Positions 1-64,000 of a stretch of DNA of 64,000 bases are shown one piece after another. Below the pieces are notes generated by a model. That model was not told the origin of the DNA, searched no databases, and worked only from the letters and a program-made list of their open reading frames with translations. The position numbers and the translations under genes are program-made. This stretch comes from Nocardioides iriomotensis (GTDB lineage: Bacteria > Actinomycetota > Actinomycetes > Propionibacteriales > Nocardioidaceae), in contig NZ_SDPU01000021.1 of assembly GCF_004168035.1 (NCBI RefSeq), positions 62,001 through 126,000 of the forward strand. Reading direction: 5' to 3'. Positions within the stretch are counted from its first letter, which is position 1, and every line of letters begins with the position of its first letter.

Positions 1-177
1 GGTGACCGGATCCGGCTCGACGTCGCCGGGCGGACGCTCGACGTGGTCGTCGACGCCGAGGAGCTGAAGAAGCGCGAGGAGGGCTGGGAGCCGCTGCCGC
101 CGAAGTACACCCGCGGCGTGCTCGGCAAGTACGCCAAGGTCGTGCAGTCCGCCGCGCACGGCGCGGTCTGCGGCTGA
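1..177 (+). CDS. ilvD: Dihydroxy-acid dehydratase, C-terminal fragment
   Basis: The first 59 codons are the end of an open frame that runs off the left edge. The tail contains [18 protein letters not shown] and ends AVCG, which I recognise as the conserved C-terminus of dihydroxy-acid dehydratase, the Fe-S enzyme that makes the 2-keto acid precursors of valine, isoleucine and leucine. The Fe-S cysteines and active site lie outside the window, so the call rests on the tail alone. It fits the ilvBNC operon about 2 kb downstream on the same strand. Partial because of the window edge, not visibly broken. Confidence 0.85.
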
Positions 178-194
178 CGCCCGGACCGGTCGCG

Positions 195-755
195 ATGGGG
201 AAGGTGCACGACGGGATCGACGGGCGCCTGCGCGCGTTCATCGAGGCGCAGCACGTCTTCTTCGTCGCGACCGCGCCGCTGGCCGACGGCCGGGTCAACG
301 TCTCGCCCAAGGGCATCGGCGGCACGTTCGTGGTGGTCGACGAGCACACCGTCGCCTACCTCGACATCACCGCCTCGGGAGCGGAGACGATCGCGCACCT
401 GCGCGAGCCCGGCAACGGGCGGATCACGCTCATGTTCTGCTCGTTCGACCGGTCGCCCGACGTCGTACGCCTGCACGGGCGCGGACGCGTGGTGTCGCTC
501 TACGACGACGAGTTCGCCGACTGGCTCCCGCGGTTCGCCGAGACCCGTGGTGCCCGGGCGGTGATCGTCGTCGACGTGGAGCGGGTGTCCGACTCGTGCG
601 GGTACGGCGTCCCGCTGATGGAGGTCGTCGGGGAGCGGCACCTGCTGCCCGAGCACATGGAGCGCAAGGGCGCCGACGGCGTCGTCGACTACCGCCGTGC
701 CAAGAACCGCGCCAGCATCGACGGCCTGCCCGCCTTCACCGATGACGGTGCCTGA
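195..755 (+). CDS. Pyridoxamine 5'-phosphate oxidase family protein
   Basis: A 186-residue protein that looks like a split-barrel flavin-binding protein of the PNPOx superfamily: an early FFVATAPLADGRVNVSPKG stretch, where the beta-barrel and flavin contacts usually lie, then LHGRGRVVSLYDDEF in the second half. Such proteins bind FMN, heme or F420, and the substrate cannot be read from sequence. The C-terminal MERKGADGVVDYRRAKN segment is typical of the subgroup of about 180 residues that is not the biosynthetic PdxH. The start ATG lies 17 bases after ilvD, so it may be cotranscribed. Its 3' end overlaps the convergent gene by 20 bases. Confidence 0.7.
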   Translation: MGKVHDGIDGRLRAFIEAQHVFFVATAPLADGRVNVSPKGIGGTFVVVDEHTVAYLDITASGAETIAHLREPGNGRITLMFCSFDRSPDVVRLHGRGRVVSLYDDEFADWLPRFAETRGARAVIVVDVERVSDSCGYGVPLMEVVGERHLLPEHMERKGADGVVDYRRAKNRASIDGLPAFTDDGA

Positions 756-1164
756 CGGGCGCGACCACCTGAAGCTCGCCCGAGCGCCACATCGGCAGCG
801 CCGCGTCACACAGGAGCGTCACCGCGCGGCGGACCGGCATCGCCCGGAGCGCCTCGGCGTGCAGCTCGCCGTACCGCCGGCCCACCCCGTTGTTGTGACG
901 GTCGACCGCCGAGTCCTCGGCGCGCGTGCTGCCGCGCTCCTGTTCCTCGGCGACGGCGCTGGCGAGGTCCTCGCCGTGCCGCGCGGTCAGGCAGGCCTGC
1001 CAGGCGAAGTGCCGGCACGCGTTGCGCAGGCCAGGGCGTTCCGCGACCCCGGTCGCCGAGCGAAGAAGCGCGAGGGCGGACACGAGGAGGGCGTCGAGCG
1101 CCGCGCGCCGGGACGCGCCGGCGCCGCGGGCGGCGCGATACAGGCGCGCCACGTGCAGCGGCAT
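736..1164 (-). CDS. Conserved hypothetical protein
   Basis: A 142-residue protein of unknown function. The centre has a His-rich pattern, RHFAWQACLTARHG, followed about 20 residues later by a Glu/Asp/His/Asn run (EDSAVDRHNNGVGRRYG). This resembles small helical domains with conserved H, E and N residues (DUF6973-like), but that match is from memory. No signal peptide or membrane segment. The gene is convergent with, and overlaps by 20 bases, the PNPOx-family gene. A TAGGCT -10 box on the minus strand at 1176-1171 lies 6 bases before the ATG, which suggests a leaderless mRNA. Confidence 0.6.
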   Translation of the reverse strand: MPLHVARLYRAARGAGASRRAALDALLVSALALLRSATGVAERPGLRNACRHFAWQACLTARHGEDLASAVAEEQERGSTRAEDSAVDRHNNGVGRRYGELHAEALRAMPVRRAVTLLCDAALPMWRSGELQVVAPVRHRHR

Positions 1165-1170
1165 GCGAGC

Positions 1171-1180
1171 AGCCTAGGCT
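1171..1180. promoter_or_regulatory. Palindromic -10 element shared by divergent genes
   Basis: AGCCTAGGCT is a perfect palindrome containing TAGGCT on both strands (plus 1175-1180, minus 1176-1171). The plus-strand hexamer ends 7 bases before the GTG at 1188. The minus-strand hexamer ends 6 bases before the ATG at 1164. Both fit TANNNT -10 boxes of leaderless transcripts, so one symmetric element may fire in both directions. Confidence 0.55.
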
Positions 1181-1187
1181 CCCGGGC

Positions 1188-1883
1188 GTGACCCGGACCA
1201 GCGAGCACGGCCTCCCCGTCGGCGACCCCGTCCCCGGCTGGACGCCTCGCGCCCGGCCGCGGCCCGGCCCGTTCGTCGGGAGGACCTGCTCGGTCGTGCC
1301 GCTCGAGGCCGGCCACGCCGACGCGCTCTACCCGACGTGTGCCGCGCGCGGCACCGAGCACCTGTGGACCTACCTCGCCGACGGGCCGTTCCCCGACCCC
1401 GGAGCCTTCCGCGACCGCATCGCCGGCACCGTCGCCGACCCGTCGTCCGTCTCGGTCGCGGTGCTCCTGGCCGACGGGACGCCGGCCGGCCTGGCGAGCT
1501 ACCTGCGCATCGACGAGGCGCAGGGGAGCGTCGAGGTCGGCGGGATCCTGCTCGGCACGGCGCTGCGCCGTACGACAGCGTCGACGGAGGCCATGCACCT
1601 GATGGCCGCGCACGTCTTCGACGACCTCGGCTACCGCCGCTACGAGTGGAAGTGCGACGACCTCAACGCACCGTCGAAGGCGACCGCGCGGCGGCTCGGC
1701 TTCACCTACGAGGGCACCTTCCGCAACGCGCTCGTCTACAAGGGCCGCAACCGTGACACCGCCTGGTTCTCGATCACCGACGAGGAGTGGCCCGCCGTGA
1801 AGGCGGCCCAGCAGGTCTGGCTCGACCCCGCCAACTTCGACGCGGACGGAGGCCAGGTCCGGCCCCTCGGTAGAGTTCAGTGA
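1188..1883 (+). CDS. GNAT-family N-acetyltransferase (RimJ/RimL type)
   Basis: A 231-residue acetyltransferase of the RimJ/RimL group, which transfers acetyl from acetyl-CoA to amines such as protein N-termini or small molecules. Seen here: the opening LEAGHADALYPTC segment, the central VEVGGILLGTALRRT strand-helix and YEWKCDDLNAPSKATARRLGF, the hallmark motif of this subgroup. The C-terminal WFSITDEEWPAVK is also typical. It is not a ribosomal RimJ by any specific signature, so the substrate is unknown. GTG start chosen because TAGGCT lies 7 bases upstream. It ends 80 bases before the ilvB leader peptide and is probably a separate unit. Confidence 0.8.
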   Translation: MTRTSEHGLPVGDPVPGWTPRARPRPGPFVGRTCSVVPLEAGHADALYPTCAARGTEHLWTYLADGPFPDPGAFRDRIAGTVADPSSVSVAVLLADGTPAGLASYLRIDEAQGSVEVGGILLGTALRRTTASTEAMHLMAAHVFDDLGYRRYEWKCDDLNAPSKATARRLGFTYEGTFRNALVYKGRNRDTAWFSITDEEWPAVKAAQQVWLDPANFDADGGQVRPLGRVQ

Positions 1884-1926
1884 GTGAGACTCGCGTTCCA
1901 CATCATGGGACGCCTGTCACACTTGC

Positions 1927-1956
1927 TTGACGGCGGAGCGGTCGGACGGCGACGGT
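1927..1956 (+). promoter_or_regulatory. Probable ilvB leader promoter
   Basis: TTGACG at 1927-1932 is a good -35 hexamer. An 18-base gap leads to GACGGT at 1951-1956, a weak TANNNT-like -10. The predicted start of transcription falls at about 1963, at the leader ATG. The position fits leaderless translation of the leader; the -10 match is poor. Confidence 0.4.
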
Positions 1957-1963
1957 TGGTGCC

Positions 1964-2005
1964 ATGCGTGACCAGCTTCTTGTACGCCCGCGACGCGACG
2001 GCTGA
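1964..2005 (+). CDS. ilvL: ilvB leader peptide (Leu-Leu-Val)
   Basis: A 13-codon open frame, MRDQLLVRPRRDG, sits just ahead of an intrinsic terminator and 109 bases before ilvB. It contains CTT CTT GTA, two Leu codons and a Val codon that are rare in this GC-rich genome. Stalling at these codons when charged Leu or Val tRNA is scarce would favour readthrough into ilvBNC, the classical attenuation logic known for acetohydroxyacid synthase operons in actinobacteria. No Shine-Dalgarno is visible, so translation may be leaderless. Control by this peptide is inferred from its position and codons. Confidence 0.75.
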   Translation: MRDQLLVRPRRDG

Positions 2006-2034
2006 CGGCCTCCACGACCGCACCGCCGCGTCCA

Positions 2035-2067
2035 CCCCTCGCCGCCCGTCGGGCCGAGGGGTTTTTT
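2035..2067 (+). terminator. ilvBNC attenuator (intrinsic terminator)
   Basis: CCCCTCG at 2035-2041 pairs with CGAGGGG at 2055-2061, with further GCCC/GGGC pairing inside the loop, followed directly by six T (2062-2067). It lies 30 bases after the leader stop codon and 47 bases before ilvB, so it is placed to stop transcription when the leader is translated freely. Confidence 0.85.
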
Positions 2068-2113
2068 GTTGGGCACGCACGACCGAGACAGACCAGGAAG
2101 GCACGAGGAAGCG

Positions 2114-3885
2114 ATGGGCGACACAGGCGGTACCCCCGGCGCCGGCACCCCGATGACCGGCGCGCAGAGCCTGATCACGGCACTGGAGCACGCCGGGGCG
2201 GAGAACGTCTTCGGCATCCCGGGTGGCGCGATCCTCCCGGCCTACGACCCGCTGTTCGACTCGACCAAGCTCCGGCACATCCTCGTCCGCCACGAGCAGG
2301 GCGCCGGCCACGCCGCCCAGGGGTACGCCGCCGCGACCGGACGCGTCGGCGTCTGCATGGCGACCTCCGGCCCCGGCGCGACCAACCTGGTCACGCCGCT
2401 CGCCGACGCCCACATGGACAGCGTCCCGATGGTCGCGGTGACCGGCCAGGTGGCCAGCAGCGCGATCGGCACCGACGCGTTCCAGGAGGCCGACATCCGC
2501 GGCATCACGATGCCGATCACCAAGCACAACTTCCTGGTGACCGACCCGGCCGAAATCCCGCGGACGGTCGCCGAGGCGTTCTACATCGCCTCCACCGGCC
2601 GGCCCGGCCCGGTGCTCGTCGACGTGTCCAAGGACGCGATGCAGGCGCAGACGACCTTCCGGTGGCCGACCGAGCTGAACCTGCCCGGCTACCGCCCGGT
2701 GACCCGCCCGCACGCCAAGCAGGTCCGCGAGGCCGCCCGGCTGATCCTCGAGGCGCGCCGCCCGGTGCTGTACGTCGGTGGCGGCGTCATCCGCGCCGGC
2801 GCCGCCCAGGAGCTGCGGGTGCTGGCGGAGTCCACCGGGATCCCCGTGCTGACCACGCTGATGGCGCGCGGCGCGTTCCCCGACAGCCACCCGCAGCACC
2901 TCGGCATGCCCGGCATGCACGGCACCGTCGCCGCGGTGGCCGGCCTGCAGCGCAGCGACCTGATCATCAGCCTGGGCGCCCGGTTCGACGACCGGGTCAC
3001 CGGCAACCTCGACTCGTTCGCGCCCAACGCGAAGGTGATCCACGCCGACATCGACCCCGCCGAGATCGGCAAGAACCGGCACGCCGACGTGCCGATCGTC
3101 GGCGACTGCCGCGAGGTGATCGCCGACCTCGTCGTGGCGCTGCAGGCCGAGGCCGAGCAGGGCCGGCAGGGCGACTACGAGGCCTGGGTCGAGTTCCTCG
3201 CCGGCGTGAAGAAGAAGTACCCGCTCGGCTACGACAAGCCCGCCGACGGCTCGCTCGCGCCGCAGTACGTCCTGGAGCGGCTCGGCAAGATCGCCGGTCC
3301 CGACTCGATCTACGTCGCCGGCGTCGGCCAGCACCAGATGTGGGCGACGCACTTCATCGGCTACGAGAAGCCCGGCACCTGGATCAACTCCGGCGGCCTC
3401 GGCACGATGGGCTTCTCCGTCCCAGCCGCCATGGGCGCCAAGGTCGGCCGTCCCGACACCACGGTCTGGTCGATCGACGGCGACGGCTGCTTCCAGATGA
3501 CCAACCAGGAGCTCGCCACCTGCGCGATCGAGGGCATCCCGATCAAGGTCGCGATCATCAACAACGAGTCGCTCGGCATGGTCCGGCAGTGGCAGACGCT
3601 GTTCTACAACGAGCGCTACTCCAACACCGACCTGCAGTCGAAGCGGATCCCCGACTTCGTGAAGCTCGCCGACGCCTACGGCTGCGTGGGCCTCGCCTGC
3701 GAGTCGCCCGACGACGTCGACGCCACGATCAACAAGGCGATGGAGATCAACGACGTCCCGGTCGTCGTCGACTTCCGCGTCCACCGGGACGCGATGGTGT
3801 GGCCGATGGTCGCCGCCGGCACCAGCAACGACGACATCAAGTTCGCGCGCGACATGGCGCCGGTGTTCGAGGAGGACGACATCTG

Positions 3886-3886
<1 letters not shown>
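2114..3886 (+). CDS. ilvB: Acetolactate synthase large (catalytic) subunit
   Basis: A 590-residue ThDP- and FAD-dependent enzyme that condenses pyruvate with pyruvate or 2-ketobutyrate, the first common step to valine, leucine and isoleucine. Visible: the catalytic glutamate in RHEQGAGH near residue 60, the FAD/central domain ([12 protein letters not shown]), and the ThDP motif from [16 protein letters not shown] (about 453) to [13 protein letters not shown]. Length is normal for the family. ATG 2114 is chosen for the GAGGAAG Shine-Dalgarno just upstream; an in-frame start at 2066 would run through the terminator. Coupled by a TGATG overlap to ilvN. Confidence 0.97.
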
Positions 3887-5527
<1,641 letters not shown>

Positions 5528-5537
5528 CGCGGACCCC

Positions 5538-5596
5538 GCGAGAGGCCACTTTCCCACCGACACTCCCGGCGTGTTGGTGGGAAAGTGGCCTCTCGC
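5538..5596. repeat. Long perfect inverted repeat downstream of ilvC
   Basis: Arms 5538-5558 and 5576-5596 are perfectly complementary over 21 bases (core GAGGCCACTTTCCCACC). Pairing continues inward over 559-563 with 571-575, giving a 26-bp stem and a 7-base loop. No T-run follows, so it is an atypical terminator at best. The AT-containing centre stands out in this GC-rich DNA. Confidence 0.85.
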
Positions 5597-5671
5597 CGCG
5601 TCGGGGGACGGGGAGGCCGGGGGTGGCACGGGTCACGGGGGAGTGGCTGTACGACTCTTGCTCCGCGCAAG

Positions 5672-5690
5672 TAAGGTAAGGCGACCCTAA
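5672..5690 (+). promoter_or_regulatory. DtxR/IdeR-type iron box upstream of efeUOB
   Basis: TAAGGTAAGGCGACCCTAA matches the IdeR/DtxR consensus TTAGGTTAGSCTAACCTAA at 15 of 19 positions. It lies 23 bases before efeU, where a repressor would block the promoter or early transcription. Repression by Fe2+-loaded IdeR is therefore likely. The function is inferred from the motif and the iron-uptake operon behind it. Confidence 0.75.
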
Positions 5691-5713
5691 GTTAGTTCAA
5701 GGAGCCTGTCCCC

Positions 5714-6574
5714 ATGCTTGCGAACTACCTCATCGGCCTGCGCGAGGGGCTGGAGGCGGGGCTGATCGTCAGCATCCTCGTCGCCTACCTCGTGAAGTCC
5801 GACCGACGGCACCTGCTTCCCCGCGTCTGGGCGGGGATCGGCATCGCCGTCGCCGTCAGCCTCGCCTTCGGTGCCCTGCTCACGTTCGGCCCGCGCGGCC
5901 TCACCTTCGAGGCGCAGGAGCTGATCGGCGGCACCCTGTCGATCGTCGCGGTCGGCTTCGTGACCTGGATGGTGTTCTGGATGGCCTCGGCCGCCCGCGG
6001 CATCGCCGGCGAGCTGCGCGGCAAGATCGACCTGGCCGCGGAGGCCGGACGCTGGTCGCTCCTCGTCGTCGGCGCGCTGGCCGTCGGCCGTGAGGGCCTC
6101 GAGACGGCGCTGTTCCTGTGGGCCGCGACGAACGCGATCTCCGCCGACGGTGGCGGCACCGTGCGCCCGCTGCTCGCCGCCGCGGCCGGCATCGCCACGG
6201 CCGCCGTACTCGCGTGGCTGCTGTACAAGGGCGCGCTCAAGATCAACCTGTCGAGGTTCTTCACGTGGACCGGCGCCTTCCTCGTGCTCGTCGCCGGCGG
6301 CGTGCTGTCGTACGGCGTCCACGACCTGCAGGAAGCACGCTTCCTGCCAGGTGAGCATGACCTGATGTTCGACGTGAGCAACGTGCTCGACCCGTCCAGC
6401 TGGTACGCCACCGTGCTCAAGGGCGTCTTCAACTTCTCCCCGGCCACGACCGCGCTCGAGGGCACCGTCTGGCTGCTCTACGTCATCCCTGTCATGGCCG
6501 CCTTCTGGTACGCCGCGCACCGGCGCGCGGCGGCGGCCCCCGTCGCCCCCGTCAGCCGGAGGACCGCCTCGTGA
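5714..6574 (+). CDS. efeU: Iron permease EfeU (FTR1 family)
   Basis: A 286-residue polytopic membrane protein, about seven transmembrane helices, of the FTR1/OFeT family. The two family REGLE motifs are visible: REGLEAGL near residue 10 in helix 1 and REGLETALF near residue 120 in helix 4. Their glutamates coordinate iron during transport. Shine-Dalgarno AAGGAG precedes ATG 5714 with normal spacing. First gene of efeUOB, overlapping efeO by four bases. The iron box upstream suggests control by iron. Confidence 0.95.
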   Translation: MLANYLIGLREGLEAGLIVSILVAYLVKSDRRHLLPRVWAGIGIAVAVSLAFGALLTFGPRGLTFEAQELIGGTLSIVAVGFVTWMVFWMASAARGIAGELRGKIDLAAEAGRWSLLVVGALAVGREGLETALFLWAATNAISADGGGTVRPLLAAAAGIATAAVLAWLLYKGALKINLSRFFTWTGAFLVLVAGGVLSYGVHDLQEARFLPGEHDLMFDVSNVLDPSSWYATVLKGVFNFSPATTALEGTVWLLYVIPVMAAFWYAAHRRAAAAPVAPVSRRTAS

Positions 6575-7734
6575 CCCGCACCCGCACCCTGACCCTGACC
6601 GCGCTCGTGGCGGTCAGCCTGCTCGCCTCGGCGTGCACCGACAACAGCGGGGGCGCCTCGGGCGACGGCGACGACCGCACGCTCGCCGTCACTTCGACCG
6701 ACGACGGCTGCGACGTCTCGTCGACCGAGGCCCCGTCCGGCACGCTGACCTTCAAGGTCGAGAACGCCGGCAGCAAGGTCACCGAGTTCTACCTGCTCGA
6801 CCAGGACGGCCTGCGCATCGTCGGCGAGGTCGAGAACATCGGCCCCGGCCTCACCCGCAACCTCGTCGTCACCGCGCCGACCGGGAAGTACGTCACCGCG
6901 TGCAAGCCCGGCATGAAGGGCACCGGCATCCGCGCCGACTTCCAGGTCGAGGACTCCGGCAAGGCGCTCGCGGTCTCCGCCGACGACGCCGCCCTGGTGG
7001 AGCAGGCCTCGCGGAACTACGCCGCCTACGTGCAGGACCAGAGCGCCCAGCTGCTCGCGGGCACGCGCGCCTTCGTCGACGCCTACGAGAGCGGCGACGA
7101 CGACCGCGCCCGCGCGCTCTACGCGTCGACCCGCGTGCACTGGGAGCGCATCGAGACCGTCGCCGAGTCGTTCGGCAACCTCGACCCCGAGATGGACCTC
7201 CGCGAGGCCGACCTCGAGCCCGGCCAGAAGTGGACTGGCTGGCACCGCCTCGAGAAGGACCTCTGGCCGCCGGCGCCGTACGACGCCCTCAGACCGAAGC
7301 AGCGCACGACGTACGCCGAGGACCTGCTGGCCAACACCGAGGAGCTCGACAGCCGCGTGCAGGACATGACGTTCGGCGTCGACGCGATCGCGAACGGCTC
7401 GCGCGGCCTGCTCGAGGAGGTCGCGACCGGCAAGGTCACCGGCGAGGAGGAGTTCTGGAGCCACACCGACCTGTGGGACTTCCAGGCCAACGTCGACGGT
7501 GCTCGGGTCGGCTTCGAGGGCGTCCGCCCGGTGCTGGAGGGGAACGACAAGGAGCTCGCGGCCACGCTCGACCGCCGCTTCGACGAGCTCCAGACGCTGC
7601 TCGACCAGCACAGGCGTGGTGACGGCTTCGTCTCCTACGACGAGCTCTCCGACGCCGAGGTGAAGGAGCTCGCCGACGCCGTCAACGCGCTGTCCGAGCC
7701 CCTCTCCCGACTCACAGCCGCGGTGGTGGCATGA
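6571..7734 (+). CDS. efeO: Iron-uptake lipoprotein EfeO (cupredoxin plus M75 domain)
   Basis: A 387-residue exported protein. The N-terminus is a lipoprotein signal with lipobox LLASAC near residue 22. An N-terminal cupredoxin-like domain (about 35-125) is followed by the helical imelysin/M75 domain, whose HxxE metal motif is seen in WHRLEKDLW. EfeO is thought to bind or hand over iron to the EfeU permease on the outer face of the membrane. GTG start overlaps the efeU stop, and its own stop overlaps efeB, so all three are translationally coupled. Confidence 0.94.
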   Translation: MTRTRTLTLTALVAVSLLASACTDNSGGASGDGDDRTLAVTSTDDGCDVSSTEAPSGTLTFKVENAGSKVTEFYLLDQDGLRIVGEVENIGPGLTRNLVVTAPTGKYVTACKPGMKGTGIRADFQVEDSGKALAVSADDAALVEQASRNYAAYVQDQSAQLLAGTRAFVDAYESGDDDRARALYASTRVHWERIETVAESFGNLDPEMDLREADLEPGQKWTGWHRLEKDLWPPAPYDALRPKQRTTYAEDLLANTEELDSRVQDMTFGVDAIANGSRGLLEEVATGKVTGEEEFWSHTDLWDFQANVDGARVGFEGVRPVLEGNDKELAATLDRRFDELQTLLDQHRRGDGFVSYDELSDAEVKELADAVNALSEPLSRLTAAVVA

Positions 7735-8993
7735 GTCGCGTCTCCCGTCGCACCCTGTTCGGGGCCGGCATCGGCGCCGTCGGCGTCGGTGCCGGTCTCG
7801 GCATCGCGGGCGCCGAGGCGGTGGGGCACGACGGCGCCCCGGCCGCCGCCGGCTCCCGCACCTACCCGTTCCACGGCGACCACCAGGCCGGCATCGTCAC
7901 CCCGGCCCAGGACCGCCTGCACTTCGCCGCCTTCGACGTCACGACCGACTCCCGCGAGGAGCTGGTGGCTCTGCTGAAGGCGTGGACCGAGGCGGCCGCC
8001 CGGATGACGCAGGGCCGGTCCGCCGGGCCGGTCGGACCGACCGAGGGCGACTACGACCTCCCGCCCGACGACACCGGCGAGGCGATCGGCCTGCCGGCGT
8101 CGGGGCTGACGATCACCTTCGGCTTCGGTCCGACGCTGTTCCGCAGCGAGGACGGCACCGACCGTTTCGGCCTGGCGGGCAAGCAGCCGGCCGCACTGGC
8201 GCCGCTGCCGCACTTCCCGGGCGACGACCTGGACCCGGCCCGCTCCGACGGCGACCTGTGCGTGCAGGCGTGCGCCGACGACCCGCAGGTCGCCGTGCAC
8301 GCGATCCGCAACCTCGCCCGGATCGGCTTCGGCACCGTCGCGGTGCGTTGGTCGCAGCTCGGCTTCGGCCGTACGTCGTCCACGTCGACGAGCCAGCAGA
8401 CCCCGCGCAACCTGTTCGGCTTCAAGGACGGCACCGCCAACGTCAAGGCCGAGGAGCGCAGGGCGCTCGACGCGCACGTCTGGGTCGCCGACGGCGACGA
8501 CCGGGCCGGCGACTGGATGGTCGGTGGCTCGTACCTCACCGCCCGGCGGGTCAACATGACCGTCGAGGTCTGGGACCGGCAGCCGCTCGGCGACCAGGAG
8601 AAGTTCATCGGCCGCACCAAGGCCGAGGGCGCGCCCCTGTCCGGCGGCGGCGAGTTCCACCGGCCCGACTTCACGATGAAGGGCGACGGCGGGCCGATCA
8701 TCCCGACCGACTCGCACGTCTCCGTCGTGCACCCCGACCACAACGGCGGCGTGCGGATGCTGCGTCGCGGTTACAACTTCGTCGACGGCACCGACGCCCT
8801 CGGCGGGCTCAACGCCGGGTTGTTCTTCCTCGCGTTCGTTCGTGACCCGCGCACGCACTTCATCCCGGTGCAGAACTCCATGGCGCACAACGACGCGATG
8901 ATGGAGTACCTGAAGTTCACCGGCTCTGCGCTGTTCGCCGTCCCGCCCGGCACGAGGCCGGGGGAGCACGTCGGTCAGGCGCTGTTCGCCTGA
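7731..8993 (+). CDS. efeB: Dye-decolorizing heme peroxidase EfeB, Tat-exported
   Basis: A 420-residue DyP-type peroxidase. The N-terminus carries a twin-arginine signal (SRRTLFGAGIGAVG), so the protein is exported folded with heme. The family distal motif GFKDGTAN is near residue 225 and the proximal heme region is HPDHNGGVRMLRRGYNF near 335. Proposed roles are oxidation of Fe2+ before uptake or release of iron from heme. Third gene of efeUOB with a four-base overlap. Its 3' end overlaps the convergent HNH gene by 19 bases. Confidence 0.95.
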   Translation: MSRVSRRTLFGAGIGAVGVGAGLGIAGAEAVGHDGAPAAAGSRTYPFHGDHQAGIVTPAQDRLHFAAFDVTTDSREELVALLKAWTEAAARMTQGRSAGPVGPTEGDYDLPPDDTGEAIGLPASGLTITFGFGPTLFRSEDGTDRFGLAGKQPAALAPLPHFPGDDLDPARSDGDLCVQACADDPQVAVHAIRNLARIGFGTVAVRWSQLGFGRTSSTSTSQQTPRNLFGFKDGTANVKAEERRALDAHVWVADGDDRAGDWMVGGSYLTARRVNMTVEVWDRQPLGDQEKFIGRTKAEGAPLSGGGEFHRPDFTMKGDGGPIIPTDSHVSVVHPDHNGGVRMLRRGYNFVDGTDALGGLNAGLFFLAFVRDPRTHFIPVQNSMAHNDAMMEYLKFTGSALFAVPPGTRPGEHVGQALFA

Positions 8994-9343
8994 CCCGCCG
9001 GTGAGGAGCGCAGCACGGCCTGCACCTCGCCGTACCGGGTCAGGAAGGCCTTCTCGTCGAGCCGCTTGCGGCGCAGCCAGCCGGTGACCTCGTCGTTGCA
9101 CTTGCTGGCGTTGCACGACGCGCAGGCGGGGACGACGTTGAGCAGCGTGTAGCGGCCGCCGCGCGAGATCGCCAGCACGCAGTCGCGTTGCATCGAACCG
9201 TCGGACGCGCCGCAGTAGGCACAGCCGCCCCACAGCTCCTGCAGCGTCGCCCACTGCTCGGGCGTCAGGTCGTGCTCGACCCGACCCATCCGCACCTTGC
9301 GCTTGCGCGCGGCCCGCGCCCGGCGCGACCGGTTGACCGCCAT
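8975..9343 (-). CDS. HNH endonuclease family protein
   Basis: A 122-residue protein with a small HNH/zinc-finger nuclease fold. Four cysteines in two CxxC pairs (CAYCGASDG and CASCNASKCND) would bind zinc. Between them lies ISRGGRYTLLNVVPAC, the beta-beta-alpha core with its late Asn. The usual first His is not obvious at its standard place (DCVLAISRGG), so catalytic activity is uncertain. The N-terminus is very basic. A TAGGCT box lies 6 bases before the start on the minus strand, consistent with a leaderless message. Stand-alone HNH genes like this are common and their role is mostly unknown. Confidence 0.75.
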   Translation of the reverse strand: MAVNRSRRARAARKRKVRMGRVEHDLTPEQWATLQELWGGCAYCGASDGSMQRDCVLAISRGGRYTLLNVVPACASCNASKCNDEVTGWLRRKRLDEKAFLTRYGEVQAVLRSSPAGQANSA

Positions 9344-9380
9344 GGTCGGAGCCTAGATCCGAGACGGCATCATCGACGGC

Positions 9381-10262
9381 ATGAGGAGGCTGCCGGTCGT
9401 GTCGCTGCTCGCGGCCACCTTGATGGCCGCCTGCACGCCAGAGCAGGCCGCGACCCCGACCCCGGAGGAGCCCACGATGAGCAGCTCGCCCACCTCCGAG
9501 GCGCCGGAGCCGTCGCCGCTCGAGCGCGCAGTCGCGGACGGCGACCGCGACCGGGTGCGCGTGCTGCTCGCCCGCGGCGCCTCCGTCGGTACGGCGGACG
9601 CCGGGGCGCGAGGTGACCTCGCCGACCTGCTCTCGGCGGCGAGGGACGTGACGCCGTCCGAACGCGGCGACGCCGCCGACGACCGCCGACTGCTCCGAGC
9701 CGCCCGGCAGGGCGACGCCGACGTGGCCACCCTCGCGCTCCGCGCCGGCGCGCGGACCGAGACCCGCGACGACCACGAGCGCACGCCGCTGCTGCTCGCG
9801 TCGACGTTCGACCGGGTCGCCGTCGCCCGCCTGCTCGTCGCGCTCGGCGCCGATCCCGACGCGCTCGACGACCGGCACGACACGCCCTGGCTTGTGACGG
9901 GCGTGACCGGCAGCGTCGCGATGCTGGAGGCGCTGCTGCCGGCCGACCCCGACCTGACGATCCGCAACCGCTACGGCGGCATCTCGGTGATCCCGGCCAG
10001 CGAGCGCGGCCACGTCGCCTACGTCCGCCGCGTCGTGCGCACCGGGATCGACGTGAACCACGTCAACGACCTCGGCTGGACCGCGCTGCTGGAGGCGGTG
10101 ATCCTCGGCGACGGGAGCGCGCCGTACCAGGAGATCGTGCTGACCCTCCTCGACGCCGGCGCCGACCCGGCGATCGCGGACGGCGACGGCGTCACCGCGC
10201 TCCAGCACGCCGAGAGCAAGGGTCAGGCCGAGGTGGCGCGGATCCTGCGCCGGGAGGGCTGA
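9381..10262 (+). CDS. Ankyrin-repeat lipoprotein
   Basis: A 293-residue exported protein. The signal peptide ends in lipobox LMAAC (about residue 18) and is followed by a Pro/Thr/Ser-rich linker. From about residue 50 on there are five or so ankyrin repeats, seen as repeated GD..RVRVLLARGAS, GDADVATLALRAGA, DRVAVARLLVALGADPDA and IVLTLLDAGADPAI units. Ankyrin stacks bind proteins; the partner is unknown. No enzymatic domain is visible. It is divergent from the HNH gene across 37 bases. Confidence 0.82.
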   Translation: MRRLPVVSLLAATLMAACTPEQAATPTPEEPTMSSSPTSEAPEPSPLERAVADGDRDRVRVLLARGASVGTADAGARGDLADLLSAARDVTPSERGDAADDRRLLRAARQGDADVATLALRAGARTETRDDHERTPLLLASTFDRVAVARLLVALGADPDALDDRHDTPWLVTGVTGSVAMLEALLPADPDLTIRNRYGGISVIPASERGHVAYVRRVVRTGIDVNHVNDLGWTALLEAVILGDGSAPYQEIVLTLLDAGADPAIADGDGVTALQHAESKGQAEVARILRREG

Positions 10263-10339
10263 GCCAGCCGTCGAACCGGCGTGACCGAGGTCGCGAGCGG
10301 AACGGGAAGATCCGTGGCCTTCGTGTGGTTGTGCCCGAC

Positions 10340-11062
10340 ATGCGCATCGAGATCTGGTCCGACGTCGTGTGCCCGTGGTGCTTCATCGGCAAGCGCCGCC
10401 TGGAGAGCGCGCTCGCCGCGTTCCCGCACCGCGACGAGGTCGAGGTCGAGTACCGCTCGTTCGAGCTCGACCCCTCGGCGCCCACCCCGGCGACCGAGCC
10501 GGTGGTCGGCATGCTGGCGCGCAAGTACGGCGTCTCGGTCGAGCAGGCGGGGCAGATGCAGGACCAGGTCACGCAGGTGGCCGCCGAGGTCGGGCTGGAG
10601 TACCACCTCGACCGCACGCTGCACGCCAACACCGTCGACGCCCACCGGCTGCTGCACCTCGCGCTCGCCGAGTCCGGCCCGCGCGTGCAGGCCGAGCTGA
10701 AGGAGGCGCTGATGACCGCGTACTTCACGCGCGCCGAGGACGTCACCGACCACGACGTGCTGCGCAAGGCCGCGTCCGACGCCGGCCTCGACCCGAGCCG
10801 GGTGGACGTGGTGCTCGCGTCGCGCGAGTACGCCGACGCGGTCCGCGCCGACGTCGACCAGGCGCGTGCGTTCGGGGCGAGCGGGGTGCCGTTCTTCGTG
10901 GTCGACCGGAAGTTCGGCGTCTCCGGCGCCCAGCCGGTCGAGGTCTTCACCCAGGTGCTCGAGCGGGCGTGGGCCGACAGCCACCCTCAGCTGCAGGTGG
11001 TCGGCGACCCGAGCGCCGACGGGGCGGACGGCGCGGTCTGCGGCCCGGAAGGCTGCGACTGA
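10340..11062 (+). CDS. DsbA-family thioredoxin-fold oxidoreductase (FrnE-like)
   Basis: A 240-residue cytoplasmic protein (no signal peptide) of the FrnE-like DsbA group. The active-site motif CPWC sits at about residues 11-14 in SDVVCPWCFIGKRRLE, and the cis-proline loop is GVPFFVVDRKFGVSGAQP near residue 178. Such proteins act as disulfide isomerases or polyketide-type oxidoreductases; the substrate is not predictable. The C-terminus ends CGPEGCD, an extra Cys pair that could bind metal. ATG 10340 is preferred over the GTG five codons upstream because it begins the conserved MRIEIWSD. Confidence 0.85.
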   Translation: MRIEIWSDVVCPWCFIGKRRLESALAAFPHRDEVEVEYRSFELDPSAPTPATEPVVGMLARKYGVSVEQAGQMQDQVTQVAAEVGLEYHLDRTLHANTVDAHRLLHLALAESGPRVQAELKEALMTAYFTRAEDVTDHDVLRKAASDAGLDPSRVDVVLASREYADAVRADVDQARAFGASGVPFFVVDRKFGVSGAQPVEVFTQVLERAWADSHPQLQVVGDPSADGADGAVCGPEGCD

Positions 11063-11250
11063 ACGAGGTCGGGGCAAGGCACGGGCTGACGCGCCCCGGA
11101 CACCTCCCACGGGTTACTGAACCGTCCGGTAGTGTTCCCGGTGGGCACAGCGTCGTGCATCGGCCGCCTCCGCGCATCACCGTCATTCGACCGCGGAGAC
11201 GACGGCCACCTCGAGCCGACCATCACCGAGACACTTCCGAGGACATCGCC

Positions 11251-12840
11251 GTGAGCAAGCCCGTCGTACTCATCGCCGAAGAGCTCAGCCCCGCCACCGT
11301 GGAGGCGCTCGGTCCCGACTTCGAGATCCGTCGGTGCAACGGCGCCGACCGCGCCGAGCTGCTGCCCGCGATCGCCGACGTGGACGCGATCCTGGTCCGC
11401 TCCGCCACCAAGGTGGACGCCGAGGCGCTCGCCGCCGCGCAGCGGCTGAAGGTCGTCGCCCGCGCCGGCGTCGGCCTCGACAACGTCGACGTCAAGGCCG
11501 CGACGCAGAGCGGCGTCATGGTCGTCAACGCCCCGACGTCCAACATCGTCTCCGCCGCCGAGCTCGCCGTCGCGCTGATGCTCGCGGCCGCCCGCCACGT
11601 CGCGCCCGCCAACGCCGCCCTCAAGGACGGCGAGTGGAAGCGCAGCAAGTACACCGGCATCGAGCTCTACGAGAAGACCGTCGGCATCGTCGGTCTCGGC
11701 CGCATCGGCGTGCTCGTCGCCCAGCGCCTCAGCGCGTTCGGCATGAAGGTGATCGCCTACGACCCGTACGTCCAGGCCGGCCGGGCCGCGCAGATGGGCG
11801 TGCGGCTCGTGACGCTCGACGACCTGCTCGCCGAGGCCGACTTCATGTCGGTCCACCTGCCCAAGACGCCCGAGACCCTGGGCCTGATCGGCGAGGAGCA
11901 GCTCGCCAAGGTCAAGCCGAACCTCGTGCTGGTCAACGCCGCCCGCGGTGGCATCGTCGACGAGCACGCGCTGTACGTCGCCCTCAAGGAGGGTCGTGTC
12001 GCGGCCGCCGGTGTCGACGTCTTCGCCTCGGAGCCGTGCACCGACAGCCCGCTGTTCGAGTTCGAGAACGTCGTCGCCACGCCGCACCTCGGCGCGTCCA
12101 CCGACGAGGCGCAGGAGAAGGCCGGCATCGCCGTCGCCAAGTCGGTCCGCCTGGCGCTGTCGGGCGAGCTCGTCCCCGACGCCGTGAACGTGCAGGGCGG
12201 CGTCATCGCCGAGGACGTCCGTCCGGGCCTCCCGCTGACCGAGAAGCTCGGCCGCATCTTCACCGCGCTCGCCGGCGAGGTCGCCCAGCAGCTCGACGTC
12301 GAGGTGCGCGGCGAGATCACGCAGTACGACGTCAAGGTGCTCGAGCTCGCGGCGCTCAAGGGCGTCTTCGCCGACGTCGTCGAGGAGCAGGTCTCCTATG
12401 TCAACGCGCCGCTGCTCGCCGCCGAGCGCGGCGTCGCGGTCCGGCTCGTCACCGATCCCGAGAGCCCCGACCACCGCAACCTGATCACGCTGCGCGGCAC
12501 TCTCGCCGACGGCACCCAGGTCTCGGTCTCCGGCACGCTGATCGGCATCGCCCAGCGCGAGCGGCTGGTCGAGGTCGACGGCTACGACGTCGACATCGAG
12601 CCCACCGAGCACCTCGCGTTCTTCCGCTACGAGGACCGCCCCGGCATGGTCGGCACCGTCGGCCGCATCCTCGGCGACGCCCAGGTCAACATCGCGGGCA
12701 TGCAGGTCGCCCGCGACACCAAGGGCGGCCACGCCCTCGTGGCCCTCTCCGTCGACTCGGTCATCCCGGTCGACGTGCTGGAGGAGATCCGCGAGGCCAT
12801 GGACGCCGTCTCGGCGAGGACCGTCGACCTCACCGAGTGA
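11251..12840 (+). CDS. serA: D-3-phosphoglycerate dehydrogenase, long ACT form
   Basis: A 529-residue enzyme that oxidises 3-phosphoglycerate, the first step of serine synthesis. The NAD fold is clear: GIVGLGRIG near residue 148, then VNAARGGIVDE and the catalytic His in ATPHLGAST. The C-terminal third contains the intervening (ASB) domain and a terminal ACT domain (FFRYEDRPGMVGTVG), so feedback inhibition by serine is likely, as in mycobacterial SerA. The GTG start is at the conserved SKPVVLIAEELS. The 188 bases upstream hold a possible TAGTGT -10 (11130-11135) but nothing else I can support. The stop overlaps terC by 11 bases. Confidence 0.95.
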   Translation: MSKPVVLIAEELSPATVEALGPDFEIRRCNGADRAELLPAIADVDAILVRSATKVDAEALAAAQRLKVVARAGVGLDNVDVKAATQSGVMVVNAPTSNIVSAAELAVALMLAAARHVAPANAALKDGEWKRSKYTGIELYEKTVGIVGLGRIGVLVAQRLSAFGMKVIAYDPYVQAGRAAQMGVRLVTLDDLLAEADFMSVHLPKTPETLGLIGEEQLAKVKPNLVLVNAARGGIVDEHALYVALKEGRVAAAGVDVFASEPCTDSPLFEFENVVATPHLGASTDEAQEKAGIAVAKSVRLALSGELVPDAVNVQGGVIAEDVRPGLPLTEKLGRIFTALAGEVAQQLDVEVRGEITQYDVKVLELAALKGVFADVVEEQVSYVNAPLLAAERGVAVRLVTDPESPDHRNLITLRGTLADGTQVSVSGTLIGIAQRERLVEVDGYDVDIEPTEHLAFFRYEDRPGMVGTVGRILGDAQVNIAGMQVARDTKGGHALVALSVDSVIPVDVLEEIREAMDAVSARTVDLTE

Positions 12841-13873
12841 GGTCGACGGGCTCCGGCTCGTCGCTGTCGCGCTCGGCGTCGCGCCGCTCGGCGCGGTTGC
12901 TGGCGACCAGGCTGGTCACGACGGTGACCGCCAGGATGCCGACGATCACGCCCAGCGAGGCGAGCGTCGGGATCTCCGGTACCGACTCCCAGCGCAGGTG
13001 CGCCCAGTGCAGCACCAGCTTGGCGCCGATGAACGCGAGGATCGCCGCGAGCCCGTAGCCGAGGTGCACGAGCTTGCTCATCGCGCCCTCGAGCACGAAG
13101 TAGAGCGCGCGCAGGCCGAGCAGCGCGAACGCGTTGGTCACGAACACCAGGAACGGGTCGCTGGTGATCCCGTAGACGGCCGGCACCGAGTCGACCGCGA
13201 ACACCACGTCGGTGGCGAGCACCGCCACCACGACGACGGCGAACGGCGTGAGCGCGCGGCGACCGTCGAGCTTCGCGAGCATGCGCGGGCCGTCGTACTC
13301 CTCGGTGACGGGCATGAACCGGCGCAGGAACCTCACGCTGCGCAGGCCGTCCTTGTCGACCTCGTGGTCGTGTCCGCTGACCGCGTCCTTGAGGATCTTG
13401 ACCGCGGTGAGCACGAGGACCGCGCCCAACACCAGGAACGCGAAGTCGAACCGCGAGATCGCGGCCGCGCCGAGCGCGATGAAGATGCCGCGCAGGACCA
13501 GCGCGCCGACGATGCCGTAGAGCAGCACCCGCTGCTTGAGCACCTCCGGTACGGCGAACGCGGCGAGCAGCAGCATGAACACGAACAGGTTGTCGACGCT
13601 CAGCGACTTCTCGACGAGGTAGCCGGTGAGGTACTCGACGCCCCGCTCGGAGCCGTGCTGCGCCCACACCCAGCCGCCGAAGGCGAGGGGGAGCGCGATG
13701 TAGAACGCCGACCAGCCGAGCGCCTCCTTCATGGAGACCTCGTGCGGACGGCGGGTCAGGGCGAAGTCCAGCGCGAGCAGCGCCAGGACGAGCCCGATCG
13801 CCACCGCCCACAGGGTGGGAGAGCCGATCGAGTCGAGCGCGGGGGACGTGCCCGCGGCAGCCGTGGGTGGCAT
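12830..13873 (-). CDS. TerC-family integral membrane protein
   Basis: A 347-residue membrane protein with about nine hydrophobic helices and a cytoplasmic charged loop near residue 200. Family motifs: EKSLSVDNLFVFMLLLAAF and the acidic transmembrane pair in ATDVVFAVDSVPAV. TerC proteins are linked to tellurite resistance and, in Alx/MeeF/YkoY members, to manganese export or metal loading of exoenzymes. The leader upstream (13930-14050) looks like a Mn2+-sensing yybP-ykoY riboswitch, which favours a manganese role. Ends convergent with serA. ATG 13873 has AGGAGA Shine-Dalgarno. Confidence 0.9.
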   Translation of the reverse strand: MPPTAAAGTSPALDSIGSPTLWAVAIGLVLALLALDFALTRRPHEVSMKEALGWSAFYIALPLAFGGWVWAQHGSERGVEYLTGYLVEKSLSVDNLFVFMLLLAAFAVPEVLKQRVLLYGIVGALVLRGIFIALGAAAISRFDFAFLVLGAVLVLTAVKILKDAVSGHDHEVDKDGLRSVRFLRRFMPVTEEYDGPRMLAKLDGRRALTPFAVVVVAVLATDVVFAVDSVPAVYGITSDPFLVFVTNAFALLGLRALYFVLEGAMSKLVHLGYGLAAILAFIGAKLVLHWAHLRWESVPEIPTLASLGVIVGILAVTVVTSLVASNRAERRDAERDSDEPEPVDLTR

Positions 13874-13929
13874 GGGTTCTCCTCAGACGGGTCGAGCGCG
13901 CCGCCGACGGAACGACGGTCACGCAGGGC

Positions 13930-14050
13930 GTGGTCTGAGGTCTCCTTCACCGGCAGGCCCTGCTGGGTGCCGGCTCCGGACCGGGACGCGATGCGCCGTA
14001 CTGACCGATCCGGACGGGTGGAAGTACTCCCCTCGGGAGAAAGACTACCC
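13930..14050 (-). promoter_or_regulatory. Candidate yybP-ykoY (Mn2+) riboswitch before terC
   Basis: Read on the minus strand, the terC leader contains GGGGAGTA at 14032-14025 and GAAGGAGACC ending at 13939. These resemble the two conserved loops (GGGGAGUA and the AGACC segment) of the yybP-ykoY aptamer, at the usual distance and gene context (TerC family). Several GC stems lie between. The match is from memory, so boundaries are approximate. If real, Mn2+ binding would raise terC expression. Confidence 0.55.
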
Positions 14051-14078
14051 GGATGGTTGTAGTTGAAACAAACCGAGA

Positions 14079-14122
14079 TCGGTCGTCCGAGCGTGACCCC
14101 CAGGTCACGCCCGGACGACCGA
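14079..14122. terminator. Strong hairpin between terC leader and methyltransferase
   Basis: A 20-bp stem with a single mismatch and a 4-base loop (14099-14102); arms 14079-14098 and 14103-14122. It lies 9 bases past the stop of the minus-strand methyltransferase, so it probably terminates that transcript before the terC promoter region. Only a broken T-rich stretch follows on the minus strand. Confidence 0.7.
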
Positions 14123-14131
14123 CAACGGTGG

Positions 14132-14698
14132 TCAGCGCTTGGTGGCGATGAGCACCGAGGCGTCCTCGGCGACCATGACCTCGACGGTCGTGAACCGGTC
14201 GTCGGTCAGCCACTGCTCCCGCAGGATGTCCACCCGGCCCTCGTAGACCGGCGGCCACGACGAGCACGGCGTGAAGTCGTCGAGCACGACCACGCCGCCG
14301 GGCTCGACCAGGTCGACGATCGCGTCGGCGCCGGAGTCCTTGGGCTCGCGCGCGTCGAGGAACAGCAGGGAGAACGGCCCGCGGTCGCGCAGCGTCGACC
14401 AGTCGGCCGCGACCACCTCGACCTGGTCGTCACCCTTGAAGATCTCGCTTGCGGCCTCGGCCAGCTTGGCGTCGAGCTCGGCGCTGACGATGGTGGCGTC
14501 CTCGCGGATGCCGGAGCGCAGCCACGCCGTACCCACCCCGCAGCCGGTGCCCAGCTCCGCCAGCGTCCCGGCGCGGGTCGCCGCGAGGGTGGCCAGCAGC
14601 CGCCCGGTCTCGTTGCGGCAGAACGACGCGTAGCCACGCTTGCGGGACACGTCGAACGCGCGCGTGACGATCTCGGGGAGCTCGGGTGGGGCGCTCAT
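14132..14698 (-). CDS. Class I SAM-dependent O-methyltransferase-like protein
   Basis: A 188-residue methyltransferase of the catechol-O-methyltransferase-like fold. The SAM-binding loop is LAELGTGCGVGTAWL near residue 45, followed by acidic strand end IVSAELDAKLAEAA and the motif SLLFLDAREPKDSG, then VVVLDDFTP, where the DD would bind metal in O-methyltransferases. The substrate is unknown. Stand-alone gene, read away from the leuB region, with a strong hairpin after its stop. Confidence 0.75.
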   Translation of the reverse strand: MSAPPELPEIVTRAFDVSRKRGYASFCRNETGRLLATLAATRAGTLAELGTGCGVGTAWLRSGIREDATIVSAELDAKLAEAASEIFKGDDQVEVVAADWSTLRDRGPFSLLFLDAREPKDSGADAIVDLVEPGGVVVLDDFTPCSSWPPVYEGRVDILREQWLTDDRFTTVEVMVAEDASVLIATKR

Positions 14699-14870
14699 CC
14701 GGGGTCCCCGACGCGGTGCGGGCGCAGCGAGCAGCGTGGTGGGGTGGTCATCCCGGGGATCATGCCACCCGCCCGCAAGTTGTCCGGTGGCCGGGCGGCG
14801 ATCTCACATTATGGAAACCTGGGAAAACCCGCCTGCGCCGCAGGACGTCCGGCGTTACCGTGGATCCATC

Positions 14871-14918
14871 ATGCGGAGCTTCTTCGTACTTATCGACCGC
14901 CGTGGCGGGGCCTGGTAG
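14871..14918 (+). CDS. Leader peptide upstream of leuB (Phe-Phe-Val-Leu-Ile)
   Basis: A 15-codon frame, MRSFFVLIDRRGGAW, with TTC TTC GTA CTT ATC in a row. As in the ilvB leader, rare GTA and CTT codons are used for Val and Leu. A TACCGT -10 box at 14856-14861 puts the transcript start within a few bases of the ATG, so the leader may be leaderless. It is followed by overlapping complementary segments (14922-14981) and then the 43-codon gene and leuB. A role in attenuation of leucine synthesis is inferred. Confidence 0.55.
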   Translation: MRSFFVLIDRRGGAW

Positions 14919-14921
14919 CTA

Positions 14922-14981
14922 GGGCCACCTCGCCGCGGAGTTCGGCATGTCTGGCCCTTCACGAAGAACCTCCGCCGCGAG
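14922..14981 (+). promoter_or_regulatory. Possible H-type pseudoknot after the leuB leader
   Basis: Stem 1: GGGCCA (14922-14927) with TGGCCC (14952-14957). Stem 2: 14929-14940 with 14970-14981, 11 of 12 pairs. The 5' arm of stem 2 lies inside the loop of stem 1, so the two either form an H-type pseudoknot or exclude each other. It begins four bases after the leader stop. No T-run is present, so control may act on translation or by Rho. Confidence 0.5.
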
Positions 14982-15208
14982 CACCGCAGAAGCAAGCGCT
15001 ACCGCGAAGCTCTCTCTGAGATCCCTCCCTCGCACCATCACGTGACCCGTGGGTCCGAGGATCGACCTTCACCGCTGGCAGCGGAGTCCCGGCGTCGGCG
15101 ACGACGCGCACTCGGAACTCACGAGCGCGAGACCCGGTGGACACCCCGCCGGACCGCTGCCCAGCAGTCCTCTCTCTCGATCCACGACCAAGCAGACGGA
15201 GCATCACG

Positions 15209-15340
15209 ATGTACGACATGTACCCCGAGTGGGGTCCCAGCCGGCACTACGACAACAACGCCCCGCAGGACGAGCAGGCGGCCGTCCAGGCCGGACTCGA
15301 CCTGCGAGACAACGGCGGCCAGCGACCCGACGACAACTAG
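15209..15340 (+). CDS. Small acidic protein upstream of leuB
   Basis: A 43-residue protein, start MYDMYPEWGPSRHYDNN, acidic with many Asp and Gln, no signal peptide or membrane segment. A GGAG Shine-Dalgarno 8 bases ahead of ATG 15209 supports translation, and the leuB GTG follows 9 bases after its stop, so the two are almost certainly coupled. No family is recognised. The 14982-15208 stretch before it holds no gene I can support. Confidence 0.6.
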   Translation: MYDMYPEWGPSRHYDNNAPQDEQAAVQAGLDLRDNGGQRPDDN

Positions 15341-15349
15341 CCTCGCCGG

Positions 15350-16450
15350 GTGACCGCAGCAGTGAGCCCAGCCAGCCAGACGTTCCAGCTCGCCGTGATC
15401 CCCGGCGACGGCATCGGACCCGAGGTGACCGCCGAGGCCCTCAAGGTCCTCGAGGCTGTCGCGGGGGACGAGGCGAAGTTCGAGCCGACCCGCTACGACC
15501 TCGGGGCCGAGCGGTACCTCGCGACCGGTGAGGTGCTTCCCGACTCCGTGCTCGAGGAGATCCGCGGACACGACGCGATCCTCCTCGGGGCCGTCGGTGG
15601 CAAGCCGGGCGACCCGAACCTCCCGCCGGGCATCCTGGAGCGTGGGCTGCTGCTCAAGCTGCGGTTCGAGCTGGACCACTACGTCAACCTGCGTCCCTCG
15701 CGGATCTACCCCGGAGCGACCTCACCCCTGGCGAACCCGGGGGACGTCGACTTCGTGGTCGTCCGCGAGGGGACGGAGGGGCCGTACGTCGGCAACGGCG
15801 GCACGGTCCGGGCCGGCACGCCGGCCGAGATCGCCACCGAGGTCAGCATCAACACGGCCTTCGGTGTCGAGCGCGTCGTCCGCGACGCGTTCGCGCGGGC
15901 GCAGAAGCGTCCGCGCAAGAAGCTGACCCTGGTCCACAAGACCAACGTGCTCGTCCACGCCGGCCAGGTGTGGTCGCGGCTCGTCGCCGAGGTCGGGCGG
16001 GAGTACGCCGACGTCACCGTCGACTACCTCCACGTCGACGCGGCGACGATCTTCCTCGCGACCGACCCGGCCCGGTTCGACGTGATCGTCACCGACAACC
16101 TCTTCGGCGACATCCTCACCGACCTGGCCGCCGCCGTCACCGGAGGCATCGGCCTGGCCGCCAGCGGCAACGTCAACCCCGACCGCACCGCGCCGAGCAT
16201 GTTCGAGCCCGTCCACGGCTCCGCCCCCGACATCGCGGGCCAGCAGAAGGCCGACCCGACCGCGGCGATCCTGTCCGCGGCGCTCCTCCTGGAGCACCTC
16301 GGCCTCGACGCGAAGGCTCGCGCGGTGGAGCAGGCCGTGGTCGACGAGCTCGCCGCTCGCGTCACCGGTGGGGAGGACGGCACCACCGGTCGTAGCACCC
16401 CGCTGCGCACCGCCGAGATCGGCGACGCCGTCGCGGCTCGCCTGACCTAG
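15350..16450 (+). CDS. leuB: 3-isopropylmalate dehydrogenase
   Basis: A 366-residue beta-decarboxylating dehydrogenase converting 3-isopropylmalate to 2-ketoisocaproate precursor with NAD, in leucine synthesis. Family features: [19 protein letters not shown] at the N-terminus, substrate-binding [13 protein letters not shown] near residue 140, metal-binding [12 protein letters not shown] near 245 and the NAD motif [13 protein letters not shown] near 285. Short actinobacterial type of normal length. GTG start lies 9 bases after the small acidic gene. ilvE follows after 22 bases on the same strand. Confidence 0.95.
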
Positions 16451-16472
16451 ACAGTGGGCTAACGTGCACCAC

Positions 16473-17570
16473 ATGGAGACCTCGTTCGAGATCTCCGTCA
16501 CGCCGTCGACCGACCCCGTCGGTGACGCGCGCCTGGCGGAGATCCTGGCCGCGCCGGGCTTCGGCACCCATTTCACCGACCACATGTACGTCGTGGAGTG
16601 GACCCCCGACCAGGGTTGGCACGACGCCCGCGTCACGCCGTACGCCCCGCTCAGCATCGACCCCGCGACCGCGGTCCTGCACTACGCGCAGGAGATCTTC
16701 GAGGGGATGAAGGCCTACCGCCACGCGGACGGCTCGGTCTGGACGTTCCGGCCGGAGGCCAACGCCGAGCGGATGATGCGCTCCGCGCGCCGGCTCGCGC
16801 TGCCCGAGCTCCCGGTCGGCGACTTCGTCGCCTCGGTCGACGCGCTGGTGCGCGCCGACGAGCGCTGGGTGCCCGACCCGGCGGGGGAGAAGTCCCTGTA
16901 CCTGCGGCCGTTCATGTTCGCCTCCGAGGTGTTCCTCGGCGTGCGGCCGGCCAAGCACGTCACCTACATGGTCATCGCCTCGCCCGCCGGCGCCTACTTC
17001 GCCCGCGGCCCCGTCCCGGTGTCGATCTGGCTGAGCGAGGAGTACACCCGCGCCGGCCGCGGCGGGATGGGCGCGGCCAAGACCGGCGGCAACTACGCCA
17101 GCTCGCTCGTCGCGCAGCAGGAGGCGATCGAGCAGGGCTGCGACCAGGTCGCGTTCCTCGACGCCGCGGAGGGGAAGTACGTCGAGGAGCTCGGCGGGAT
17201 GAACCTCTACTTCGTCCACGACGACGGCTCGATCGTCACCCCCGAGCTGTCCGGCACGATCCTCGAGGGGATCACGCGCTCCTCGATCGTCGAGCTGTGC
17301 GGCAAGCTCGGCCACCAGGTCGACGAGCGCAGGTTCTCGGTCGACGAGTGGCGCGAGGGTGTCGCGTCCGGACGGATCGCCGAGGTCTTCGCCTGCGGCA
17401 CCGCCGCGGTCGTCACGCCGGTCGGCACCCTGAAGTGGGCCGGTGGCGAGGTCACGAGCGGCAACGGCACCGACGCCGGCCCGGTCACGCAGAAGGTGCG
17501 GCAGACCCTGGTCGACATCCAGTACGGCCGCGCCGAGGACACCTTCGGCTGGATGCACCAGGTCTGCTGA
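16473..17570 (+). CDS. ilvE: Branched-chain amino acid aminotransferase
   Basis: A 365-residue PLP enzyme of fold type IV that makes valine, leucine and isoleucine from their keto acids with glutamate. The PLP lysine lies in GAAKTGGNYASSL near residue 207. Other family segments: YAQEIFEGMKAYR near 72, EELGGMNLYFV and the phosphate-binding ACGTAAVVTPVG near 315. ATG 16473 is preferred to GTG 16464 because TAACGT (16460-16465) ends 7 bases before it, fitting a leaderless transcript separate from leuB. Confidence 0.95.
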   Translation: METSFEISVTPSTDPVGDARLAEILAAPGFGTHFTDHMYVVEWTPDQGWHDARVTPYAPLSIDPATAVLHYAQEIFEGMKAYRHADGSVWTFRPEANAERMMRSARRLALPELPVGDFVASVDALVRADERWVPDPAGEKSLYLRPFMFASEVFLGVRPAKHVTYMVIASPAGAYFARGPVPVSIWLSEEYTRAGRGGMGAAKTGGNYASSLVAQQEAIEQGCDQVAFLDAAEGKYVEELGGMNLYFVHDDGSIVTPELSGTILEGITRSSIVELCGKLGHQVDERRFSVDEWREGVASGRIAEVFACGTAAVVTPVGTLKWAGGEVTSGNGTDAGPVTQKVRQTLVDIQYGRAEDTFGWMHQVC

Positions 17571-17586
17571 ACCGGCAGCCCCAGGC

Positions 17587-17620
17587 TTGACAGCAGTTGT
17601 ATTGCCATGTGCAATACAAC
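17587..17620 (+). promoter_or_regulatory. GntR promoter with embedded operator
   Basis: TTGACA (17587-17592) is a consensus -35. A perfect inverted repeat, GTTGTATTG (17596-17604) and CAATACAAC (17612-17620) with a 7-base spacer, spans the spacer and -10 region and ends three bases before the GntR ATG. A repressor bound here would block transcription of its own gene. AT-rich compared with its surroundings. Confidence 0.75.
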
Positions 17621-17623
17621 TCT

Positions 17624-19455
<1,832 letters not shown>

Positions 19456-19513
19456 CCACCCGGTTGTCGCGTCGGACGCCTCCGCGGGGGCCGCGCTCCC
19501 GTACCGTTGTGCC

Positions 19514-21157
19514 GTGACGACCAGCCCGCAGACGCCGACCGACCTGTACGTCGGCGACTACCGCGTCCTCGCCAAGATCGGCGAGGGCGGCATGGGTGTC
19601 GTCCACCTCGCGCAGGCGCCCGACGGCAGCCGCGTCGCGCTCAAGGTGCTGCGCCCGCACGTCATCGGCGACGACGAGGCCCGCGAACGGCTCGCGCGCG
19701 AGGTCGAGTCGCTGCGGCGGGTCACCAGCCCGCGGGTCGCCGAGGTGCTCGACGCCGACCCGTGGGGGGAGACACCGTTCGTCGCGACCCGCTACGTCCC
19801 CGGGCTGTCGCTGCACCAGCACGTCCGCGCCGAGGGCCGGATCCGCGACGACGACCTGCGGCACTTCGCGGCCGGGCTCGCCGAGGCGGTGATCGCGGTG
19901 CACCAGGTGGGCGTGCTGCACCGCGACATCAAGCCGTCCAACGTTCTGCTCGAGGGCCGCTCGCCGGTGCTGATCGACTTCGGCCTGGCCCGCTTGGCGG
20001 AGGACCCGCGGCTGACCCACACCGGCTGGCTGCTCGGCACGCCGGGCTACCTCGCCCCCGAGATCCTGTACGGCGAGGACGCCACCACCGCCTCCGACGT
20101 GCACGCCTGGGCGGCCACCGTCGTGTTCGCCGCGACCGGCCGACCGCCGTTCGGCACCGGCCCCGCGATGGCGATCATGGACCGTGTCCGCCGCGGTGAG
20201 CACGACCTGTCCGGTGTCCCCGAGTCGCTCTACCCCCTCGTCCTCGCCGGGCTCGCGCCCGAACCCGAGGACCGGCCCACCACCGGCGCCGTCGTGGCCG
20301 CGCTGCGCGGCGGCACCCCGTCGAGCGCCCCCGCCGACGCCGCGGCGCCGGCCGACCCGCCGCCCACGATGCCGTGGATGGTCGCCGACCACGGCGCCGC
20401 ACCCACCACGACGGTGCAGCCCGCCACGCCCGGCACCAAGCCGCTCACCGTGCTGGCACCGCCCGTGGTCCCGGCGCGGGAGCCGTTCCAGCAGCCCGCT
20501 GCCGCCGCCCGCGCCTCACGGCCGCCGTCACTCCTGCCCGCGGGCGCGATGCGGCAGCCGAGCAGCGGCAGCGCGCGGCTGCAGCGGTCGCTCCTGCTCG
20601 GTGGGGGGTTCGCGACCGGAGCGGTCGCGTTCGGCGTCGCGCCGTACCTCGCCTTCGCGACGTTCGCCGTGCTCGCGCTCGTCGTGCGCACCCTGTCGTG
20701 GACCACCGAGTCCGCGCGCGAGCGGCAGCACCGGCGCGGCCGCCGGGCCTGGTACGACGCACCGCTGACCGTGCTGACCACTCCCTGGTACCTCGTCGTC
20801 GCCACGGGCGGCACCCTGCTCCTGCTGGTCTGGGCCGGGACGCTCGCCTCGATCCTCGGCGTGGCCGGGCTGCTGTTCCGGGCCCCCTCCGCCGCGTTGC
20901 TCGTCGCGACCGGGGCCCTGTTCACGCTCGGTCTCTGGTCCGGCCCGGGCTCCAAGCGGCTGCGACTGCCGGTCCGCCGCGGCGTCGTGTCGGTGACCCG
21001 CGACGTGTGGATCGGCTGGACCGTCGTCGCGGGCGTCGCGATCGTGCTGGGCGCGCTGGCGTGGATGCTGCTGGCCGGCGAGCCCTCCTGGTCGCCGCAG
21101 CCCGGACCGCCGTGGCGCGAGGGCACCCTGCTCGGCACGCTGCGGGCCTGGCTCTGA
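19514..21157 (+). CDS. Membrane Ser/Thr protein kinase (PknB-like, no PASTA)
   Basis: A 547-residue protein. The kinase domain (about 15-260) is complete: glycine loop KIGEGGMGVV, Lys in VALKVL, catalytic HRDIKPSNVLL, DFGLARLAEDP and the APE-type GTPGYLAPE. A Pro/Ala linker (260-360) leads to four or five transmembrane helices, and the protein ends soon after with no PASTA or other extracellular sensor. That multi-pass C-terminus is unlike the usual single-pass kinases. TACCGT lies 6 bases before the GTG, suggesting a leaderless message. Followed closely by a methyltransferase and a PP2C-like phosphatase. Confidence 0.93.
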   Translation: MTTSPQTPTDLYVGDYRVLAKIGEGGMGVVHLAQAPDGSRVALKVLRPHVIGDDEARERLAREVESLRRVTSPRVAEVLDADPWGETPFVATRYVPGLSLHQHVRAEGRIRDDDLRHFAAGLAEAVIAVHQVGVLHRDIKPSNVLLEGRSPVLIDFGLARLAEDPRLTHTGWLLGTPGYLAPEILYGEDATTASDVHAWAATVVFAATGRPPFGTGPAMAIMDRVRRGEHDLSGVPESLYPLVLAGLAPEPEDRPTTGAVVAALRGGTPSSAPADAAAPADPPPTMPWMVADHGAAPTTTVQPATPGTKPLTVLAPPVVPAREPFQQPAAAARASRPPSLLPAGAMRQPSSGSARLQRSLLLGGGFATGAVAFGVAPYLAFATFAVLALVVRTLSWTTESARERQHRRGRRAWYDAPLTVLTTPWYLVVATGGTLLLLVWAGTLASILGVAGLLFRAPSAALLVATGALFTLGLWSGPGSKRLRLPVRRGVVSVTRDVWIGWTVVAGVAIVLGALAWMLLAGEPSWSPQPGPPWREGTLLGTLRAWL

Positions 21158-21174
21158 CGAGGACGGGCGCTGAC

Positions 21175-21813
21175 GTGGACTGGCACGACTGGTACCGGGA
21201 CTACGACGACCCTGGCTCCGACCTCTCGCGACGCCTCCGCTCCGTGCAGGCGTCGCTGCGGGCCTGGCTCGACCGGGCCGGCGACGGTCCGCTGCGCATC
21301 GTGAGCGCCTGCGCGGGAGACGGCCGCGACCTGCTCGAGGTGCTCGCCGGGCACCCGGCGGCGCCGCGGGTGACCGCTCGGCTCGTCGAGCTGGACGACG
21401 CGCTCGCCCAGCGGGCCGAGGACGTCGCGTCGGCCGCCGGGCTCGACGGCGTCGAGGTGGTCCGCGGCGACGCGGGACGGACCGACAGCTACGCCGGCAT
21501 GGTGCCCGCCGACCTCGTGCTCTGGTGCGGCGTGTTCGGCAATCTCGGCGACGAGGACGTCCGGGCCACCATCCGCACCACCCGCCAGCTCGCCGCACCC
21601 GGAGCGCACGTGGTGTGGACTCGCGGCACCTGTCGCGGCCGCGACGACGTCGAGCCGACGGACGCGATCGGTGCCTGGTTCACCGACGCGGAGTTCGAGC
21701 TCGTCTCCCTCGACATGCCCGCCGACACGACGTACCGCGTCGGCGTGCACCGGTACGGCGGACGCACCGAACCGCTCGACCCCGGCCGCACCTTCTTCGC
21801 GTTCGTCCGATGA
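21175..21813 (+). CDS. Class I SAM-dependent methyltransferase
   Basis: A 212-residue protein beginning VDWHDWYRDYDDPGSDLSRR. A Rossmann methyltransferase core is visible: IVSACAGDGRDLLEVL as the SAM loop near residue 42, ARLVELDDALAQRA as the acidic strand end and ADLVLWCGVFGNLGDEDVRA as motif IV. The target is unknown. GTG 21175 starts 17 bases after the kinase stop and the gene overlaps the following phosphatase (ATGA), so the three genes appear to form one transcript. Confidence 0.8.
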   Translation: MDWHDWYRDYDDPGSDLSRRLRSVQASLRAWLDRAGDGPLRIVSACAGDGRDLLEVLAGHPAAPRVTARLVELDDALAQRAEDVASAAGLDGVEVVRGDAGRTDSYAGMVPADLVLWCGVFGNLGDEDVRATIRTTRQLAAPGAHVVWTRGTCRGRDDVEPTDAIGAWFTDAEFELVSLDMPADTTYRVGVHRYGGRTEPLDPGRTFFAFVR

Positions 21814-23360
21814 ACCGCGTGTCGCTGAGCATGCGGCTCATCGCACTGCTGGCGCTCCTGGCCGTCGTGATCACCACCGTCACGGTCGTCCTCGTCCTCG
21901 CGATCAACCGGGTGAACGACAACCGGATGCTCGTCGCCTCCCGCTTCCAGCCGGCCAGCGTGCAGTCGCGCGCACTCCTCGTCGGGCTCGTCGACCAGGA
22001 GACCGGTCAGCGCGGCTACGTGCTCACCGGTGACGACGCCTTCCTCGACCCCTACCGCGAGGGCCGCCGTGACGTGGCGCGGTCACTGGCGTCGCTGCGC
22101 AAGGAGTTCCCCGACGACGCCGAGATGCTCGCCGCGATCGACGAGGTCGAGACGGCCGCCGAGACCTGGCAGCAGGTCGGCGCCCGGCCGGAGATCGCCG
22201 CCCGCCGGGCCGACGAGTTCGACGTCGCCCAGGAGCTGGTGCGGGTCGGGCGCGGCAAGCGGGCGTTCGAGGAGGTGCGCGTCCAGGTCGCGCAGCTGCA
22301 GACGCTCATCGACCTCCGGCTCGCGGCCGCCCGCCAGGAGGACCGCGAGAACCTTCGGCTGCTCCGGCTCACCGGCGTGATCGGGGTCGGCGCCGTCGTC
22401 CTCATCGTCGGGCTCACGGCGTACCTCCTGCGCCGCTGGGCGCTGGTCCCGCTGCAGACCCTGCGACGACGCATGCGCGCGGTGGCCGGTGGTCACCTCG
22501 ACGACGAGGTGATCGTGGAGGGTCCGCCCGAGATCGCGGCGGTGTCCCACGACGCGGAGAGCATGCGGCGGCGGATCCTCACCGAGCTCGACGCCGCGCG
22601 GGGTGCGACCGAGGCGCTGCTGCAGCACAGCCCGGTGGTGGCCGCGCTCGGCTCCGCCCTGGCCGGCGGTTCGCCCCAGCAGGTGGGGCCGGTCGCGGTC
22701 TCGGGCACCGTCCTGGCGGCCGAGGGCGTGCTCGCCGGCGACACGTGGCACGTCCTGCACCGGCCGAGCGGCAGCACCGCCGCCCTCGTCACCGACGTCT
22801 CCGGGCACGGCCCCGAGGCCGGGCTGGTCGCGTTCGCGTTCAAGCAGCGGCTCGGAGCCCTGCTCGCGACCGACCTCGGTCTGCTCGACGCGTTCGAGCG
22901 GGCCGCCATCTGGACCGTCCGCGACGACGAGCGCTTCGTCACCGCCGCCGTCGTCGAGGTCCACGACGACGGCCGGCTCGTCTGGGTCAACGCCGGGCAC
23001 CCCGCGCCGCTGGTCCTCGGTGGTCCCTTTGCCGGGGTCCGCGCGCAGCTCGAGCAGACCGGGCCGATCGTCTCGTCGGTGTCGTCGGGCTGGACGGCCG
23101 AGGAGATGCGTCTCGCGCCCGGCGAGCTGGTGCTGATCTACACCGATGGCGTCGTCGAGGCGCGCGACCCCGAGGGCAACGAGCTGGGGGAGCAGGGGCT
23201 CGTCGCCGCGCTCTCAGGCATCGTCCCGTGGACGCCCGACGCGGTCGTGCTGCGGGTCGGCGACGTCGTACGCCGCTTCGACAAGGGCGTCCGGCGCGAC
23301 GACGTCACCTGCGTGGCGCTCGGGTACGCCCGATCGGATCCTGGGACAACGGTTCCATGA
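21810..23360 (+). CDS. Membrane sensor phosphatase: CHASE3-HAMP-SpoIIE/PP2C
   Basis: A 516-residue protein. A first transmembrane helix (about 8-33) is followed by an extracytoplasmic CHASE3-type helical domain with the signature LLVGLVDQETGQRGYVLTGD, then a second membrane helix (about 190-212), a HAMP linker, and a cytoplasmic SpoIIE-type PP2C phosphatase domain (about 290-510). The Asp residues for two metals are seen in LVTDVSGHGPEAGL, YTDGVVEARDPEG and RRDDVTCVAL. Such proteins dephosphorylate anti-sigma-factor antagonists or kinase targets. Translationally coupled to the methyltransferase. Confidence 0.9.
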   Translation: MNRVSLSMRLIALLALLAVVITTVTVVLVLAINRVNDNRMLVASRFQPASVQSRALLVGLVDQETGQRGYVLTGDDAFLDPYREGRRDVARSLASLRKEFPDDAEMLAAIDEVETAAETWQQVGARPEIAARRADEFDVAQELVRVGRGKRAFEEVRVQVAQLQTLIDLRLAAARQEDRENLRLLRLTGVIGVGAVVLIVGLTAYLLRRWALVPLQTLRRRMRAVAGGHLDDEVIVEGPPEIAAVSHDAESMRRRILTELDAARGATEALLQHSPVVAALGSALAGGSPQQVGPVAVSGTVLAAEGVLAGDTWHVLHRPSGSTAALVTDVSGHGPEAGLVAFAFKQRLGALLATDLGLLDAFERAAIWTVRDDERFVTAAVVEVHDDGRLVWVNAGHPAPLVLGGPFAGVRAQLEQTGPIVSSVSSGWTAEEMRLAPGELVLIYTDGVVEARDPEGNELGEQGLVAALSGIVPWTPDAVVLRVGDVVRRFDKGVRRDDVTCVALGYARSDPGTTVP

Positions 23361-23388
23361 CCCGGACGCGGGTGGCAGACTCGGGAGC

Positions 23389-23415
23389 GTGCAGCGGCAG
23401 ATCATTATCAGCTAG
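23389..23415 (+). CDS. cimA leader peptide (Ile-Ile-Ile)
   Basis: An 8-codon frame, VQRQIIIS starting at GTG, has three consecutive isoleucine codons (ATC ATT ATC). It is followed by a GCGCGA/TCGCGC stem (23415-23440), then an intrinsic terminator and the citramalate synthase gene, whose pathway leads to isoleucine. TTCCAT (23353) and CAGACT (23376-23381) form a possible promoter that would place the 5' end at or near the GTG, giving a leaderless peptide. Attenuation by isoleucine supply is the obvious reading, but is inferred. Confidence 0.75.
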   Translation: MQRQIIIS

Positions 23416-23441
23416 CGCGACCGGCACCCGCCGATCGCGCT

Positions 23442-23471
23442 GACCTCTCGTTCCCGACGGGAGGTCTTTTT
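23442..23471 (+). terminator. cimA attenuator terminator
   Basis: GACCTC (23442-23447) pairs with GAGGTC (23461-23466), extended inward through a G-U pair to a 9-bp stem with a 7-base loop, followed by five T (23467-23471). It lies 26 bases after the leader stop and 37 bases before cimA. Confidence 0.85.
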
Positions 23472-23508
23472 GTTGCCGCCGATCCGCCCCCGGACCAGAG
23501 GACCCCGC

Positions 23509-25095
23509 GTGACCACCGACCAGTTCCACGTCTACGACACGACGCTCCGCGACGGCGCCCAGCAGGAAGGGCTGAACCTCTCGGTGGCCGACAAGCTGAC
23601 CATCGCGCGCCAGCTCGACGGCCTGGGCGTGGGCTACATCGAGGGCGGCTGGCCGGGCGCCAACCCCAAGGACACCGAGTTCTTCCGGCGCGCGAAGGAC
23701 GAGCTGAAGCTCGACCACGCCCAGCTCGCGGCGTTCGGCGCCACCCGCCGGGCCGGCGTGAAGGCCGCCGACGACCCGCTCGTCGCGGCCCTGCGCGACT
23801 CCGGCGCCGGAGTGGTCACCCTGGTCGCCAAGTCGCACGACCGGCACGTCGAGCTCGCGCTGCGCACCACGCTCCAGGAGAACCTCGCGATGGTGCGCGA
23901 CACGGTTAGCCACCTCAAGGCCGAGGGCCAGCGGGTGTTCCTCGACGCCGAGCACTTCTTCGACGGCTACCGCGACAACCGCGACTACGCGCTCGAGGTG
24001 CTCCGCACGGCGTACGACGCCGGCGCCGACGTGGTCGCGCTCTGCGACACCAACGGCGGCATGCTCCCGCCCTGGGTCGGCGACGTCGTGGACGACGTCA
24101 TCCAGTCGACCGGGGTGCGCGTCGGCATCCACTGCCACAACGACACCGGCTGCGCCGTCGCCAACACGCTCGCCGCGGTCGAGGCCGGCGCGACGCACGT
24201 GCAGGGCACGCTCAACGGGTACGGCGAGCGCACCGGCAACGCCGACCTCGTCTCCGTCGTCGCCAACCTCGAGCTCAAGCTGGACCGGCAGGTGCTGCCC
24301 GGCGGGCTGCTCCGGGAGGCCACCCGGATCGCCCACGCCGTCGCCGACGTGACGAACTTCCCGCCCGCGTCGCGCCAGCCCTACGTCGGGGTCAGCGCCT
24401 TCGCGCACAAGGCCGGCCTGCACGCCAGCGCGATCAAGGTCGACCCGAACCTCTACCAGCACCTCGACCCGGTCGCCGTCGGCAACGACATGCGGCTGCT
24501 GGTCAGCGACATGGCCGGCCGCGCGTCGATCGAGCTGAAGGGCCGCGAGCTCGGCTTCGACCTGGCCGGCGACCGCGACCTGGTCACCCGCGTCACCGAG
24601 CGGGTGAAGGAGCTCGAGTCGCAGGGCCACACCTTCGAGGCGGCCGACGCGTCCTTCGAGCTGCTGCTCGTCGAGGAGGTCGAGGGGGTCCGCCCGTCGT
24701 ACTTCGACGTCGAGTCCTGGCGCGTCATCACCGACTCCCGGCCCGGCGGCGAGGCGGTGTCGGAGGCGACCATCAAGCTGCACGCCGGCGGCGCCCGCAT
24801 CATCACCACCGGCGAGGGCAACGGCCCGGTCAACGCGCTCGACCACGCGTTCCGCGAGGCGATCGGCCAGGCCTACCCGGAGGTCGCGAAGTTCGAGCTC
24901 ATCGACTACAAGGTGCGGATCCTCGACCAGGGCCACGGCACCGACGCCGTCACGCGGGTGCTGATCGAGACGACCGACGGGGAGTCGTCGTGGGTCACCG
25001 TCGGCGTGGGCGCCAACGTCATCGAGGCCTCGTGGGGCGCCCTGGTCGACGGCGTCACCTTCGGCCTGCGCCGGCAGGGCGAGAGGCCCCGGTAG
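23509..25095 (+). CDS. cimA: Citramalate synthase
   Basis: A 528-residue member of the isopropylmalate synthase family. The TIM-barrel half opens [13 protein letters not shown] and has the metal motif [15 protein letters not shown] near residue 205; the C-terminal half has a LeuA-type allosteric dimer domain. The length, the N-terminus and the upstream Ile leader all favour (R)-citramalate synthase (pyruvate plus acetyl-CoA, a threonine-independent route to isoleucine) over LeuA. GTG 23509 is chosen for its AGAGGA Shine-Dalgarno; an in-frame TTG at 23470 overlaps the terminator's T-run. Confidence 0.9.
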
Positions 25096-25096
25096 A

Positions 25097-25156
25097 CCCC
25101 GATTCGTCCGCGATATTGCGTCCGTCGTGCGCTGAGCAGTCGCGGACGAATCGGGG
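25097..25156. repeat. 17-bp perfect inverted repeat between cimA and amidase
   Basis: CCCCGATTCGTCCGCGA at 25097-25113 and its exact complement at 25140-25156 flank a 26-base loop. It starts just after the cimA stop and ends three bases before the TAGCGT -10 box of the amidase. No T-run follows. It may terminate cimA, or be a dispersed intergenic palindrome. Confidence 0.8.
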
Positions 25157-25171
25157 TTGTAGCGTCGGCCC

Positions 25172-26581
25172 ATGGCCGAGCTGCACGACCTGACCGCGCT
25201 GGAGCAGGGCGAGGCGGTACGCCGCCGCGAGGTGTCGCCGGTCGAGCTCGTCGACCACTACCTCGCCCGGGTCGAGCGGCTCTCCGACGAGGTGGGCGCG
25301 TTCGTCACGATCACCGACGACCTCGCCCGGAAGCAGGCGCTGCTGGCCGAGTCCCGTGCCGGGCAGGGCGGGCCCCTGTTCGGTGTCCCCACCGCGGTCA
25401 AGGACCTCAACCTCACGGCCGGCGTCCGCACGACCTTCGGCTCGGCGGTGATGAGCGACTACGTGCCGCAGGTGTCCGACGAGGTCGTGCTGCGCATGGA
25501 GGACGCCGGGACGATCAGCCTCGGCAAGACGTCGACGCCGGAGTTCGGCTCGCCCTGCTACACCGAGCCCGACGTCGCGCCGCCCTCCCGCACGCCGTAC
25601 GACCTGAGCCGGATGGCCGGCGGCTCCAGCGGCGGCGCCGGCGCAGCGGTCGCGGCCGGGCTCGTGCCGGTCGCGCAGGGGTCCGACGGTGGCGGGTCGA
25701 TCCGGATCCCGGCGAGCTGCTGCGGGCTCGTCGGCTTCAAGCCCAGCCGCGGCCGGGTCAGCGGCAGCCCGATGTACGGCGACCCGGTCGGCCTCGGCAT
25801 CGCCGGACCGCTCGCGCGCACCGTGCGCGACGCCGCCGCCTTCCTCGACGTGATCGCGGGACCTGCGGTGGGCGACCCGTTCTGGGCCGCGCCGCTGCCC
25901 GGCGACGAGACGTACCTCGACTGGTGCGACCGCGCGCCCGGCCGGCTGCGGGTCGCCCGCTTCGCCGACCCGGTGATCGCCGACGCGCACGTGCACCCCG
26001 AAGTGCTGCGTGCCTACGACGACGCGAGCCGGCTGCTGGAGGCGCTCGGCCACGACGTCGAGGACGTCGACGTGCCGCTGCCGCCCGACGCGACGCGGGT
26101 GTTCGAGACCTGCTGGGCCGTGCTCACCGCGCTGTCGGCCGCGCCACCCGGCCGCGAGCACGAGCTCCGCCCGCTCACTCGCTGGCTGGGCGACCTCGGT
26201 CGCAAGGTGTCAGGGCCGGAGTTCGGCCTCGCGCTCGGCGAGCTGCGCCGGATCGCGGCGCGCGCGCTCACCCGGCTGGCGCCGTACGACGCCGTGCTCA
26301 CCCCGACGCTGGCGCAGCCGCCCCTGCCCGTCGGCGCGCTCCGCGACGACGCCGACCCGGCCAAGGACTTCCAGAACCAGAAGGAGTTCACGCCCTGGAC
26401 CTCCGCCTGGAACGTCACCGGCATGCCGGCGGTCTCGCTGCCGCTGCACGTGACACCCGACGGGCTGCCGGTCGGCGTGATGCTCGCCGCGCGGCCGGGG
26501 CAGGACCACGTGCTGTTCGCGCTGGCCGCGCAGGTCGAGGAGGCCGTGCCGTGGCTGGACAGGCACCCGCCCTGCTGGTGA
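25172..26581 (+). CDS. Amidase signature family hydrolase
   Basis: A 469-residue amidase. The Lys of the catalytic Ser-cisSer-Lys triad lies in VPTAVKDLNL (K77), the glycine/serine-rich signature GGSSGGAGAAVAAG begins near residue 150 and the nucleophile region is DGGGSIRIPASCCG near 170. It resembles 6-aminohexanoate-cyclic-dimer hydrolase or generic amide hydrolases; GatA is unlikely because gatB and gatC are absent here. Substrate unknown. TAGCGT (25160-25165) 6 bases before the ATG suggests a leaderless mRNA. Confidence 0.88.
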   Translation: MAELHDLTALEQGEAVRRREVSPVELVDHYLARVERLSDEVGAFVTITDDLARKQALLAESRAGQGGPLFGVPTAVKDLNLTAGVRTTFGSAVMSDYVPQVSDEVVLRMEDAGTISLGKTSTPEFGSPCYTEPDVAPPSRTPYDLSRMAGGSSGGAGAAVAAGLVPVAQGSDGGGSIRIPASCCGLVGFKPSRGRVSGSPMYGDPVGLGIAGPLARTVRDAAAFLDVIAGPAVGDPFWAAPLPGDETYLDWCDRAPGRLRVARFADPVIADAHVHPEVLRAYDDASRLLEALGHDVEDVDVPLPPDATRVFETCWAVLTALSAAPPGREHELRPLTRWLGDLGRKVSGPEFGLALGELRRIAARALTRLAPYDAVLTPTLAQPPLPVGALRDDADPAKDFQNQKEFTPWTSAWNVTGMPAVSLPLHVTPDGLPVGVMLAARPGQDHVLFALAAQVEEAVPWLDRHPPCW

Positions 26582-26591
26582 GGTGAGCCGT

Positions 26592-26996
26592 ATGTCGCTC
26601 ACGCCGTACATCGCCGTCACGGACGCCCGCGCCGCCCTCGACTGGTACGTCGCGCACCTCGGCGCGCGGGTGACGTTCGACCCGATCGTGATGCCCGACG
26701 GGCGGGTCGGGCACAGCGAGCTCACCGTCTCCAACGCTCACGGTGACGCGCGCTGGATGATGGCCGACGAGCACCCGGAGATCCAGGTCGAGGCGCCCGC
26801 GCCGGGTCGCGGCAACGACGTCACGCTGCACCTCGAGGTCGACGACGTCGACGGCGTTGTCGAGGCCATGGTCGGCGGCGGTGCGGTGCTCGACCGTGGG
26901 CCGGAGGACAACCCGGTCGGGCGGGTCGCCGTCGTGCGGGACCCGTTCGGGCACCGGTGGTTCCTCAACCAGCCAGCAGCCGCTCGCACTCCTTGA
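26592..26996 (+). CDS. VOC-superfamily (glyoxalase-like) protein
   Basis: A 134-residue protein with the two beta-alpha-beta-beta-beta modules of the vicinal oxygen chelate fold: TPYIAVTDARAALDWYVAHL at the start and VTLHLEVDDVDGVVEAMVGG in the second half, ending DPFGHRWFLNQ, typical of PhnB/YraH-like glyoxalase relatives. Members bind a metal and act on lactoylglutathione, fosfomycin or catechols; this one's substrate cannot be told. ATG 26592 is preferred to an upstream GTG. The end overlaps the convergent gene by 32 bases. Confidence 0.8.
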   Translation: MSLTPYIAVTDARAALDWYVAHLGARVTFDPIVMPDGRVGHSELTVSNAHGDARWMMADEHPEIQVEAPAPGRGNDVTLHLEVDDVDGVVEAMVGGGAVLDRGPEDNPVGRVAVVRDPFGHRWFLNQPAAARTP

Positions 26997-27825
26997 CCAG
27001 CGCGTCCCGCAGCGGCGCGCCGCGCTCGGCGAACGACCGCTGCGCGGCGACGTACTCCTGCTTGCCCTCCGTCGTCTCGACGCGGACGGGGGAGTAGCCC
27101 AGCCCGCTCAGGTCGTACGGCGACGCGCGCATGTCGAGCACGCGGATGTCGCGGGCGAGGGCGAAGCAGTCGGCCACGAGCTCCGACGGCACCATCGGCG
27201 TGAGCCGGAAGGCGTGCTTGTAGAGATCCATCCCGGCGTGCAGGCAGCCCGGCTGCTCGAACGACGCCCGGTCGTCGCGGCCGGGCTGCAGGGTGTTGCG
27301 CGGCCGGGCCGGCGCGGTGAAGAAGCGGAACGCGTCGAAGTGGCTGCACGCGATCCGGTGCCCCTCGACGACCTCGTCGGTGCCTGAGGGGCCGAGCCGC
27401 AGCGGCAAGGACGCGTGCCGCACGGACTCCTGGTCGAGCCGGTAGACCATCGCCCACTCGTGCATGCCGAAGCAGCCGAGCTGCGCCGGCCGCGACGCGG
27501 TCGCCCGCAGCAGCCGCAGCAGCGTGGTCAGCAGCACGTGCTGCGACGCGACGTGCTCGTCGGCGACGGTCGCGCCACCCGGCACGGACGTGTAGCCCTT
27601 GAAGGACAGGTGCTCGGCCGAGGGGACGACCACGCCGTACCCCGGGTGCCAGCGGCGCAGCGCCGCCGGCCGCTGGGAGTAGTAGCTGAAGAGGAAGTCG
27701 TGGACCGGGTGCGGGAGACCCTCGCGGCGGCGCTCGAGGTGGCGCGCGACCCAGGCGTCGACGCGCGCCTCGTGCGCGGTCCGGCGCGCCCGCGCCTGCC
27801 GTGTCGTCAGCACCTCCACAGGCAC
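26965..27825 (-). CDS. Conserved hypothetical, '3-methyladenine DNA glycosylase'-annotated family
   Basis: A 286-residue soluble protein conserved in actinobacteria; relatives are often labelled 3-methyladenine DNA glycosylase, but I see no HhH-GPD or MPG motif here, so that name is doubtful. Recognisable pieces are HPVHDFLFSYYSQRPAALRR near residue 40, GCFGMHEWAMVY near 130 and HFDAFRFFTAPARPRNTL near 170; the His/Asp/Arg content suggests an enzyme. GTG 27825 is chosen just before VEVLTTRQA. Convergent overlap with the VOC gene; divergent from the fumarylacetoacetate hydrolase gene across 46 bases. Confidence 0.6.
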   Translation of the reverse strand: MPVEVLTTRQARARRTAHEARVDAWVARHLERRREGLPHPVHDFLFSYYSQRPAALRRWHPGYGVVVPSAEHLSFKGYTSVPGGATVADEHVASQHVLLTTLLRLLRATASRPAQLGCFGMHEWAMVYRLDQESVRHASLPLRLGPSGTDEVVEGHRIACSHFDAFRFFTAPARPRNTLQPGRDDRASFEQPGCLHAGMDLYKHAFRLTPMVPSELVADCFALARDIRVLDMRASPYDLSGLGYSPVRVETTEGKQEYVAAQRSFAERGAPLRDALVKECERLLAG

Positions 27826-27871
27826 GAGGGTAGATGCGTCCCGGCACGTGACCCGCCGGTAGGCTCGGGGA

Positions 27872-28672
27872 GTGCGTATCGCGAGATTCACGACCGGAGA
27901 AGACCCCCAGTACGGCGTGGTCACCGGCGATGTCGACGAGCTCGGCATCCCGGCTGACGACACGACGGTGGTCGCCCTGGCGGGCGACCCCCTGTACGTC
28001 GGGGTCCAGCTGACCGACCAGCAGTTCAAGCTCGAGGAGGTCCGCCTGCTCGCGCCGGTCCTGCCGCGCAGCAAGGTCGTCGGCATCGGCCGCAACTACG
28101 CTGCGCACGCCGCCGAGATGGGCAACGACGTGCCCGACGAGCCGATGATGTTCATCAAGCCCAACACCTCGGTGATCGGCCCCGGCGACCCGATCTTCTA
28201 CCCCCGCCAGTCGCAGGAGGTGCACTTCGAGGGCGAGCTCTGCGTCGTCATCGGCCGCATCTGCCGCGACGTCGCGCCCGAGCGCGTCGGCGAGGTCATC
28301 TACGGCTACACCGTCGGCAACGACGTGACCGCGCGCGACCTGCAGCGCAAGGACGGCCAGTTCACCCGCGGCAAGGGCTTCGACTCCTTCTGCCCGATCG
28401 GGCCCTGGATCGAGACCGAGCTCGACACGACGAACCTGCGGGTCACCACGCACCTCAACGGTGACGTGAAGCAGGACGGCACGACCAAGGACCTGATCTT
28501 CGACGTGCCCACCCTGGTGTCGTTCGTCTCCTCCGTGATGACGCTGCTGCCCGGCGACGTCATCATGACCGGCACCCCCGACGGCGTCGGCCCGATGAAC
28601 GTCGGTGACGAGGTCGAGGTCTCCGTCGCCGGCATCGGCTCCCTGACCAACAAGGTGGTCTCCCGTGACTGA
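27872..28672 (+). CDS. Fumarylacetoacetate hydrolase family protein
   Basis: A 266-residue FAH-fold enzyme. The typical path is present: [16 protein letters not shown] near residue 70, [16 protein letters not shown], metal-binding Glu pair in [15 protein letters not shown] near 115 and [13 protein letters not shown] near 145, with [10 protein letters not shown] near the end. Members hydrolyse or decarboxylate acyl-pyruvates or 2-keto acids (HpcE-like). A gene of this family also precedes gltX in mycobacteria as I recall. TAGGCT 6 bases before GTG 27872 suggests a leaderless start. The 3' end overlaps gltX by 8 bases. Confidence 0.88.
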
Positions 28673-30167
28673 CAGCGTGGGCAGCAACCGCGGCAACGTC
28701 CGCGTCCGGATGGCGCCCTCCCCGACAGGCAGCCCGCACGTCGGGCTGGTGCGCACCGCGCTCTACAACTGGGCGTTCGCGCGCCACCACGGCGGCACGT
28801 TCGTGTTCCGCATCGAGGACACCGACGCCGCGCGCAACACCCAGGAGTCGTACGACGCGCTGCTCGACCTGTTCCGGTGGCTCGGCCTCGAGTGGGACGA
28901 AGGCCCCGAGGTCGGCGGCGACTACGCGCCGTACCGCCAGAGCGAGCGGTTCGACATCTACGCCGACGTCGCCGACAAGCTCCGCGCGTCCGGTTACGCC
29001 TACCCCTGCTACTGCTCGGCCGACGAGCTCGAGCAGCGCAACGAGAAGGCCAAGGCCGAGGGTCGCACGCCCGGCTACGACGGCCACTGCCGCGCGCTGA
29101 GCGACGAGCAGGTCGCGGCCTACGAGGCCGAGGGCCGCAAGCCCACGCTGCGGTTCCGGATGCCCGGCGAGCCGATCACGTTCACCGACCTGGTGCGCGG
29201 CGAGATCACGTTCCAGCCCGAGCACGTGCCCGACTACGTCCTCGTGCGCGGCAACGGCCACCCGCTCTACACCCTGGTGGCGCCGGTCGACGACGTGCTG
29301 ATGGACATCACCCACGTGCTGCGCGGCGAGGACCTGCTCTCGTCGACGCCGCGACAGATCGCGCTGCACCGCGCGCTCGCCGACATCGGCGTCGGGCACG
29401 GCGTCATGCCGCAGTTCGGCCACCTGCCCTACGTCATGGGCCAGGGCAACAAGAAGCTCTCCAAGCGCGACCCCGAGGCCAACGCACTCGGCTACCGCGA
29501 GGCCGGTTTCCTGCCCGAGGGCCTGCTCAACTACATCGCCCTGCTCGGCTGGGCGATCGCCGACGACCGCGACGTGTTCACGGTCGACGAGATGGTGCAG
29601 GCCTTCGACATCGGCCGCGTCAACCCCAACCCGGCGCGCTTCGACCTCAAGAAGTGCGAGGCCATCAACGCCTCCCACATGCGTCTGCTGACCGTCGAGG
29701 AGCTCACCGAGCGGCTGCTGCCCTACCTGCGGGACGCCGAGCTCGTCGCCGACCCGCCGACCGACGAGCAGCGCCGCATCCTCGACGGGGCCGTGCCGCT
29801 CGTCCACGAGCGCATCGGCAAGCTCACCGAGGGCGTCACGATGCTGGGCTTCCTGCTCGTCGACGAGGCCGACTTCACCCGCGACCCCGCCGACGTCGAG
29901 AAGCTGCTCGATGCCGACGGCCGCGGGGTCGTGAAGGCCGCCCACGACGCACTCGCGGGCCTCGACAGCTGGACCACCGAGGCGATCGACGAGGCGCTGC
30001 GCACAGCGCTGGTCGAGGAGCTCGGCCTCAAGCCGCGCAACGCGTTCGGTCCGGTCCGGGTGGCCCTCACCGGGCGCCGGGTCTCGCCGCCGCTGTTCGA
30101 GTCGCTCGAGCTGCTCGGCCGCGAGCGCTCGCTCGGCCGGCTGGCGAGCGCGCAGGAAACCGCCTAG
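28665..30167 (+). CDS. gltX: Glutamyl-tRNA synthetase
   Basis: A 500-residue class I synthetase. The HIGH-type motif is [11 protein letters not shown] near residue 17, the KMSKS-type loop is [11 protein letters not shown] near 262, with the Rossmann and anticodon-binding domains between and after. It charges tRNA-Glu; in actinobacteria lacking GlnRS it also mischarges tRNA-Gln for GatCAB. The genes for tRNA-Gln and tRNA-Glu lie only 1.3 kb downstream. GTG start inside the end of the FAH gene implies coupling. Confidence 0.96.
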
Positions 30168-30186
30168 GACGACGGGGGACACGGGG

Positions 30187-31362
30187 ATGACCGACGACCA
30201 GCAGCAGCCCGGCAGCCGGCCCGCGGAGGGCTGGGCACCGCCGCGTCCCCCCGCGCCACGCTTCCCTCCGCCGGCGTACGGCGCCGTCCCGGCCGCCTAC
30301 CCCGCCCCGTCGAGCCACGCGGCGGCGGCCTGGGGAGCGCCGACGGCGGTACGCCAGGCCTACCCGGCCTTCCCGCACCCCGAGCCGACGCCGTACCACC
30401 AGATGCTGCGCACCTGGACCTACCGCTGGTGGCGGCCGCTGGTCGGGCTCGCCGTGCTCGCCGGCGGCTTCCTGCTCACCCAGGTGCTGGCCGCGATCGC
30501 GATCATCGTGCTCGCGGTCTCGGGACCCGGCGACATGTTCGACAACCTCACGTCGCTGGCCAACCTCGAGGACATCGGCCCGGCCTTCCTGCTGCTGCTC
30601 AACCTCTCGCTCGGCGCGATGATCCTGGTCTCCTGGCTGGCCATCCGCGTCGCGCACCGGATGCGACCGCGCTGGCTGACCTCGGTCGCACCCAAGATGC
30701 GCTGGGGGTTCTTCTGGGCCTGCGTCGGCATCTCGGTGATCGCGCTCGCCGCGCAGCTCGCCGTCAGCATGGTGGTGCCCGCCGGCGGCGACGCGTCGCT
30801 GGGCACCGAGCTCAACGACTTCACCGCGCAGACCGTCGGCCTCGCGCTGATCGTCCTGTTCACCACGCCGTTCCAGGCCGCGGGGGAGGAGTACCTCTTC
30901 CGCGGCTACCTGATGCAGGCCGCCGGATCGCTGCTGAAGTTCAACACCTCTCGCGCGGCGGAGATCGTCTCCAAGTGGGGTGCGATCCTGCTGACGTCGC
31001 TGCTCTTCGCGGCCGCCCACGGCGCGCAGAACTTCCCGCTGTTCTTCGACCGGTTCTCGTTCGGGTTCATCGCCGGCTGGCTGATCATCCGCACCGGCGG
31101 CCTCGAGGCCGGCATCGCGATGCACATCCTGAACAACTTCTTCGCCCTCGGCGCGGCCCTGCTCTTCGGCGACATCGGGTCCAGCCTCAACGTCTCCGAG
31201 GCGTCGTGGTGGAACATCCCGATCACGCTCACGCAGGCCGGTGTCTACACCGTCCTCGTGGTGCTGCTGGCCAACCGGCTGGGTGTGCAGACCCACACCC
31301 GACCGCCCGCCGAGCCACCCGCGACGCCGGACGCATCGGCCTCGACACCCGTGCCCGCGTGA
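30187..31362 (+). CDS. CPBP-family intramembrane metalloprotease
   Basis: A 391-residue protein with a Pro-rich cytoplasmic N-terminus (about 1-75) and roughly eight hydrophobic helices. The CPBP (Rce1/Abi) motifs are present: EEYLFRGYLMQA near residue 237, FAAAHGAQN near 277 and the final HILNNFFALG near 316, supplying the Glu and His residues of the active site. Such proteases act on prenylated or signal peptides, or give bacteriocin immunity; the target is unknown. ATG start 19 bases after gltX; a clean hairpin follows the stop. Confidence 0.88.
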   Translation: MTDDQQQPGSRPAEGWAPPRPPAPRFPPPAYGAVPAAYPAPSSHAAAAWGAPTAVRQAYPAFPHPEPTPYHQMLRTWTYRWWRPLVGLAVLAGGFLLTQVLAAIAIIVLAVSGPGDMFDNLTSLANLEDIGPAFLLLLNLSLGAMILVSWLAIRVAHRMRPRWLTSVAPKMRWGFFWACVGISVIALAAQLAVSMVVPAGGDASLGTELNDFTAQTVGLALIVLFTTPFQAAGEEYLFRGYLMQAAGSLLKFNTSRAAEIVSKWGAILLTSLLFAAAHGAQNFPLFFDRFSFGFIAGWLIIRTGGLEAGIAMHILNNFFALGAALLFGDIGSSLNVSEASWWNIPITLTQAGVYTVLVVLLANRLGVQTHTRPPAEPPATPDASASTPVPA

Positions 31363-31391
31363 GCCCGCTCACGCCCACCGGGTGAGCGGGC
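31363..31391 (+). terminator. Terminator hairpin after the CPBP gene
   Basis: GCCCGCTCAC (31363-31372) pairs perfectly with GTGAGCGGGC (31382-31391) across a 9-base loop, directly after the CPBP stop codon. A weak T-rich stretch (CCCGTTTTGG) begins 13 bases later. It separates the gltX/CPBP unit from the tRNA promoter. Confidence 0.7.
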
Positions 31392-31409
31392 GTGCGAGGT
31401 CTGCCCGTT

Positions 31410-31439
31410 TTGGTCAGCACCGACCCGCACGTGTATTCT
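31410..31439 (+). promoter_or_regulatory. tRNA-Gln promoter
   Basis: TTGGTC (31410-31415) and TATTCT (31434-31439) with an 18-base gap form a good vegetative promoter. The predicted start of transcription is about 31446, 23 bases before the tRNA. Confidence 0.7.
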
Positions 31440-31468
31440 CGTCCGGGCTTCGCAAGGAGCGCATCCCA

Positions 31469-31540
31469 TGGGGTATGGGGTAATTGGCAGCCCGACTGGT
31501 TCTGGTCCAGTTAGTCTAGGTTCGAGTCCTAGTACCCCAG
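31469..31540 (+). tRNA. tRNA-Gln (CTG anticodon)
   Basis: A full cloverleaf. Acceptor TGGGGTA (31469-31475) pairs with TACCCCA (31533-31539), discriminator G at 31540. The anticodon stem ACTGG/CCAGT encloses loop TTCTGGT with anticodon CTG at 31502-31504, which reads the Gln codon CAG. The T-arm TAGG-TTCGAGT-CCTA is standard. The CCA end is not encoded. It is 47 bases ahead of tRNA-Glu. Confidence 0.95.
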
Positions 31541-31544
31541 CGAT

Positions 31545-31573
31545 TTGGCCGAATCACTAGCACCCGCTAGAGT
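31545..31573 (+). promoter_or_regulatory. tRNA-Glu promoter
   Basis: TTGGCC (31545-31550), an exact 17-base spacer, and TAGAGT (31568-31573) lie between the two tRNAs, with the predicted start about 7 bases before tRNA-Glu. The second tRNA may therefore be transcribed on its own as well as by readthrough. Confidence 0.6.
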
Positions 31574-31587
31574 TTCGACCGCTTCAG

Positions 31588-31663
31588 GCCCCCGTTGTGT
31601 AGTGGCCTAGCACGCCGCCCTCTCAAGGCGGTAGCGCGGGTTCGAATCCCGTCGGGGGTACCA
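31588..31663 (+). tRNA. tRNA-Glu (CTC anticodon), CCA encoded
   Basis: Acceptor GCCCCCG (31588-31594) pairs with CGGGGGT (31653-31659, one G-U), then A and an encoded CCA (31661-31663). The anticodon stem CCGCC/GGCGG holds loop CTCTCAA with anticodon CTC at 31622-31624, reading the Glu codon GAG. The T-arm GCGGG-TTCGAAT-CCCGT is standard. Followed 5 bases later by a strong hairpin. Confidence 0.95.
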
Positions 31664-31668
31664 AACGA

Positions 31669-31699
31669 CAGGCCCCAGCCCTCCGGGCTGGGGCCTGTT
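31669..31699 (+). terminator. tRNA-Glu terminator
   Basis: A 13-bp perfect stem: arms 31669-31681 and 31685-31697 (core AGGCCCCAGCCC), loop TCC, followed by a short GTTG rather than a long T-run. The whole hairpin is repeated exactly at 31770-31798. Confidence 0.85.
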
Positions 31700-31703
31700 G
31701 CGT

Positions 31704-31804
31704 GCCGGCACGCCGCACTCTGCTCCATGGCGATATCGCGGGTTCGAATCCCGTCGGGGGTACAGACGACAGGCCCCAGCCCTCCGGGCTGGGGCCTGTT
31801 GCGT
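31704..31804 (+). pseudogene. Decayed tRNA-Glu partial copy plus duplicated terminator
   Basis: From 31708 (GCACGCCGC) the sequence follows tRNA-Glu from its D-arm/anticodon boundary, but the anticodon arm has lost its pairing (ACTCTGCTCCATGGCG). From 31737 to 31804 it repeats 31635-31703 almost exactly: T-arm, 3' acceptor strand and the 29-base terminator hairpin, with only a small change where CCAAA becomes CAGA. There is no 5' half, so it cannot form a tRNA. It could be a tandem duplication or the scar left by an element that used the tRNA 3' end as its attachment site. Confidence 0.8.
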
Positions 31805-31899
31805 TCCCGACGAGACCCGACGAGACCCGTGCGTTCCCTCGTGAGACCCACCCGCTCCGGGTGATGCCGGCGCTGCCGGTGCGGGCGGGGAGTGGTGGC

Positions 31900-32088
31900 A
31901 TGACACAGAGCAGTGGTGTCCACCGGGTGACCGAGGCGCTGGCCGACGCGACGGGAAGGTCGGACGACGAGGTGCGCCTGGCGCTGACCGTCGCGGTCGC
32001 CGTGGTGGGCCTGCGCGTGAGCCTCCGGGTCGTGGAGTTCCTCGGCAACGTCGGCGTCAACGCCTTCAAGAACGTCGCGACCAGGTGA
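31900..32088 (+). CDS. Small conserved hypothetical protein
   Basis: A 62-residue protein, MTQSSGVHRVTEALADATGR at the start, then DDEVRLALTVAVAVVGLRVSL, a moderately hydrophobic helix, and VVEFLGNVGVNAFKNVATR at the end. It could be a small peripheral membrane or coiled helical protein. No family is recognised. ATG 31900 follows AGTGGTGG, a weak ribosome site; an upstream in-frame ATG at 31864 is possible. It sits between the tRNA remnant and the alkylation repair pair. Confidence 0.5.
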   Translation: MTQSSGVHRVTEALADATGRSDDEVRLALTVAVAVVGLRVSLRVVEFLGNVGVNAFKNVATR

Positions 32089-32150
32089 CCCTGACGGTCG
32101 TGTCCGATTCCCGCCAGTAAACGTCGGTGGGGTGGGCCAGGATGGTGCCC

Positions 32151-33668
32151 ATGGACATCGAGGACACCGAGGCCTGCTACCGGGCGGTGAAGAGCCGCGA
32201 CCGCCGGTTCGACGGCGTCTTCTACACCGCGGTCACGTCCACCGGCATCTACTGCCGGCCGTCGTGCCCGGCGATCACGCCGCAGCGCCGCAACGTCCGC
32301 TTCTACCGCACCGCGGCCGCGGCCCAGGCAGCCGGCTTCCGGGCCTGCAAGCGCTGCCTGCCCGACGCGACCCCGGGCTCGCCCGACTGGGACGTCGCCG
32401 CCGACGTCGCCGGTCGCGCGATGCGCCTCATCTCCGACGGCGTCGTCGAGCGCGACGGCGTGGAGGGGCTGGCTCATCGAGTCGGCTACACCGCGCGCCA
32501 CCTGGGCCGGATCCTCACCGCCGAGCTCGGCGCCGGTCCGCTCGCCCTGGCGCGAGCCAAGCGGGCGCAGACCGCGCGGGTGCTGGTCGAGACGACGTCG
32601 ATGCCGTTCGCCGACGTGGCGTTCGCCGCGGGCTTCGCGAGCGTGCGGCAGTTCAACGACACGGTCCGTGAGGTGTACGCCGCCACGCCCACCGAGCTGC
32701 GCGCCCGGCGCCGCGGGCGGCGGGACCCGGCGACGACCGGGAGCGGCGACCTCGAGCTGCGGCTCGCCGTGCGGGCGCCGTACGCCGCCCGCGAGATGCT
32801 GGCGTTCACCGTCGCCCACGCCGTCGCGGGGATCGAGACCTGGGGCCCGGGCTGGTACGCCCGGACGCTCCGGCTCCCGCACGGCGCCGGGCGGGTGGTG
32901 CTCGAGCTCGACGACGGTCCGGACGGCGTCACCGAGCGTGGGCACGTCCGCTGCCGGCTCCGCGTCGACGACCTGCGCGACGTCGCCGCCGCCGTCGAGC
33001 GGTGCCGCCGGCTGCTCGACGCCGACGCCGACCCGCTGACGGTCGAGGACGCCCTCTCCGACGACCCGCTGCTCGCGCGGCTGGTCCGGGCCCGCCCCGG
33101 GCTGCGGGTGCCGGGGCACGTCGACGGCGACGAGGTGGCGATCCGCACCGTCATCGGCCAGCAGGTCTCGGTCGCCGCCGCCAACACCGTCACCGGCCGG
33201 CTCGTCGCCCAGCTCGGTGAGCCCTACGGCGACGCGGGGGAGCGACTCTTCCCCACCGCCGGGGTCGTGGCCGCCCACGACCCCGAGTCGCTGCCGATGC
33301 CGCGTGCGCGCGGGCGGGCGCTGGTCGGCCTGTGTCGCTCCCTCGCGGACGGCGACGTACCCCTCGACCGGAGCCTCGACCGTGCCGAGGTCCGCACCCG
33401 GCTGCTCGCCCTGCCCGGCATCGGGCCGTGGACGGCCGACTACATCGCGCTCCGCGCGCTCGGCCATCCCGACGTGTTCCTGCCCACCGACATCGGCGTG
33501 CGCAACGCCCTCCGCGGCCTCGACGCCGGACTCGACGCCCAGCCCGCGCTCACCGCTCGGTCCGCGACGTGGGCGCCCTGGCGCTCCTACGCCCTCCTGC
33601 ACCTCTGGTCGTCGCTCGACGTGCTGAGCCCCGACCTCGTTCTAGGCTCTCGCACGAAGGAGAACTGA
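32151..33668 (+). CDS. alkA: Ada-AlkA fusion: methyl-sensing regulator and 3-methyladenine glycosylase
   Basis: A 505-residue three-part protein. The N-terminal Ada zinc domain has Cys35, Cys39, Cys66 and Cys69 (IYCRPSCP and ACKRCLPD); one of these accepts methyl groups from DNA phosphotriesters. An AraC-type helix-turn-helix follows (about 85-185, VAFAAGFASVRQFNDTVR). The C-terminal AlkA part has the HhH motif LPGIGPWTADYIA and the catalytic Asp in PTDIGVRN near 446. It removes alkylated purines and probably activates its own locus. ogt follows 1 base after the stop. ATG 32151 begins the conserved MDIEDTEACYRAV. Confidence 0.93.
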   Translation: MDIEDTEACYRAVKSRDRRFDGVFYTAVTSTGIYCRPSCPAITPQRRNVRFYRTAAAAQAAGFRACKRCLPDATPGSPDWDVAADVAGRAMRLISDGVVERDGVEGLAHRVGYTARHLGRILTAELGAGPLALARAKRAQTARVLVETTSMPFADVAFAAGFASVRQFNDTVREVYAATPTELRARRRGRRDPATTGSGDLELRLAVRAPYAAREMLAFTVAHAVAGIETWGPGWYARTLRLPHGAGRVVLELDDGPDGVTERGHVRCRLRVDDLRDVAAAVERCRRLLDADADPLTVEDALSDDPLLARLVRARPGLRVPGHVDGDEVAIRTVIGQQVSVAAANTVTGRLVAQLGEPYGDAGERLFPTAGVVAAHDPESLPMPRARGRALVGLCRSLADGDVPLDRSLDRAEVRTRLLALPGIGPWTADYIALRALGHPDVFLPTDIGVRNALRGLDAGLDAQPALTARSATWAPWRSYALLHLWSSLDVLSPDLVLGSRTKEN

Positions 33669-33669
33669 C

Positions 33670-34194
33670 ATGTGGACCTCCGTCGACTCGCCCGTCGGCC
33701 CGCTCAAGGTCGTCGCCCACCAGGGTGCCGTCACCGCGATCGAGTTCTCGGGCGCCCCCGGACCCGGCGTCTCGCCGTACACCTCCGCCGCCCGCGCGGC
33801 CGCGGTCTCCGCCCACCGACCCGTCGGTGACCGCGTCGACGACGACGCGCTGCTCGTCGAGACGGCGCGCCAGCTGGCGGCGTACTTCGCCCGCGACCTC
33901 AAGGAGTTCGACCTCCCGCTGCGGCCCGACGGCTCCGACTTCCAGAAGCGGGTGTGGGAGCAGCTCACGCTGATCGGGTACGGCGAGACCGCGTCGTACG
34001 GCGAGATCGCCCACCGCCTCGGCATGACCAACGCGGCCTCGCGGGCGGTCGGCCTGGCCAACGGGCGGAACCCGATCCCGATCGTCATCCCGTGCCACCG
34101 GGTGGTCGGCGCCAACGGCACGCTGACCGGCTACGCCGGCGGGCTGGAGCGCAAGCAGCTCCTGCTCGAGCTCGAGCAGGACGCCCTGTTCTAG
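33670..34194 (+). CDS. ogt: Methylated-DNA--protein-cysteine methyltransferase
   Basis: A 174-residue suicide repair protein that takes methyl groups from O6-methylguanine. The acceptor Cys142 lies in the invariant IPCHRV motif, preceded by the HTH segment ASYGEIAHRLGMTNAASRAVG and followed by ANGTLTGYAGGLERKQLLL. The length is normal for Ogt. Essentially abutting the Ada-AlkA gene, so the two form an adaptive-response unit. AAGGAG lies just before ATG 33670. Confidence 0.95.
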   Translation: MWTSVDSPVGPLKVVAHQGAVTAIEFSGAPGPGVSPYTSAARAAAVSAHRPVGDRVDDDALLVETARQLAAYFARDLKEFDLPLRPDGSDFQKRVWEQLTLIGYGETASYGEIAHRLGMTNAASRAVGLANGRNPIPIVIPCHRVVGANGTLTGYAGGLERKQLLLELEQDALF

Positions 34195-34209
34195 GACGTC
34201 CGCCCGGGC

Positions 34210-34815
34210 TCAGCCGAGCCGCGCCGACGCGTCCTCCTGCGCCATCCGGCGCAGGAGGAGCAGCACGGGCTCGAGCAGCAGCGTGCCGACGACGGCGTGC
34301 TCCGCGCCGGCGACCCGGTCCTCGCGCCCGACCGCGGCGATGTCGCGCTCGGCCACCGCCTGGGCCGCGTCGGCGTAGTCGTCGAGCAGTGCGTCGTCGG
34401 CCGGCCGGTCGAGGCCGCTCAGCGCGTCCAGCGCCCGGGCGAGCGCGAGCGCGTGCGGGTTGGGCTCGTAGAGGTGCCAGCCGCGCCGCTCCACCAGCGC
34501 CGCCACCTGCGCGACGGCCCCGGGGGAGGGCTCGGCGCCGGGACCGGTCAGCCGGTGGTGGACGCTGCCCATCGCGTCGTGGAACGACCGGTCCTCGTCG
34601 TCGACCGCGGCGAGCACCGCCCGCACCGCCTCCAGCCGCAGGCCGGCCACCTCGGTCAGCGCGCGCACCAGGCGCAACCGCCGCACGTGCTCCTCGCCGT
34701 AGCGGGCCCGGGTCGCCCCCGTCGCCTCGCCGGCCGGCAGCAGCCCCTCGCGCAGGTAGTACTTCACGGTCGCGACGGGCAGGCCGCTCGCCGCGGCGAG
34801 CTCGGACATCCACAT
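34210..34815 (-). CDS. MerR-family transcriptional regulator
   Basis: A 201-residue regulator. The N-terminal winged helix is MSELAAASGLPVATVKYYLR, then EGLLPAGEATGATRARYGEEHVRRL, the MerR dimer helix region (about 70-110) and a helical C-terminal domain of unknown ligand specificity, without metal-binding Cys residues. The start could be ATG 34824, 34815 or 34809; 34815 is used. The gene is divergent from the GDSL hydrolase, and two near-identical dyads in the 46-base gap are the probable operators. Confidence 0.88.
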   Translation of the reverse strand: MWMSELAAASGLPVATVKYYLREGLLPAGEATGATRARYGEEHVRRLRLVRALTEVAGLRLEAVRAVLAAVDDEDRSFHDAMGSVHHRLTGPGAEPSPGAVAQVAALVERRGWHLYEPNPHALALARALDALSGLDRPADDALLDDYADAAQAVAERDIAAVGREDRVAGAEHAVVGTLLLEPVLLLLRRMAQEDASARLG

Positions 34816-34825
34816 GCCGCCCATC

Positions 34826-34875
34826 TTGACATTGGAGAGTCGCACTATCCAATATTGGAGAGTGGAACTATCCAA
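34826..34875. promoter_or_regulatory. Two tandem MerR-type operators with 19-bp-spaced promoter
   Basis: Dyad 1 (34832-34852) and dyad 2 (34855-34875) share arms TTGGAGAGT and ACTATCCAA around a 3-base centre, with one mismatch between arms. TTGACA (34826-34831) and AATATT (34851-34856) are 19 bases apart, the over-long spacer that MerR proteins untwist, and dyad 1 fills that spacer. Transcription would begin near the GTG of the GDSL gene at 34862. Confidence 0.7.
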
Positions 34876-35485
34876 CGAGCTCCTGGTCGTCGGGCTCGGC
34901 GACTCCGTCACGGCCGGCGACGGCCTGCGCGGCCCGGAGGAGACGGTCACCGCCCGGCTGGCCGCGCGTCTCGGTGCGACCTGGGTCGTGCGGGCCCGGT
35001 CGGGCCTGACCTCGCGCGGGATCGCCCGGCTGCTCGACCGCGCGGTCGCGGCCGACGACGTGGCCGCGGCCGACGTGGTCGTGGTGTCGGTCGGCGTCAA
35101 CGACCTGACCCGGCTCACGCCGCTGCCGCTCTGGCGCCGCGACCTCGGCGCGCTGCTCGCCCGTGTCACCGCGCTCTCGTCGGGCCGGGTCGTGCTGCTC
35201 GGCATGCCGCCGGTGCGCGCGTTCCCGCGGCTGCCGCGGCCGGTCGCGGCCGTCCTCGGCGCGCGGGCCGTCCGGATGGACCGGGTCGGGAGGGACGTCG
35301 CCCGCCGGTACGGCGTGCTCCACCTGCCCCTCCCGGCGCGGCTGCTCGAGCCCGAGGGCGCGTTCGCCGCCGACGGCTTCCACCCCTCGGCGCGCTCGCA
35401 CGACGTGCTGGCGCAGCTGGTCGCCGACCTGCTCGCCGATCCGGCCGACCGCCGTACGAGAGGAGACGCTGATGCTGTCCGATGA
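34862..35485 (+). CDS. SGNH/GDSL-family hydrolase
   Basis: A 207-residue esterase/lipase-like protein. Block I is VVGLGDSVTAGDGLRG with the nucleophile Ser near residue 13; block III is VVVSVGVNDLTRLTPLPLW (Asn oxyanion), and the catalytic Asp-His pair is AADGFHPSARSHDVLA near 175. No signal peptide, so a cytoplasmic esterase is likely. GTG 34862 lies in the second dyad and near the predicted transcript start, so translation may be leaderless. The end overlaps the next gene by 14 bases. Confidence 0.85.
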   Translation: MELSNELLVVGLGDSVTAGDGLRGPEETVTARLAARLGATWVVRARSGLTSRGIARLLDRAVAADDVAAADVVVVSVGVNDLTRLTPLPLWRRDLGALLARVTALSSGRVVLLGMPPVRAFPRLPRPVAAVLGARAVRMDRVGRDVARRYGVLHLPLPARLLEPEGAFAADGFHPSARSHDVLAQLVADLLADPADRRTRGDADAVR

Positions 35486-35879
35486 GTCCCGCGTCCTCGC
35501 CGGGATCCTGCTGCTCGCGCTGGTCACCGTCGAGACCGGTGGCATGTACATGGTCAAGCTGGTGCGCGGCTCGGCGCCCGCGACGCCGTTCCAGCTCGCG
35601 TTCGCACGCGCCGGCCACGCGCACGCCGGGGTGCTGCTGATCCTGGCGCTGCTCTGCCAGGTGCTCGCCGACAGCACGGAGCAGGCCGGCCTCCTCGACT
35701 GGCTGTCGCGCGCCGGGGTCGCGGTGGCCGCACTGCTGATGCCCGGCGGCTTCTTCTTCTCGTCGATGGGCGCCGGTCGGGAGCGGCCCAACGGGCTCAT
35801 CGCGCTGGTGTTCGCGGGCGCGGCGGTGCTCGCGGCGTCGCTGGTCAGCCTCGGCGTCGGCCTGCTGACCGCGGGCTGA
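35472..35879 (+). CDS. Small membrane protein downstream of the GDSL hydrolase
   Basis: A 135-residue protein with four predicted transmembrane helices (about 8-30, 45-68, 78-98, 108-132). Distinctive residues are FARAGHAHAGVLLILALLCQ near residue 44 and MPGGFFFSSMG near 93. The His-Ala-His pattern in a helix might bind metal. No family is named with confidence. AGGAGA precedes ATG 35472, which lies inside the end of the hydrolase gene; cotranscription under the MerR regulator is likely. Confidence 0.65.
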   Translation: MLSDESRVLAGILLLALVTVETGGMYMVKLVRGSAPATPFQLAFARAGHAHAGVLLILALLCQVLADSTEQAGLLDWLSRAGVAVAALLMPGGFFFSSMGAGRERPNGLIALVFAGAAVLAASLVSLGVGLLTAG

Positions 35880-35909
35880 CCGCTCGGCGCTGCGCGGCGC
35901 TGCTCGGGG

Positions 35910-36629
35910 CTACTCGGCGGCGCGGCGCAGCGACTCGGAGAGCCGCTCGGCCGCGGCGAGCACCGCGGGTGCGTGCATCCGGCCGGGCTGGCGCGAGAGC
36001 CGCTCGAGCGGGCCCGACACCGACACGGCAGCGATGATCTTGCCGCTGGGGGAGCGGACCGGCGCCGACACGGACGCGACGCCCTGCTCGCGCTCGCCGA
36101 CGGACTGCGCCCAGCCGCGCCGGCGGATGCCGGAGAGCGCGGTCGCGGAGAAGGCGGCGTTCTGCAGGCCGCGGTGCATGCGCTCGGGGTCCTCCCAGGC
36201 CAGCAGCACCTGCGCGGCCGACCCGGCGCGCATGGTCAGCTGCGACCCGACCGGGATCGTGTCGCGGAGCCCGGACGGACGCTCGGCGGCGGCGACGCAG
36301 ACGCGGTACTCGCCCTGGCGGCGCCACAGCTGCGCGGACTCGCCCGTGATGTCACGGAGCCGGGCGAGGACGGGTCCGGCCGCGGCGAGCAGCCGGTCCT
36401 CGCCGGCGGCCGCGGACAGCTCGGCCAGGCGCGGCCCGAGCACGAAGCGGCCCTGCATGTCGCGGGCCACGAGACGGTGGTGCTCCAGCGCGACCGCCAG
36501 ACGGTGAGCCGTCGGACGAGCCAGGCCGGTGCCGGCGACGAGGCCGGCCAGGGTGGCCGGTCCGGACTCGAGCGCCGAGAGAACGAGGGCGGCCTTGTCC
36601 AGGACGCCGACTCCGCTGGAATTGTCCAT
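35910..36629 (-). CDS. ndgR: IclR-family regulator (NdgR/LtbR type)
   Basis: A 239-residue regulator divergent from leuCD. The N-terminal helix-turn-helix is VLDKAALVLSALESGPATLA followed by GLARPTAHRLAVALEHH; the C-terminal IclR ligand domain includes AQLWRRQGEYRVCVA and DTIPVGSQLTMRAGSAAQVLL. This sequence type and position match NdgR/LtbR of Streptomyces and Corynebacterium, which control leuCD and other amino acid genes. The 90 bases between the starts (36630-36719) must hold the operators, although no clear dyad is seen. Confidence 0.87.
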   Translation of the reverse strand: MDNSSGVGVLDKAALVLSALESGPATLAGLVAGTGLARPTAHRLAVALEHHRLVARDMQGRFVLGPRLAELSAAAGEDRLLAAAGPVLARLRDITGESAQLWRRQGEYRVCVAAAERPSGLRDTIPVGSQLTMRAGSAAQVLLAWEDPERMHRGLQNAAFSATALSGIRRRGWAQSVGEREQGVASVSAPVRSPSGKIIAAVSVSGPLERLSRQPGRMHAPAVLAAAERLSESLRRAAE

Positions 36630-36719
36630 ATGCTGATAATGCCGTCTCGGAATCTGGATCGCAAGTCACGGTCGGTGTCACGATGAGTCGGATGGACCAG
36701 CTGACGAAGGAGCGCGGTG

Positions 36720-38129
36720 ATGGGCAGGACCCTGTCGGAGAAGGTGTGGGACGAGCACGTCGTCCGGACGGCGGAGGGTGAGCCCGACCTCCTGTACGTC
36801 GACCTCCACCTCATCCACGAGGTCACCTCGCCCCAGGCGTTCGAGGGGCTCCGCCTCGCGGGCCGCCGGGTGCGCCGTCCCGACCTGACCCTGGCGACCG
36901 AGGACCACAACGTCCCGACCCTCGACGTCGACAAGCCGATCGCCGACCCGGTCTCGCGCACCCAGGTCGAGACGCTGCGCAAGAACGCCGCGGAGTTCGG
37001 CGTCCGGCTGCACCCGCTCGGCGACGTCGAGCAGGGCATCGTGCACGTCGTCGGCCCGCAGCTCGGCCTGACCCAGCCCGGCATGACGATCGTGTGCGGC
37101 GACTCGCACACCTCGACGCACGGTGCGTTCGGCGCGATCGCGTTCGGCATCGGTACGTCGGAGGTGGAGCACGTGCTCGCCACCCAGACGCTGCCGCAGG
37201 CCCGGCCGAGGACGATGGCCGTCACGGTCAACGGATCGCTGCCGGCGGGTGTCACGGCCAAGGACCTCGTGCTGACGCTGATCGCGCACACCGGCACCGG
37301 CGGCGGCCAGGGCTACATCGTGGAGTACCGCGGCCAGGCCATCGAGGAGCTCTCGATGGAGGCCCGGATGACGATCTGCAACATGTCGATCGAGTGGGGC
37401 GCCAAGGCCGGCATGATCGCGCCCGACCAGACGACGTTCGACTACATCGAGGGCCGTCCCGAGGCGCCGAAGGGCGAGGCGTGGGACGCCGCCGTCGAGC
37501 ACTGGAAGTCCCTGCGCACCGACGACGACGCGACGTTCGACCGCGAGATCGTGCTCGACGCGTCGACGATGACGCCGTTCGTCACCTGGGGCACCAACCC
37601 CGGCCAGGGCGTCCCGCTCGGTGCGGCCGTGCCCGGTCCCGCCGACTTCGAGGACGAGGGCGACAAGGTCGCGGCCGAGAAGGCCCTGGAGTACATGGGT
37701 CTCGACGCCGGCACGCCGATGCGCGACATCCAGGTGGACACCGTCTTCGTCGGCTCGTGCACCAACGGCCGGATCGAGGACCTGCGTGCCGCGGCCGAGG
37801 TGATCAAGGGCCGCCACGTCGCCGACGGCACCCGCCTGCTCGTCGTCCCGGGATCGGTGCGGGTCCGGCTGCAGGCCGAGGACGAGGGCCTCGACGTGGT
37901 GTTCAAGGAGGCCGGCGGCGAGTGGCGCGGAGCCGGCTGCTCCATGTGCCTGGGCATGAACCCCGACCAGCTCGCGCCGCAGGAGCGCAGCGCGTCGACG
38001 TCCAACCGCAACTTCGAGGGCCGGCAGGGCAAGGGCGGGCGCACCCACCTGGTGTCGCCGCTCGTCGCGGCAGCGACCGCCGTCACCGGCACGCTCGCCT
38101 CGCCCGACGACCTGCCGCCGCTGGCCTGA
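36720..38129 (+). CDS. leuC: 3-isopropylmalate dehydratase, large subunit
   Basis: A 469-residue aconitase-family subunit that isomerises 2- to 3-isopropylmalate. The three 4Fe-4S cysteines are visible in VGSCTNGR (near 345) and [10 protein letters not shown] (near 407). Other family pieces are [18 protein letters not shown] near 27 and [14 protein letters not shown] near 130. ATG 36720 is chosen for AAGGAG at 7 bases; GTG 36717 is only 4 bases away. leuD begins 32 bases after the stop. Confidence 0.96.
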
Positions 38130-38161
38130 CCCGACCGACGTACCGAGGAGCACCAACGGAC

Positions 38162-38749
38162 ATGGAGAAGTTCACCCGCCACGTCGGCACCGGACTGCCG
38201 CTGCGACGCAGCAACGTCGACACCGACCAGATCATCCCGGCCGTGTACCTCAAGCGGGTCACGCGCACCGGCTTCGAGGACGGGCTGTTCGGCGCCTGGC
38301 GCAACGACCCGGAGTTCGTGCTCAACCGACCCGAGCACCAGGGCGTCTCCGTGCTGGTCGCGGGTCCCGACTTCGGCACCGGCTCGTCGCGCGAGCACGC
38401 GGTGTGGGCGCTGATGGACTACGGCTTCAAGGTCGTGATCTCCAGCCGCTTCGCCGACATCTTCCGCGGCAACTCCGGCAAGGCCGGGCTCGTCGCGGCC
38501 CAGGTGACGCAGGACGTCGTCGAGCAGCTGTGGAAGCAGATCGAGGCCGACCCGACCACGGAGATCGTGGTCGACCTGGAGGCCCGCACCATCCAGGCCG
38601 CTGCCATCACGGCGCCGTTCCAGATCGACGACTACACGCGCTGGCGGCTGCTCGAGGGGCTCGACGACATCGGCATCACGCTCTCCCACGAGGCCGACAT
38701 CGACGTGTTCGAGTCGACGCGACCGGACTGGAAGCCCGCCACGCTCTGA
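38162..38749 (+). CDS. leuD: 3-isopropylmalate dehydratase, small subunit
   Basis: A 195-residue swivel-domain subunit that completes the LeuCD dehydratase. Conserved pieces: [19 protein letters not shown] near residue 17, [17 protein letters not shown] near 64 and [17 protein letters not shown] near 95. AGGAGCACC lies upstream of the ATG. The length is normal. Likely the last gene of leuCD, since an AT-rich inverted repeat and the hupB promoter region follow. Confidence 0.96.
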
Positions 38750-38783
38750 GGGCCTGACCCTCCAGAAGCGGCCGAAACCGCAA

Positions 38784-38809
38784 GTTTTCCTCGACACACA
38801 AGGGAAAAC
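38784..38809. repeat. AT-rich inverted repeat between leuD and hupB
   Basis: GTTTTCC (38784-38790) and GGAAAAC (38803-38809) form a 7-bp stem with a 12-base loop, in a patch much richer in A and T than its neighbourhood. It may end leuCD transcription or mark the upstream part of the hupB promoter. Confidence 0.5.
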
Positions 38810-38907
38810 GCGTGTTTGGTCGTTGTTCGACGCCGCTGTTGTGCTTAGCGTTCCCGTTAGACGTCGAGCATGGGGCTCGACCCCCCACGTTCACGAAAGG
38901 GAAGCAA

Positions 38908-39477
38908 GTGAACAAGAGTCAGCTGATCGACACCCTCGCCGCGCGGTTCGAGGGCAACCGCAAGCAGGCCGCCCACGCGCTGGAGTCGGTCATCGACACC
39001 ATCACGCGTGAGGTCGCCAAGGGCGAGAAGGTCGCCATCACCGGCTTCGGTTCCTTCGAGAAGCGCGTCCGCGACGCGCGCTGGGTGCGCAACCCCCGCA
39101 CGGGCGAGCGCATCAAGGCGAAGAAGACCGCGATCCCGAAGTTCTCCGCGGGTGCCGACCTCAAGGCGGTCGTCTCCGGGGCGAAGAAGCTGCCGAAGCT
39201 CACGCTCGCCACCGCGGCCAGCACCGCCAAGAAGGCGGCTCCGGCCAAGAAGACGGCGACGAAGGCGGCGCCGGCGGCGAAGAAGACCACCGCGAAGAAG
39301 GCGGCTCCGGCCAAGAAGACCGCGGCGAAGAAGACCACCGCGGCGAAGAAGACCACGGCCACGAAGGCGGCTCCCGCCAAGAAGGCGGCAGCGAAGAAGG
39401 CCCCGGCGAAGAAGGCTCCGGCGAAGAAGGCTCCGGCCAAGAAGACCACGGCGAAGAAGACCGCGAAGAAGGCTTGA
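38908..39477 (+). CDS. hupB: HU-family nucleoid protein with Lys/Ala/Pro-rich tail
   Basis: A 189-residue HupB-type protein. The first 90 or so residues are a standard HU fold: NKSQLIDTLAARFEGNRKQA, ITGFGSFEKRVRDARWVRNP and the DNA-binding arm TGERIKAKKTAIPKF. The rest is a repeated PAKK/TAKK/AAKK tail similar to eukaryotic histone H1 and typical of mycobacterial HupB, which compacts DNA and can bind iron. GTG 38908 is preceded by AAAGGGAAG. A hairpin terminator follows the stop. Confidence 0.95.
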   Translation: MNKSQLIDTLAARFEGNRKQAAHALESVIDTITREVAKGEKVAITGFGSFEKRVRDARWVRNPRTGERIKAKKTAIPKFSAGADLKAVVSGAKKLPKLTLATAASTAKKAAPAKKTATKAAPAAKKTTAKKAAPAKKTAAKKTTAAKKTTATKAAPAKKAAAKKAPAKKAPAKKAPAKKTTAKKTAKKA

Positions 39478-39503
39478 CCCGCCCGGTCACCCAGCAGCAC
39501 GAC

Positions 39504-39533
39504 GACGGGCCGTCCCTCCGGGGGCGGCCCGTC
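39504..39533. terminator. Hairpin terminator after hupB
   Basis: A 13-bp stem (arms 39504-39516 and 39521-39533, outer part GACGGGCCG with CGGCCCGTC) and a 4-base loop lie between the convergent hupB and a minus-strand gene. A T-rich stretch (GCTCTGTCTTC) follows. It may stop transcription from both sides. Confidence 0.8.
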
Positions 39534-39568
39534 GCTCTGTCTTCCGCGTTGAGGAACGCGCTGTCCGG

Positions 39569-39766
39569 CTACGCCAGCGTGAGGATCTGCAGGCTGGTCA
39601 CGGCACCGGCGTCGTCGCGCTCGATGCGCACGCGCTGCCCGGGGCGGAGCATCCGCAGCCCGGTGCCGTCCAGCGCCGAGGGCGGGAACGGCAGCTCGAG
39701 CCCGTCGTCGAGCAGCACGTCGCCGTCGCGTGTCTCGTGGTCGAAGCGGGAGACCGTGGCCTGCAT
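39569..39766 (-). CDS. Small conserved protein, cold-shock-like size
   Basis: A 65-residue protein, MQATVSRFDHETRDGDVLLD at the start, then DGLELPFPPSALDGTGLRML and PGQRVRIERDDAGAVTSLQI. The length, acidic-basic mix and beta-rich pattern recall cold-shock-domain or OB-fold proteins, but the RNP motifs (KGFGFI) are missing, so function is unknown. TACGCT lies 6 bases before the ATG on the minus strand (leaderless). It stands 29 bases downstream of cofC on the same strand. Confidence 0.65.
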   Translation of the reverse strand: MQATVSRFDHETRDGDVLLDDGLELPFPPSALDGTGLRMLRPGQRVRIERDDAGAVTSLQILTLA

Positions 39767-39795
39767 GCGCCGAGCGTAGCCGTCGCCGGCAGCCC

Positions 39796-40422
39796 TCAGA
39801 ACAGCTCGGCGGTGACGTACGACGTGCGCGGGCCGATACCGAGCCGCAGGGCGGCGGCGAGGTCGCGCGGGGTGTCGACGTCGCGCCGCACGCTGTCGAT
39901 GTCGTCGACCCCGACCTCGACGGCGCCGTGGTCGAGGTGCACCAGGCGAGACCCGGGGCCGAAGCCCGGCCGGAAGTCGGGGCGCGCGGCCGCCGAGAGC
40001 AGCGTCGTGCCGATGCCGTCGGCGTCCGCGACGAACGCCAGGTCGTGCGGCAGCGTCGCCGCCAGCGCCCGGTCGAGCTCGGCCGGACGAAGCGCCGGCA
40101 GGTCCGCGCAGATCGCCGCCGGGCGAAGGCCCGGAGCCCGCCGTACCAGCTCGGCGACGGCCTGCAGCAGCGAGGCGTTGAGGTCGTCGACCGCGACGTC
40201 CGGCATCACCTCGGCCCCCAGGTCGCGGAGCTCGGCCGCCAGCCGGTGGTCGTCGGTGACGGCGAGGACGACGTCGACGGACGAGGACGCCAGGGCCGCG
40301 GCGACGGTGTCGGCGGCGAACGCGGCGGCCAGCTCCTGGCGGACGTCCTCGCCCAGCCCGCCGAGCCGCGACTTGGCGATCTTCGGCGGCTTGACGGGGA
40401 CGACGACACCGAAGCGCACCAC
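39796..40422 (-). CDS. cofC: 2-phospho-L-lactate / phosphoenolpyruvate guanylyltransferase
   Basis: A 208-residue nucleotidyltransferase (CofC/FbiD) that joins GTP to 2-phospholactate or PEP during coenzyme F420 synthesis. The N-terminal VVVPVKPPKIAKSRLGGL is the GTP-binding motif of the family, followed by VDVVLAVTDDHRLAAELRDL, ICADLPALRPAELDRAL (metal-binding Asp) and DADGIGTTLLSAA. Its presence shows the organism makes F420. As I recall, the gene neighbours gpsA in mycobacteria too. Confidence 0.9.
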   Translation of the reverse strand: MVRFGVVVPVKPPKIAKSRLGGLGEDVRQELAAAFAADTVAAALASSSVDVVLAVTDDHRLAAELRDLGAEVMPDVAVDDLNASLLQAVAELVRRAPGLRPAAICADLPALRPAELDRALAATLPHDLAFVADADGIGTTLLSAAARPDFRPGFGPGSRLVHLDHGAVEVGVDDIDSVRRDVDTPRDLAAALRLGIGPRTSYVTAELF

Positions 40423-40523
40423 GCGATCCTGTCAGGTGCACGCGGGTGCGCGCGTGGGGCCTCCCGGCGAGTAACCTCAGCCCGAACGGTCGCTCGTCAC
40501 ACCGGAAGGAAGCAGGGTCCGCG

Positions 40524-41309
40524 TTGTCCTACCCCCGCAAGCTCCAGGAGCGGCGCGGTCTCGCGTTCGGCTTCTGCGTGGCGCTGGTCGAGCCGCTGCT
40601 CCGGCTGATCACCCGGCAACGCTGGATCGACGGGATGAAGATCCCTGCCCGGGGCGGCTGTGTCGTGGCGAGCAACCACGTGTCGCACATCGACCCGTTC
40701 ACGTTCGCGCACTTCCTCTACGGCCACGGCCGGCTGGTCCGGTTCCTGGCCAAGGCCGAGGTGTTCGACATCCCGGTCCTCGGCAGGCTGATCCGGGCGA
40801 CCGGCCAGATCCCTGTCTACCGGCTGACCACCGACGCACAGAAGGCGTTCAACGCGGCGGTCGAGGCGGTCCAGGACGGCAAGTGCGTCGTGGTCTATCC
40901 CGAGGGGACTATCACCCGCGAGCCCGACCTGTGGCCGATGACCGGCAAGACCGGTGCGGCGCGGATCGCCCTCACCGCCGGCGTCGACGTGATCCCGGTC
41001 GCCCAGTGGGGGCCGCAGGACGTGCTGGCGCCGTACGCGAAGAAGCCGCGGCTGTTCCCCCGCAAGACGATCACAGTGAAGGCCGGTGACCCGGTCGACC
41101 TCGACGACCTGCGCGGCCAGAAGCTGACCCCCGACGTGCTGCGCCGGGCCACCGACCGGATCCTCGACGCGATCACCAAGGAGCTCGAGGACATCCGCGG
41201 CGAGAAGGCGCCCGCCGAGCGGTTCGACCCGCGCAGGCGCGGTGTGCGGGAGATCGGCAACCCCAACGACCCGGCCAAGCGGCGTTCGCGCCGGAACGGA
41301 GAGCGCTGA
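40524..41309 (+). CDS. plsC: 1-acyl-sn-glycerol-3-phosphate acyltransferase
   Basis: A 261-residue membrane-associated acyltransferase of the PlsC family. The HX4D catalytic box is SNHVSHIDPF near residue 52, and the substrate-binding PEGT motif is VVYPEGTITREPDLW near 128. It acylates lysophosphatidic acid to phosphatidic acid. TTG 40524 is the first codon after a GGAAGGA ribosome site (40504-40510), although that spacing is long, so the exact start is uncertain. TAACCT (40471-40476) is a likely -10. The stop overlaps gpsA (TGATG). Confidence 0.9.
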   Translation: MSYPRKLQERRGLAFGFCVALVEPLLRLITRQRWIDGMKIPARGGCVVASNHVSHIDPFTFAHFLYGHGRLVRFLAKAEVFDIPVLGRLIRATGQIPVYRLTTDAQKAFNAAVEAVQDGKCVVVYPEGTITREPDLWPMTGKTGAARIALTAGVDVIPVAQWGPQDVLAPYAKKPRLFPRKTITVKAGDPVDLDDLRGQKLTPDVLRRATDRILDAITKELEDIRGEKAPAERFDPRRRGVREIGNPNDPAKRRSRRNGER

Positions 41310-42310
41310 TGACCAAGGTCGCCGTGATGGGCTCGGGCTCGTGGGGTACGGCGTTCTCCATCGTGCTCGCCGACGCCGGCAACGACGTCACGCTCTGGGC
41401 CCGACGTGAGGATCTCTGCGCGACGATCAACGACAAGCACGAGAACACCGACTACCTGCCGGGCGTCGAGCTGCCGGAGTCGATCCGCGCCACGCACGAC
41501 CCGGCGGAGGCGCTGGCCGGCGCCGAGGGTGTGTTCTTCGTGGTGCCGTCGCAGACGTTCCGCGAGAACCTCCGCGACTGGGTCGACCTGATCCCGCCCG
41601 ACGCGCTGCTGGTGTCGCTGATGAAGGGTGTCGAGCTCGGCTCGCTCAAGCGGATGAGCGAGGTCATCGTCGAGGAGACCGGCGCCGACCTCGCCCGGGT
41701 CGGTGTGGTCAGCGGCCCCAACCTCGCCAAGGAGATCGCGATGCGCGAGCCGGCGGCGAGCGTGGTCGCCTGCGGCGACGAGCACAACGTCACGCGGCTG
41801 CGGGCGATGTGCCACTCGTCGACGTTCCGGCCGTACTCCAGCACCGACGTGATCGGCTGCGAGCTCGGGGGTGCCTACAAGAACGTCATCGGTCTCGCGG
41901 TCGGCATGGCCGTCGGGCTCGGCTTCGGCGACAACACGACCGCGTCGGTGATCACCCGGGGTCTCGCCGAGACCGCCCGGTTGTCGGAGCAGTTCGGCGC
42001 CGACCCGATGACGCTGATGGGGCTGGCCGGTCTCGGCGACCTCGTCGCCACCTGCTCGTCACCGCTGTCGCGCAACCGGACGTTCGGCGAGAAGCTCGGC
42101 CAGGGCATGACGACCGCGGAGATCACCGCGTCGACGCGGCAGGTCGCCGAGGGCGTGAAGTCGTGCTCGTCGCTGCTCGACCTGGCCCGCAGCGTGGACG
42201 TGTACGCCCCGATCGTCGAGGCCGTGCACGCCGTCGTCGAGGGCGAGATGACGGCGGCCGAGATGCTGACCGCGCTGATCAGCAAGGAAGCCAAGCACGA
42301 GCGCGACTGA
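41309..42310 (+). CDS. gpsA: Glycerol-3-phosphate dehydrogenase [NAD(P)+]
   Basis: A 333-residue enzyme that reduces dihydroxyacetone phosphate to sn-glycerol 3-phosphate for lipid synthesis. The Rossmann motif is VAVMGSGSWGTAFSIVLADA, the substrate motif SGPNLAKEIAMREPAA is near 133, the catalytic Lys is in GGAYKNVIGLAVG near 188, and GLAGLGDLVATCSS is near 240. Coupled to plsC by a four-base overlap, so two phospholipid genes are made together. Confidence 0.96.
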   Translation: MTKVAVMGSGSWGTAFSIVLADAGNDVTLWARREDLCATINDKHENTDYLPGVELPESIRATHDPAEALAGAEGVFFVVPSQTFRENLRDWVDLIPPDALLVSLMKGVELGSLKRMSEVIVEETGADLARVGVVSGPNLAKEIAMREPAASVVACGDEHNVTRLRAMCHSSTFRPYSSTDVIGCELGGAYKNVIGLAVGMAVGLGFGDNTTASVITRGLAETARLSEQFGADPMTLMGLAGLGDLVATCSSPLSRNRTFGEKLGQGMTTAEITASTRQVAEGVKSCSSLLDLARSVDVYAPIVEAVHAVVEGEMTAAEMLTALISKEAKHERD

Positions 42311-42337
42311 GGCACGTGCCCGCGTCGCGCGCGGCGC

Positions 42338-43426
42338 TCAGGTGGTGAGGTCGTCGAGCGCGGCGGCCAGGTCGTCCCACAGGTCGTCGACGTCCTCGAT
42401 GCCGACCGACATCCGCACCAGGCCGTCGGGGATCGTGGCCGGCTCGGACTTCCAGCGCCGGCGCCGCTCGAACGTCGACTCCACGCTGCCGAGGCTGGTG
42501 GCGTGCACCCACAGCGTGGTCTTGTGGGTCAGCAGGTCGGCGGCGATCGCGCCACCGGCCAGCACGATCGAGATGATCGCGCCGAAGCCGGGGTAGCGCA
42601 CCTCGCCCACGGCGCCGTGCTCCTGGAGCCGGCGGACCAGCTCCTGCGCGTTGGCCTGGGCGCGCTCCAGCCGGACGTGCAGCGTGCGCAGCCCGCGCAG
42701 CGCCAGCCACGCCTCGAGCGTCCCTGGCGTCGCGCCGATCGTGTCGCGGCGCTTCTTGAGCACGTCGTACAGCTCGTCGTCCTGGGTCACGACGGCGCCG
42801 AGCAGCACGTCGCTGTGGCCGGAGATGAACTTCGTCGCCGAGTGCAGCACCACGTCGGCGTCGAGCGACAGCGGCTGCTGCAGCAGGGGAGTGGCGAAGG
42901 TGTTGTCGACGACGACGTACGCGCCGGCCTCGTGGGCGGCAGCGACGATCGCGGGGATGTCGGCCACCTCGAGCGCCGGGTTGGTCGGCGACTCGATCCA
43001 CACCAGCGCGGCGTCGGCGCAGGCCTTGACCACTGACTCGGTGTCGGTCACGTCCACGAGCTCGGCGGTGATCCGGCCGCGGGCCTCCAGGTCGGCCATC
43101 TGGTGGATGCTGCCGAGGTAGGCGTGCCGGGGCGCGACGACCTTCTGGCCGCTGCCGACCAGGTCGAGCAGCGTGGAGACGGCGGCGAGCCCGGAGGAGA
43201 ACGCCAGCGCGCGGCCGCCCTCCAGCGCCCCGAGCGCCTCCTCGAAGGCCGCCCAGGTCGGGTTGCCGTAGCGGCCGTACTCGGTCGCGCCGCCGGCGAC
43301 GTACGTCGAGGCCATCGTGATCGGCGCGTTCAGCGGGTTGTCCGCCTCGTGCGGCGGACGGCCTGCGGTGACGGCGACCGTGCCGGGGCGGAGCGCGCGG
43401 GCGGCGGGGGAGTGGGGCTCGGACAT
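42338..43426 (-). CDS. Cystathionine gamma-synthase/lyase family PLP enzyme
   Basis: A 362-residue PLP enzyme of the Cys/Met metabolism family (fold type I). The PLP lysine lies in VLHSATKFISGHSDVLLGAV near residue 195, preceded by YGRYGNPTWAAFEEAL near 50, SGLAAVSTLLDLV near 79 and WIESPTNPALEVADI near 144. It could be cystathionine gamma-lyase, gamma-synthase or a related trans-sulfuration enzyme; the sequence does not decide. It is inserted on the opposite strand between gpsA and ddl. Confidence 0.88.
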   Translation of the reverse strand: MSEPHSPAARALRPGTVAVTAGRPPHEADNPLNAPITMASTYVAGGATEYGRYGNPTWAAFEEALGALEGGRALAFSSGLAAVSTLLDLVGSGQKVVAPRHAYLGSIHQMADLEARGRITAELVDVTDTESVVKACADAALVWIESPTNPALEVADIPAIVAAAHEAGAYVVVDNTFATPLLQQPLSLDADVVLHSATKFISGHSDVLLGAVVTQDDELYDVLKKRRDTIGATPGTLEAWLALRGLRTLHVRLERAQANAQELVRRLQEHGAVGEVRYPGFGAIISIVLAGGAIAADLLTHKTTLWVHATSLGSVESTFERRRRWKSEPATIPDGLVRMSVGIEDVDDLWDDLAAALDDLTT

Positions 43427-43475
43427 GCCTCCACCCTACGAGCGCCGGGAACGGCGGCGGGTAGGGTCGCCAACC

Positions 43476-44609
43476 ATGGACGAGCAGCGCGAGACCACCC
43501 GCAAGCCCCGCATCGCGGTGGTGTTCGGCGGCCGCTCCAACGAGCACGCGGTGTCCTGCTCGACGGCCGGCAGCGTGCTCAAGGCGATCGACACCGAGCG
43601 GTACGACGTCGTCCCGGTCGGCATCACGCACGAGGGCCGCTGGGTGCTGGAGTCGTCCGACCCCGAGCGGCTCGCGATCACGTCGGCCGACAAGCTGCCC
43701 GAGGTCGATGCGTCGCGGGCGACGGTCGCGCTCGCCAACGCCGAGCGGTCGAGCGAGCTGGTCGTGCACGAGCCGGCCTCGGTGCCGCGCACGCTGGGCG
43801 AGGTCGACGTCGTGTTCCCGCTGCTGCACGGCCCGTGGGGTGAGGACGGCACGATCCAGGGCCTGCTGGAGATGGCGGGTGTGCGCTACGTCGGTGCCGG
43901 CGTGCTCGCGTCGGCCGTCGGCATGGACAAGCACTACATGAAGATCGTCTTCCAGGCGCAGGGCCTGCCCGTGCTGCCCTACACCGTGATCACCGCACGC
44001 GAGTGGGAGCAGGACCGTCCGGCGTGCCACGAGTCGGTGGACGCGATCGGGTACCCGGTGTTCGTGAAGCCGTGCCGGGGCGGGTCCAGCATCGGGATCA
44101 GCAAGGTGCACGACGCGAGCGAGCTCGACGCGGCCGTCGCCGAGGCCCGACGGCACGACCCCAAGGTCCTCGTCGAGGTGGCGGCCGAGGGCGGTCGCGA
44201 GATCGAGTGCGGCGTCATCCAGGGCTTCGGCACGAACCCTCCCGACACCAGCGTGGTCGCGGAGATCAGCATCGGTGGCGACCACGAGTTCTACGACTTC
44301 GCCGCGAAGTACCTGCCCGAGGAGCACACCCGGCTCGACGTGCCGGCCGACATCCCGGAGGCGATCTCCGACCAGGTGCGCGAGATCTCCGCCCGCGCCT
44401 TCGAGGCGCTGTCCTGCGAGGGACTGGCCCGCGTCGACTTCTTCCTGCTGCCCGACGAGCGGCTGGTGATCAACGAGATCAACACCATGCCGGGGTTCAC
44501 GCCGTCGTCGATGTTCCCGCGGATGTGGGCCGCCTCCGGGCTCGACTACCCGGCGCTCGTCGACCGGTTGGTGCAGCTCGCGCTGCACCGCGACACCGGC
44601 CTGCGCTGA
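43476..44609 (+). CDS. ddl: D-alanine--D-alanine ligase
   Basis: A 377-residue ATP-grasp ligase that forms the D-Ala-D-Ala end of peptidoglycan precursors. The N-terminal part has VVFGGRSNEHAVSCSTAGSV, then LLHGPWGEDGTIQGLLEMAG near 112; the ATP-grasp core includes FVKPCRGGSSIGISKV near 195 and the metal-binding NEINTMPGFTP near 335. TAGGGT (43462-43467) 8 bases before ATG 43476 and no ribosome site suggest a leaderless message. Confidence 0.96.
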   Translation: MDEQRETTRKPRIAVVFGGRSNEHAVSCSTAGSVLKAIDTERYDVVPVGITHEGRWVLESSDPERLAITSADKLPEVDASRATVALANAERSSELVVHEPASVPRTLGEVDVVFPLLHGPWGEDGTIQGLLEMAGVRYVGAGVLASAVGMDKHYMKIVFQAQGLPVLPYTVITAREWEQDRPACHESVDAIGYPVFVKPCRGGSSIGISKVHDASELDAAVAEARRHDPKVLVEVAAEGGREIECGVIQGFGTNPPDTSVVAEISIGGDHEFYDFAAKYLPEEHTRLDVPADIPEAISDQVREISARAFEALSCEGLARVDFFLLPDERLVINEINTMPGFTPSSMFPRMWAASGLDYPALVDRLVQLALHRDTGLR

Positions 44610-44612
44610 CCG

Positions 44613-45101
44613 CTACCCGCAGCGCTCGACCTTCTCGGTGTGCTCCGTGAGCGGGGCGGCCAGACCGACCATCGTCGCGGCCGGCGGGAAGTAGTCGGCC
44701 GGGATCCGGACCTCGACGCCCGGCTCACGGCCGATCGTGGTCATCGTGATGTCGACGGCCCGGCCGGTGATCTGCTCGTCGGGGATGTACCAGGCCACGC
44801 CGTTGGTGATCTGGCAGGACGAGAGCGCGTCGAACGACGCCGGCTCGCCGACCCCGCAGCGCAGCACGATCGGCGGGTCGCCCCAGGCGGCCGCCGTCGT
44901 GGCGGCCGCGTCGTCGACGTCGCGCCGCTCCAGGTCGGCCAGCGTCTGCGGCAGCGCGTCGACGAGCCGCTCGCAGGCCGCGGCGTCGTCGCCCGGGTCG
45001 GTGCGCGCGACGTCGACCGCACCCGCCGTACAGCCGGAGGTGAGGAGGGCGAGACAGGCGACGGCGCCCGCGTTCGTGCGAACGGGGCGCCGTCGAGGCA
45101 T
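44613..45101 (-). CDS. DUF3515-family lipoprotein
   Basis: A 162-residue exported protein. The signal ends in lipobox LLTSGC near residue 23. Four further Cys residues (ACERLV, LRCGVG, SSCQI and the terminal ERCG) probably form two disulfides. The sequence pattern ACERLVDALPQTLADLERR and VAWYIPDEQ matches DUF3515, an actinobacterial family found next to ddl and thiL. Function unknown, perhaps in the cell envelope. Convergent with ddl, whose stop is only three bases away. Confidence 0.8.
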   Translation of the reverse strand: MPRRRPVRTNAGAVACLALLTSGCTAGAVDVARTDPGDDAAACERLVDALPQTLADLERRDVDDAAATTAAAWGDPPIVLRCGVGEPASFDALSSCQITNGVAWYIPDEQITGRAVDITMTTIGREPGVEVRIPADYFPPAATMVGLAAPLTEHTEKVERCG

Positions 45102-45133
45102 GTGCGGGGTGGTGCTGCGGTGCGACGTGAACG

Positions 45134-45370
45134 TCAGATGTGCACGACCGGGCACGTGAGCGTGCGGGTGATGCCGCTGATGTTCTGCACCTTGGCCACG
45201 ACCAGCTTGCCCAGCTCGTCGACGTTGCGCGCCTCGGCGCGGACGATCACGTCGTACGGCCCGGTGACGTCCTCGGCCATCGTCACGCCCTTCACCTCGG
45301 CGATCTCGGCGGCGACCTCGGCGGCCTTGCCGACGTCGGTCTGGATCAAGATGTAGGCCTGAACCACCAT
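45134..45370 (-). CDS. Lrp/AsnC-type ligand-binding (RAM) domain protein
   Basis: A 78-residue stand-alone RAM domain, without the usual DNA-binding half. Visible: VQAYILIQTDVGKAAEVAAE at the start and GVTMAEDVTGPYDVIVRAEA, where the ligand loop of Lrp proteins lies. Stand-alone RAM proteins oligomerise and may bind amino acids or modulate full-length Lrp proteins. Its ATG is 110 bases from the divergent thiL. No partner Lrp is in the window. Confidence 0.85.
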   Translation of the reverse strand: MVVQAYILIQTDVGKAAEVAAEIAEVKGVTMAEDVTGPYDVIVRAEARNVDELGKLVVAKVQNISGITRTLTCPVVHI

Positions 45371-45470
45371 GCTGGTCTCCTGGGGGTCTCGACGGTCGGG
45401 ACGCTTTGCGCGCCCAACCTATCGTGCGGTCGCGCCCTCCCGTAACCAGGCACGAGACCCATCCGTTTGA

Positions 45471-46439
45471 ATGGCCGGCATGAGCACGCCGGCGATCACC
45501 GCGACCACCACCCTGGCCGACCTCGGGGAGTTCGGGCTCATCGCCGAGCTGGCCCGCCGCTTCGCCCAGGGCGAGCACGTGCTGATCGGTCCCGGCGACG
45601 ACGCGGCCGTCGTGGCGGTGCCGACGGGCCGGGTCGTCGTGTCGACCGACGTGCTCGTCGAAGGCCGGCACTTCCGCCGGGACTGGGCCGAGGCCGAGGA
45701 CATCGGCCACCGGGTCGCGGCCGCCAACCTCTCCGACCTCAACGCGATGGGCGGCGTCGCGACCGCCCTCACCATCGGTCTCGCGGCGCCGCCCGACCTG
45801 CCCGCCGTCTGGGCCCTCGGCCTCGCCGACGGGATCGCGGACGAGGCCGCGCTCGTCGGCGCCAGCGTCGTCGGCGGCGACCTCACCTCCGCCGACCAGG
45901 TCGTGGTCGCGGTGACCGTGCTGGGGTACGTCGACGGCGAGCCCGTCCGCCGCTCCGGCGCGCAGCCGGGCGACGTCCTCGCGCTCGCCGGCCGGCAGGG
46001 CTGGGCCGCCGGCGGGCTCGCCGTCCTGGGCCGCGGCTTCCGCTCGCCCCGCAAGCTCGTGGACGCCTACCGCCGCCCCGAGCCGCCGTACGACGCGGGG
46101 CCGCAGGCCCGGATGGCCGGCGCCACCGCGATGATCGACGTCTCCGACGGCCTCGTCGCCGACGTCGGCCACCTCGCGGCCGCCAGCGGCGTCGCCATCG
46201 ACATCACGACGAGCGCGTTCGAGCTGGCGGAGCCGCTCCAGGCCGTCGGCGCCGCCCTCGGCGCGGACCCGATGCGGTTCATCCTCGGCGGCGGCGACGA
46301 CCACCCGCTGGCCGCGACGTTCCCCGCCGGCACCGCCCTGCCCGACGGCTGGGTCGCGATCGGCACCGTGGCCCAGGGCGAGGGCGTGACGGTCGACGGC
46401 GCGACGTACGAGGGCCCCGCCGGCCACACTCATTTCTGA
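45471..46439 (+). CDS. thiL: Thiamine-monophosphate kinase
   Basis: A 322-residue kinase that phosphorylates thiamine monophosphate to the active diphosphate. PurM-like fold: IGPGDDAAVVAVPTGRVVVS near residue 40, STDVLVEGRHFRRDW near 59, NLSDLNAMGGVATALTIGL and the C-terminal SDGLVADVGHLA and ILGGGDDHPL. ATG 45471 or 45480 is possible. The start of the gene is divergent from the RAM gene. An inverted repeat overlaps its stop codon. Confidence 0.93.
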   Translation: MAGMSTPAITATTTLADLGEFGLIAELARRFAQGEHVLIGPGDDAAVVAVPTGRVVVSTDVLVEGRHFRRDWAEAEDIGHRVAAANLSDLNAMGGVATALTIGLAAPPDLPAVWALGLADGIADEAALVGASVVGGDLTSADQVVVAVTVLGYVDGEPVRRSGAQPGDVLALAGRQGWAAGGLAVLGRGFRSPRKLVDAYRRPEPPYDAGPQARMAGATAMIDVSDGLVADVGHLAAASGVAIDITTSAFELAEPLQAVGAALGADPMRFILGGGDDHPLAATFPAGTALPDGWVAIGTVAQGEGVTVDGATYEGPAGHTHF

Positions 46440-46457
46440 GCGCAGCGAGGAAATGAG
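46429..46457. repeat. Inverted repeat spanning the thiL stop codon
   Basis: CTCATTTC (46429-46436) and GAAATGAG (46450-46457) are perfectly complementary with a 13-base loop that contains the thiL stop. It is AT-richer than its surroundings and has no T-run. It may stabilise the thiL 3' end or be a dispersed element. The region 46458-46640 between it and the rpmB terminator holds no gene I can support. Confidence 0.6.
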
Positions 46458-46579
46458 GCGGAGTCGACCCGGCGGTTGGCGCCGCCGGGGGAGCGAAGCG
46501 GCGGAGGGGGCGGCAAGCGCCGTGTCGACGACCCCACCAACCCAGGGTCACGCGAGCGGCTTTGTCAGTCCGAGGGAGT

Positions 46580-46630
46580 TTCGAGCCGTGTCGGCGGGTC
46601 TGGACGGGAGGTTCGAGCCGGGTCGGCGGG
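46580..46630. repeat. Imperfect direct repeat in the thiL-rpmB gap
   Basis: TTCGAGCCGTGTCGGCGGG (46580-46598) recurs with one change at 46612-46630, a 32-base period. A shorter related piece, AGCCGGGTCGGC, lies at about 46683-46694 near the rpmB stop. No function is known. Confidence 0.6.
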
Positions 46631-46644
46631 CCCAGGAACGACGA

Positions 46645-46666
46645 AAGCCGCCCCGAGGGGCGGCTT
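46645..46666 (-). terminator. rpmB terminator
   Basis: AAGCCGCC and GGCGGCTT (arms 46645-46652 and 46659-46666) enclose a short loop, about 30 bases past the rpmB stop on the minus strand and followed there by TTCG. It probably ends the rpmB transcript. Confidence 0.7.
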
Positions 46667-46697
46667 CGATCGTGGCTGCGTCAGCCGGGTCGGCAGG

Positions 46698-46883
46698 TCA
46701 GCGGGAGACCTTGCCGGCCTTCAGGCAGCCGGTGCACACGTTGAGGCGCTTCGGGGCACCGTTCACCGTCGCGCGGACGCGCTGGATGTTGGGGTTGAAG
46801 CGACGCTTCGTGATCTTGCGCGACCACGGCCGGTTGTGGCCGAAGCCCGGGCGCTTGGCGCAGATGTCACAGACGGCAGCCAC
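46698..46883 (-). CDS. rpmB: 50S ribosomal protein L28, zinc-binding type
   Basis: A 61-residue ribosomal protein of the large subunit. Sequence AAVCDICAKRPGFGHNRPWS then KRRFNPNIQRVRA. Four cysteines in two CxxC pairs (CDIC near 5 and CTGC near 50) mark the zinc-containing C+ form, as opposed to the zinc-free paralogue that many actinobacteria make in zinc limitation. GTG 46883 is chosen to begin the conserved AAVCD; a longer frame upstream is unlikely. Monocistronic, followed by a hairpin. Confidence 0.95.
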   Translation of the reverse strand: MAAVCDICAKRPGFGHNRPWSRKITKRRFNPNIQRVRATVNGAPKRLNVCTGCLKAGKVSR

Positions 46884-47073
46884 CGTGAACTCCTGGGGAT
46901 AGCTAGGGTTTCGTACGACGCAGTGCCCGCGTCTCAGCGGGCAACCGCACAAGAGTATCCGATCCCGTCGCGTCGCTCCTAATCGGCGACGGCGCCGTGC
47001 GCGAGCACAGCGCGGTCGGCGGGGAGCGGGACGCTACCCTGACCGCTCGAATCGAGCCAACCGGGAGGTGTGT

Positions 47074-48717
47074 GTGGTCGGACCTGGCCCCGACACCCTG
47101 GCGGCGATCGACCTGCCCACCCTTCGCCGGTTCACCGACGTCGCGCTGGCCGCGCTGGCCGACGCGCGCGAGGAGATCGACGCGCTCAACGTCTACCCGG
47201 TGCCCGACGGCGACACCGGCACCAACCTGTTCCTCACCTTCGAGTCGGCCCGCGAGGGGCTGCTCGACGCCGCACCCGACGGGGACCTCGTCGCGGCACT
47301 GGCCGGTTTCGCCCGGGGGGCGCTCCTCGGCGCTCGCGGCAACTCCGGCGTGATCTTCTCCCAGCTCGTCGGAGCCCACTGCAAGAGGATGGCCGAGGCG
47401 AAGCCGGACGAGCGCGCCGCGGTCGTGTTCGCCGAGGGGATGACGGCCGCGAGCGAGGCCGCGTACGCCGCCGTGGGCAACCCGGTCGAGGGCACCATCC
47501 TCACCGTCGCGCGCGCCGCTGCCGAGGCGGCGACGGCCTCGGCCGCCGACGAGCGGCACCGGCTCGGCCACGTGATCCGGGCCGCCGCCGCGGCCGCCCG
47601 CGAGGCGCTGCTGCGCACCCCCGACCAGCTCCAGACCCTTCGCGACGCCGGGGTCGTCGACGCCGGCGGCCGCGGGCTGTGCGTCGTGCTCGACGCCGCC
47701 GAGACGACGGTGACGGGCAAGCGGCCGGTCACCGCCGACGTCCGGATCGGCACCCACACCATCCCGGTGCCGCTGCCCACGGGCGACCTCACCGAGGAGG
47801 GGCCGGCCTACGAGGTGATGTACCTCCTCGACGCCGACGACGACCGCGTCCCCGAGCTCCGCGCCACGCTCGGCCCGCTCGGGGACTCGCTCGTCGTGGT
47901 CGGTGGCGACGGCCTCTGGAACGTCCACGTGCACGTCGACGACGTCGGCGCCGCCGTCGAGGCCGGGATCGTCGCCGGGCGGCCGCACCGCATCCGGGTC
48001 ACCCACTTCGCCGAGCAGGTCGGCGCCCGGGCCGCTCGCGCCGGCGCCCGCCGCACCGGCCGCCGCGTCGTCGTGGTCGCCGCCGGTGACGGGCTCGGGC
48101 GGCTCTTCGCCGAGGCCGGCGCGACCGTCGTCCCCGGCGGTCCCGGCCGTCGACCGTCGACCGGGCAGGTGCTCGAGGCGCTCAGCGGCTGCGGGGGAGC
48201 GGAGGTCGTGGTGCTGCCCAACGACCGCGACAGCGTGGCCGCCGCCGAGGCCGCCGCCCAGACCGCCCGGGACGAGCTCGACGTGCGCGTCGCGGTCATC
48301 CCGACCAGCGCCCAGGTCCAGGGCCTCGCCGCGCTCGCCGTCCACGAGCCGGGCCGGACCTTCGAGCAGGACGTCCTCGAGATGACCGCCGCGGCCCGGC
48401 ACGCCCGCAACGGCGCGGTCACGGTCGCGGCCCGCCGGGCGATCACCATGGCCGGGCCGTGCGAGCCGGGCGACGTGCTCGGTGCTGTCGAGGGCGACTT
48501 CGTCGTGGTGGGAGACGACCTCACCGCCGTCGCCGTCGACGTCGTCGAGCGGCTCCTCGGCGGTGGCGGCGAGCTCGTCACGCTCGTCGCCGGACAGGAC
48601 GGCACCGACCTGGCCGAGCGCACCGCCGACTACCTCGCCCGCACCCGCCCGATGGTCGACGTCGTCGTCTACGAGGGCGGCCAGGACCGCTACCCGTTGC
48701 TGATCGGCGTCGAGTGA
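47074..48717 (+). CDS. fakA: DhaL/DegV-type kinase, FakA/YloV-like
   Basis: A 547-residue protein of the FakA (YloV) family, the ATP-binding subunit of fatty acid kinase. The N-terminal DhaL domain has the ADP/Mg motif NVYPVPDGDTGTNLFLTF near residue 37 and ARGNSGVIFSQL near 87. Middle and C-terminal domains follow (EVMYLLDADDDRVPEL near 250 and RPMVDVVVYEGGQDRYPLL at the end). No fakB (DegV) is near. GTG 47074 lies 6 bases after GGGAGG; GTG 47068 overlaps that site. recG follows after 13 bases. Confidence 0.85.
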   Translation: MVGPGPDTLAAIDLPTLRRFTDVALAALADAREEIDALNVYPVPDGDTGTNLFLTFESAREGLLDAAPDGDLVAALAGFARGALLGARGNSGVIFSQLVGAHCKRMAEAKPDERAAVVFAEGMTAASEAAYAAVGNPVEGTILTVARAAAEAATASAADERHRLGHVIRAAAAAAREALLRTPDQLQTLRDAGVVDAGGRGLCVVLDAAETTVTGKRPVTADVRIGTHTIPVPLPTGDLTEEGPAYEVMYLLDADDDRVPELRATLGPLGDSLVVVGGDGLWNVHVHVDDVGAAVEAGIVAGRPHRIRVTHFAEQVGARAARAGARRTGRRVVVVAAGDGLGRLFAEAGATVVPGGPGRRPSTGQVLEALSGCGGAEVVVLPNDRDSVAAAEAAAQTARDELDVRVAVIPTSAQVQGLAALAVHEPGRTFEQDVLEMTAAARHARNGAVTVAARRAITMAGPCEPGDVLGAVEGDFVVVGDDLTAVAVDVVERLLGGGGELVTLVAGQDGTDLAERTADYLARTRPMVDVVVYEGGQDRYPLLIGVE

Positions 48718-48730
48718 GGGGCGTGCACTG

Positions 48731-50950
48731 ATGGCCACCGGCGTCACCTGGGACTCCAAGCTCTCCGCCGTCGCGGGCTCCTCGGCGAGCAAGATCGAGA
48801 AGGCCTTCGGCTACCGCACCGTCGGCGAGCTGCTCGGCCACTACCCACGCCGGTACGTCGACAAGGGCGCGGTCAGCGACCTCGGCCACCTCACCCTCGA
48901 CGAGCACATCACCTTCGTGGCGCGGGTGGTGAAGTCCACGCTCAAGAGCTACCCCGACCGCCGCCGCGGCGGCATGGCCTACCGCCTCGAGGTCGTCGTC
49001 GCGACCGAGCGCGACCGGCTCGCGCTCACCTTCTTCGACAAGAAGAAGCACCTCGCCGAGTGGCGCGCCAAGACGATCGTCGAGGGCACCACCGGGCTGT
49101 TCTCCGGCAAGGTCGGCCGGTTCCGCGACGACTGGCAGCTGGCCAACCCGCAGACCAAGATCTTCGGCGCCGGCGACGAGGATCAGGCTGACGCCGCGCT
49201 GGCCGAGTTCGAGTCCATGCCGGACCTCCTCACGATCTACCCCGCCACGTCGACGGTGCAGTCCTGGCAGCTCGAGGAGGCGATCAAGCTCGCCCTCGAG
49301 ATGCTCGTCGAGGTACCCGACGTCCTTCCCGACGCGGTACGGCGGGAGCACGGCCTGCTCGAGGCGCGGCAGGCGCTGGAGTGGATCCACCGGCCCGACA
49401 GCTGGGAGCAGAAGGGCGCGGCGGAGAAGCGGCTGCGCTTCGACGAGGCCTTCGTCACCCAGACCGCCCTCGCGCAGCGGCGGGCGTCGCTCGAGGCGCT
49501 CGACGCCACGCCGCGCACGGGTCGCGACGAGGGGCTGCTCGACCGGTTCGACGAGCGGCTGCCGTTCACGCTCACCGCCGGCCAGCAGGCGGTGTCCGAG
49601 GAGGTCCTGCACGACCTGGCCGCCGGCCACCCGATGCACCGGCTGCTGCAGGGCGAGGTCGGCTCCGGCAAGACCGTCGTCGCGCTGCGTGCCATGCTGC
49701 GCGTGGTCGACTCCGGCGGCCAGGCCGCCCTGCTCGCCCCCACCGAGGTGCTCGCCCAGCAGCACGCCCGCTCGATCACCGCGATGCTCGGCGACCTCGC
49801 CGCGGGCGGGATGCTCGGTGGCGACGCCGAGGCCACGCAGGTCGCGCTGCTGACCGGCTCGACCGGCACGACGGCCCGGCGCGAGGTGCTCTCCGACATC
49901 CAGGTCGGCAACGCCGGCATCGTCGTCGGCACCCACGCGCTGCTGGAGGACAAAGTCAGGTTCCTCGACCTCGGTCTCGTGGTCGTCGACGAGCAGCACC
50001 GCTTCGGCGTCGAGCAGCGCGCCGCGCTCACCGACAAGGCCGGTGACGCCCCGCCCCACGTCCTCGTCATGACCGCGACGCCGATCCCGCGCACCGTGGC
50101 GATGACGGTGTTCGGCGACCTCGAGACCTCGACGCTCACCGAGCTGCCCCAGGGCCGCGCGCCGATCCAGACCAACGTCGTGCCCCTGCGCGACCAGCCC
50201 GCCTGGTTCGACCGGGTCTGGGCGCGGCTGCGGGAGGAGGTCGACAGCGGCCGGCAGTGCTACGTCGTCTGCCCGCGCATCGACGACACCGCGAAGGGCG
50301 ACGAGGAGCTGCCCGACACCGACGAGGCGCCGGCCACGAGCCTGGCGGCCGTCGCCGAGGTCGCGCCGATGCTGGAGGCCGGGCCGCTGCACGGCCTCCG
50401 CATCGAGCAGATGCACGGTCGGCTCGCCCCCGACGACAAGGACCGCATCATGCGCTCCTTCGCGGCGGGCGAGGTCGACGTGCTCGTCTCCACGACGGTC
50501 ATCGAGGTCGGCGTCGACGTCGGGAACGCGACGGCGATGGTGATCCTCGACGCCGACCGGTTCGGCGTCTCCCAGCTCCACCAGATGCGCGGCCGCGTCG
50601 GCCGCGGCGGCCACCCCGGGCTGTGCCTGCTCGTCACCAACGCCGAGGACGGCAGCCCCGCCCGCGAGCGGCTCGCCGCGGTCGCAGGCACCACCGACGG
50701 CTTCGAGCTCTCCCGCCTCGACCTGGAGTACCGCCGCGAGGGCGACGTGCTCGGCACCTCCCAGTCCGGGAAGCGCTCCGGGCTCAAGCTGCTCTCCGTC
50801 ATCCGCCACGAGGACGTCATCGCCGACGCCCGTGCCGTCGCCGAGCAGGTCGTCGCCGACGACCCGTCCCTCGCGAAGCACCCCGCGCTCCTCGCCCAGA
50901 TCGAGCGCCTGCGCGAGACCGAGCAGGCCGACTACCTCGAGAAGGCCTGA
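48731..50950 (+). CDS. recG: ATP-dependent DNA helicase RecG
   Basis: A 739-residue superfamily 2 helicase that reverses stalled replication forks. An N-terminal OB/wedge domain (about 1-260) precedes the motor: Walker A GEVGSGKTVVALRA near 311, DEQH box VVDEQHRFGVEQ near 420, MTATPIPRTVAMTVFG near 448 and MRGRVGRGGHPGLC near 621. Length is normal for RecG. ATG 48731 starts 13 bases after fakA; rsmD is 5 bases downstream. The fakA-recG order is conserved in many Gram-positive bacteria. Confidence 0.96.
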   Translation: MATGVTWDSKLSAVAGSSASKIEKAFGYRTVGELLGHYPRRYVDKGAVSDLGHLTLDEHITFVARVVKSTLKSYPDRRRGGMAYRLEVVVATERDRLALTFFDKKKHLAEWRAKTIVEGTTGLFSGKVGRFRDDWQLANPQTKIFGAGDEDQADAALAEFESMPDLLTIYPATSTVQSWQLEEAIKLALEMLVEVPDVLPDAVRREHGLLEARQALEWIHRPDSWEQKGAAEKRLRFDEAFVTQTALAQRRASLEALDATPRTGRDEGLLDRFDERLPFTLTAGQQAVSEEVLHDLAAGHPMHRLLQGEVGSGKTVVALRAMLRVVDSGGQAALLAPTEVLAQQHARSITAMLGDLAAGGMLGGDAEATQVALLTGSTGTTARREVLSDIQVGNAGIVVGTHALLEDKVRFLDLGLVVVDEQHRFGVEQRAALTDKAGDAPPHVLVMTATPIPRTVAMTVFGDLETSTLTELPQGRAPIQTNVVPLRDQPAWFDRVWARLREEVDSGRQCYVVCPRIDDTAKGDEELPDTDEAPATSLAAVAEVAPMLEAGPLHGLRIEQMHGRLAPDDKDRIMRSFAAGEVDVLVSTTVIEVGVDVGNATAMVILDADRFGVSQLHQMRGRVGRGGHPGLCLLVTNAEDGSPARERLAAVAGTTDGFELSRLDLEYRREGDVLGTSQSGKRSGLKLLSVIRHEDVIADARAVAEQVVADDPSLAKHPALLAQIERLRETEQADYLEKA

Positions 50951-50955
50951 CGGCC

Positions 50956-51540
50956 GTGACGAGGATCATCGGCGGTACCGCCGGCGGCCGCCGGATCAAG
51001 GCGCCCACGGGCGATGCGACGCGACCGACCTCCGACCGCGTGCGCGAGGCCCTGTTCTCCTCCCTCGAGGCGACGCTCGGCTCCCTGACCGGGCTGCGCT
51101 TCCTCGACCTGTACGCCGGCTCGGGCGCGATCGGCCTCGAGGCGCGTTCGCGCGGCGCCGGGGTCGTCACCTGCGTCGAGCACGACCGCCGCACGGCGGC
51201 GCTGATCCGCGACAACGTCCGCACGCTCGGGTTCGACGGCGTCGAGGTCGTGGCCGCCTCGGTCGCGCGCACGCTGGTCCACCCGCCACGCGCGCCGTAC
51301 GACGTCGTCTTCGCCGACCCGCCGTACCCCCTGTCGGCCGAGGACGTCGACGCCGACCTGGTCGCGCTGCGCGACCACGACTGGCTCGCCGAGGGCGCCG
51401 TGGTCGTCGTCGAGCGCGGCCGCCGGGGCAGCCCGCCGACCTGGCCGGAGGGGCTGGACGGCGACCGGGAGAAGAAGTACGGCGAGACCGTGCTTTGGTA
51501 CGGTCACGCCGCAGCCACGCCCACGCCTCCCGTGACCTGA
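50956..51540 (+). CDS. rsmD: 16S rRNA (guanine-966-N2)-methyltransferase
   Basis: A 194-residue methyltransferase. Visible: TRIIGGTAGGRRIKAPTGD at the start, RPTSDRVREALFSSL, the SAM loop FLDLYAGSGAIGLEARSRGA near residue 50 and the catalytic DPPY motif in VVFADPPYPLSAED near 120. It methylates G966 of 16S rRNA. GTG 50956 starts 5 bases after recG, and coaD begins 11 bases after the stop. recG, rsmD and coaD are probably one operon. Confidence 0.93.
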   Translation: MTRIIGGTAGGRRIKAPTGDATRPTSDRVREALFSSLEATLGSLTGLRFLDLYAGSGAIGLEARSRGAGVVTCVEHDRRTAALIRDNVRTLGFDGVEVVAASVARTLVHPPRAPYDVVFADPPYPLSAEDVDADLVALRDHDWLAEGAVVVVERGRRGSPPTWPEGLDGDREKKYGETVLWYGHAAATPTPPVT

Positions 51541-51551
51541 AGGAGCCATCC

Positions 51552-52031
51552 GTGCGCCGAGCCGCGTGCCCGGGGTCGTTCGACCCCGTCACCAACGGTC
51601 ACCTCGACATCATCGCCCGCGCGGCGACGCTGTTCGACGAGGTCGTCGTGGCGGTCGGGGTGAACAAGTCCAAGCACCGGCTGTTCAGCCCCGAGGAGCG
51701 GATGGCCATGCTGACCGAGGCCTGCGCCGACTTCGACAACGTGCGCATCGACTCCTTCGACGGCCTGCTCACCGACTTCTGCAAGCAGCACGACGTCCGC
51801 GCCATCGTGAAGGGCCTCCGGGCGGTCAGCGACTTCGACTACGAGCTGCAGATGGCGCAGATGAACTCCAGCCTCGCCGGCATCGAGACGGTCTTCGTCC
51901 CGACCAGCCCGGAGTACTCCTTCCTCGCCTCGAGCCTGGTCAAGGAGGTCGCCATGTTCGGCGGCGACGTCTCCAAGCTCGTCCCTGCCCACGTCCTCGC
52001 GCGTCTGAACGAGCGGCTGGCGGGTAAGTAG
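51552..52031 (+). CDS. coaD: Phosphopantetheine adenylyltransferase
   Basis: A 159-residue nucleotidyltransferase of CoA synthesis that joins ATP to 4'-phosphopantetheine. The HxGH-type motif lies in ACPGSFDPVTNGHLDIIARA at the N-terminus, and the C-terminal signature is EYSFLASSLVKEVAMFGGD near 128. Other conserved pieces: AVGVNKSKHRLFSPEERM and IVKGLRAVSDFDYELQMAQM. GTG 51552 has AGGAG before it. Last of the recG-rsmD-coaD run. Confidence 0.95.
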   Translation: MRRAACPGSFDPVTNGHLDIIARAATLFDEVVVAVGVNKSKHRLFSPEERMAMLTEACADFDNVRIDSFDGLLTDFCKQHDVRAIVKGLRAVSDFDYELQMAQMNSSLAGIETVFVPTSPEYSFLASSLVKEVAMFGGDVSKLVPAHVLARLNERLAGK

Positions 52032-52152
52032 GACTCTGACCTGCGACGCCGTATCGTCGTAAGGCGCGCCCCAGGGCGCCATCCGACACTCTCCCTGGGG
52101 AGGGAGCCGCCGACGCTGCTCGGCGACGATCAGTAAGGACAGTGAGAACAAG

Positions 52153-52662
52153 GTGGACGTGCACGCGAAGCTCGCCGAGATCCGGCGCCTCGTCGAGGAG
52201 GCGCGGTCGATGCCGATGTCGGCCTCGGCGGTCGTCAACCGCGCGGAGCTGCTCGCGCTCATCGACGAGCTCGGCGGTGGCCTGACCGTCGCGTTCAGCG
52301 ACGCCGACGCGGTGATGGCCGACCGCGAGTCCGTGGTCGACGGCGGCCGCCAGGAGGCCGACCAGATCATCGCCGCGGCCCGCAACGAGCGCGAGGCGAT
52401 CATCTCCGACACCGAGGTCTACCGGGTCGCCAAGCACCAGGCCGACGCCCTGCTCGAGGCGACGAAGGTCGAGTGCGCCGAGCTGCGCGCCGAGACCGAC
52501 GAGTACGTCGACGGCAAGCTGGCCAACTTCGAGATCAGCCTCGAGAAGACCATGGACGCCGTACGCCGCGGTCGTGAGCGGCTCGCCGGGCGCACCGACA
52601 TGCACGACCTCACCGACGACGAAGTCTCCAAGATCCGCCTCCCGGAGCACCTCGAGGGCTGA
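52153..52662 (+). CDS. sepIVA: DivIVA-like septum protein (SepIVA homologue)
   Basis: A 169-residue protein, largely alpha-helical and rich in Glu, Ala, Asp and Arg. It starts VDVHAKLAEIRRLVEEARSM and has the heptad-like AELLALIDELGGGLTVAFSD, then long coiled-coil stretches ending DLTDDEVSKIRLPEHLEG. In mycobacteria SepIVA (Rv2927c) helps septation and polar growth and sits in the same gene order before DUF177. The GTG start is supported by AAGGACAGTGAG upstream. The 121 bases before it (52032-52152) have no gene. Confidence 0.8.
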   Translation: MDVHAKLAEIRRLVEEARSMPMSASAVVNRAELLALIDELGGGLTVAFSDADAVMADRESVVDGGRQEADQIIAAARNEREAIISDTEVYRVAKHQADALLEATKVECAELRAETDEYVDGKLANFEISLEKTMDAVRRGRERLAGRTDMHDLTDDEVSKIRLPEHLEG

Positions 52663-52802
52663 GCCGGTCCGTCCGGGGCGCCGGTCGCCGTTTTGGTGGC
52701 GAGCGGCACCCTTCGGTACGCTTACCTGCGGTTCTGCGCCCTCGCCTTGGCGGGAGTGTGGGATCCGTGATCCGCCCCAACCGTCACCACGAAGGACCTG
52801 CT

Positions 52803-53381
52803 GTGCGTCTCGACCCGAGAGCGCCGCTCGTGCTCGACACTCGCGAGCTCGGCCGCCGCCCGGGGTCGCAACGCACGAAGACCTTCGAGGCGCCGGCGCC
52901 GGCAGATCTGGGCATCGAAGTGCTTCGCGTCCCCGAAGGGTCGCCCATCGAGCTGGACCTCCGGCTCGAGGCGGTCATGGAGGGCGTCCTCGTCACCGGC
53001 ACGGCCGCGGCCAGGCTGGAGGGCGAGTGCGTGCGGTGCCTGGAGCCGATCCACGACGACGTCGAGGTCGATCTCCAGGAGCTCTTCGTCTACGAGGACG
53101 AGGACTCAGGCGCCGACGACGAGGAGTCCGGTGTCAGCCGGATGGAAGGTGACCTGCTCGACCTGGAGCCCGTGCTGCGGGACACGGTCGTGCTGTCACT
53201 GCCCTTCCAGCCCCTGTGCCAGGACGACTGTCCGGGCCTGTGCCCCGAGTGCGGGGCGAGGCTCGCGGACGACCCGGGACACCGGCACGACGAGCCGATC
53301 GACCCGCGATGGGCGGCGCTCGCCGGCCTGACGCAAGACGACGAATCAGCCGGAGACCCGGCCGACAAGAGGAGTGAGTGA
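52803..53381 (+). CDS. DUF177 (YceD) family protein
   Basis: A 192-residue protein, the usual partner encoded upstream of rpmF. Visible: [40 protein letters not shown] and a zinc-ribbon-like end [18 protein letters not shown] with four Cys residues, plus [12 protein letters not shown] in the middle. It is thought to help 23S rRNA maturation or ribosome assembly. GTG 52803 is chosen because GAAGGA (52791-52796) lies 6 bases ahead. The stop is one base before rpmF. Confidence 0.88.
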
Positions 53382-53382
53382 A

Positions 53383-53568
53383 GTGGCGGTTCCGAAGCGG
53401 AAGATGTCGCGCAGCAACACGCGTCACCGTCGTTCGCAGTGGAAGGCGTCCGCGCCCTCCCTGGTGAGCTGCGCCAACCCCGCCTGCGGTGCCAAGCACC
53501 TCCCGCACCGGGCCTGCCCCGAGTGCGGCCAGTACGGCGCGCGCGCCGACCGCCGTCAGGTCCTCTGA
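53383..53568 (+). CDS. rpmF: 50S ribosomal protein L32, zinc-binding
   Basis: A 61-residue ribosomal protein: [20 protein letters not shown] at the start and the zinc-finger pairs CANPAC and CPEC near 28 and 46. The exact spacing of cysteines fits the C+ form of L32. AAGAGGAG stands before GTG 53383; an upstream in-frame GTG (53374) is possible. The DUF177-rpmF-rnc order is typical of actinobacteria. Confidence 0.94.
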
Positions 53569-53581
53569 GGCGCTCGGCCAC

Positions 53582-54322
53582 GTGAGCGAGCCGTCGTACG
53601 ACGACTTGCGCGAGGCGCTCGGCGGTCCGGTCCTGGACCCCGAGCTCCTCGAGCGATCCCTCACGCACCGCTCGTTCGCCTACGAGAACGGTGGCCTGCC
53701 GACCAACGAGCGGCTCGAGTTCCTGGGTGACTCGGTGCTCGGCGTGGTCGTCACCGACACGCTGTTCCGTGCCCACCCGGACCTGTCCGAGGGCCGGCTC
53801 GCCAAGCTCCGCGCCGCCGTGGTCAACGCACGCGCGCTCGCGGAGGTCGCCCGCACGATCGGGCTCGGCGTGCACATCAAGCTCGGCCGCGGCGAGGAGA
53901 CGACGGGCGGTCGCGACAAGGCCTCGATCCTGTCCGACACCGTCGAGGCCGTCATCGGCGCGGTCTACCTCTCCGGCGGATTCGAGAACGCCAGCCAGGT
54001 CGTCCACCTCCTGTTCGACCCGCTGATGGAGAGCGCCGCCCGCCTCGGCGCCGGCCTCGACTGGAAGACGTCGCTGCAGGAGCTCTCCGCCGGACACTCG
54101 CTCGGCGTGCCCGAGTACGTCATCGAGGACGAGGGCCCCGACCACGAGAAGACCTTCACCGCGCAGGTCCAGGTCGGCGACCGGCTCTACGGCCACGGCA
54201 CCGGCCGCTCCAAGAAGGAGGCCGAGCAGCAGGCCGCCGAGACCGCCTACCGCGCTCTCGCCGACGAGCACGGCGAGCTCGGCACCGCCCCGGTGACGCC
54301 GCCGGCCACGGCCACCGGCTGA
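53582..54322 (+). CDS. rnc: Ribonuclease III
   Basis: A 246-residue double-strand-specific RNase. The catalytic signature [20 protein letters not shown] is near residue 42 with the second acidic cluster [20 protein letters not shown] near 110; the C-terminal dsRNA-binding domain runs from about 158 ([12 protein letters not shown]) to [16 protein letters not shown]. It processes rRNA and structured RNAs. GTG 53582 starts 13 bases after rpmF; mutM follows 23 bases later. Confidence 0.95.
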
Positions 54323-54345
54323 GCCGGGACCCGGTCGATCCCGCC

Positions 54346-55200
54346 GTGCCCGAGCTGCCCGAGGTCGAGGTGGTCCGCCGCGGCCTCGACGCCCACGTCG
54401 TCGGCCGGACGATCACCGGCGTCGACGTGCTCCACCTCCGTCCGGTCCGGCGGCACCTCGCCGGTCCCGACGACTTCGCGGCCCGGCTCGCCGGGCACCG
54501 CGTCGAGGGCGCCCGGCGCCGCGGCAAGTACCTGTGGCTGCCGCTCGACAGCGGCGACGCCCTGCTCGGGCACCTCGGCATGAGCGGGCAGATGCTGGTT
54601 CAGCCCGCCGACGCCCCCGACGAGCGGCACCTGCGCGTGCGGCTCCGCCTCGACGCGCCGTACGAGCTGCGCTTCGTCGACCAGCGCATGTTCGGTGGCC
54701 TCGCGGTCTCCCCGGGCGGCGCCGACCTCCCGTCGGAGATCGCGCACATCGCCCGCGACCCGATGGACCCCGAGTTCGACGACGACCTCTTCTCCGCCCG
54801 CGTGCGCGCCAAGGTCTCCGGGATCAAGCGGATCCTGCTCGACCAGACGGTGATCTCGGGCGTCGGCAACATCTACGCCGACGAGGCGCTCTGGCGGGCG
54901 CGGCTCCACGGCGAGCGGCCGGGACGGCGGCTGCGCCGGGTCGACGTCACCGAGGTGCTGACCGGCGTGCGCGCGGTGATGGGCGCCGCGCTCGAGCAGG
55001 GCGGCACGTCGTTCGACGCGCTCTACGTGAACGTCAACGGCGAGAGCGGCTACTTCGACCGGTCCTTGCACGCGTACGGCCAGGAGGGGCAGCCCTGCGC
55101 GCGCTGCGGGACGCCGATCGTGCGCGTGTCCTTCATGAACCGTTCGTCATACTTCTGCCCGGTCTGTCAGCCTCGTCCGCGCCGCTCCCGCGCCCGCTGA
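54346..55200 (+). CDS. mutM: Formamidopyrimidine-DNA glycosylase
   Basis: A 284-residue repair enzyme removing 8-oxoguanine and formamidopyrimidines. After removal of Met the catalytic Pro and Glu lie in [13 protein letters not shown]; the beta-elimination Lys is in [12 protein letters not shown] near 61, the H2TH region contains [18 protein letters not shown], and the C-terminal zinc finger has CARCGT and CPVCQ. Length is normal. GTG start. Its last 34 bases are overlapped by a convergent broken gene. Confidence 0.96.
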
Positions 55201-55405
55201 ACCGGCTCCGGCACGACCCCGGTCCAGTCGATCGGCGTCCACGCCTCCGACGTCACCCACTCGCTCCCGCAGCCCCACAGGCGAACAGGTCCTCGTCGGC
55301 GAGCCGCTCCCCGGTGGCAGCCCAGGCGCACTCGGAGCGGCACGCGGCGATCTGCAGCGGGCGGCTCCCCGGGTGGCTCCCCGATCGGCTGTCAGCGCGG
55401 CTCAC
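55167..55405 (-). pseudogene. Zinc-ribbon-like gene broken by a probable 1-base deletion
   Basis: From GTG 55405 one frame reads PLQIAACRSECAWAATGERL then ADEDLFACG and ends at a stop near 55253. A second frame, starting at the four-C run 55273-55276, reads CGSEWVTSEAWTPIDWTGVV and ends at 55167. Adding one base in that run joins the two into a 79-residue protein with CxxxC and CxxC pairs, the total length being exactly one base short of a whole number of codons. Either a genuine inactivated gene or a homopolymer sequencing error. It overlaps the mutM 3' end by 34 bases. Confidence 0.6.
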
Positions 55406-55556
55406 CCGACGACCGTAGCCCCCTGGTAGCCCGGGATTGACCGTCCCCGGCCCGCGTGGGACGCTTGCAGACGAGCACCCCCTCCTGCACCCGGCTGGGA
55501 TCCAGCCGGACGCCGGGTGTGCCTGCCCCCTCTCCCATCCACCGGAGGAACCGTCC

Positions 55557-55748
55557 ATGGCCAAGGCCCTCCTCGGCTACATGAGCAGCACCGATCCCCG
55601 GATCGCCACCCAGCTCGCCGCAGAGAACCGCCGCCTCCGCCAGCACGTCGCCGACCTCGAAGCGCACGTCCTGCGCCTCCAGGCCGAGAACGACGCGCTC
55701 GCGGCCGCGGTGCACGACGAGCCCCTGCTGACCCTCGAGCACGCCTGA
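55557..55748 (+). CDS. Small coiled-coil protein
   Basis: A 63-residue protein, MAKALLGYMSSTDPRIATQL then AAENRRLRQHVADLEAHVLR, a leucine-zipper-like helix with LEAHVLRLQAENDALAAAVH. No enzyme or membrane features. GGAGGAA lies 6 bases ahead of ATG 55557. Such short coiled coils occur near smc in actinobacteria, and a role in chromosome or cell division biology is possible but not shown. The sequence 55406-55556 before it has no gene. Confidence 0.7.
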   Translation: MAKALLGYMSSTDPRIATQLAAENRRLRQHVADLEAHVLRLQAENDALAAAVHDEPLLTLEHA

Positions 55749-55860
55749 CGCAGGCGTTCCCGGCGCCGGAGATCCGACGTCTCGTTATGACGTGACCTCT
55801 GCGGGGCACTCTCGTTGAACTCCACGACCCACTCGGGTCGACGAGGCGAGAGGCTCCCGG

Positions 55861-57384
55861 ATGACACGCCACCACCACCAGCTCACCCGACCGGTCGCCG
55901 CGGCGGCCGGTCTCGTCATGTCCCTGGTCGCCCCGGTGGCGCTCGTCGCACTCACCGCCGCCCCGGCTCACGCGCACGGTGACCACGACCGGATCCAGGA
56001 GATCCTCGGCACCGTCTCGCCCGACGCGAGCATCCCGCTGGTCACCAGCGACAACGTCGACCTGGTCGCCAACCGGCCGGGGACGACCGGCATCTCCGGA
56101 TGCTTCCTGCGCACCGCGCCGCTCTTCGTCACCTCCGGGATGGAGTCCGTCCGGGTCTTCGACGTCGCCGACCCGGCGAACCCGACCCAGGTCGGGGTGC
56201 TGCCCAACGCACTGTTCGAGAACGAGGCGATGAACTGCGGGGAGCGGAGGAAGAAGGACGGCATCCGCCGGTTCACGCTCATCGGCGTCGACACCGTCCA
56301 GGCCTCGCCGTCCGACCCGCAGCACGTCAACGTCGGCGGCAACGAGCTCGTCGTCGTCGACGTGACCGACCCGACCGCACCCAGGATCGCCGGCCGGGCC
56401 CCGGGGACGACCTCGACGCACACGGTCGCGTGCATCGACGAGACCGACTGCCGCTACGCCTACTCCGCGGGTGACAGCGGCTCGGGAACCTTCTCGATCT
56501 TCGACCTCACCGACCTGACCGCGCCGGTCGAGGTCGACTCCGACCCCGCGACCCCGGGCACCCAGGCGTTCGCGTCGCCGACCGCCGGGCACAAGTGGAA
56601 CTTCGACGGCGCCGGCTTCGGCACGCACACCGGCTGGGACGGCTCGGCCGTCTTCGACGTGACCACGCCGACGCGCCCCCGCCTCGTCACCACGACCGGC
56701 GCCGCCGGGCGCGGGGAGGACCCGGCGTACCCGGGCTGGAACGACTTCATCCACCACAACTCCTTCCGGCCCAACGCCCAGGCCTTCAAGCCCGACGCCG
56801 CGCCGTCGTTCGCCAACGGCAACGTGCTGCTGGTGACCGAGGAGGACTACGAGCAGGTCGACTGCGCGCAGGCCGGGTCGTTCCAGACCTGGTGGGTCAA
56901 GCGCCTCGACGGCACCCCCGACGCGATCGTGCCGCTCGACAAGGTCGAGCTCGCCGACCTCGGCAGCTTCCCGGTGCCGGCGTACGCGTTCTGCTCGGCG
57001 CACTGGTTCGACTACCACCCCTCGGGCATCGTCTCCGTCGGCTTCTACGGCGGCGGGATGCAGCTCGTCGACGTCCGCGACCCGCGCGACCTGAAGCCCT
57101 ACGGGCACGCGACCTGGGGCGTCTCCGAGGTCTGGGACTCCTACTGGGTGCCGGTCTACGGCAAGAACGGCGTCCGGACCGGCAGGAGCACCAACCTGGT
57201 GTACGCCGTCGACCTGGTCCGCGGCCTCGACGTCTACCGGGTCGACCTGCCGGGGACGTCCAGCACGCCGCTGGCCGGCCCGGTCGCGCTCGGACCGGCC
57301 CAGGGACTCCCCGTCGCCCTGGTCGCGGTCGCCCTGGTCGCCGCGGCCTACCTGCGGCGGGGCTCGCGCCGCCCCGGGTCCTGA
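55861..57384 (+). CDS. Secreted LVIVD-repeat protein with C-terminal membrane anchor
   Basis: A 507-residue exported protein. The signal peptide (about 1-38) ends in TAAPAHAHG. The body is made of LVIVD-type beta-propeller units, seen as MESVRVFDVADPANPTQVGV, NELVVVDVTDPTAPRIAGRA, FSIFDLTDLTAPVEV and MQLVDVRDPRDLKPYGHA. A hydrophobic helix near the end (LPVALVAVALVAAAYLRRG) anchors it with a short basic tail. The function is unknown; such proteins bind or hold partners on the cell surface. It lies between the coiled-coil gene and smc. Confidence 0.82.
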   Translation: MTRHHHQLTRPVAAAAGLVMSLVAPVALVALTAAPAHAHGDHDRIQEILGTVSPDASIPLVTSDNVDLVANRPGTTGISGCFLRTAPLFVTSGMESVRVFDVADPANPTQVGVLPNALFENEAMNCGERRKKDGIRRFTLIGVDTVQASPSDPQHVNVGGNELVVVDVTDPTAPRIAGRAPGTTSTHTVACIDETDCRYAYSAGDSGSGTFSIFDLTDLTAPVEVDSDPATPGTQAFASPTAGHKWNFDGAGFGTHTGWDGSAVFDVTTPTRPRLVTTTGAAGRGEDPAYPGWNDFIHHNSFRPNAQAFKPDAAPSFANGNVLLVTEEDYEQVDCAQAGSFQTWWVKRLDGTPDAIVPLDKVELADLGSFPVPAYAFCSAHWFDYHPSGIVSVGFYGGGMQLVDVRDPRDLKPYGHATWGVSEVWDSYWVPVYGKNGVRTGRSTNLVYAVDLVRGLDVYRVDLPGTSSTPLAGPVALGPAQGLPVALVAVALVAAAYLRRGSRRPGS

Positions 57385-57512
57385 AGGAGGGCGTCCTGCC
57401 CGAAACCGGGGTCGCCGCCTTGTAGGCTGTCGCCCGCTGATCTTCCCCACGGCAGCACACGCACGATGTCGTCCATCAGCTGACCCACCGGCGACCCGTG
57501 AGGAGCTCCACC

Positions 57513-60500
57513 TTGTACCTGAAGAGCCTGACGCTCCGCGGGTTCAAGTCGTTCGCGTCGGCGACGACCCTCCAGCTCGAGCCGGGGATCACCTGCATCG
57601 TCGGCCCCAACGGCTCCGGCAAGTCCAACGTCGTGGACGCCCTCGCCTGGGTGATGGGCGAGCAGGGCGCCAAGTCCCTGCGCGGCGGCAAGATGGAGGA
57701 CGTCATCTTCGCCGGTACGGCGGGCCGCCCGCCACTCGGCCGCGCCGAGGTCGCGCTGACCATCGACAACGCCGACGGCGCCCTGCCGATCGAGTACTCC
57801 GAGGTCACGATCAGCCGGACGATGTTCCGCAACGGCGGGTCCGAGTACGCCATCAACGGCCAGTCTTGCCGCCTGCTCGACGTCCAGGAGTTGCTCTCCG
57901 ACTCCGGCATCGGCCGCGAGATGCACGTGATCGTCGGGCAGGGCCAGCTCGACTCGATCCTGCACGCGACGCCCGAGGACCGCCGCGGCTTCATCGAGGA
58001 GGCCGCCGGCGTCCTCAAGCACCGCAAGCGCAAGGAGAAGGCGCTCCGCAAGCTCGACTCCACCGACGGCAACCTCACCCGGCTCAACGACCTGCTCAGC
58101 GAGATCCGGCGCCAGCTCAAGCCGCTCGGCCGCCAGGCCGAGGTGGCCCGCCGGGCCGCCGTCGTCCAGGCCGACGTGCGCGACGCCCGCGCGCGACTGC
58201 TCGCCGACGACCTGGTGACCGCGCGCACCGCGCTCGAGCAGGAGCTCGCCGACGAGACCGTCCTGATCGAGCGGCGCGCCGAGGTGGAGGCCGCGATCGA
58301 GAAGGCCCGCCAGTCCGAGTCGTCGCTGGAGGCCGCGCTGCGCGAGGACCTGCCGGCGCTGGCCAAGGCGCAGGAGACCTGGTTCGCGCTGTCCGGGCTG
58401 CGCGAGCGGCTCAAGGGCACCGCCGGCCTGGCCGCCGAGCGGGTGCGCAACGCCGCCGAGACCGCCGACGAGCAGCAGTCGTCCTCCGGCCGCGACCCCG
58501 AGCAGCTCGAGGCCGAGGCGGAGCGGGTCCGCGGCCAGGAGCGCGAGATCGCCGCCGAGGTCGAGCGCAACCGCGCCGGCCTCGAGCAGGCCGTCGCCGG
58601 CCGCGGCGAGGCCGAGACCGCCCACCAGGAGGAGGAGCGCCGCGTCGCCGGCCTGGTCCGGGCCGCCGCCGACCGCCGCGAGGGACTCGCCCGGCTGCAC
58701 GGCCAGGTCAACGCGCTGCGCAGCCGGTCCGCCGCCGCCGAGGACGAGCTCGGCCGCCTGACCACGTCGCGCGGGGAGGTGCTCGCCCGCGGCGAGCGCG
58801 CCCAGCGCGAGTTCACCGCCCTGGAGACCCGGGTCGCCGGGCTCGACGCGGGGGAGGAGGGCCTCGACGCCGAGCACGAGGCCGCCGCCTCGCTGCTGGG
58901 CGACCTCGAGGACCGGCTCGCCAAGACCCGAGAGGAGGCCCAGACCGCGGAGCGCGAGCGCACCGCCCTGGCCGCCCGCAAGGAGGCCCTCGAGCTCGGC
59001 CTCGACCGCAAGGACGGCGCCGGCGCACTGCTCGCCGCCTCCGACTCCGTGAGCGGGCTGCTCGGGTCGGTCGCCGCGCTGCTGTCGGTCCGCTCCGGCT
59101 ACGAGACCGCCGTCGCCGCCGCGCTCGGCTCCGCCGCCGACGCGGTCGCCGTCGAGCACGTCGACGCCGCACTCGTCGCCCTCGGCCACCTCAAGAGCGA
59201 GGACCTCGGCCGCGCCGGCATCCTCCTCGGCGGTGCCGCCCCCGACGACAGCACCTGGCCGGGCCTCCCGTCGAGCGCGACGTACGCCCTCGACGTCATC
59301 GAGTGTCCCGACGCCCTGCGGTCCGCGCTGCGCCGCGTGCTGTTCAAGACCGCGCTCGTCGACACCCTCGACGACGCCCGAGCGCTCGTCCGCGAGATGC
59401 CCGACCTCACCGCCGTCACCCGCGAGGGCGACGTGCTCGGGGCGCACTTCGTGTCGGGTGGATCCTCGAGCCGGCCCAGCCTCATCGAGGTGCAGGCCGC
59501 GGTCGACGAGGCCGCCGAGCAGCTCACCGCGGCGACGCACCGGTGCGAGCGGCTGACCTTCGACCTGTCCCGTCTGGAGGAGGAGCGCAGCCAGGCCCGG
59601 CAGCGGGTCGACGTCGCGCTCGCCAAGCTGCACGAGTCCGACGCCCACCTCGCGGCCGTGGCCGAGGAGCTCGGCCAGCTCGGGGCGCTCGCCCGGTCCG
59701 CCAAGGGCGAGGCCGAGCGGATCGCCGCCGCGATCGCCCAGGCCGAGGAGGCCCGCGACAAGGCGGTCACCGGCCTCGCCGACCTCGAGGAGCGGCTCGC
59801 CGCGGCGGAGGCCGCGCCCGACGAGGAGCCCGAGACCGACGAGCGCGACCGGCTCGCCGAGGCCGCCAAGGCCGCCCGCGCCCACGAGATGGACGCCCGG
59901 CTCGCGCTGCGCACCGCCGAGGAGCGCGCCCGCGCCCTGGCCGGCCGCGCCGACTCGCTGGTCCGCGCCGCCCAGGCCGAGCGCGACGCCCGCGCCAAGG
60001 CGGCCGCCCGGCGCGAGCGGATGATCCGCGAGGGCCAGGTCGCCCAGGCCGTCGCCCGCGCCGTCACCGTCGTGCTGCAGCGGCTGGAGGTCTCGATCGC
60101 CGCGGCCGCCGACCAGCGCACGGCCGTCGAGCAGTCCCGCCGCGGCCGCGAGGAGGAGCTGATGGCGGTCCGCGCCCGGCTCCGCGACCTCGGCCGCGAG
60201 CTCGACGAGCTGGTCAACACCGTCCACCGCGACGAGATGGCCCGCACCCAGCAGCGGATGCGCATCGAGCAGCTCGAGGAGCGCGCGCTCGAGGAGCTCG
60301 GTCTCGACGTCGAGGCCCTGGTCGCCGAGTTCGGCCCCGACCAGCTGGTGCCGCCGGTCCAGGCTGGTCCGCCCGAGACCGACGGGACCACCCAGGAGAC
60401 CGTCCCGGCCGAGCCCGTGCCGTTCGTGCGCGAGGAGCAGCAGAAGCGGCTTCGCGCCGCCGAGCGCGCCCTGTCGATGCTCGGCAAGGTCAACCCCCTG

Positions 60501-61088
60501 GCGCTCGAGGAGTTCTCGGCGCTGGAGGAGCGGCACAAGTTCCTCACCGAGCAGCTCGAGGACCTCAAGAAGACCCGGCGCGACCTGCTCGACATCGTCC
60601 GCGAGGTCGACGAGCGGGTGGAGCAGGTCTTCACCGAGGCCTGGGAGGACGTCCGCACGGCGTTCGACTCGGTCTTCGCCCGGCTGTTCCCGGGCGGTGA
60701 GGGCAAGCTGGTGCTGACCGACCCGTCCGACATGCTGACCACCGGCATCGAGGTCGAGGCCCGGCCGCCGGGCAAGAAGGTCAAGCGCCTCTCGCTGCTC
60801 TCCGGTGGTGAGCGGTCGCTCGTGGCCGTGGCGTTCCTGGTCGCGCTGTTCAAGGCCCGCCCGTCGCCGTTCTACATCCTCGACGAGGTCGAGGCGGCGC
60901 TCGACGACACCAACCTCGGCCGCCTGCTGGAGATCTACGAAGAGCTGCGCGAGAACTCCCAGCTGCTCGTCATCACCCACCAGAAGCGCACGATGGAGGT
61001 CGGCGACGCGATCTACGGCGTCACGATGCGCGGCGACGGCATCTCGGCCGTGATCAGCCAGCGGCTGCGCGAGGTGGAGCCCGCCTGA
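57513..61088 (+). CDS. smc: Chromosome segregation ATPase SMC
   Basis: A 1191-residue SMC protein that compacts and segregates chromosomes with ScpA/ScpB. Walker A GPNGSGKSNVVDALAWVMGE is near residue 32, a long coiled coil follows, the hinge lies near 510-640 (GLLGSVAALLSVRSGYETAV), a second coiled coil leads to the ABC signature LSGGERSLVAVAF near 1098 and Walker B YILDEVEAALDD. Start at TTG 57513, with AGGAG 7 bases ahead, reading YLKSLTLRGFKSFA; the upstream GTG 57498 has no such site. TAGGCT at 57423 may be its -10. The stop overlaps the next gene (TGATG). Confidence 0.96.
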   Translation: MYLKSLTLRGFKSFASATTLQLEPGITCIVGPNGSGKSNVVDALAWVMGEQGAKSLRGGKMEDVIFAGTAGRPPLGRAEVALTIDNADGALPIEYSEVTISRTMFRNGGSEYAINGQSCRLLDVQELLSDSGIGREMHVIVGQGQLDSILHATPEDRRGFIEEAAGVLKHRKRKEKALRKLDSTDGNLTRLNDLLSEIRRQLKPLGRQAEVARRAAVVQADVRDARARLLADDLVTARTALEQELADETVLIERRAEVEAAIEKARQSESSLEAALREDLPALAKAQETWFALSGLRERLKGTAGLAAERVRNAAETADEQQSSSGRDPEQLEAEAERVRGQEREIAAEVERNRAGLEQAVAGRGEAETAHQEEERRVAGLVRAAADRREGLARLHGQVNALRSRSAAAEDELGRLTTSRGEVLARGERAQREFTALETRVAGLDAGEEGLDAEHEAAASLLGDLEDRLAKTREEAQTAERERTALAARKEALELGLDRKDGAGALLAASDSVSGLLGSVAALLSVRSGYETAVAAALGSAADAVAVEHVDAALVALGHLKSEDLGRAGILLGGAAPDDSTWPGLPSSATYALDVIECPDALRSALRRVLFKTALVDTLDDARALVREMPDLTAVTREGDVLGAHFVSGGSSSRPSLIEVQAAVDEAAEQLTAATHRCERLTFDLSRLEEERSQARQRVDVALAKLHESDAHLAAVAEELGQLGALARSAKGEAERIAAAIAQAEEARDKAVTGLADLEERLAAAEAAPDEEPETDERDRLAEAAKAARAHEMDARLALRTAEERARALAGRADSLVRAAQAERDARAKAAARRERMIREGQVAQAVARAVTVVLQRLEVSIAAAADQRTAVEQSRRGREEELMAVRARLRDLGRELDELVNTVHRDEMARTQQRMRIEQLEERALEELGLDVEALVAEFGPDQLVPPVQAGPPETDGTTQETVPAEPVPFVREEQQKRLRAAERALSMLGKVNPLALEEFSALEERHKFLTEQLEDLKKTRRDLLDIVREVDERVEQVFTEAWEDVRTAFDSVFARLFPGGEGKLVLTDPSDMLTTGIEVEARPPGKKVKRLSLLSGGERSLVAVAFLVALFKARPSPFYILDEVEAALDDTNLGRLLEIYEELRENSQLLVITHQKRTMEVGDAIYGVTMRGDGISAVISQRLREVEPA

Positions 61089-61552
61089 TGGGGGAGCGAC
61101 CGCCGCGGCCGACCCGCGGCGACTACGTCGTGTGGCGCACGATGACGACGCGCTGGGCCGACGACGACGTCTACGGCCACATGAACAACGCCGTCTACTA
61201 CGAGATGTTCGACACCGCCGTCAACGCGCACCTCATCGAGGCGACCGGGGTGAACGTCCGCACCCTGCCCGCCGTGGGCGTGGTCGCGGAGACCTCGTGC
61301 CGCTACTTCCGCGAGATCGGGTTCCCGGCCCCCGTCGAGGCCGGCCTCGCCGTCGAGCGGGTCGGGACGTCGTCGGTCGTCTACCGGATCGGCCTGTTCC
61401 AGGGCGACGGCGACGAGGCCGCGGCCGAGGGCCGGTTCGTGCACGTGTACGTCGACAACACCACCGGGCCCGGGAACCGGCCGGTCCGCCCGCTGCCCGA
61501 CGCGATCCGGGCGGTCGCCGAGGCGTTGGTCCCGACGGCGCCCGCGGACTGA
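61088..61552 (+). CDS. Acyl-CoA thioesterase, hot-dog fold
   Basis: A 154-residue 4-hydroxybenzoyl-CoA thioesterase/YbgC-like protein. The active site motif lies in RWADDDVYGHMNNAVYYEMF, with the family Asp and the helix, followed by AVGVVAETSCRYFREIGFPA. The substrate is probably an acyl-CoA. The ATG overlaps the smc stop, so it is translated with smc, although a functional link to SMC is not evident. Confidence 0.85.
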   Translation: MGERPPRPTRGDYVVWRTMTTRWADDDVYGHMNNAVYYEMFDTAVNAHLIEATGVNVRTLPAVGVVAETSCRYFREIGFPAPVEAGLAVERVGTSSVVYRIGLFQGDGDEAAAEGRFVHVYVDNTTGPGNRPVRPLPDAIRAVAEALVPTAPAD

Positions 61553-61648
61553 GTCCGGGCCGGAGCGGACTGATCCCGGCGATTGGGACCGTTGTCCAGC
61601 ACCTGGCACGATGGTTTCCGTCCTCGGTTCCCCGGGAAGGTAAAGACT

Positions 61649-61918
61649 GTGATCTCCGTCCTCGTCGCCATGCTGGTCATCCTTGCGCTGGCCGGGCTGG
61701 TGGTGCTCTACGTCGCCTACCCGCACCGCGGCGAGGAGGTTCCCAACGCCCCCTGGGTCGGTGACGCGATGCGCAAGGGGGTCGAGGCCCTGCCGACGCT
61801 CGACAACCAGCGCGAGCAGGCCGCCGCGCAGCCCGAGCCGGCTCAGCCCGTCGTACCGGCCCAGCCGGCCGCTCCGGGCCGGCACGCCCAGCACGTCGGG
61901 GAGACGTCTCAGCGCTGA
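61649..61918 (+). CDS. Small membrane protein with charged Pro-rich tail
   Basis: An 89-residue protein with one N-terminal transmembrane helix (VISVLVAMLVILALAGLVVL) then YVAYPHRGEEVPNAPWVGDA and a Gln/Pro/Ala-rich tail. GGGAAGG lies 8 bases ahead of GTG 61649. No family is recognised. It stands between the thioesterase and ftsY; the 96 bases before it hold only the ribosome site. Confidence 0.75.
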   Translation: MISVLVAMLVILALAGLVVLYVAYPHRGEEVPNAPWVGDAMRKGVEALPTLDNQREQAAAQPEPAQPVVPAQPAAPGRHAQHVGETSQR

Positions 61919-61985
61919 CCCGGGGCTGACCGGGCGCTGACCCGGGCCCTCGGACCGTCGCCCCGCCTCTGGTTGGATGGTGGGC

Positions 61986-63179
61986 GTGGAGTACCTCTGG
62001 TTGATCATCGCCGTCGCCGTCGTCCTGGTGGGCGGCATCGCCGGCCTGGTCGCGACGCGTGGTCGCGGACGGAGCACCCCGACCCTCGACCGCGAGGGAC
62101 CGCCCGAGGTGGTGGCCCCCGCCGACACCGAGACGGAGGCCGAGCCGGGTGTCGGTGACGACGCCGCGGTCCCGCGGGACACCCCGACCCGCACCGTCGA
62201 GGACGCCGACCTCCCCACGATCGAGGCGCCCGCCCCGGTCGAGAAGCCCGAGTCGACCGCCTCCCGCCTGGTCCGGCTCCGCCAGCGGCTCGCCCGCTCG
62301 CAGAGCCCGCTCGGCCGCGGCCTGCTCGCCCTGCTGTCCCGCGACGTCATCGACGAGGACACCTGGGAGGAGATCGAGGACATCCTGCTCACCGCGGACG
62401 TGGGCGTCGCGCCCACGCAGGAGCTCGTCGACCGGCTGCGCACCCGGGTCAAGGTCGAGGGCAGCACCGGCGCCTCCGTCCGCGACATCCTGCGCGAGGA
62501 GCTCGTCACCCTCGTCGACCCGACCCTCGACCGCGCGCTGCACGTCGACCGGGCCGACGGCAAGCCCGGCGTCGTGCTCGTGGTCGGCGTCAACGGCACC
62601 GGCAAGACCACCACCGTCGGCAAGCTCGCCCGGGTCCTGGTCGCCGAGGACAAGGACGTCGTGCTCGGCGCGGCCGACACGTTCCGCGCCGCCGCCACCG
62701 AGCAGCTGGCCACCTGGGGCGAGCGGGTCGGCGTGCCGACCGTCCGCGGCCCCGAGGGGAGCGACCCGGCGAGCGTGGCGTTCGAGGCGGTCAAGGCCGG
62801 CATCGAGCAGGAGGCCGACGTCGTCCTGGTCGACACCGCCGGCCGGCTGCAGAACAAGGCCGGCCTGATGGACGAGCTCGGCAAGGTCAAGCGTGTCGTC
62901 GAGAAGCAGACGCCCGTCTCCGAGGTGCTGCTCGTGCTCGACGCGACCACCGGTCAGAACGGCATGACGCAAGCCCGGGTCTTCGGTGAGGTCGTCGACG
63001 TCACCGGCATCGTGCTGACCAAGCTCGACGGCTCGGCCAAGGGCGGCATCGTGGTCGCCGTGCAGCGGGAGCTCGGCGTCCCGGTCAAGCTCGTCGGCAT
63101 CGGCGAGGGCGGTGACGACCTCGCGCCGTTCGACCCCGAGGCGTTCGTCGACGCGCTCCTCGGCGCCGAGAGCGCCTGA
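61986..63179 (+). CDS. ftsY: Signal recognition particle receptor FtsY
   Basis: A 397-residue SRP receptor GTPase. An N-terminal hydrophobic helix (YLWLIIAVAVVLVGGIAGLV) anchors it in the membrane, then an acidic linker (A domain), then the NG domain: GVNGTGKTTTVGKLARVL (G1) near 200, LGAADTFRAAA, VDTAGRLQNKAGLMDELGK and TKLDGSAKGG. GTG 61986 is chosen since TTGGAT (61973-61978) lies 7 bases upstream and no ribosome site is visible; ATG 61977 is the alternative. It docks ribosome-SRP complexes at the membrane. Confidence 0.95.
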   Translation: MEYLWLIIAVAVVLVGGIAGLVATRGRGRSTPTLDREGPPEVVAPADTETEAEPGVGDDAAVPRDTPTRTVEDADLPTIEAPAPVEKPESTASRLVRLRQRLARSQSPLGRGLLALLSRDVIDEDTWEEIEDILLTADVGVAPTQELVDRLRTRVKVEGSTGASVRDILREELVTLVDPTLDRALHVDRADGKPGVVLVVGVNGTGKTTTVGKLARVLVAEDKDVVLGAADTFRAAATEQLATWGERVGVPTVRGPEGSDPASVAFEAVKAGIEQEADVVLVDTAGRLQNKAGLMDELGKVKRVVEKQTPVSEVLLVLDATTGQNGMTQARVFGEVVDVTGIVLTKLDGSAKGGIVVAVQRELGVPVKLVGIGEGGDDLAPFDPEAFVDALLGAESA

Positions 63180-63215
63180 GCCCGCACCGCCGTACGGCGG
63201 CAAGCGTCGGGTCGG

Positions 63216-63812
63216 CTACCGGCGGATGCCGCGCAGCGTGAACTGCACGAGCGTGTCGACGTCCTCGAGCTGCGGTAGCGGCCGGCCGAGGATGACCCGC
63301 GCGGTGACGATGCCGCCGAGGTACTGCACCGCGGTGTCGACGTCGGCGTCGCGGCGCACCTCGCCCCGCTCGATCGCCCGCCGCAGCGACGCGCGGGCGT
63401 CGTTCTCCCGGCGCTCGGTGGAGGAGCGGTAGAGCGCCGCGATCCGCTCGTCGCGCAGCGACTCGGTGATCGACATGCGCAGGTAGGCCAGGCCGGTGTC
63501 GGTGTTGGCGAACGCGATGAAGGACCGGTAGTTGGCGGCCAGGTCGCCCTCGATCGTGCCGGTGTCCGGCTCGGGGAACTCCGCGGAGTACAACGTCTCC
63601 ATCGCGGCGACGGCGAGGTCCTCCTTGGACGGCCACCGCCGGTAGACCGTCGCCTTGCCGACTCCGGCCCGGGCAGCGACCTCGTCGACGGTGGTCTTGT
63701 CGAACCCGCGCAGGAGGAGCAGCTCGGCCGCCGCGCGGGTGATCTTCGAGTCGGTCTCGGGGTCGCGTGGACGGCCGCGGCCGCGGCGTCGAGGGACGTC
63801 CAGGTCTGCCAT
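63216..63812 (-). CDS. TetR-family transcriptional regulator
   Basis: A 198-residue TetR repressor. The N-terminal helix-turn-helix is ITRAAAELLLLRGFDKTTVD followed by EVAARAGVGKATVYRRWPSK, and the C-terminal half is a helical ligand domain of unknown specificity (about 70-195). A basic run RRRGRGRPRDPE precedes it. Convergent with ftsY. An imperfect dyad just before the start (63816-63833) may be its own operator. Confidence 0.9.
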   Translation of the reverse strand: MADLDVPRRRGRGRPRDPETDSKITRAAAELLLLRGFDKTTVDEVAARAGVGKATVYRRWPSKEDLAVAAMETLYSAEFPEPDTGTIEGDLAANYRSFIAFANTDTGLAYLRMSITESLRDERIAALYRSSTERRENDARASLRRAIERGEVRRDADVDTAVQYLGGIVTARVILGRPLPQLEDVDTLVQFTLRGIRR

Positions 63813-63815
63813 GAC

Positions 63816-63833
63816 ACTAACGATACTGCTAGT
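63816..63833. promoter_or_regulatory. Possible TetR operator
   Basis: ACTAACGATACTGCTAGT begins three bases past the TetR start. Its outer ends (ACTA and TAGT) and several inner bases are symmetric, an imperfect palindrome of typical TetR-site length. It is AT-rich compared with its surroundings. From 63834 to the window end no gene is visible; the region probably holds the TetR promoter and whatever lies to the right. Confidence 0.45.
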
Positions 63834-64000
63834 TCCGGAACCGACAAGGGGAGGCTCGCGCCGGAAAATTCGTTCACCTGGCTGTAACACAGCGCCGGGA
63901 AGCGTCACCTCCGCGCAACGTGGACCGACGGGCGGTGAAACATCCACGCCCGAGAGTTCTGGGCATCAGGCGTCGGCCGGGGGGACAGCGCCGTCGACCG

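Follow-up and report, generated by a model that had tools for sequence, protein, structure and literature searches.

The attenuators of the trp, his, leu and ilvGMEDA operons of Escherichia coli carry a leader with control codons and a terminator before the structural gene, they work through a 2:3 antiterminator, and their leader has its own ribosome-binding site. To our knowledge, the branched-chain attenuators known so far act on acetolactate-synthase or threonine-deaminase operons. The element analysed here, at position 23389 of a 64,000-nt stretch of Nocardioides iriomotensis DNA (the window), shares with the E. coli attenuators the control-codon leader and the terminator ahead of a structural gene, in this case cimA; in contrast to them, neither a 2:3 antiterminator nor a ribosome-binding site of the leader is evident.

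Leader-peptide attenuators are already known, including leaderless ones in Actinobacteria. The ilvB-II motif of Corynebacterium, as presented in the main texts of PMC10272879 and PMC11109978, consists of a branched-chain-rich upstream ORF, a hairpin P1 and a terminator P2 ahead of ilvB. The antiterminator proposed in the main text of PMC10272879 is formed by the P1 loop and the 3′ shoulder of P2, and the authors report that a reporter was expressed at a high level in minimal medium and at a low level in rich medium (main texts of PMC10272879 and PMC11109978). The element at 23389 resembles this motif, so described, in its short branched-chain upstream ORF, hairpin and terminator, and pairing between loop and 3′ shoulder is proposed for both. 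It differs from the same description in having Ile codons instead of mixed Ile/Leu/Val codons, in hairpins separated by only 0–1 nt and in its downstream gene; a position ahead of ilvB, as in ilvB-II, is not found here, since the element precedes cimA. In addition, ilvB-II is described in Corynebacterium in these texts, whereas our model of the cimA element matched 98 of the 137 genera sampled in the class. The IlvL leader of Streptomyces lividans (MRTRILVLGKRVG*; Table 4 of PMC8079986, as far as that table goes) is leaderless, contains mixed codons and precedes ilvBHC. The element resembles IlvL, as tabulated, in its probably leaderless arrangement, in the K/R-R-x-G end that comes after the control codons in many of the leaders analysed here, and in having more than one hairpin together with a U-rich stretch, but precedes cimA and has Ile codons; none of the eight attenuators in that table is for cimA. 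Seliverstov et al. (2005; main text of PMC1262725) predicted actinobacterial attenuators for trp, trpS, leuS, ilvB and cys leaders and a LEU element for leuA. As in our work, leader peptides and terminators were predicted there by comparison, the ilvB leaders in that text overlapping terminators with an unclear mode of regulation; in contrast to our work, the words cimA and citramalate are absent from the text of PMC1262725.

A term search detected no cimA or citramalate attenuator in the main texts of PMC8079986, PMC4833913, PMC1262725, PMC10272879, PMC8632094, PMC11109978 and PMC2965389, nor was one found in the open-licence literature (main texts without supplements; a listing elsewhere is possible). 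In line with the preliminary description, for which isoleucine-specific attenuation of a citramalate route was not known to be described, we could not find within this literature a description of an isoleucine-only member for cimA, of its breadth or of codon-swapped forms of the same RNA chassis.

Leader, promoter-like motifs and hairpins ahead of cimA

The features of the locus are listed in Table 1. The preliminary description had noted an eight-codon frame with three consecutive Ile codons, followed by a small stem and a T5 terminator. The frame and the T5 terminator were both read in the sequence, and in place of one small stem there are two hairpins. The final Ile codon lies 4 nt ahead of stem 1, which abuts the terminator. 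The distance from the T-run to the cimA start is 37 nt, and AGAGGA lies 6 nt ahead of the cimA GTG at 23509. On the upstream side, an ORF for a CHASE3-HAMP-SpoIIE phosphatase ends at 23360, 28 nt ahead of the leader.

Table 1. Coordinates of the cimA and ilvB leader features in the window
Feature	Position	Strand	Remarks
−35-like hexamer TTCCAT	23353..23358	+	By eye, weak; overlaps the 3′ end of the upstream SpoIIE-phosphatase ORF
−10-like hexamer CAGACT, preceded by TGG	23376..23381	+	By eye; 7 nt to leader GTG
Leader ORF MQRQIIIS*	23389..23415	+	GTG CAG CGG CAG ATC ATT ATC AGC TAG; probably leaderless
Control codons ATC ATT ATC (Ile-Ile-Ile)	23401..23409	+	
Stem 1 hairpin	23414..23441	+	Begins within leader stop codon; fold, covariation
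Intrinsic terminator	23442..23471	+	11-bp stem 23442–23466 and TTTTT 23467–23471; fold, covariation
cimA, citramalate synthase, GTG start	23509..25095	+	TIGR00977, 638 bits (cut-off 450)
ilvB leader ORF MRDQLLVRPRRDG*	1964..2005	+	Same architecture; control codons CTT CTT GTA
Rest of ilvB leader	2006..2067	+	Terminator 2035–2061 and T6; by eye

The 87-nt segment 23389–23475 folded at −41.4 kcal/mol (z −4.54), a value equalled by none of 200 shuffles. The pattern ATHATHATH occurs once on the two strands of the 64 kb, namely as the Ile run of the leader at 23401; dinucleotide shuffles contained a mean of 0.11 occurrences, and 11 of 100 shuffles contained one. The leader is also the sole ORF of 5–30 codons (ATG or GTG start) with Ile-Ile-Ile in the window, and five mononucleotide shuffles yielded none. 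The occurrence of this leader and terminator ahead of cimA is real and not a product of chance.

For comparison among relatives, 176 elements were parsed; L034 and L161, which repeat the upstream regions of L009 and L035, were dropped, as was L060 on a guess, leaving 173. A −10-like hexamer followed 5–9 nt later by ATG or GTG was present in 148 of these, and the pattern found none in the other 25. The start codon stood 6–7 nt past the hexamer in 141 of the 148, a comparison that backs the leaderless geometry noted in the preliminary description. In the window, the two hexamers read by eye are separated by a 17-nt spacer, and a scan with the sigma-70 consensus called no promoter ahead of the cimA leader. 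The promoter reading is plausible, its −10 hexamer being backed by the conserved position among relatives, and the transcript probably starts at or beside the leader GTG, giving a leaderless leader.

The two hairpins were then assessed on an alignment of 100 elements (A3), which was fitted to the model structure and hence leans towards that structure. In A3, 96.5% of cells pair. Both partners vary in 13 of the 19 pairs, and 175 cells show such double changes as compared with 36.9 after column shuffling and at most 41 when partners were slid. The outermost four pairs of stem 1 (GCGC) are nearly invariant, and RNAalifold recovered the same two helices. The covariation argues that both stems are real RNA helices. 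The spacing was also kept: of 147 elements, 144 have 4–5 nt between the last Ile codon and stem 1, and 141 have a gap of 0–1 nt between stem 1 and the terminator. At gathering score, Rfam recognized only two tRNAs in the window, and Rfam 15 gave no match at six loci; on the element itself there were only weak matches far below the gathering scores, with no T-box among them.

Occurrence of the element in the family, class and phylum

In the family Nocardioidaceae, cimA was present in 132 of the 149 genomes searched, with 130 readable upstream regions after exclusion of L025 and L349, in which the contig ends before the upstream region. The upstream regions of cimA from relatives bear out the conservation of the Ile leader and both stems, the element being located ahead of cimA in 117 of the 130 family regions. 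The automatic parser accounted for 114 of the first 129, and L013, L186 and L348 were added by eye together with a match to the covariance model R1. The other 13 regions showed no R1 match in the available stretch: in L010, L156, L164 and L347, cimA lies directly behind an ilvE-like gene (by eye), and in the remaining nine the region ahead of cimA is without the element. Several of these nine carry a −10-like motif at the very start of cimA, an arrangement that would fit loss of the attenuator. At L213 (720–1230; family, gene order leuB-ilvE-cimA), cimA has no leader, and a branched-chain-rich short ORF (MQNLIVV...) was seen by eye after a −10-like TACACT ahead of leuB.

Among 80 loci of named relatives, 33 were positive with the parser; the other 47 include many from other classes or phyla, some in which cimA lies behind ilvE-like genes and a few incomplete ones. 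Carriers include Kribbella, Nonomuraea, Planotetraspora, Acrocarpospora, Pedococcus, Isoptericola, Cellulosimicrobium, Cellulomonas, Motilibacter, Demequina, Kutzneria, Amycolatopsis, Lentzea and Pseudonocardia. The upstream neighbour of the element is not constant: within 3 kb at the 33 positive loci, a homologue of the SpoIIE gene of the window was found once, leuB- and/or ilvE-like genes 21 times and neither 11 times.

R1 was built from 15 elements (alignment A2); a MAFFT alignment of elements with mixed terminator lengths (A1) was left out because its 3′ arms were misaligned. At E ≤0.01, R1 matched 232 of 393 class genomes and 98 of 137 genera, ilvB leaders being among the matches. One of the best 30 class matches is the window itself, and the remaining 29 all lie ahead of cimA. 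Of 40 further class matches, chosen for spread with weaker and second matches included, 36 precede cimA, three ilvB and one (L284) neither, so that 65 of the 69 matches checked are upstream of cimA. Four genomes of one genus (g46; L278–L281) carry the cimA element. In a phylum sample, R1 matched 41 of 246 genomes at E ≤0.001, 30 of the 41 being outside the class. Twenty out-of-class matches are located upstream of ilvB (12), leuA (two, both passing the NCBIfam cut-offs), cimA (one), leuB-ilvE (one) or, within the stretch analysed, none of these (four, one of them followed by a long ORF for isocitrate lyase).

Some individual matches were recorded separately. L284, on the reverse strand, has an Ile-type leader (MFALVIIM*) with a stem and a terminator; no cimA, ilvB, ilvC, leuB or ilvE was found behind it, and an ORF in that region is weakly ACT-domain-like (PF13291, below cut-off). 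A second copy in the same genome (L285) is upstream of cimA. Genome G384 has two cimA starts (L282 and L283), both preceded by their own Ile leader and terminator, which are almost the same at the two places. A contig end truncates one of them, so that a mixed assembly is possible. The R1 match L333 has a frame ending RRGFVAIA* and isocitrate lyase (772 bits) as the next long ORF, a surprising neighbour for such a leader, and is perhaps due to chance. Over the N. iriomotensis genome, R1 yielded the cimA element and four weak matches, the best of which (21.7 bits, L215) overlies the start of a gene apparently for thymidine phosphorylase and was taken as false. The ilvB leader of the window was absent from this genome-wide listing, and direct search of the window with R1 detected it at 1979–2067 (18.8 bits, E 0.006).

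Control codons and the isoleucine pathway

Of the 148 elements with a recognized start, 146 have the start codon in the reading frame of the Ile codons, with no stop within those 146. The length of the parsed cimA leaders varies from 7 to 27 codons, indicating that indels keep the frame. The leader thus has the look of a translated ORF. The stop codon comes one codon after the last Ile in 79 of the 146, 4–8 codons further on in 66 and at once in one. The second codon of the triad was ATT or ATC in 91 of 100 cases and the third in 94, with about equal shares of the two codons. The parser accepted only elements with an ATT or ATC upstream of stem 1; one Ile codon in each leader is therefore due to selection, and further Ile codons are not.

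At least two Ile codons were present in 141 of the 146 cimA leaders, as compared with one of 28 ilvB leaders of the family. The branched-chain codons of the 146 cimA leaders comprise 403 for Ile, 110 for Val and 49 for Leu, and those of the family ilvB leaders (28 of 30 readable) comprise 51 for Val, 49 for Leu and 13 for Ile. The Fisher odds ratio for Ile in cimA versus ilvB leaders was 19.5 (p 8e-34, not to be taken literally for related sequences). The ilvB leaders were recognized by a pattern of three hydrophobic residues including Leu or Val, and their Leu and Val are therefore partly due to selection, unlike the scarcity of Ile. Relatives that have lost the Ile run and kept the terminator, of the kind that the preliminary description had set against its reading, are rare but exist: five of the 146 cimA leaders have a single Ile. 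Single-Ile leaders were also seen by eye at L288, L301, L302 and L309, among the 40 class loci chosen for spread.

The Ile codon ATT accounts for 137 of 402 leader Ile codons as against two of 610 in the cimA genes of 40 relatives. Seven window genes have no ATT among their 114 Ile codons, one GTA among 311 Val codons and no CTT among 309 Leu codons; in the ilvB leaders GTA made up 37 of 51 Val codons and CTT 18 of 49 Leu codons. The control codons are thus codons nearly absent from the surrounding genes. Where the ribosome stalls, codons as rare as these would make the response sharper; an alternative explanation of their use is that an unpaired, AU-rich strand is selected for.

Outside the class, the two leuA leaders (L327 and L341) read MSQNLLLT* and VKVHHRNGLLLR*, with pure Leu control codons (LLLT* and LLLR*). 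The frame of the out-of-class cimA leader ends SIIIIR*, and the leuB-ilvE leader reads MSSFQVAIG*; 11 readable ilvB leaders have mixed runs such as LVLI, LLVVV and ILVVLI. Before leuB-ilvE-cimA at two loci outside the family (L107 and L088), the frames end TVIMD* and VVVAIG*, respectively. In the predicted leaders, the control codons track the downstream pathway, with Ile for cimA, Ile/Leu/Val for ilvB and Leu for leuA (two loci).

The leader suggests that cimA serves isoleucine synthesis. The preliminary description went too far in holding that the leader would establish cimA as the route by which this organism makes isoleucine, since a threonine ammonia-lyase is also encoded in the genome (TIGR01127, 448 bits, cut-off 379); its presence rules out the leader as proof that cimA is the sole isoleucine route. 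A TIGR02079-type IlvA was not detected over the cut-off of 441 in the N. iriomotensis genome (best 285 bits), and was over the cut-off in 26 of 71 family genomes. After 15 genomes without cimA and one unreadable genome were set aside, this IlvA was present in 7 of 10 genomes with cimA and no leader and in 16 of 45 with the leader (p 0.075), and we therefore draw no conclusion; the same comparison with two fewer genomes gave 7 of 9 versus 16 of 44 (Fisher p 0.03).

Proposed attenuation of cimA and alternative explanations

Taken at the level of sequence comparison, the element at 23389 is very likely to be an isoleucine-specific, ribosome-mediated transcription attenuator of cimA that responds to the supply of Ile-tRNA. 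When charged tRNA(Ile) is ample, the ribosome would clear the Ile codons and sit at the stop codon or, in relatives in which the frame reads on, reach the stem-1 loop instead. In either position it would mask the stem-1 5′ arm, and transcription would be halted by the terminator ahead of cimA. When Ile-tRNA is scarce, the ribosome would stall at the Ile codons and stem 1 would form, hindering completion of the terminator, so that cimA would be transcribed. If a ribosome shields roughly 12 nt past its codon (up to 12 nt beyond the stop according to the main text of PMC4833913), we infer that a stall on the first Ile codon leaves stem 1 nearly or wholly free and that a ribosome at the stop codon, or further on in leaders whose frame enters stem 1, opens it; stem 1 would therefore act as a 'starvation' hairpin opposing the terminator.

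How the stall would reach the terminator is the least certain step, and our answer to it is tentative. Most likely, the C-rich loop of stem 1 (ACCC in the window element, GGACCCC in some relatives) would compete as a pseudoknot with the 5′ arm of the terminator for its 3′ arm. A classical antiterminator was sought in 147 elements folded to just past the 5′ arm of the terminator with 0, 4 or 6 stem-1 nucleotides masked, and was not found, the mean z of stability against shuffles being −0.59 with 4 nt and +0.23 with 6 nt masked. At least half of the 5′ arm of the terminator was paired in 33% (4 nt masked), 39% (6 nt masked) and 14% (unmasked) of these elements. A classical nested antiterminator as the general mechanism was rejected, since its stability was little or no better than that of shuffles.

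Pairing of the loop with the 3′ arm of the terminator averaged −8.63 kcal/mol as compared with −7.75 for shuffled loops, and was lower in 98 of 153 elements (p 8e-7, not literal for related sequences); the controls gave −7.93 with reversed loops and −8.22 with swapped partners. With the 5′ arm as control, the loop showed no difference from shuffles. A cruder loop test gave mean z values of −0.37 with the 3′ arm and −0.19 with the 5′ arm. Permutation of the partners in the loop–3′ arm pairing reached the observed value 5 times in 1000 for all 153 elements, 12 in 1000 for the family type with the stop codon at the stem, 187 in 1000 for 100 family elements and 647 in 1000 for 36 family read-on elements. 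The loop-to-arm signal thus appears modest and uneven, and this pairing, although the likeliest coupling step, is a weak proposal. We commit ourselves to attenuation responsive to Ile-tRNA and offer loop-to-arm pairing as a candidate for its coupling step. Attenuation by charged tRNA-Ile, as put forward in the preliminary description, is favoured by the Ile leader, the covarying stems, the terminator and the pathway-matched codons with cimA, and has against it that the classical antiterminator was not found, that the place of the leader stop varies, that five of 146 leaders have one Ile and that 13 of 130 family cimA genes lack the element.

That same negative result is consistent with an unlikely alternative, in which isoleucine is sensed through translation or the fate of the mRNA (for example, Rho loading or coupling between the leader and cimA) and the hairpins only insulate cimA from read-through. 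Codon substitutions in the Streptomyces coelicolor ilvB leader, which are reported to have been without effect (Seliverstov et al. 2005, main text of PMC1262725), count both for this alternative and against the proposed attenuation, and read-through into cimA is possible from the upstream ORF ending at 23360. However, the terminator is downstream of a promoter-like motif and leader of its own, with its T-run ending 37 nt before cimA and a covarying stem, and an insulator needs no codon-matched leaders. Far less probable is a structured regulatory RNA, such as a T-box, a riboswitch or a protein-binding element, with an AU-rich strand that mimics Ile codons: the strong conservation of structure and sequence would agree with it, but no Rfam family matches at gathering score, the frame is kept despite changes in length, triad codons 2 and 3 vary synonymously between ATT and ATC, and the codons become LLL before leuA. 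Chance, in the form of an ordinary terminator of the SpoIIE-phosphatase gene next to an accidental short ORF, is hardly credible even with that gene ending only 28 nt ahead of the leader, and is refuted by the conservation of the element with cimA over the class, a SpoIIE homologue being upstream at one of 33 named loci and the Ile run being unique in the window.

Beyond the attenuation of cimA, it is possible, albeit doubtful, that the element belongs to a phylum-wide codon-programmable attenuator, in which one constant RNA chassis, made up of a leaderless start, control codons, a GC-rich hairpin and an abutting terminator, would have its specificity rewritten by codon changes alone, namely III before cimA, LLL before leuA, Ile/Leu/Val before ilvB and V/I before leuB-ilvE, with a loop-to-3′-arm pseudoknot instead of a nested antiterminator and with rare codons sharpening the response.

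If the attenuation of cimA proposed here is true, it would represent an isoleucine-only attenuator on the citramalate route, in an element that is widespread in soil actinomycetes and has no match in Rfam 15. The natural series of pathway-matched control codons would make it possible to test directly whether actinobacterial leaders with no visible antiterminator sense charged tRNA, a question standing since the ilvB work to which Seliverstov et al. (2005; main text of PMC1262725) refer. It would also bear on the engineering of isoleucine or 2-ketobutyrate supply in actinomycete hosts.
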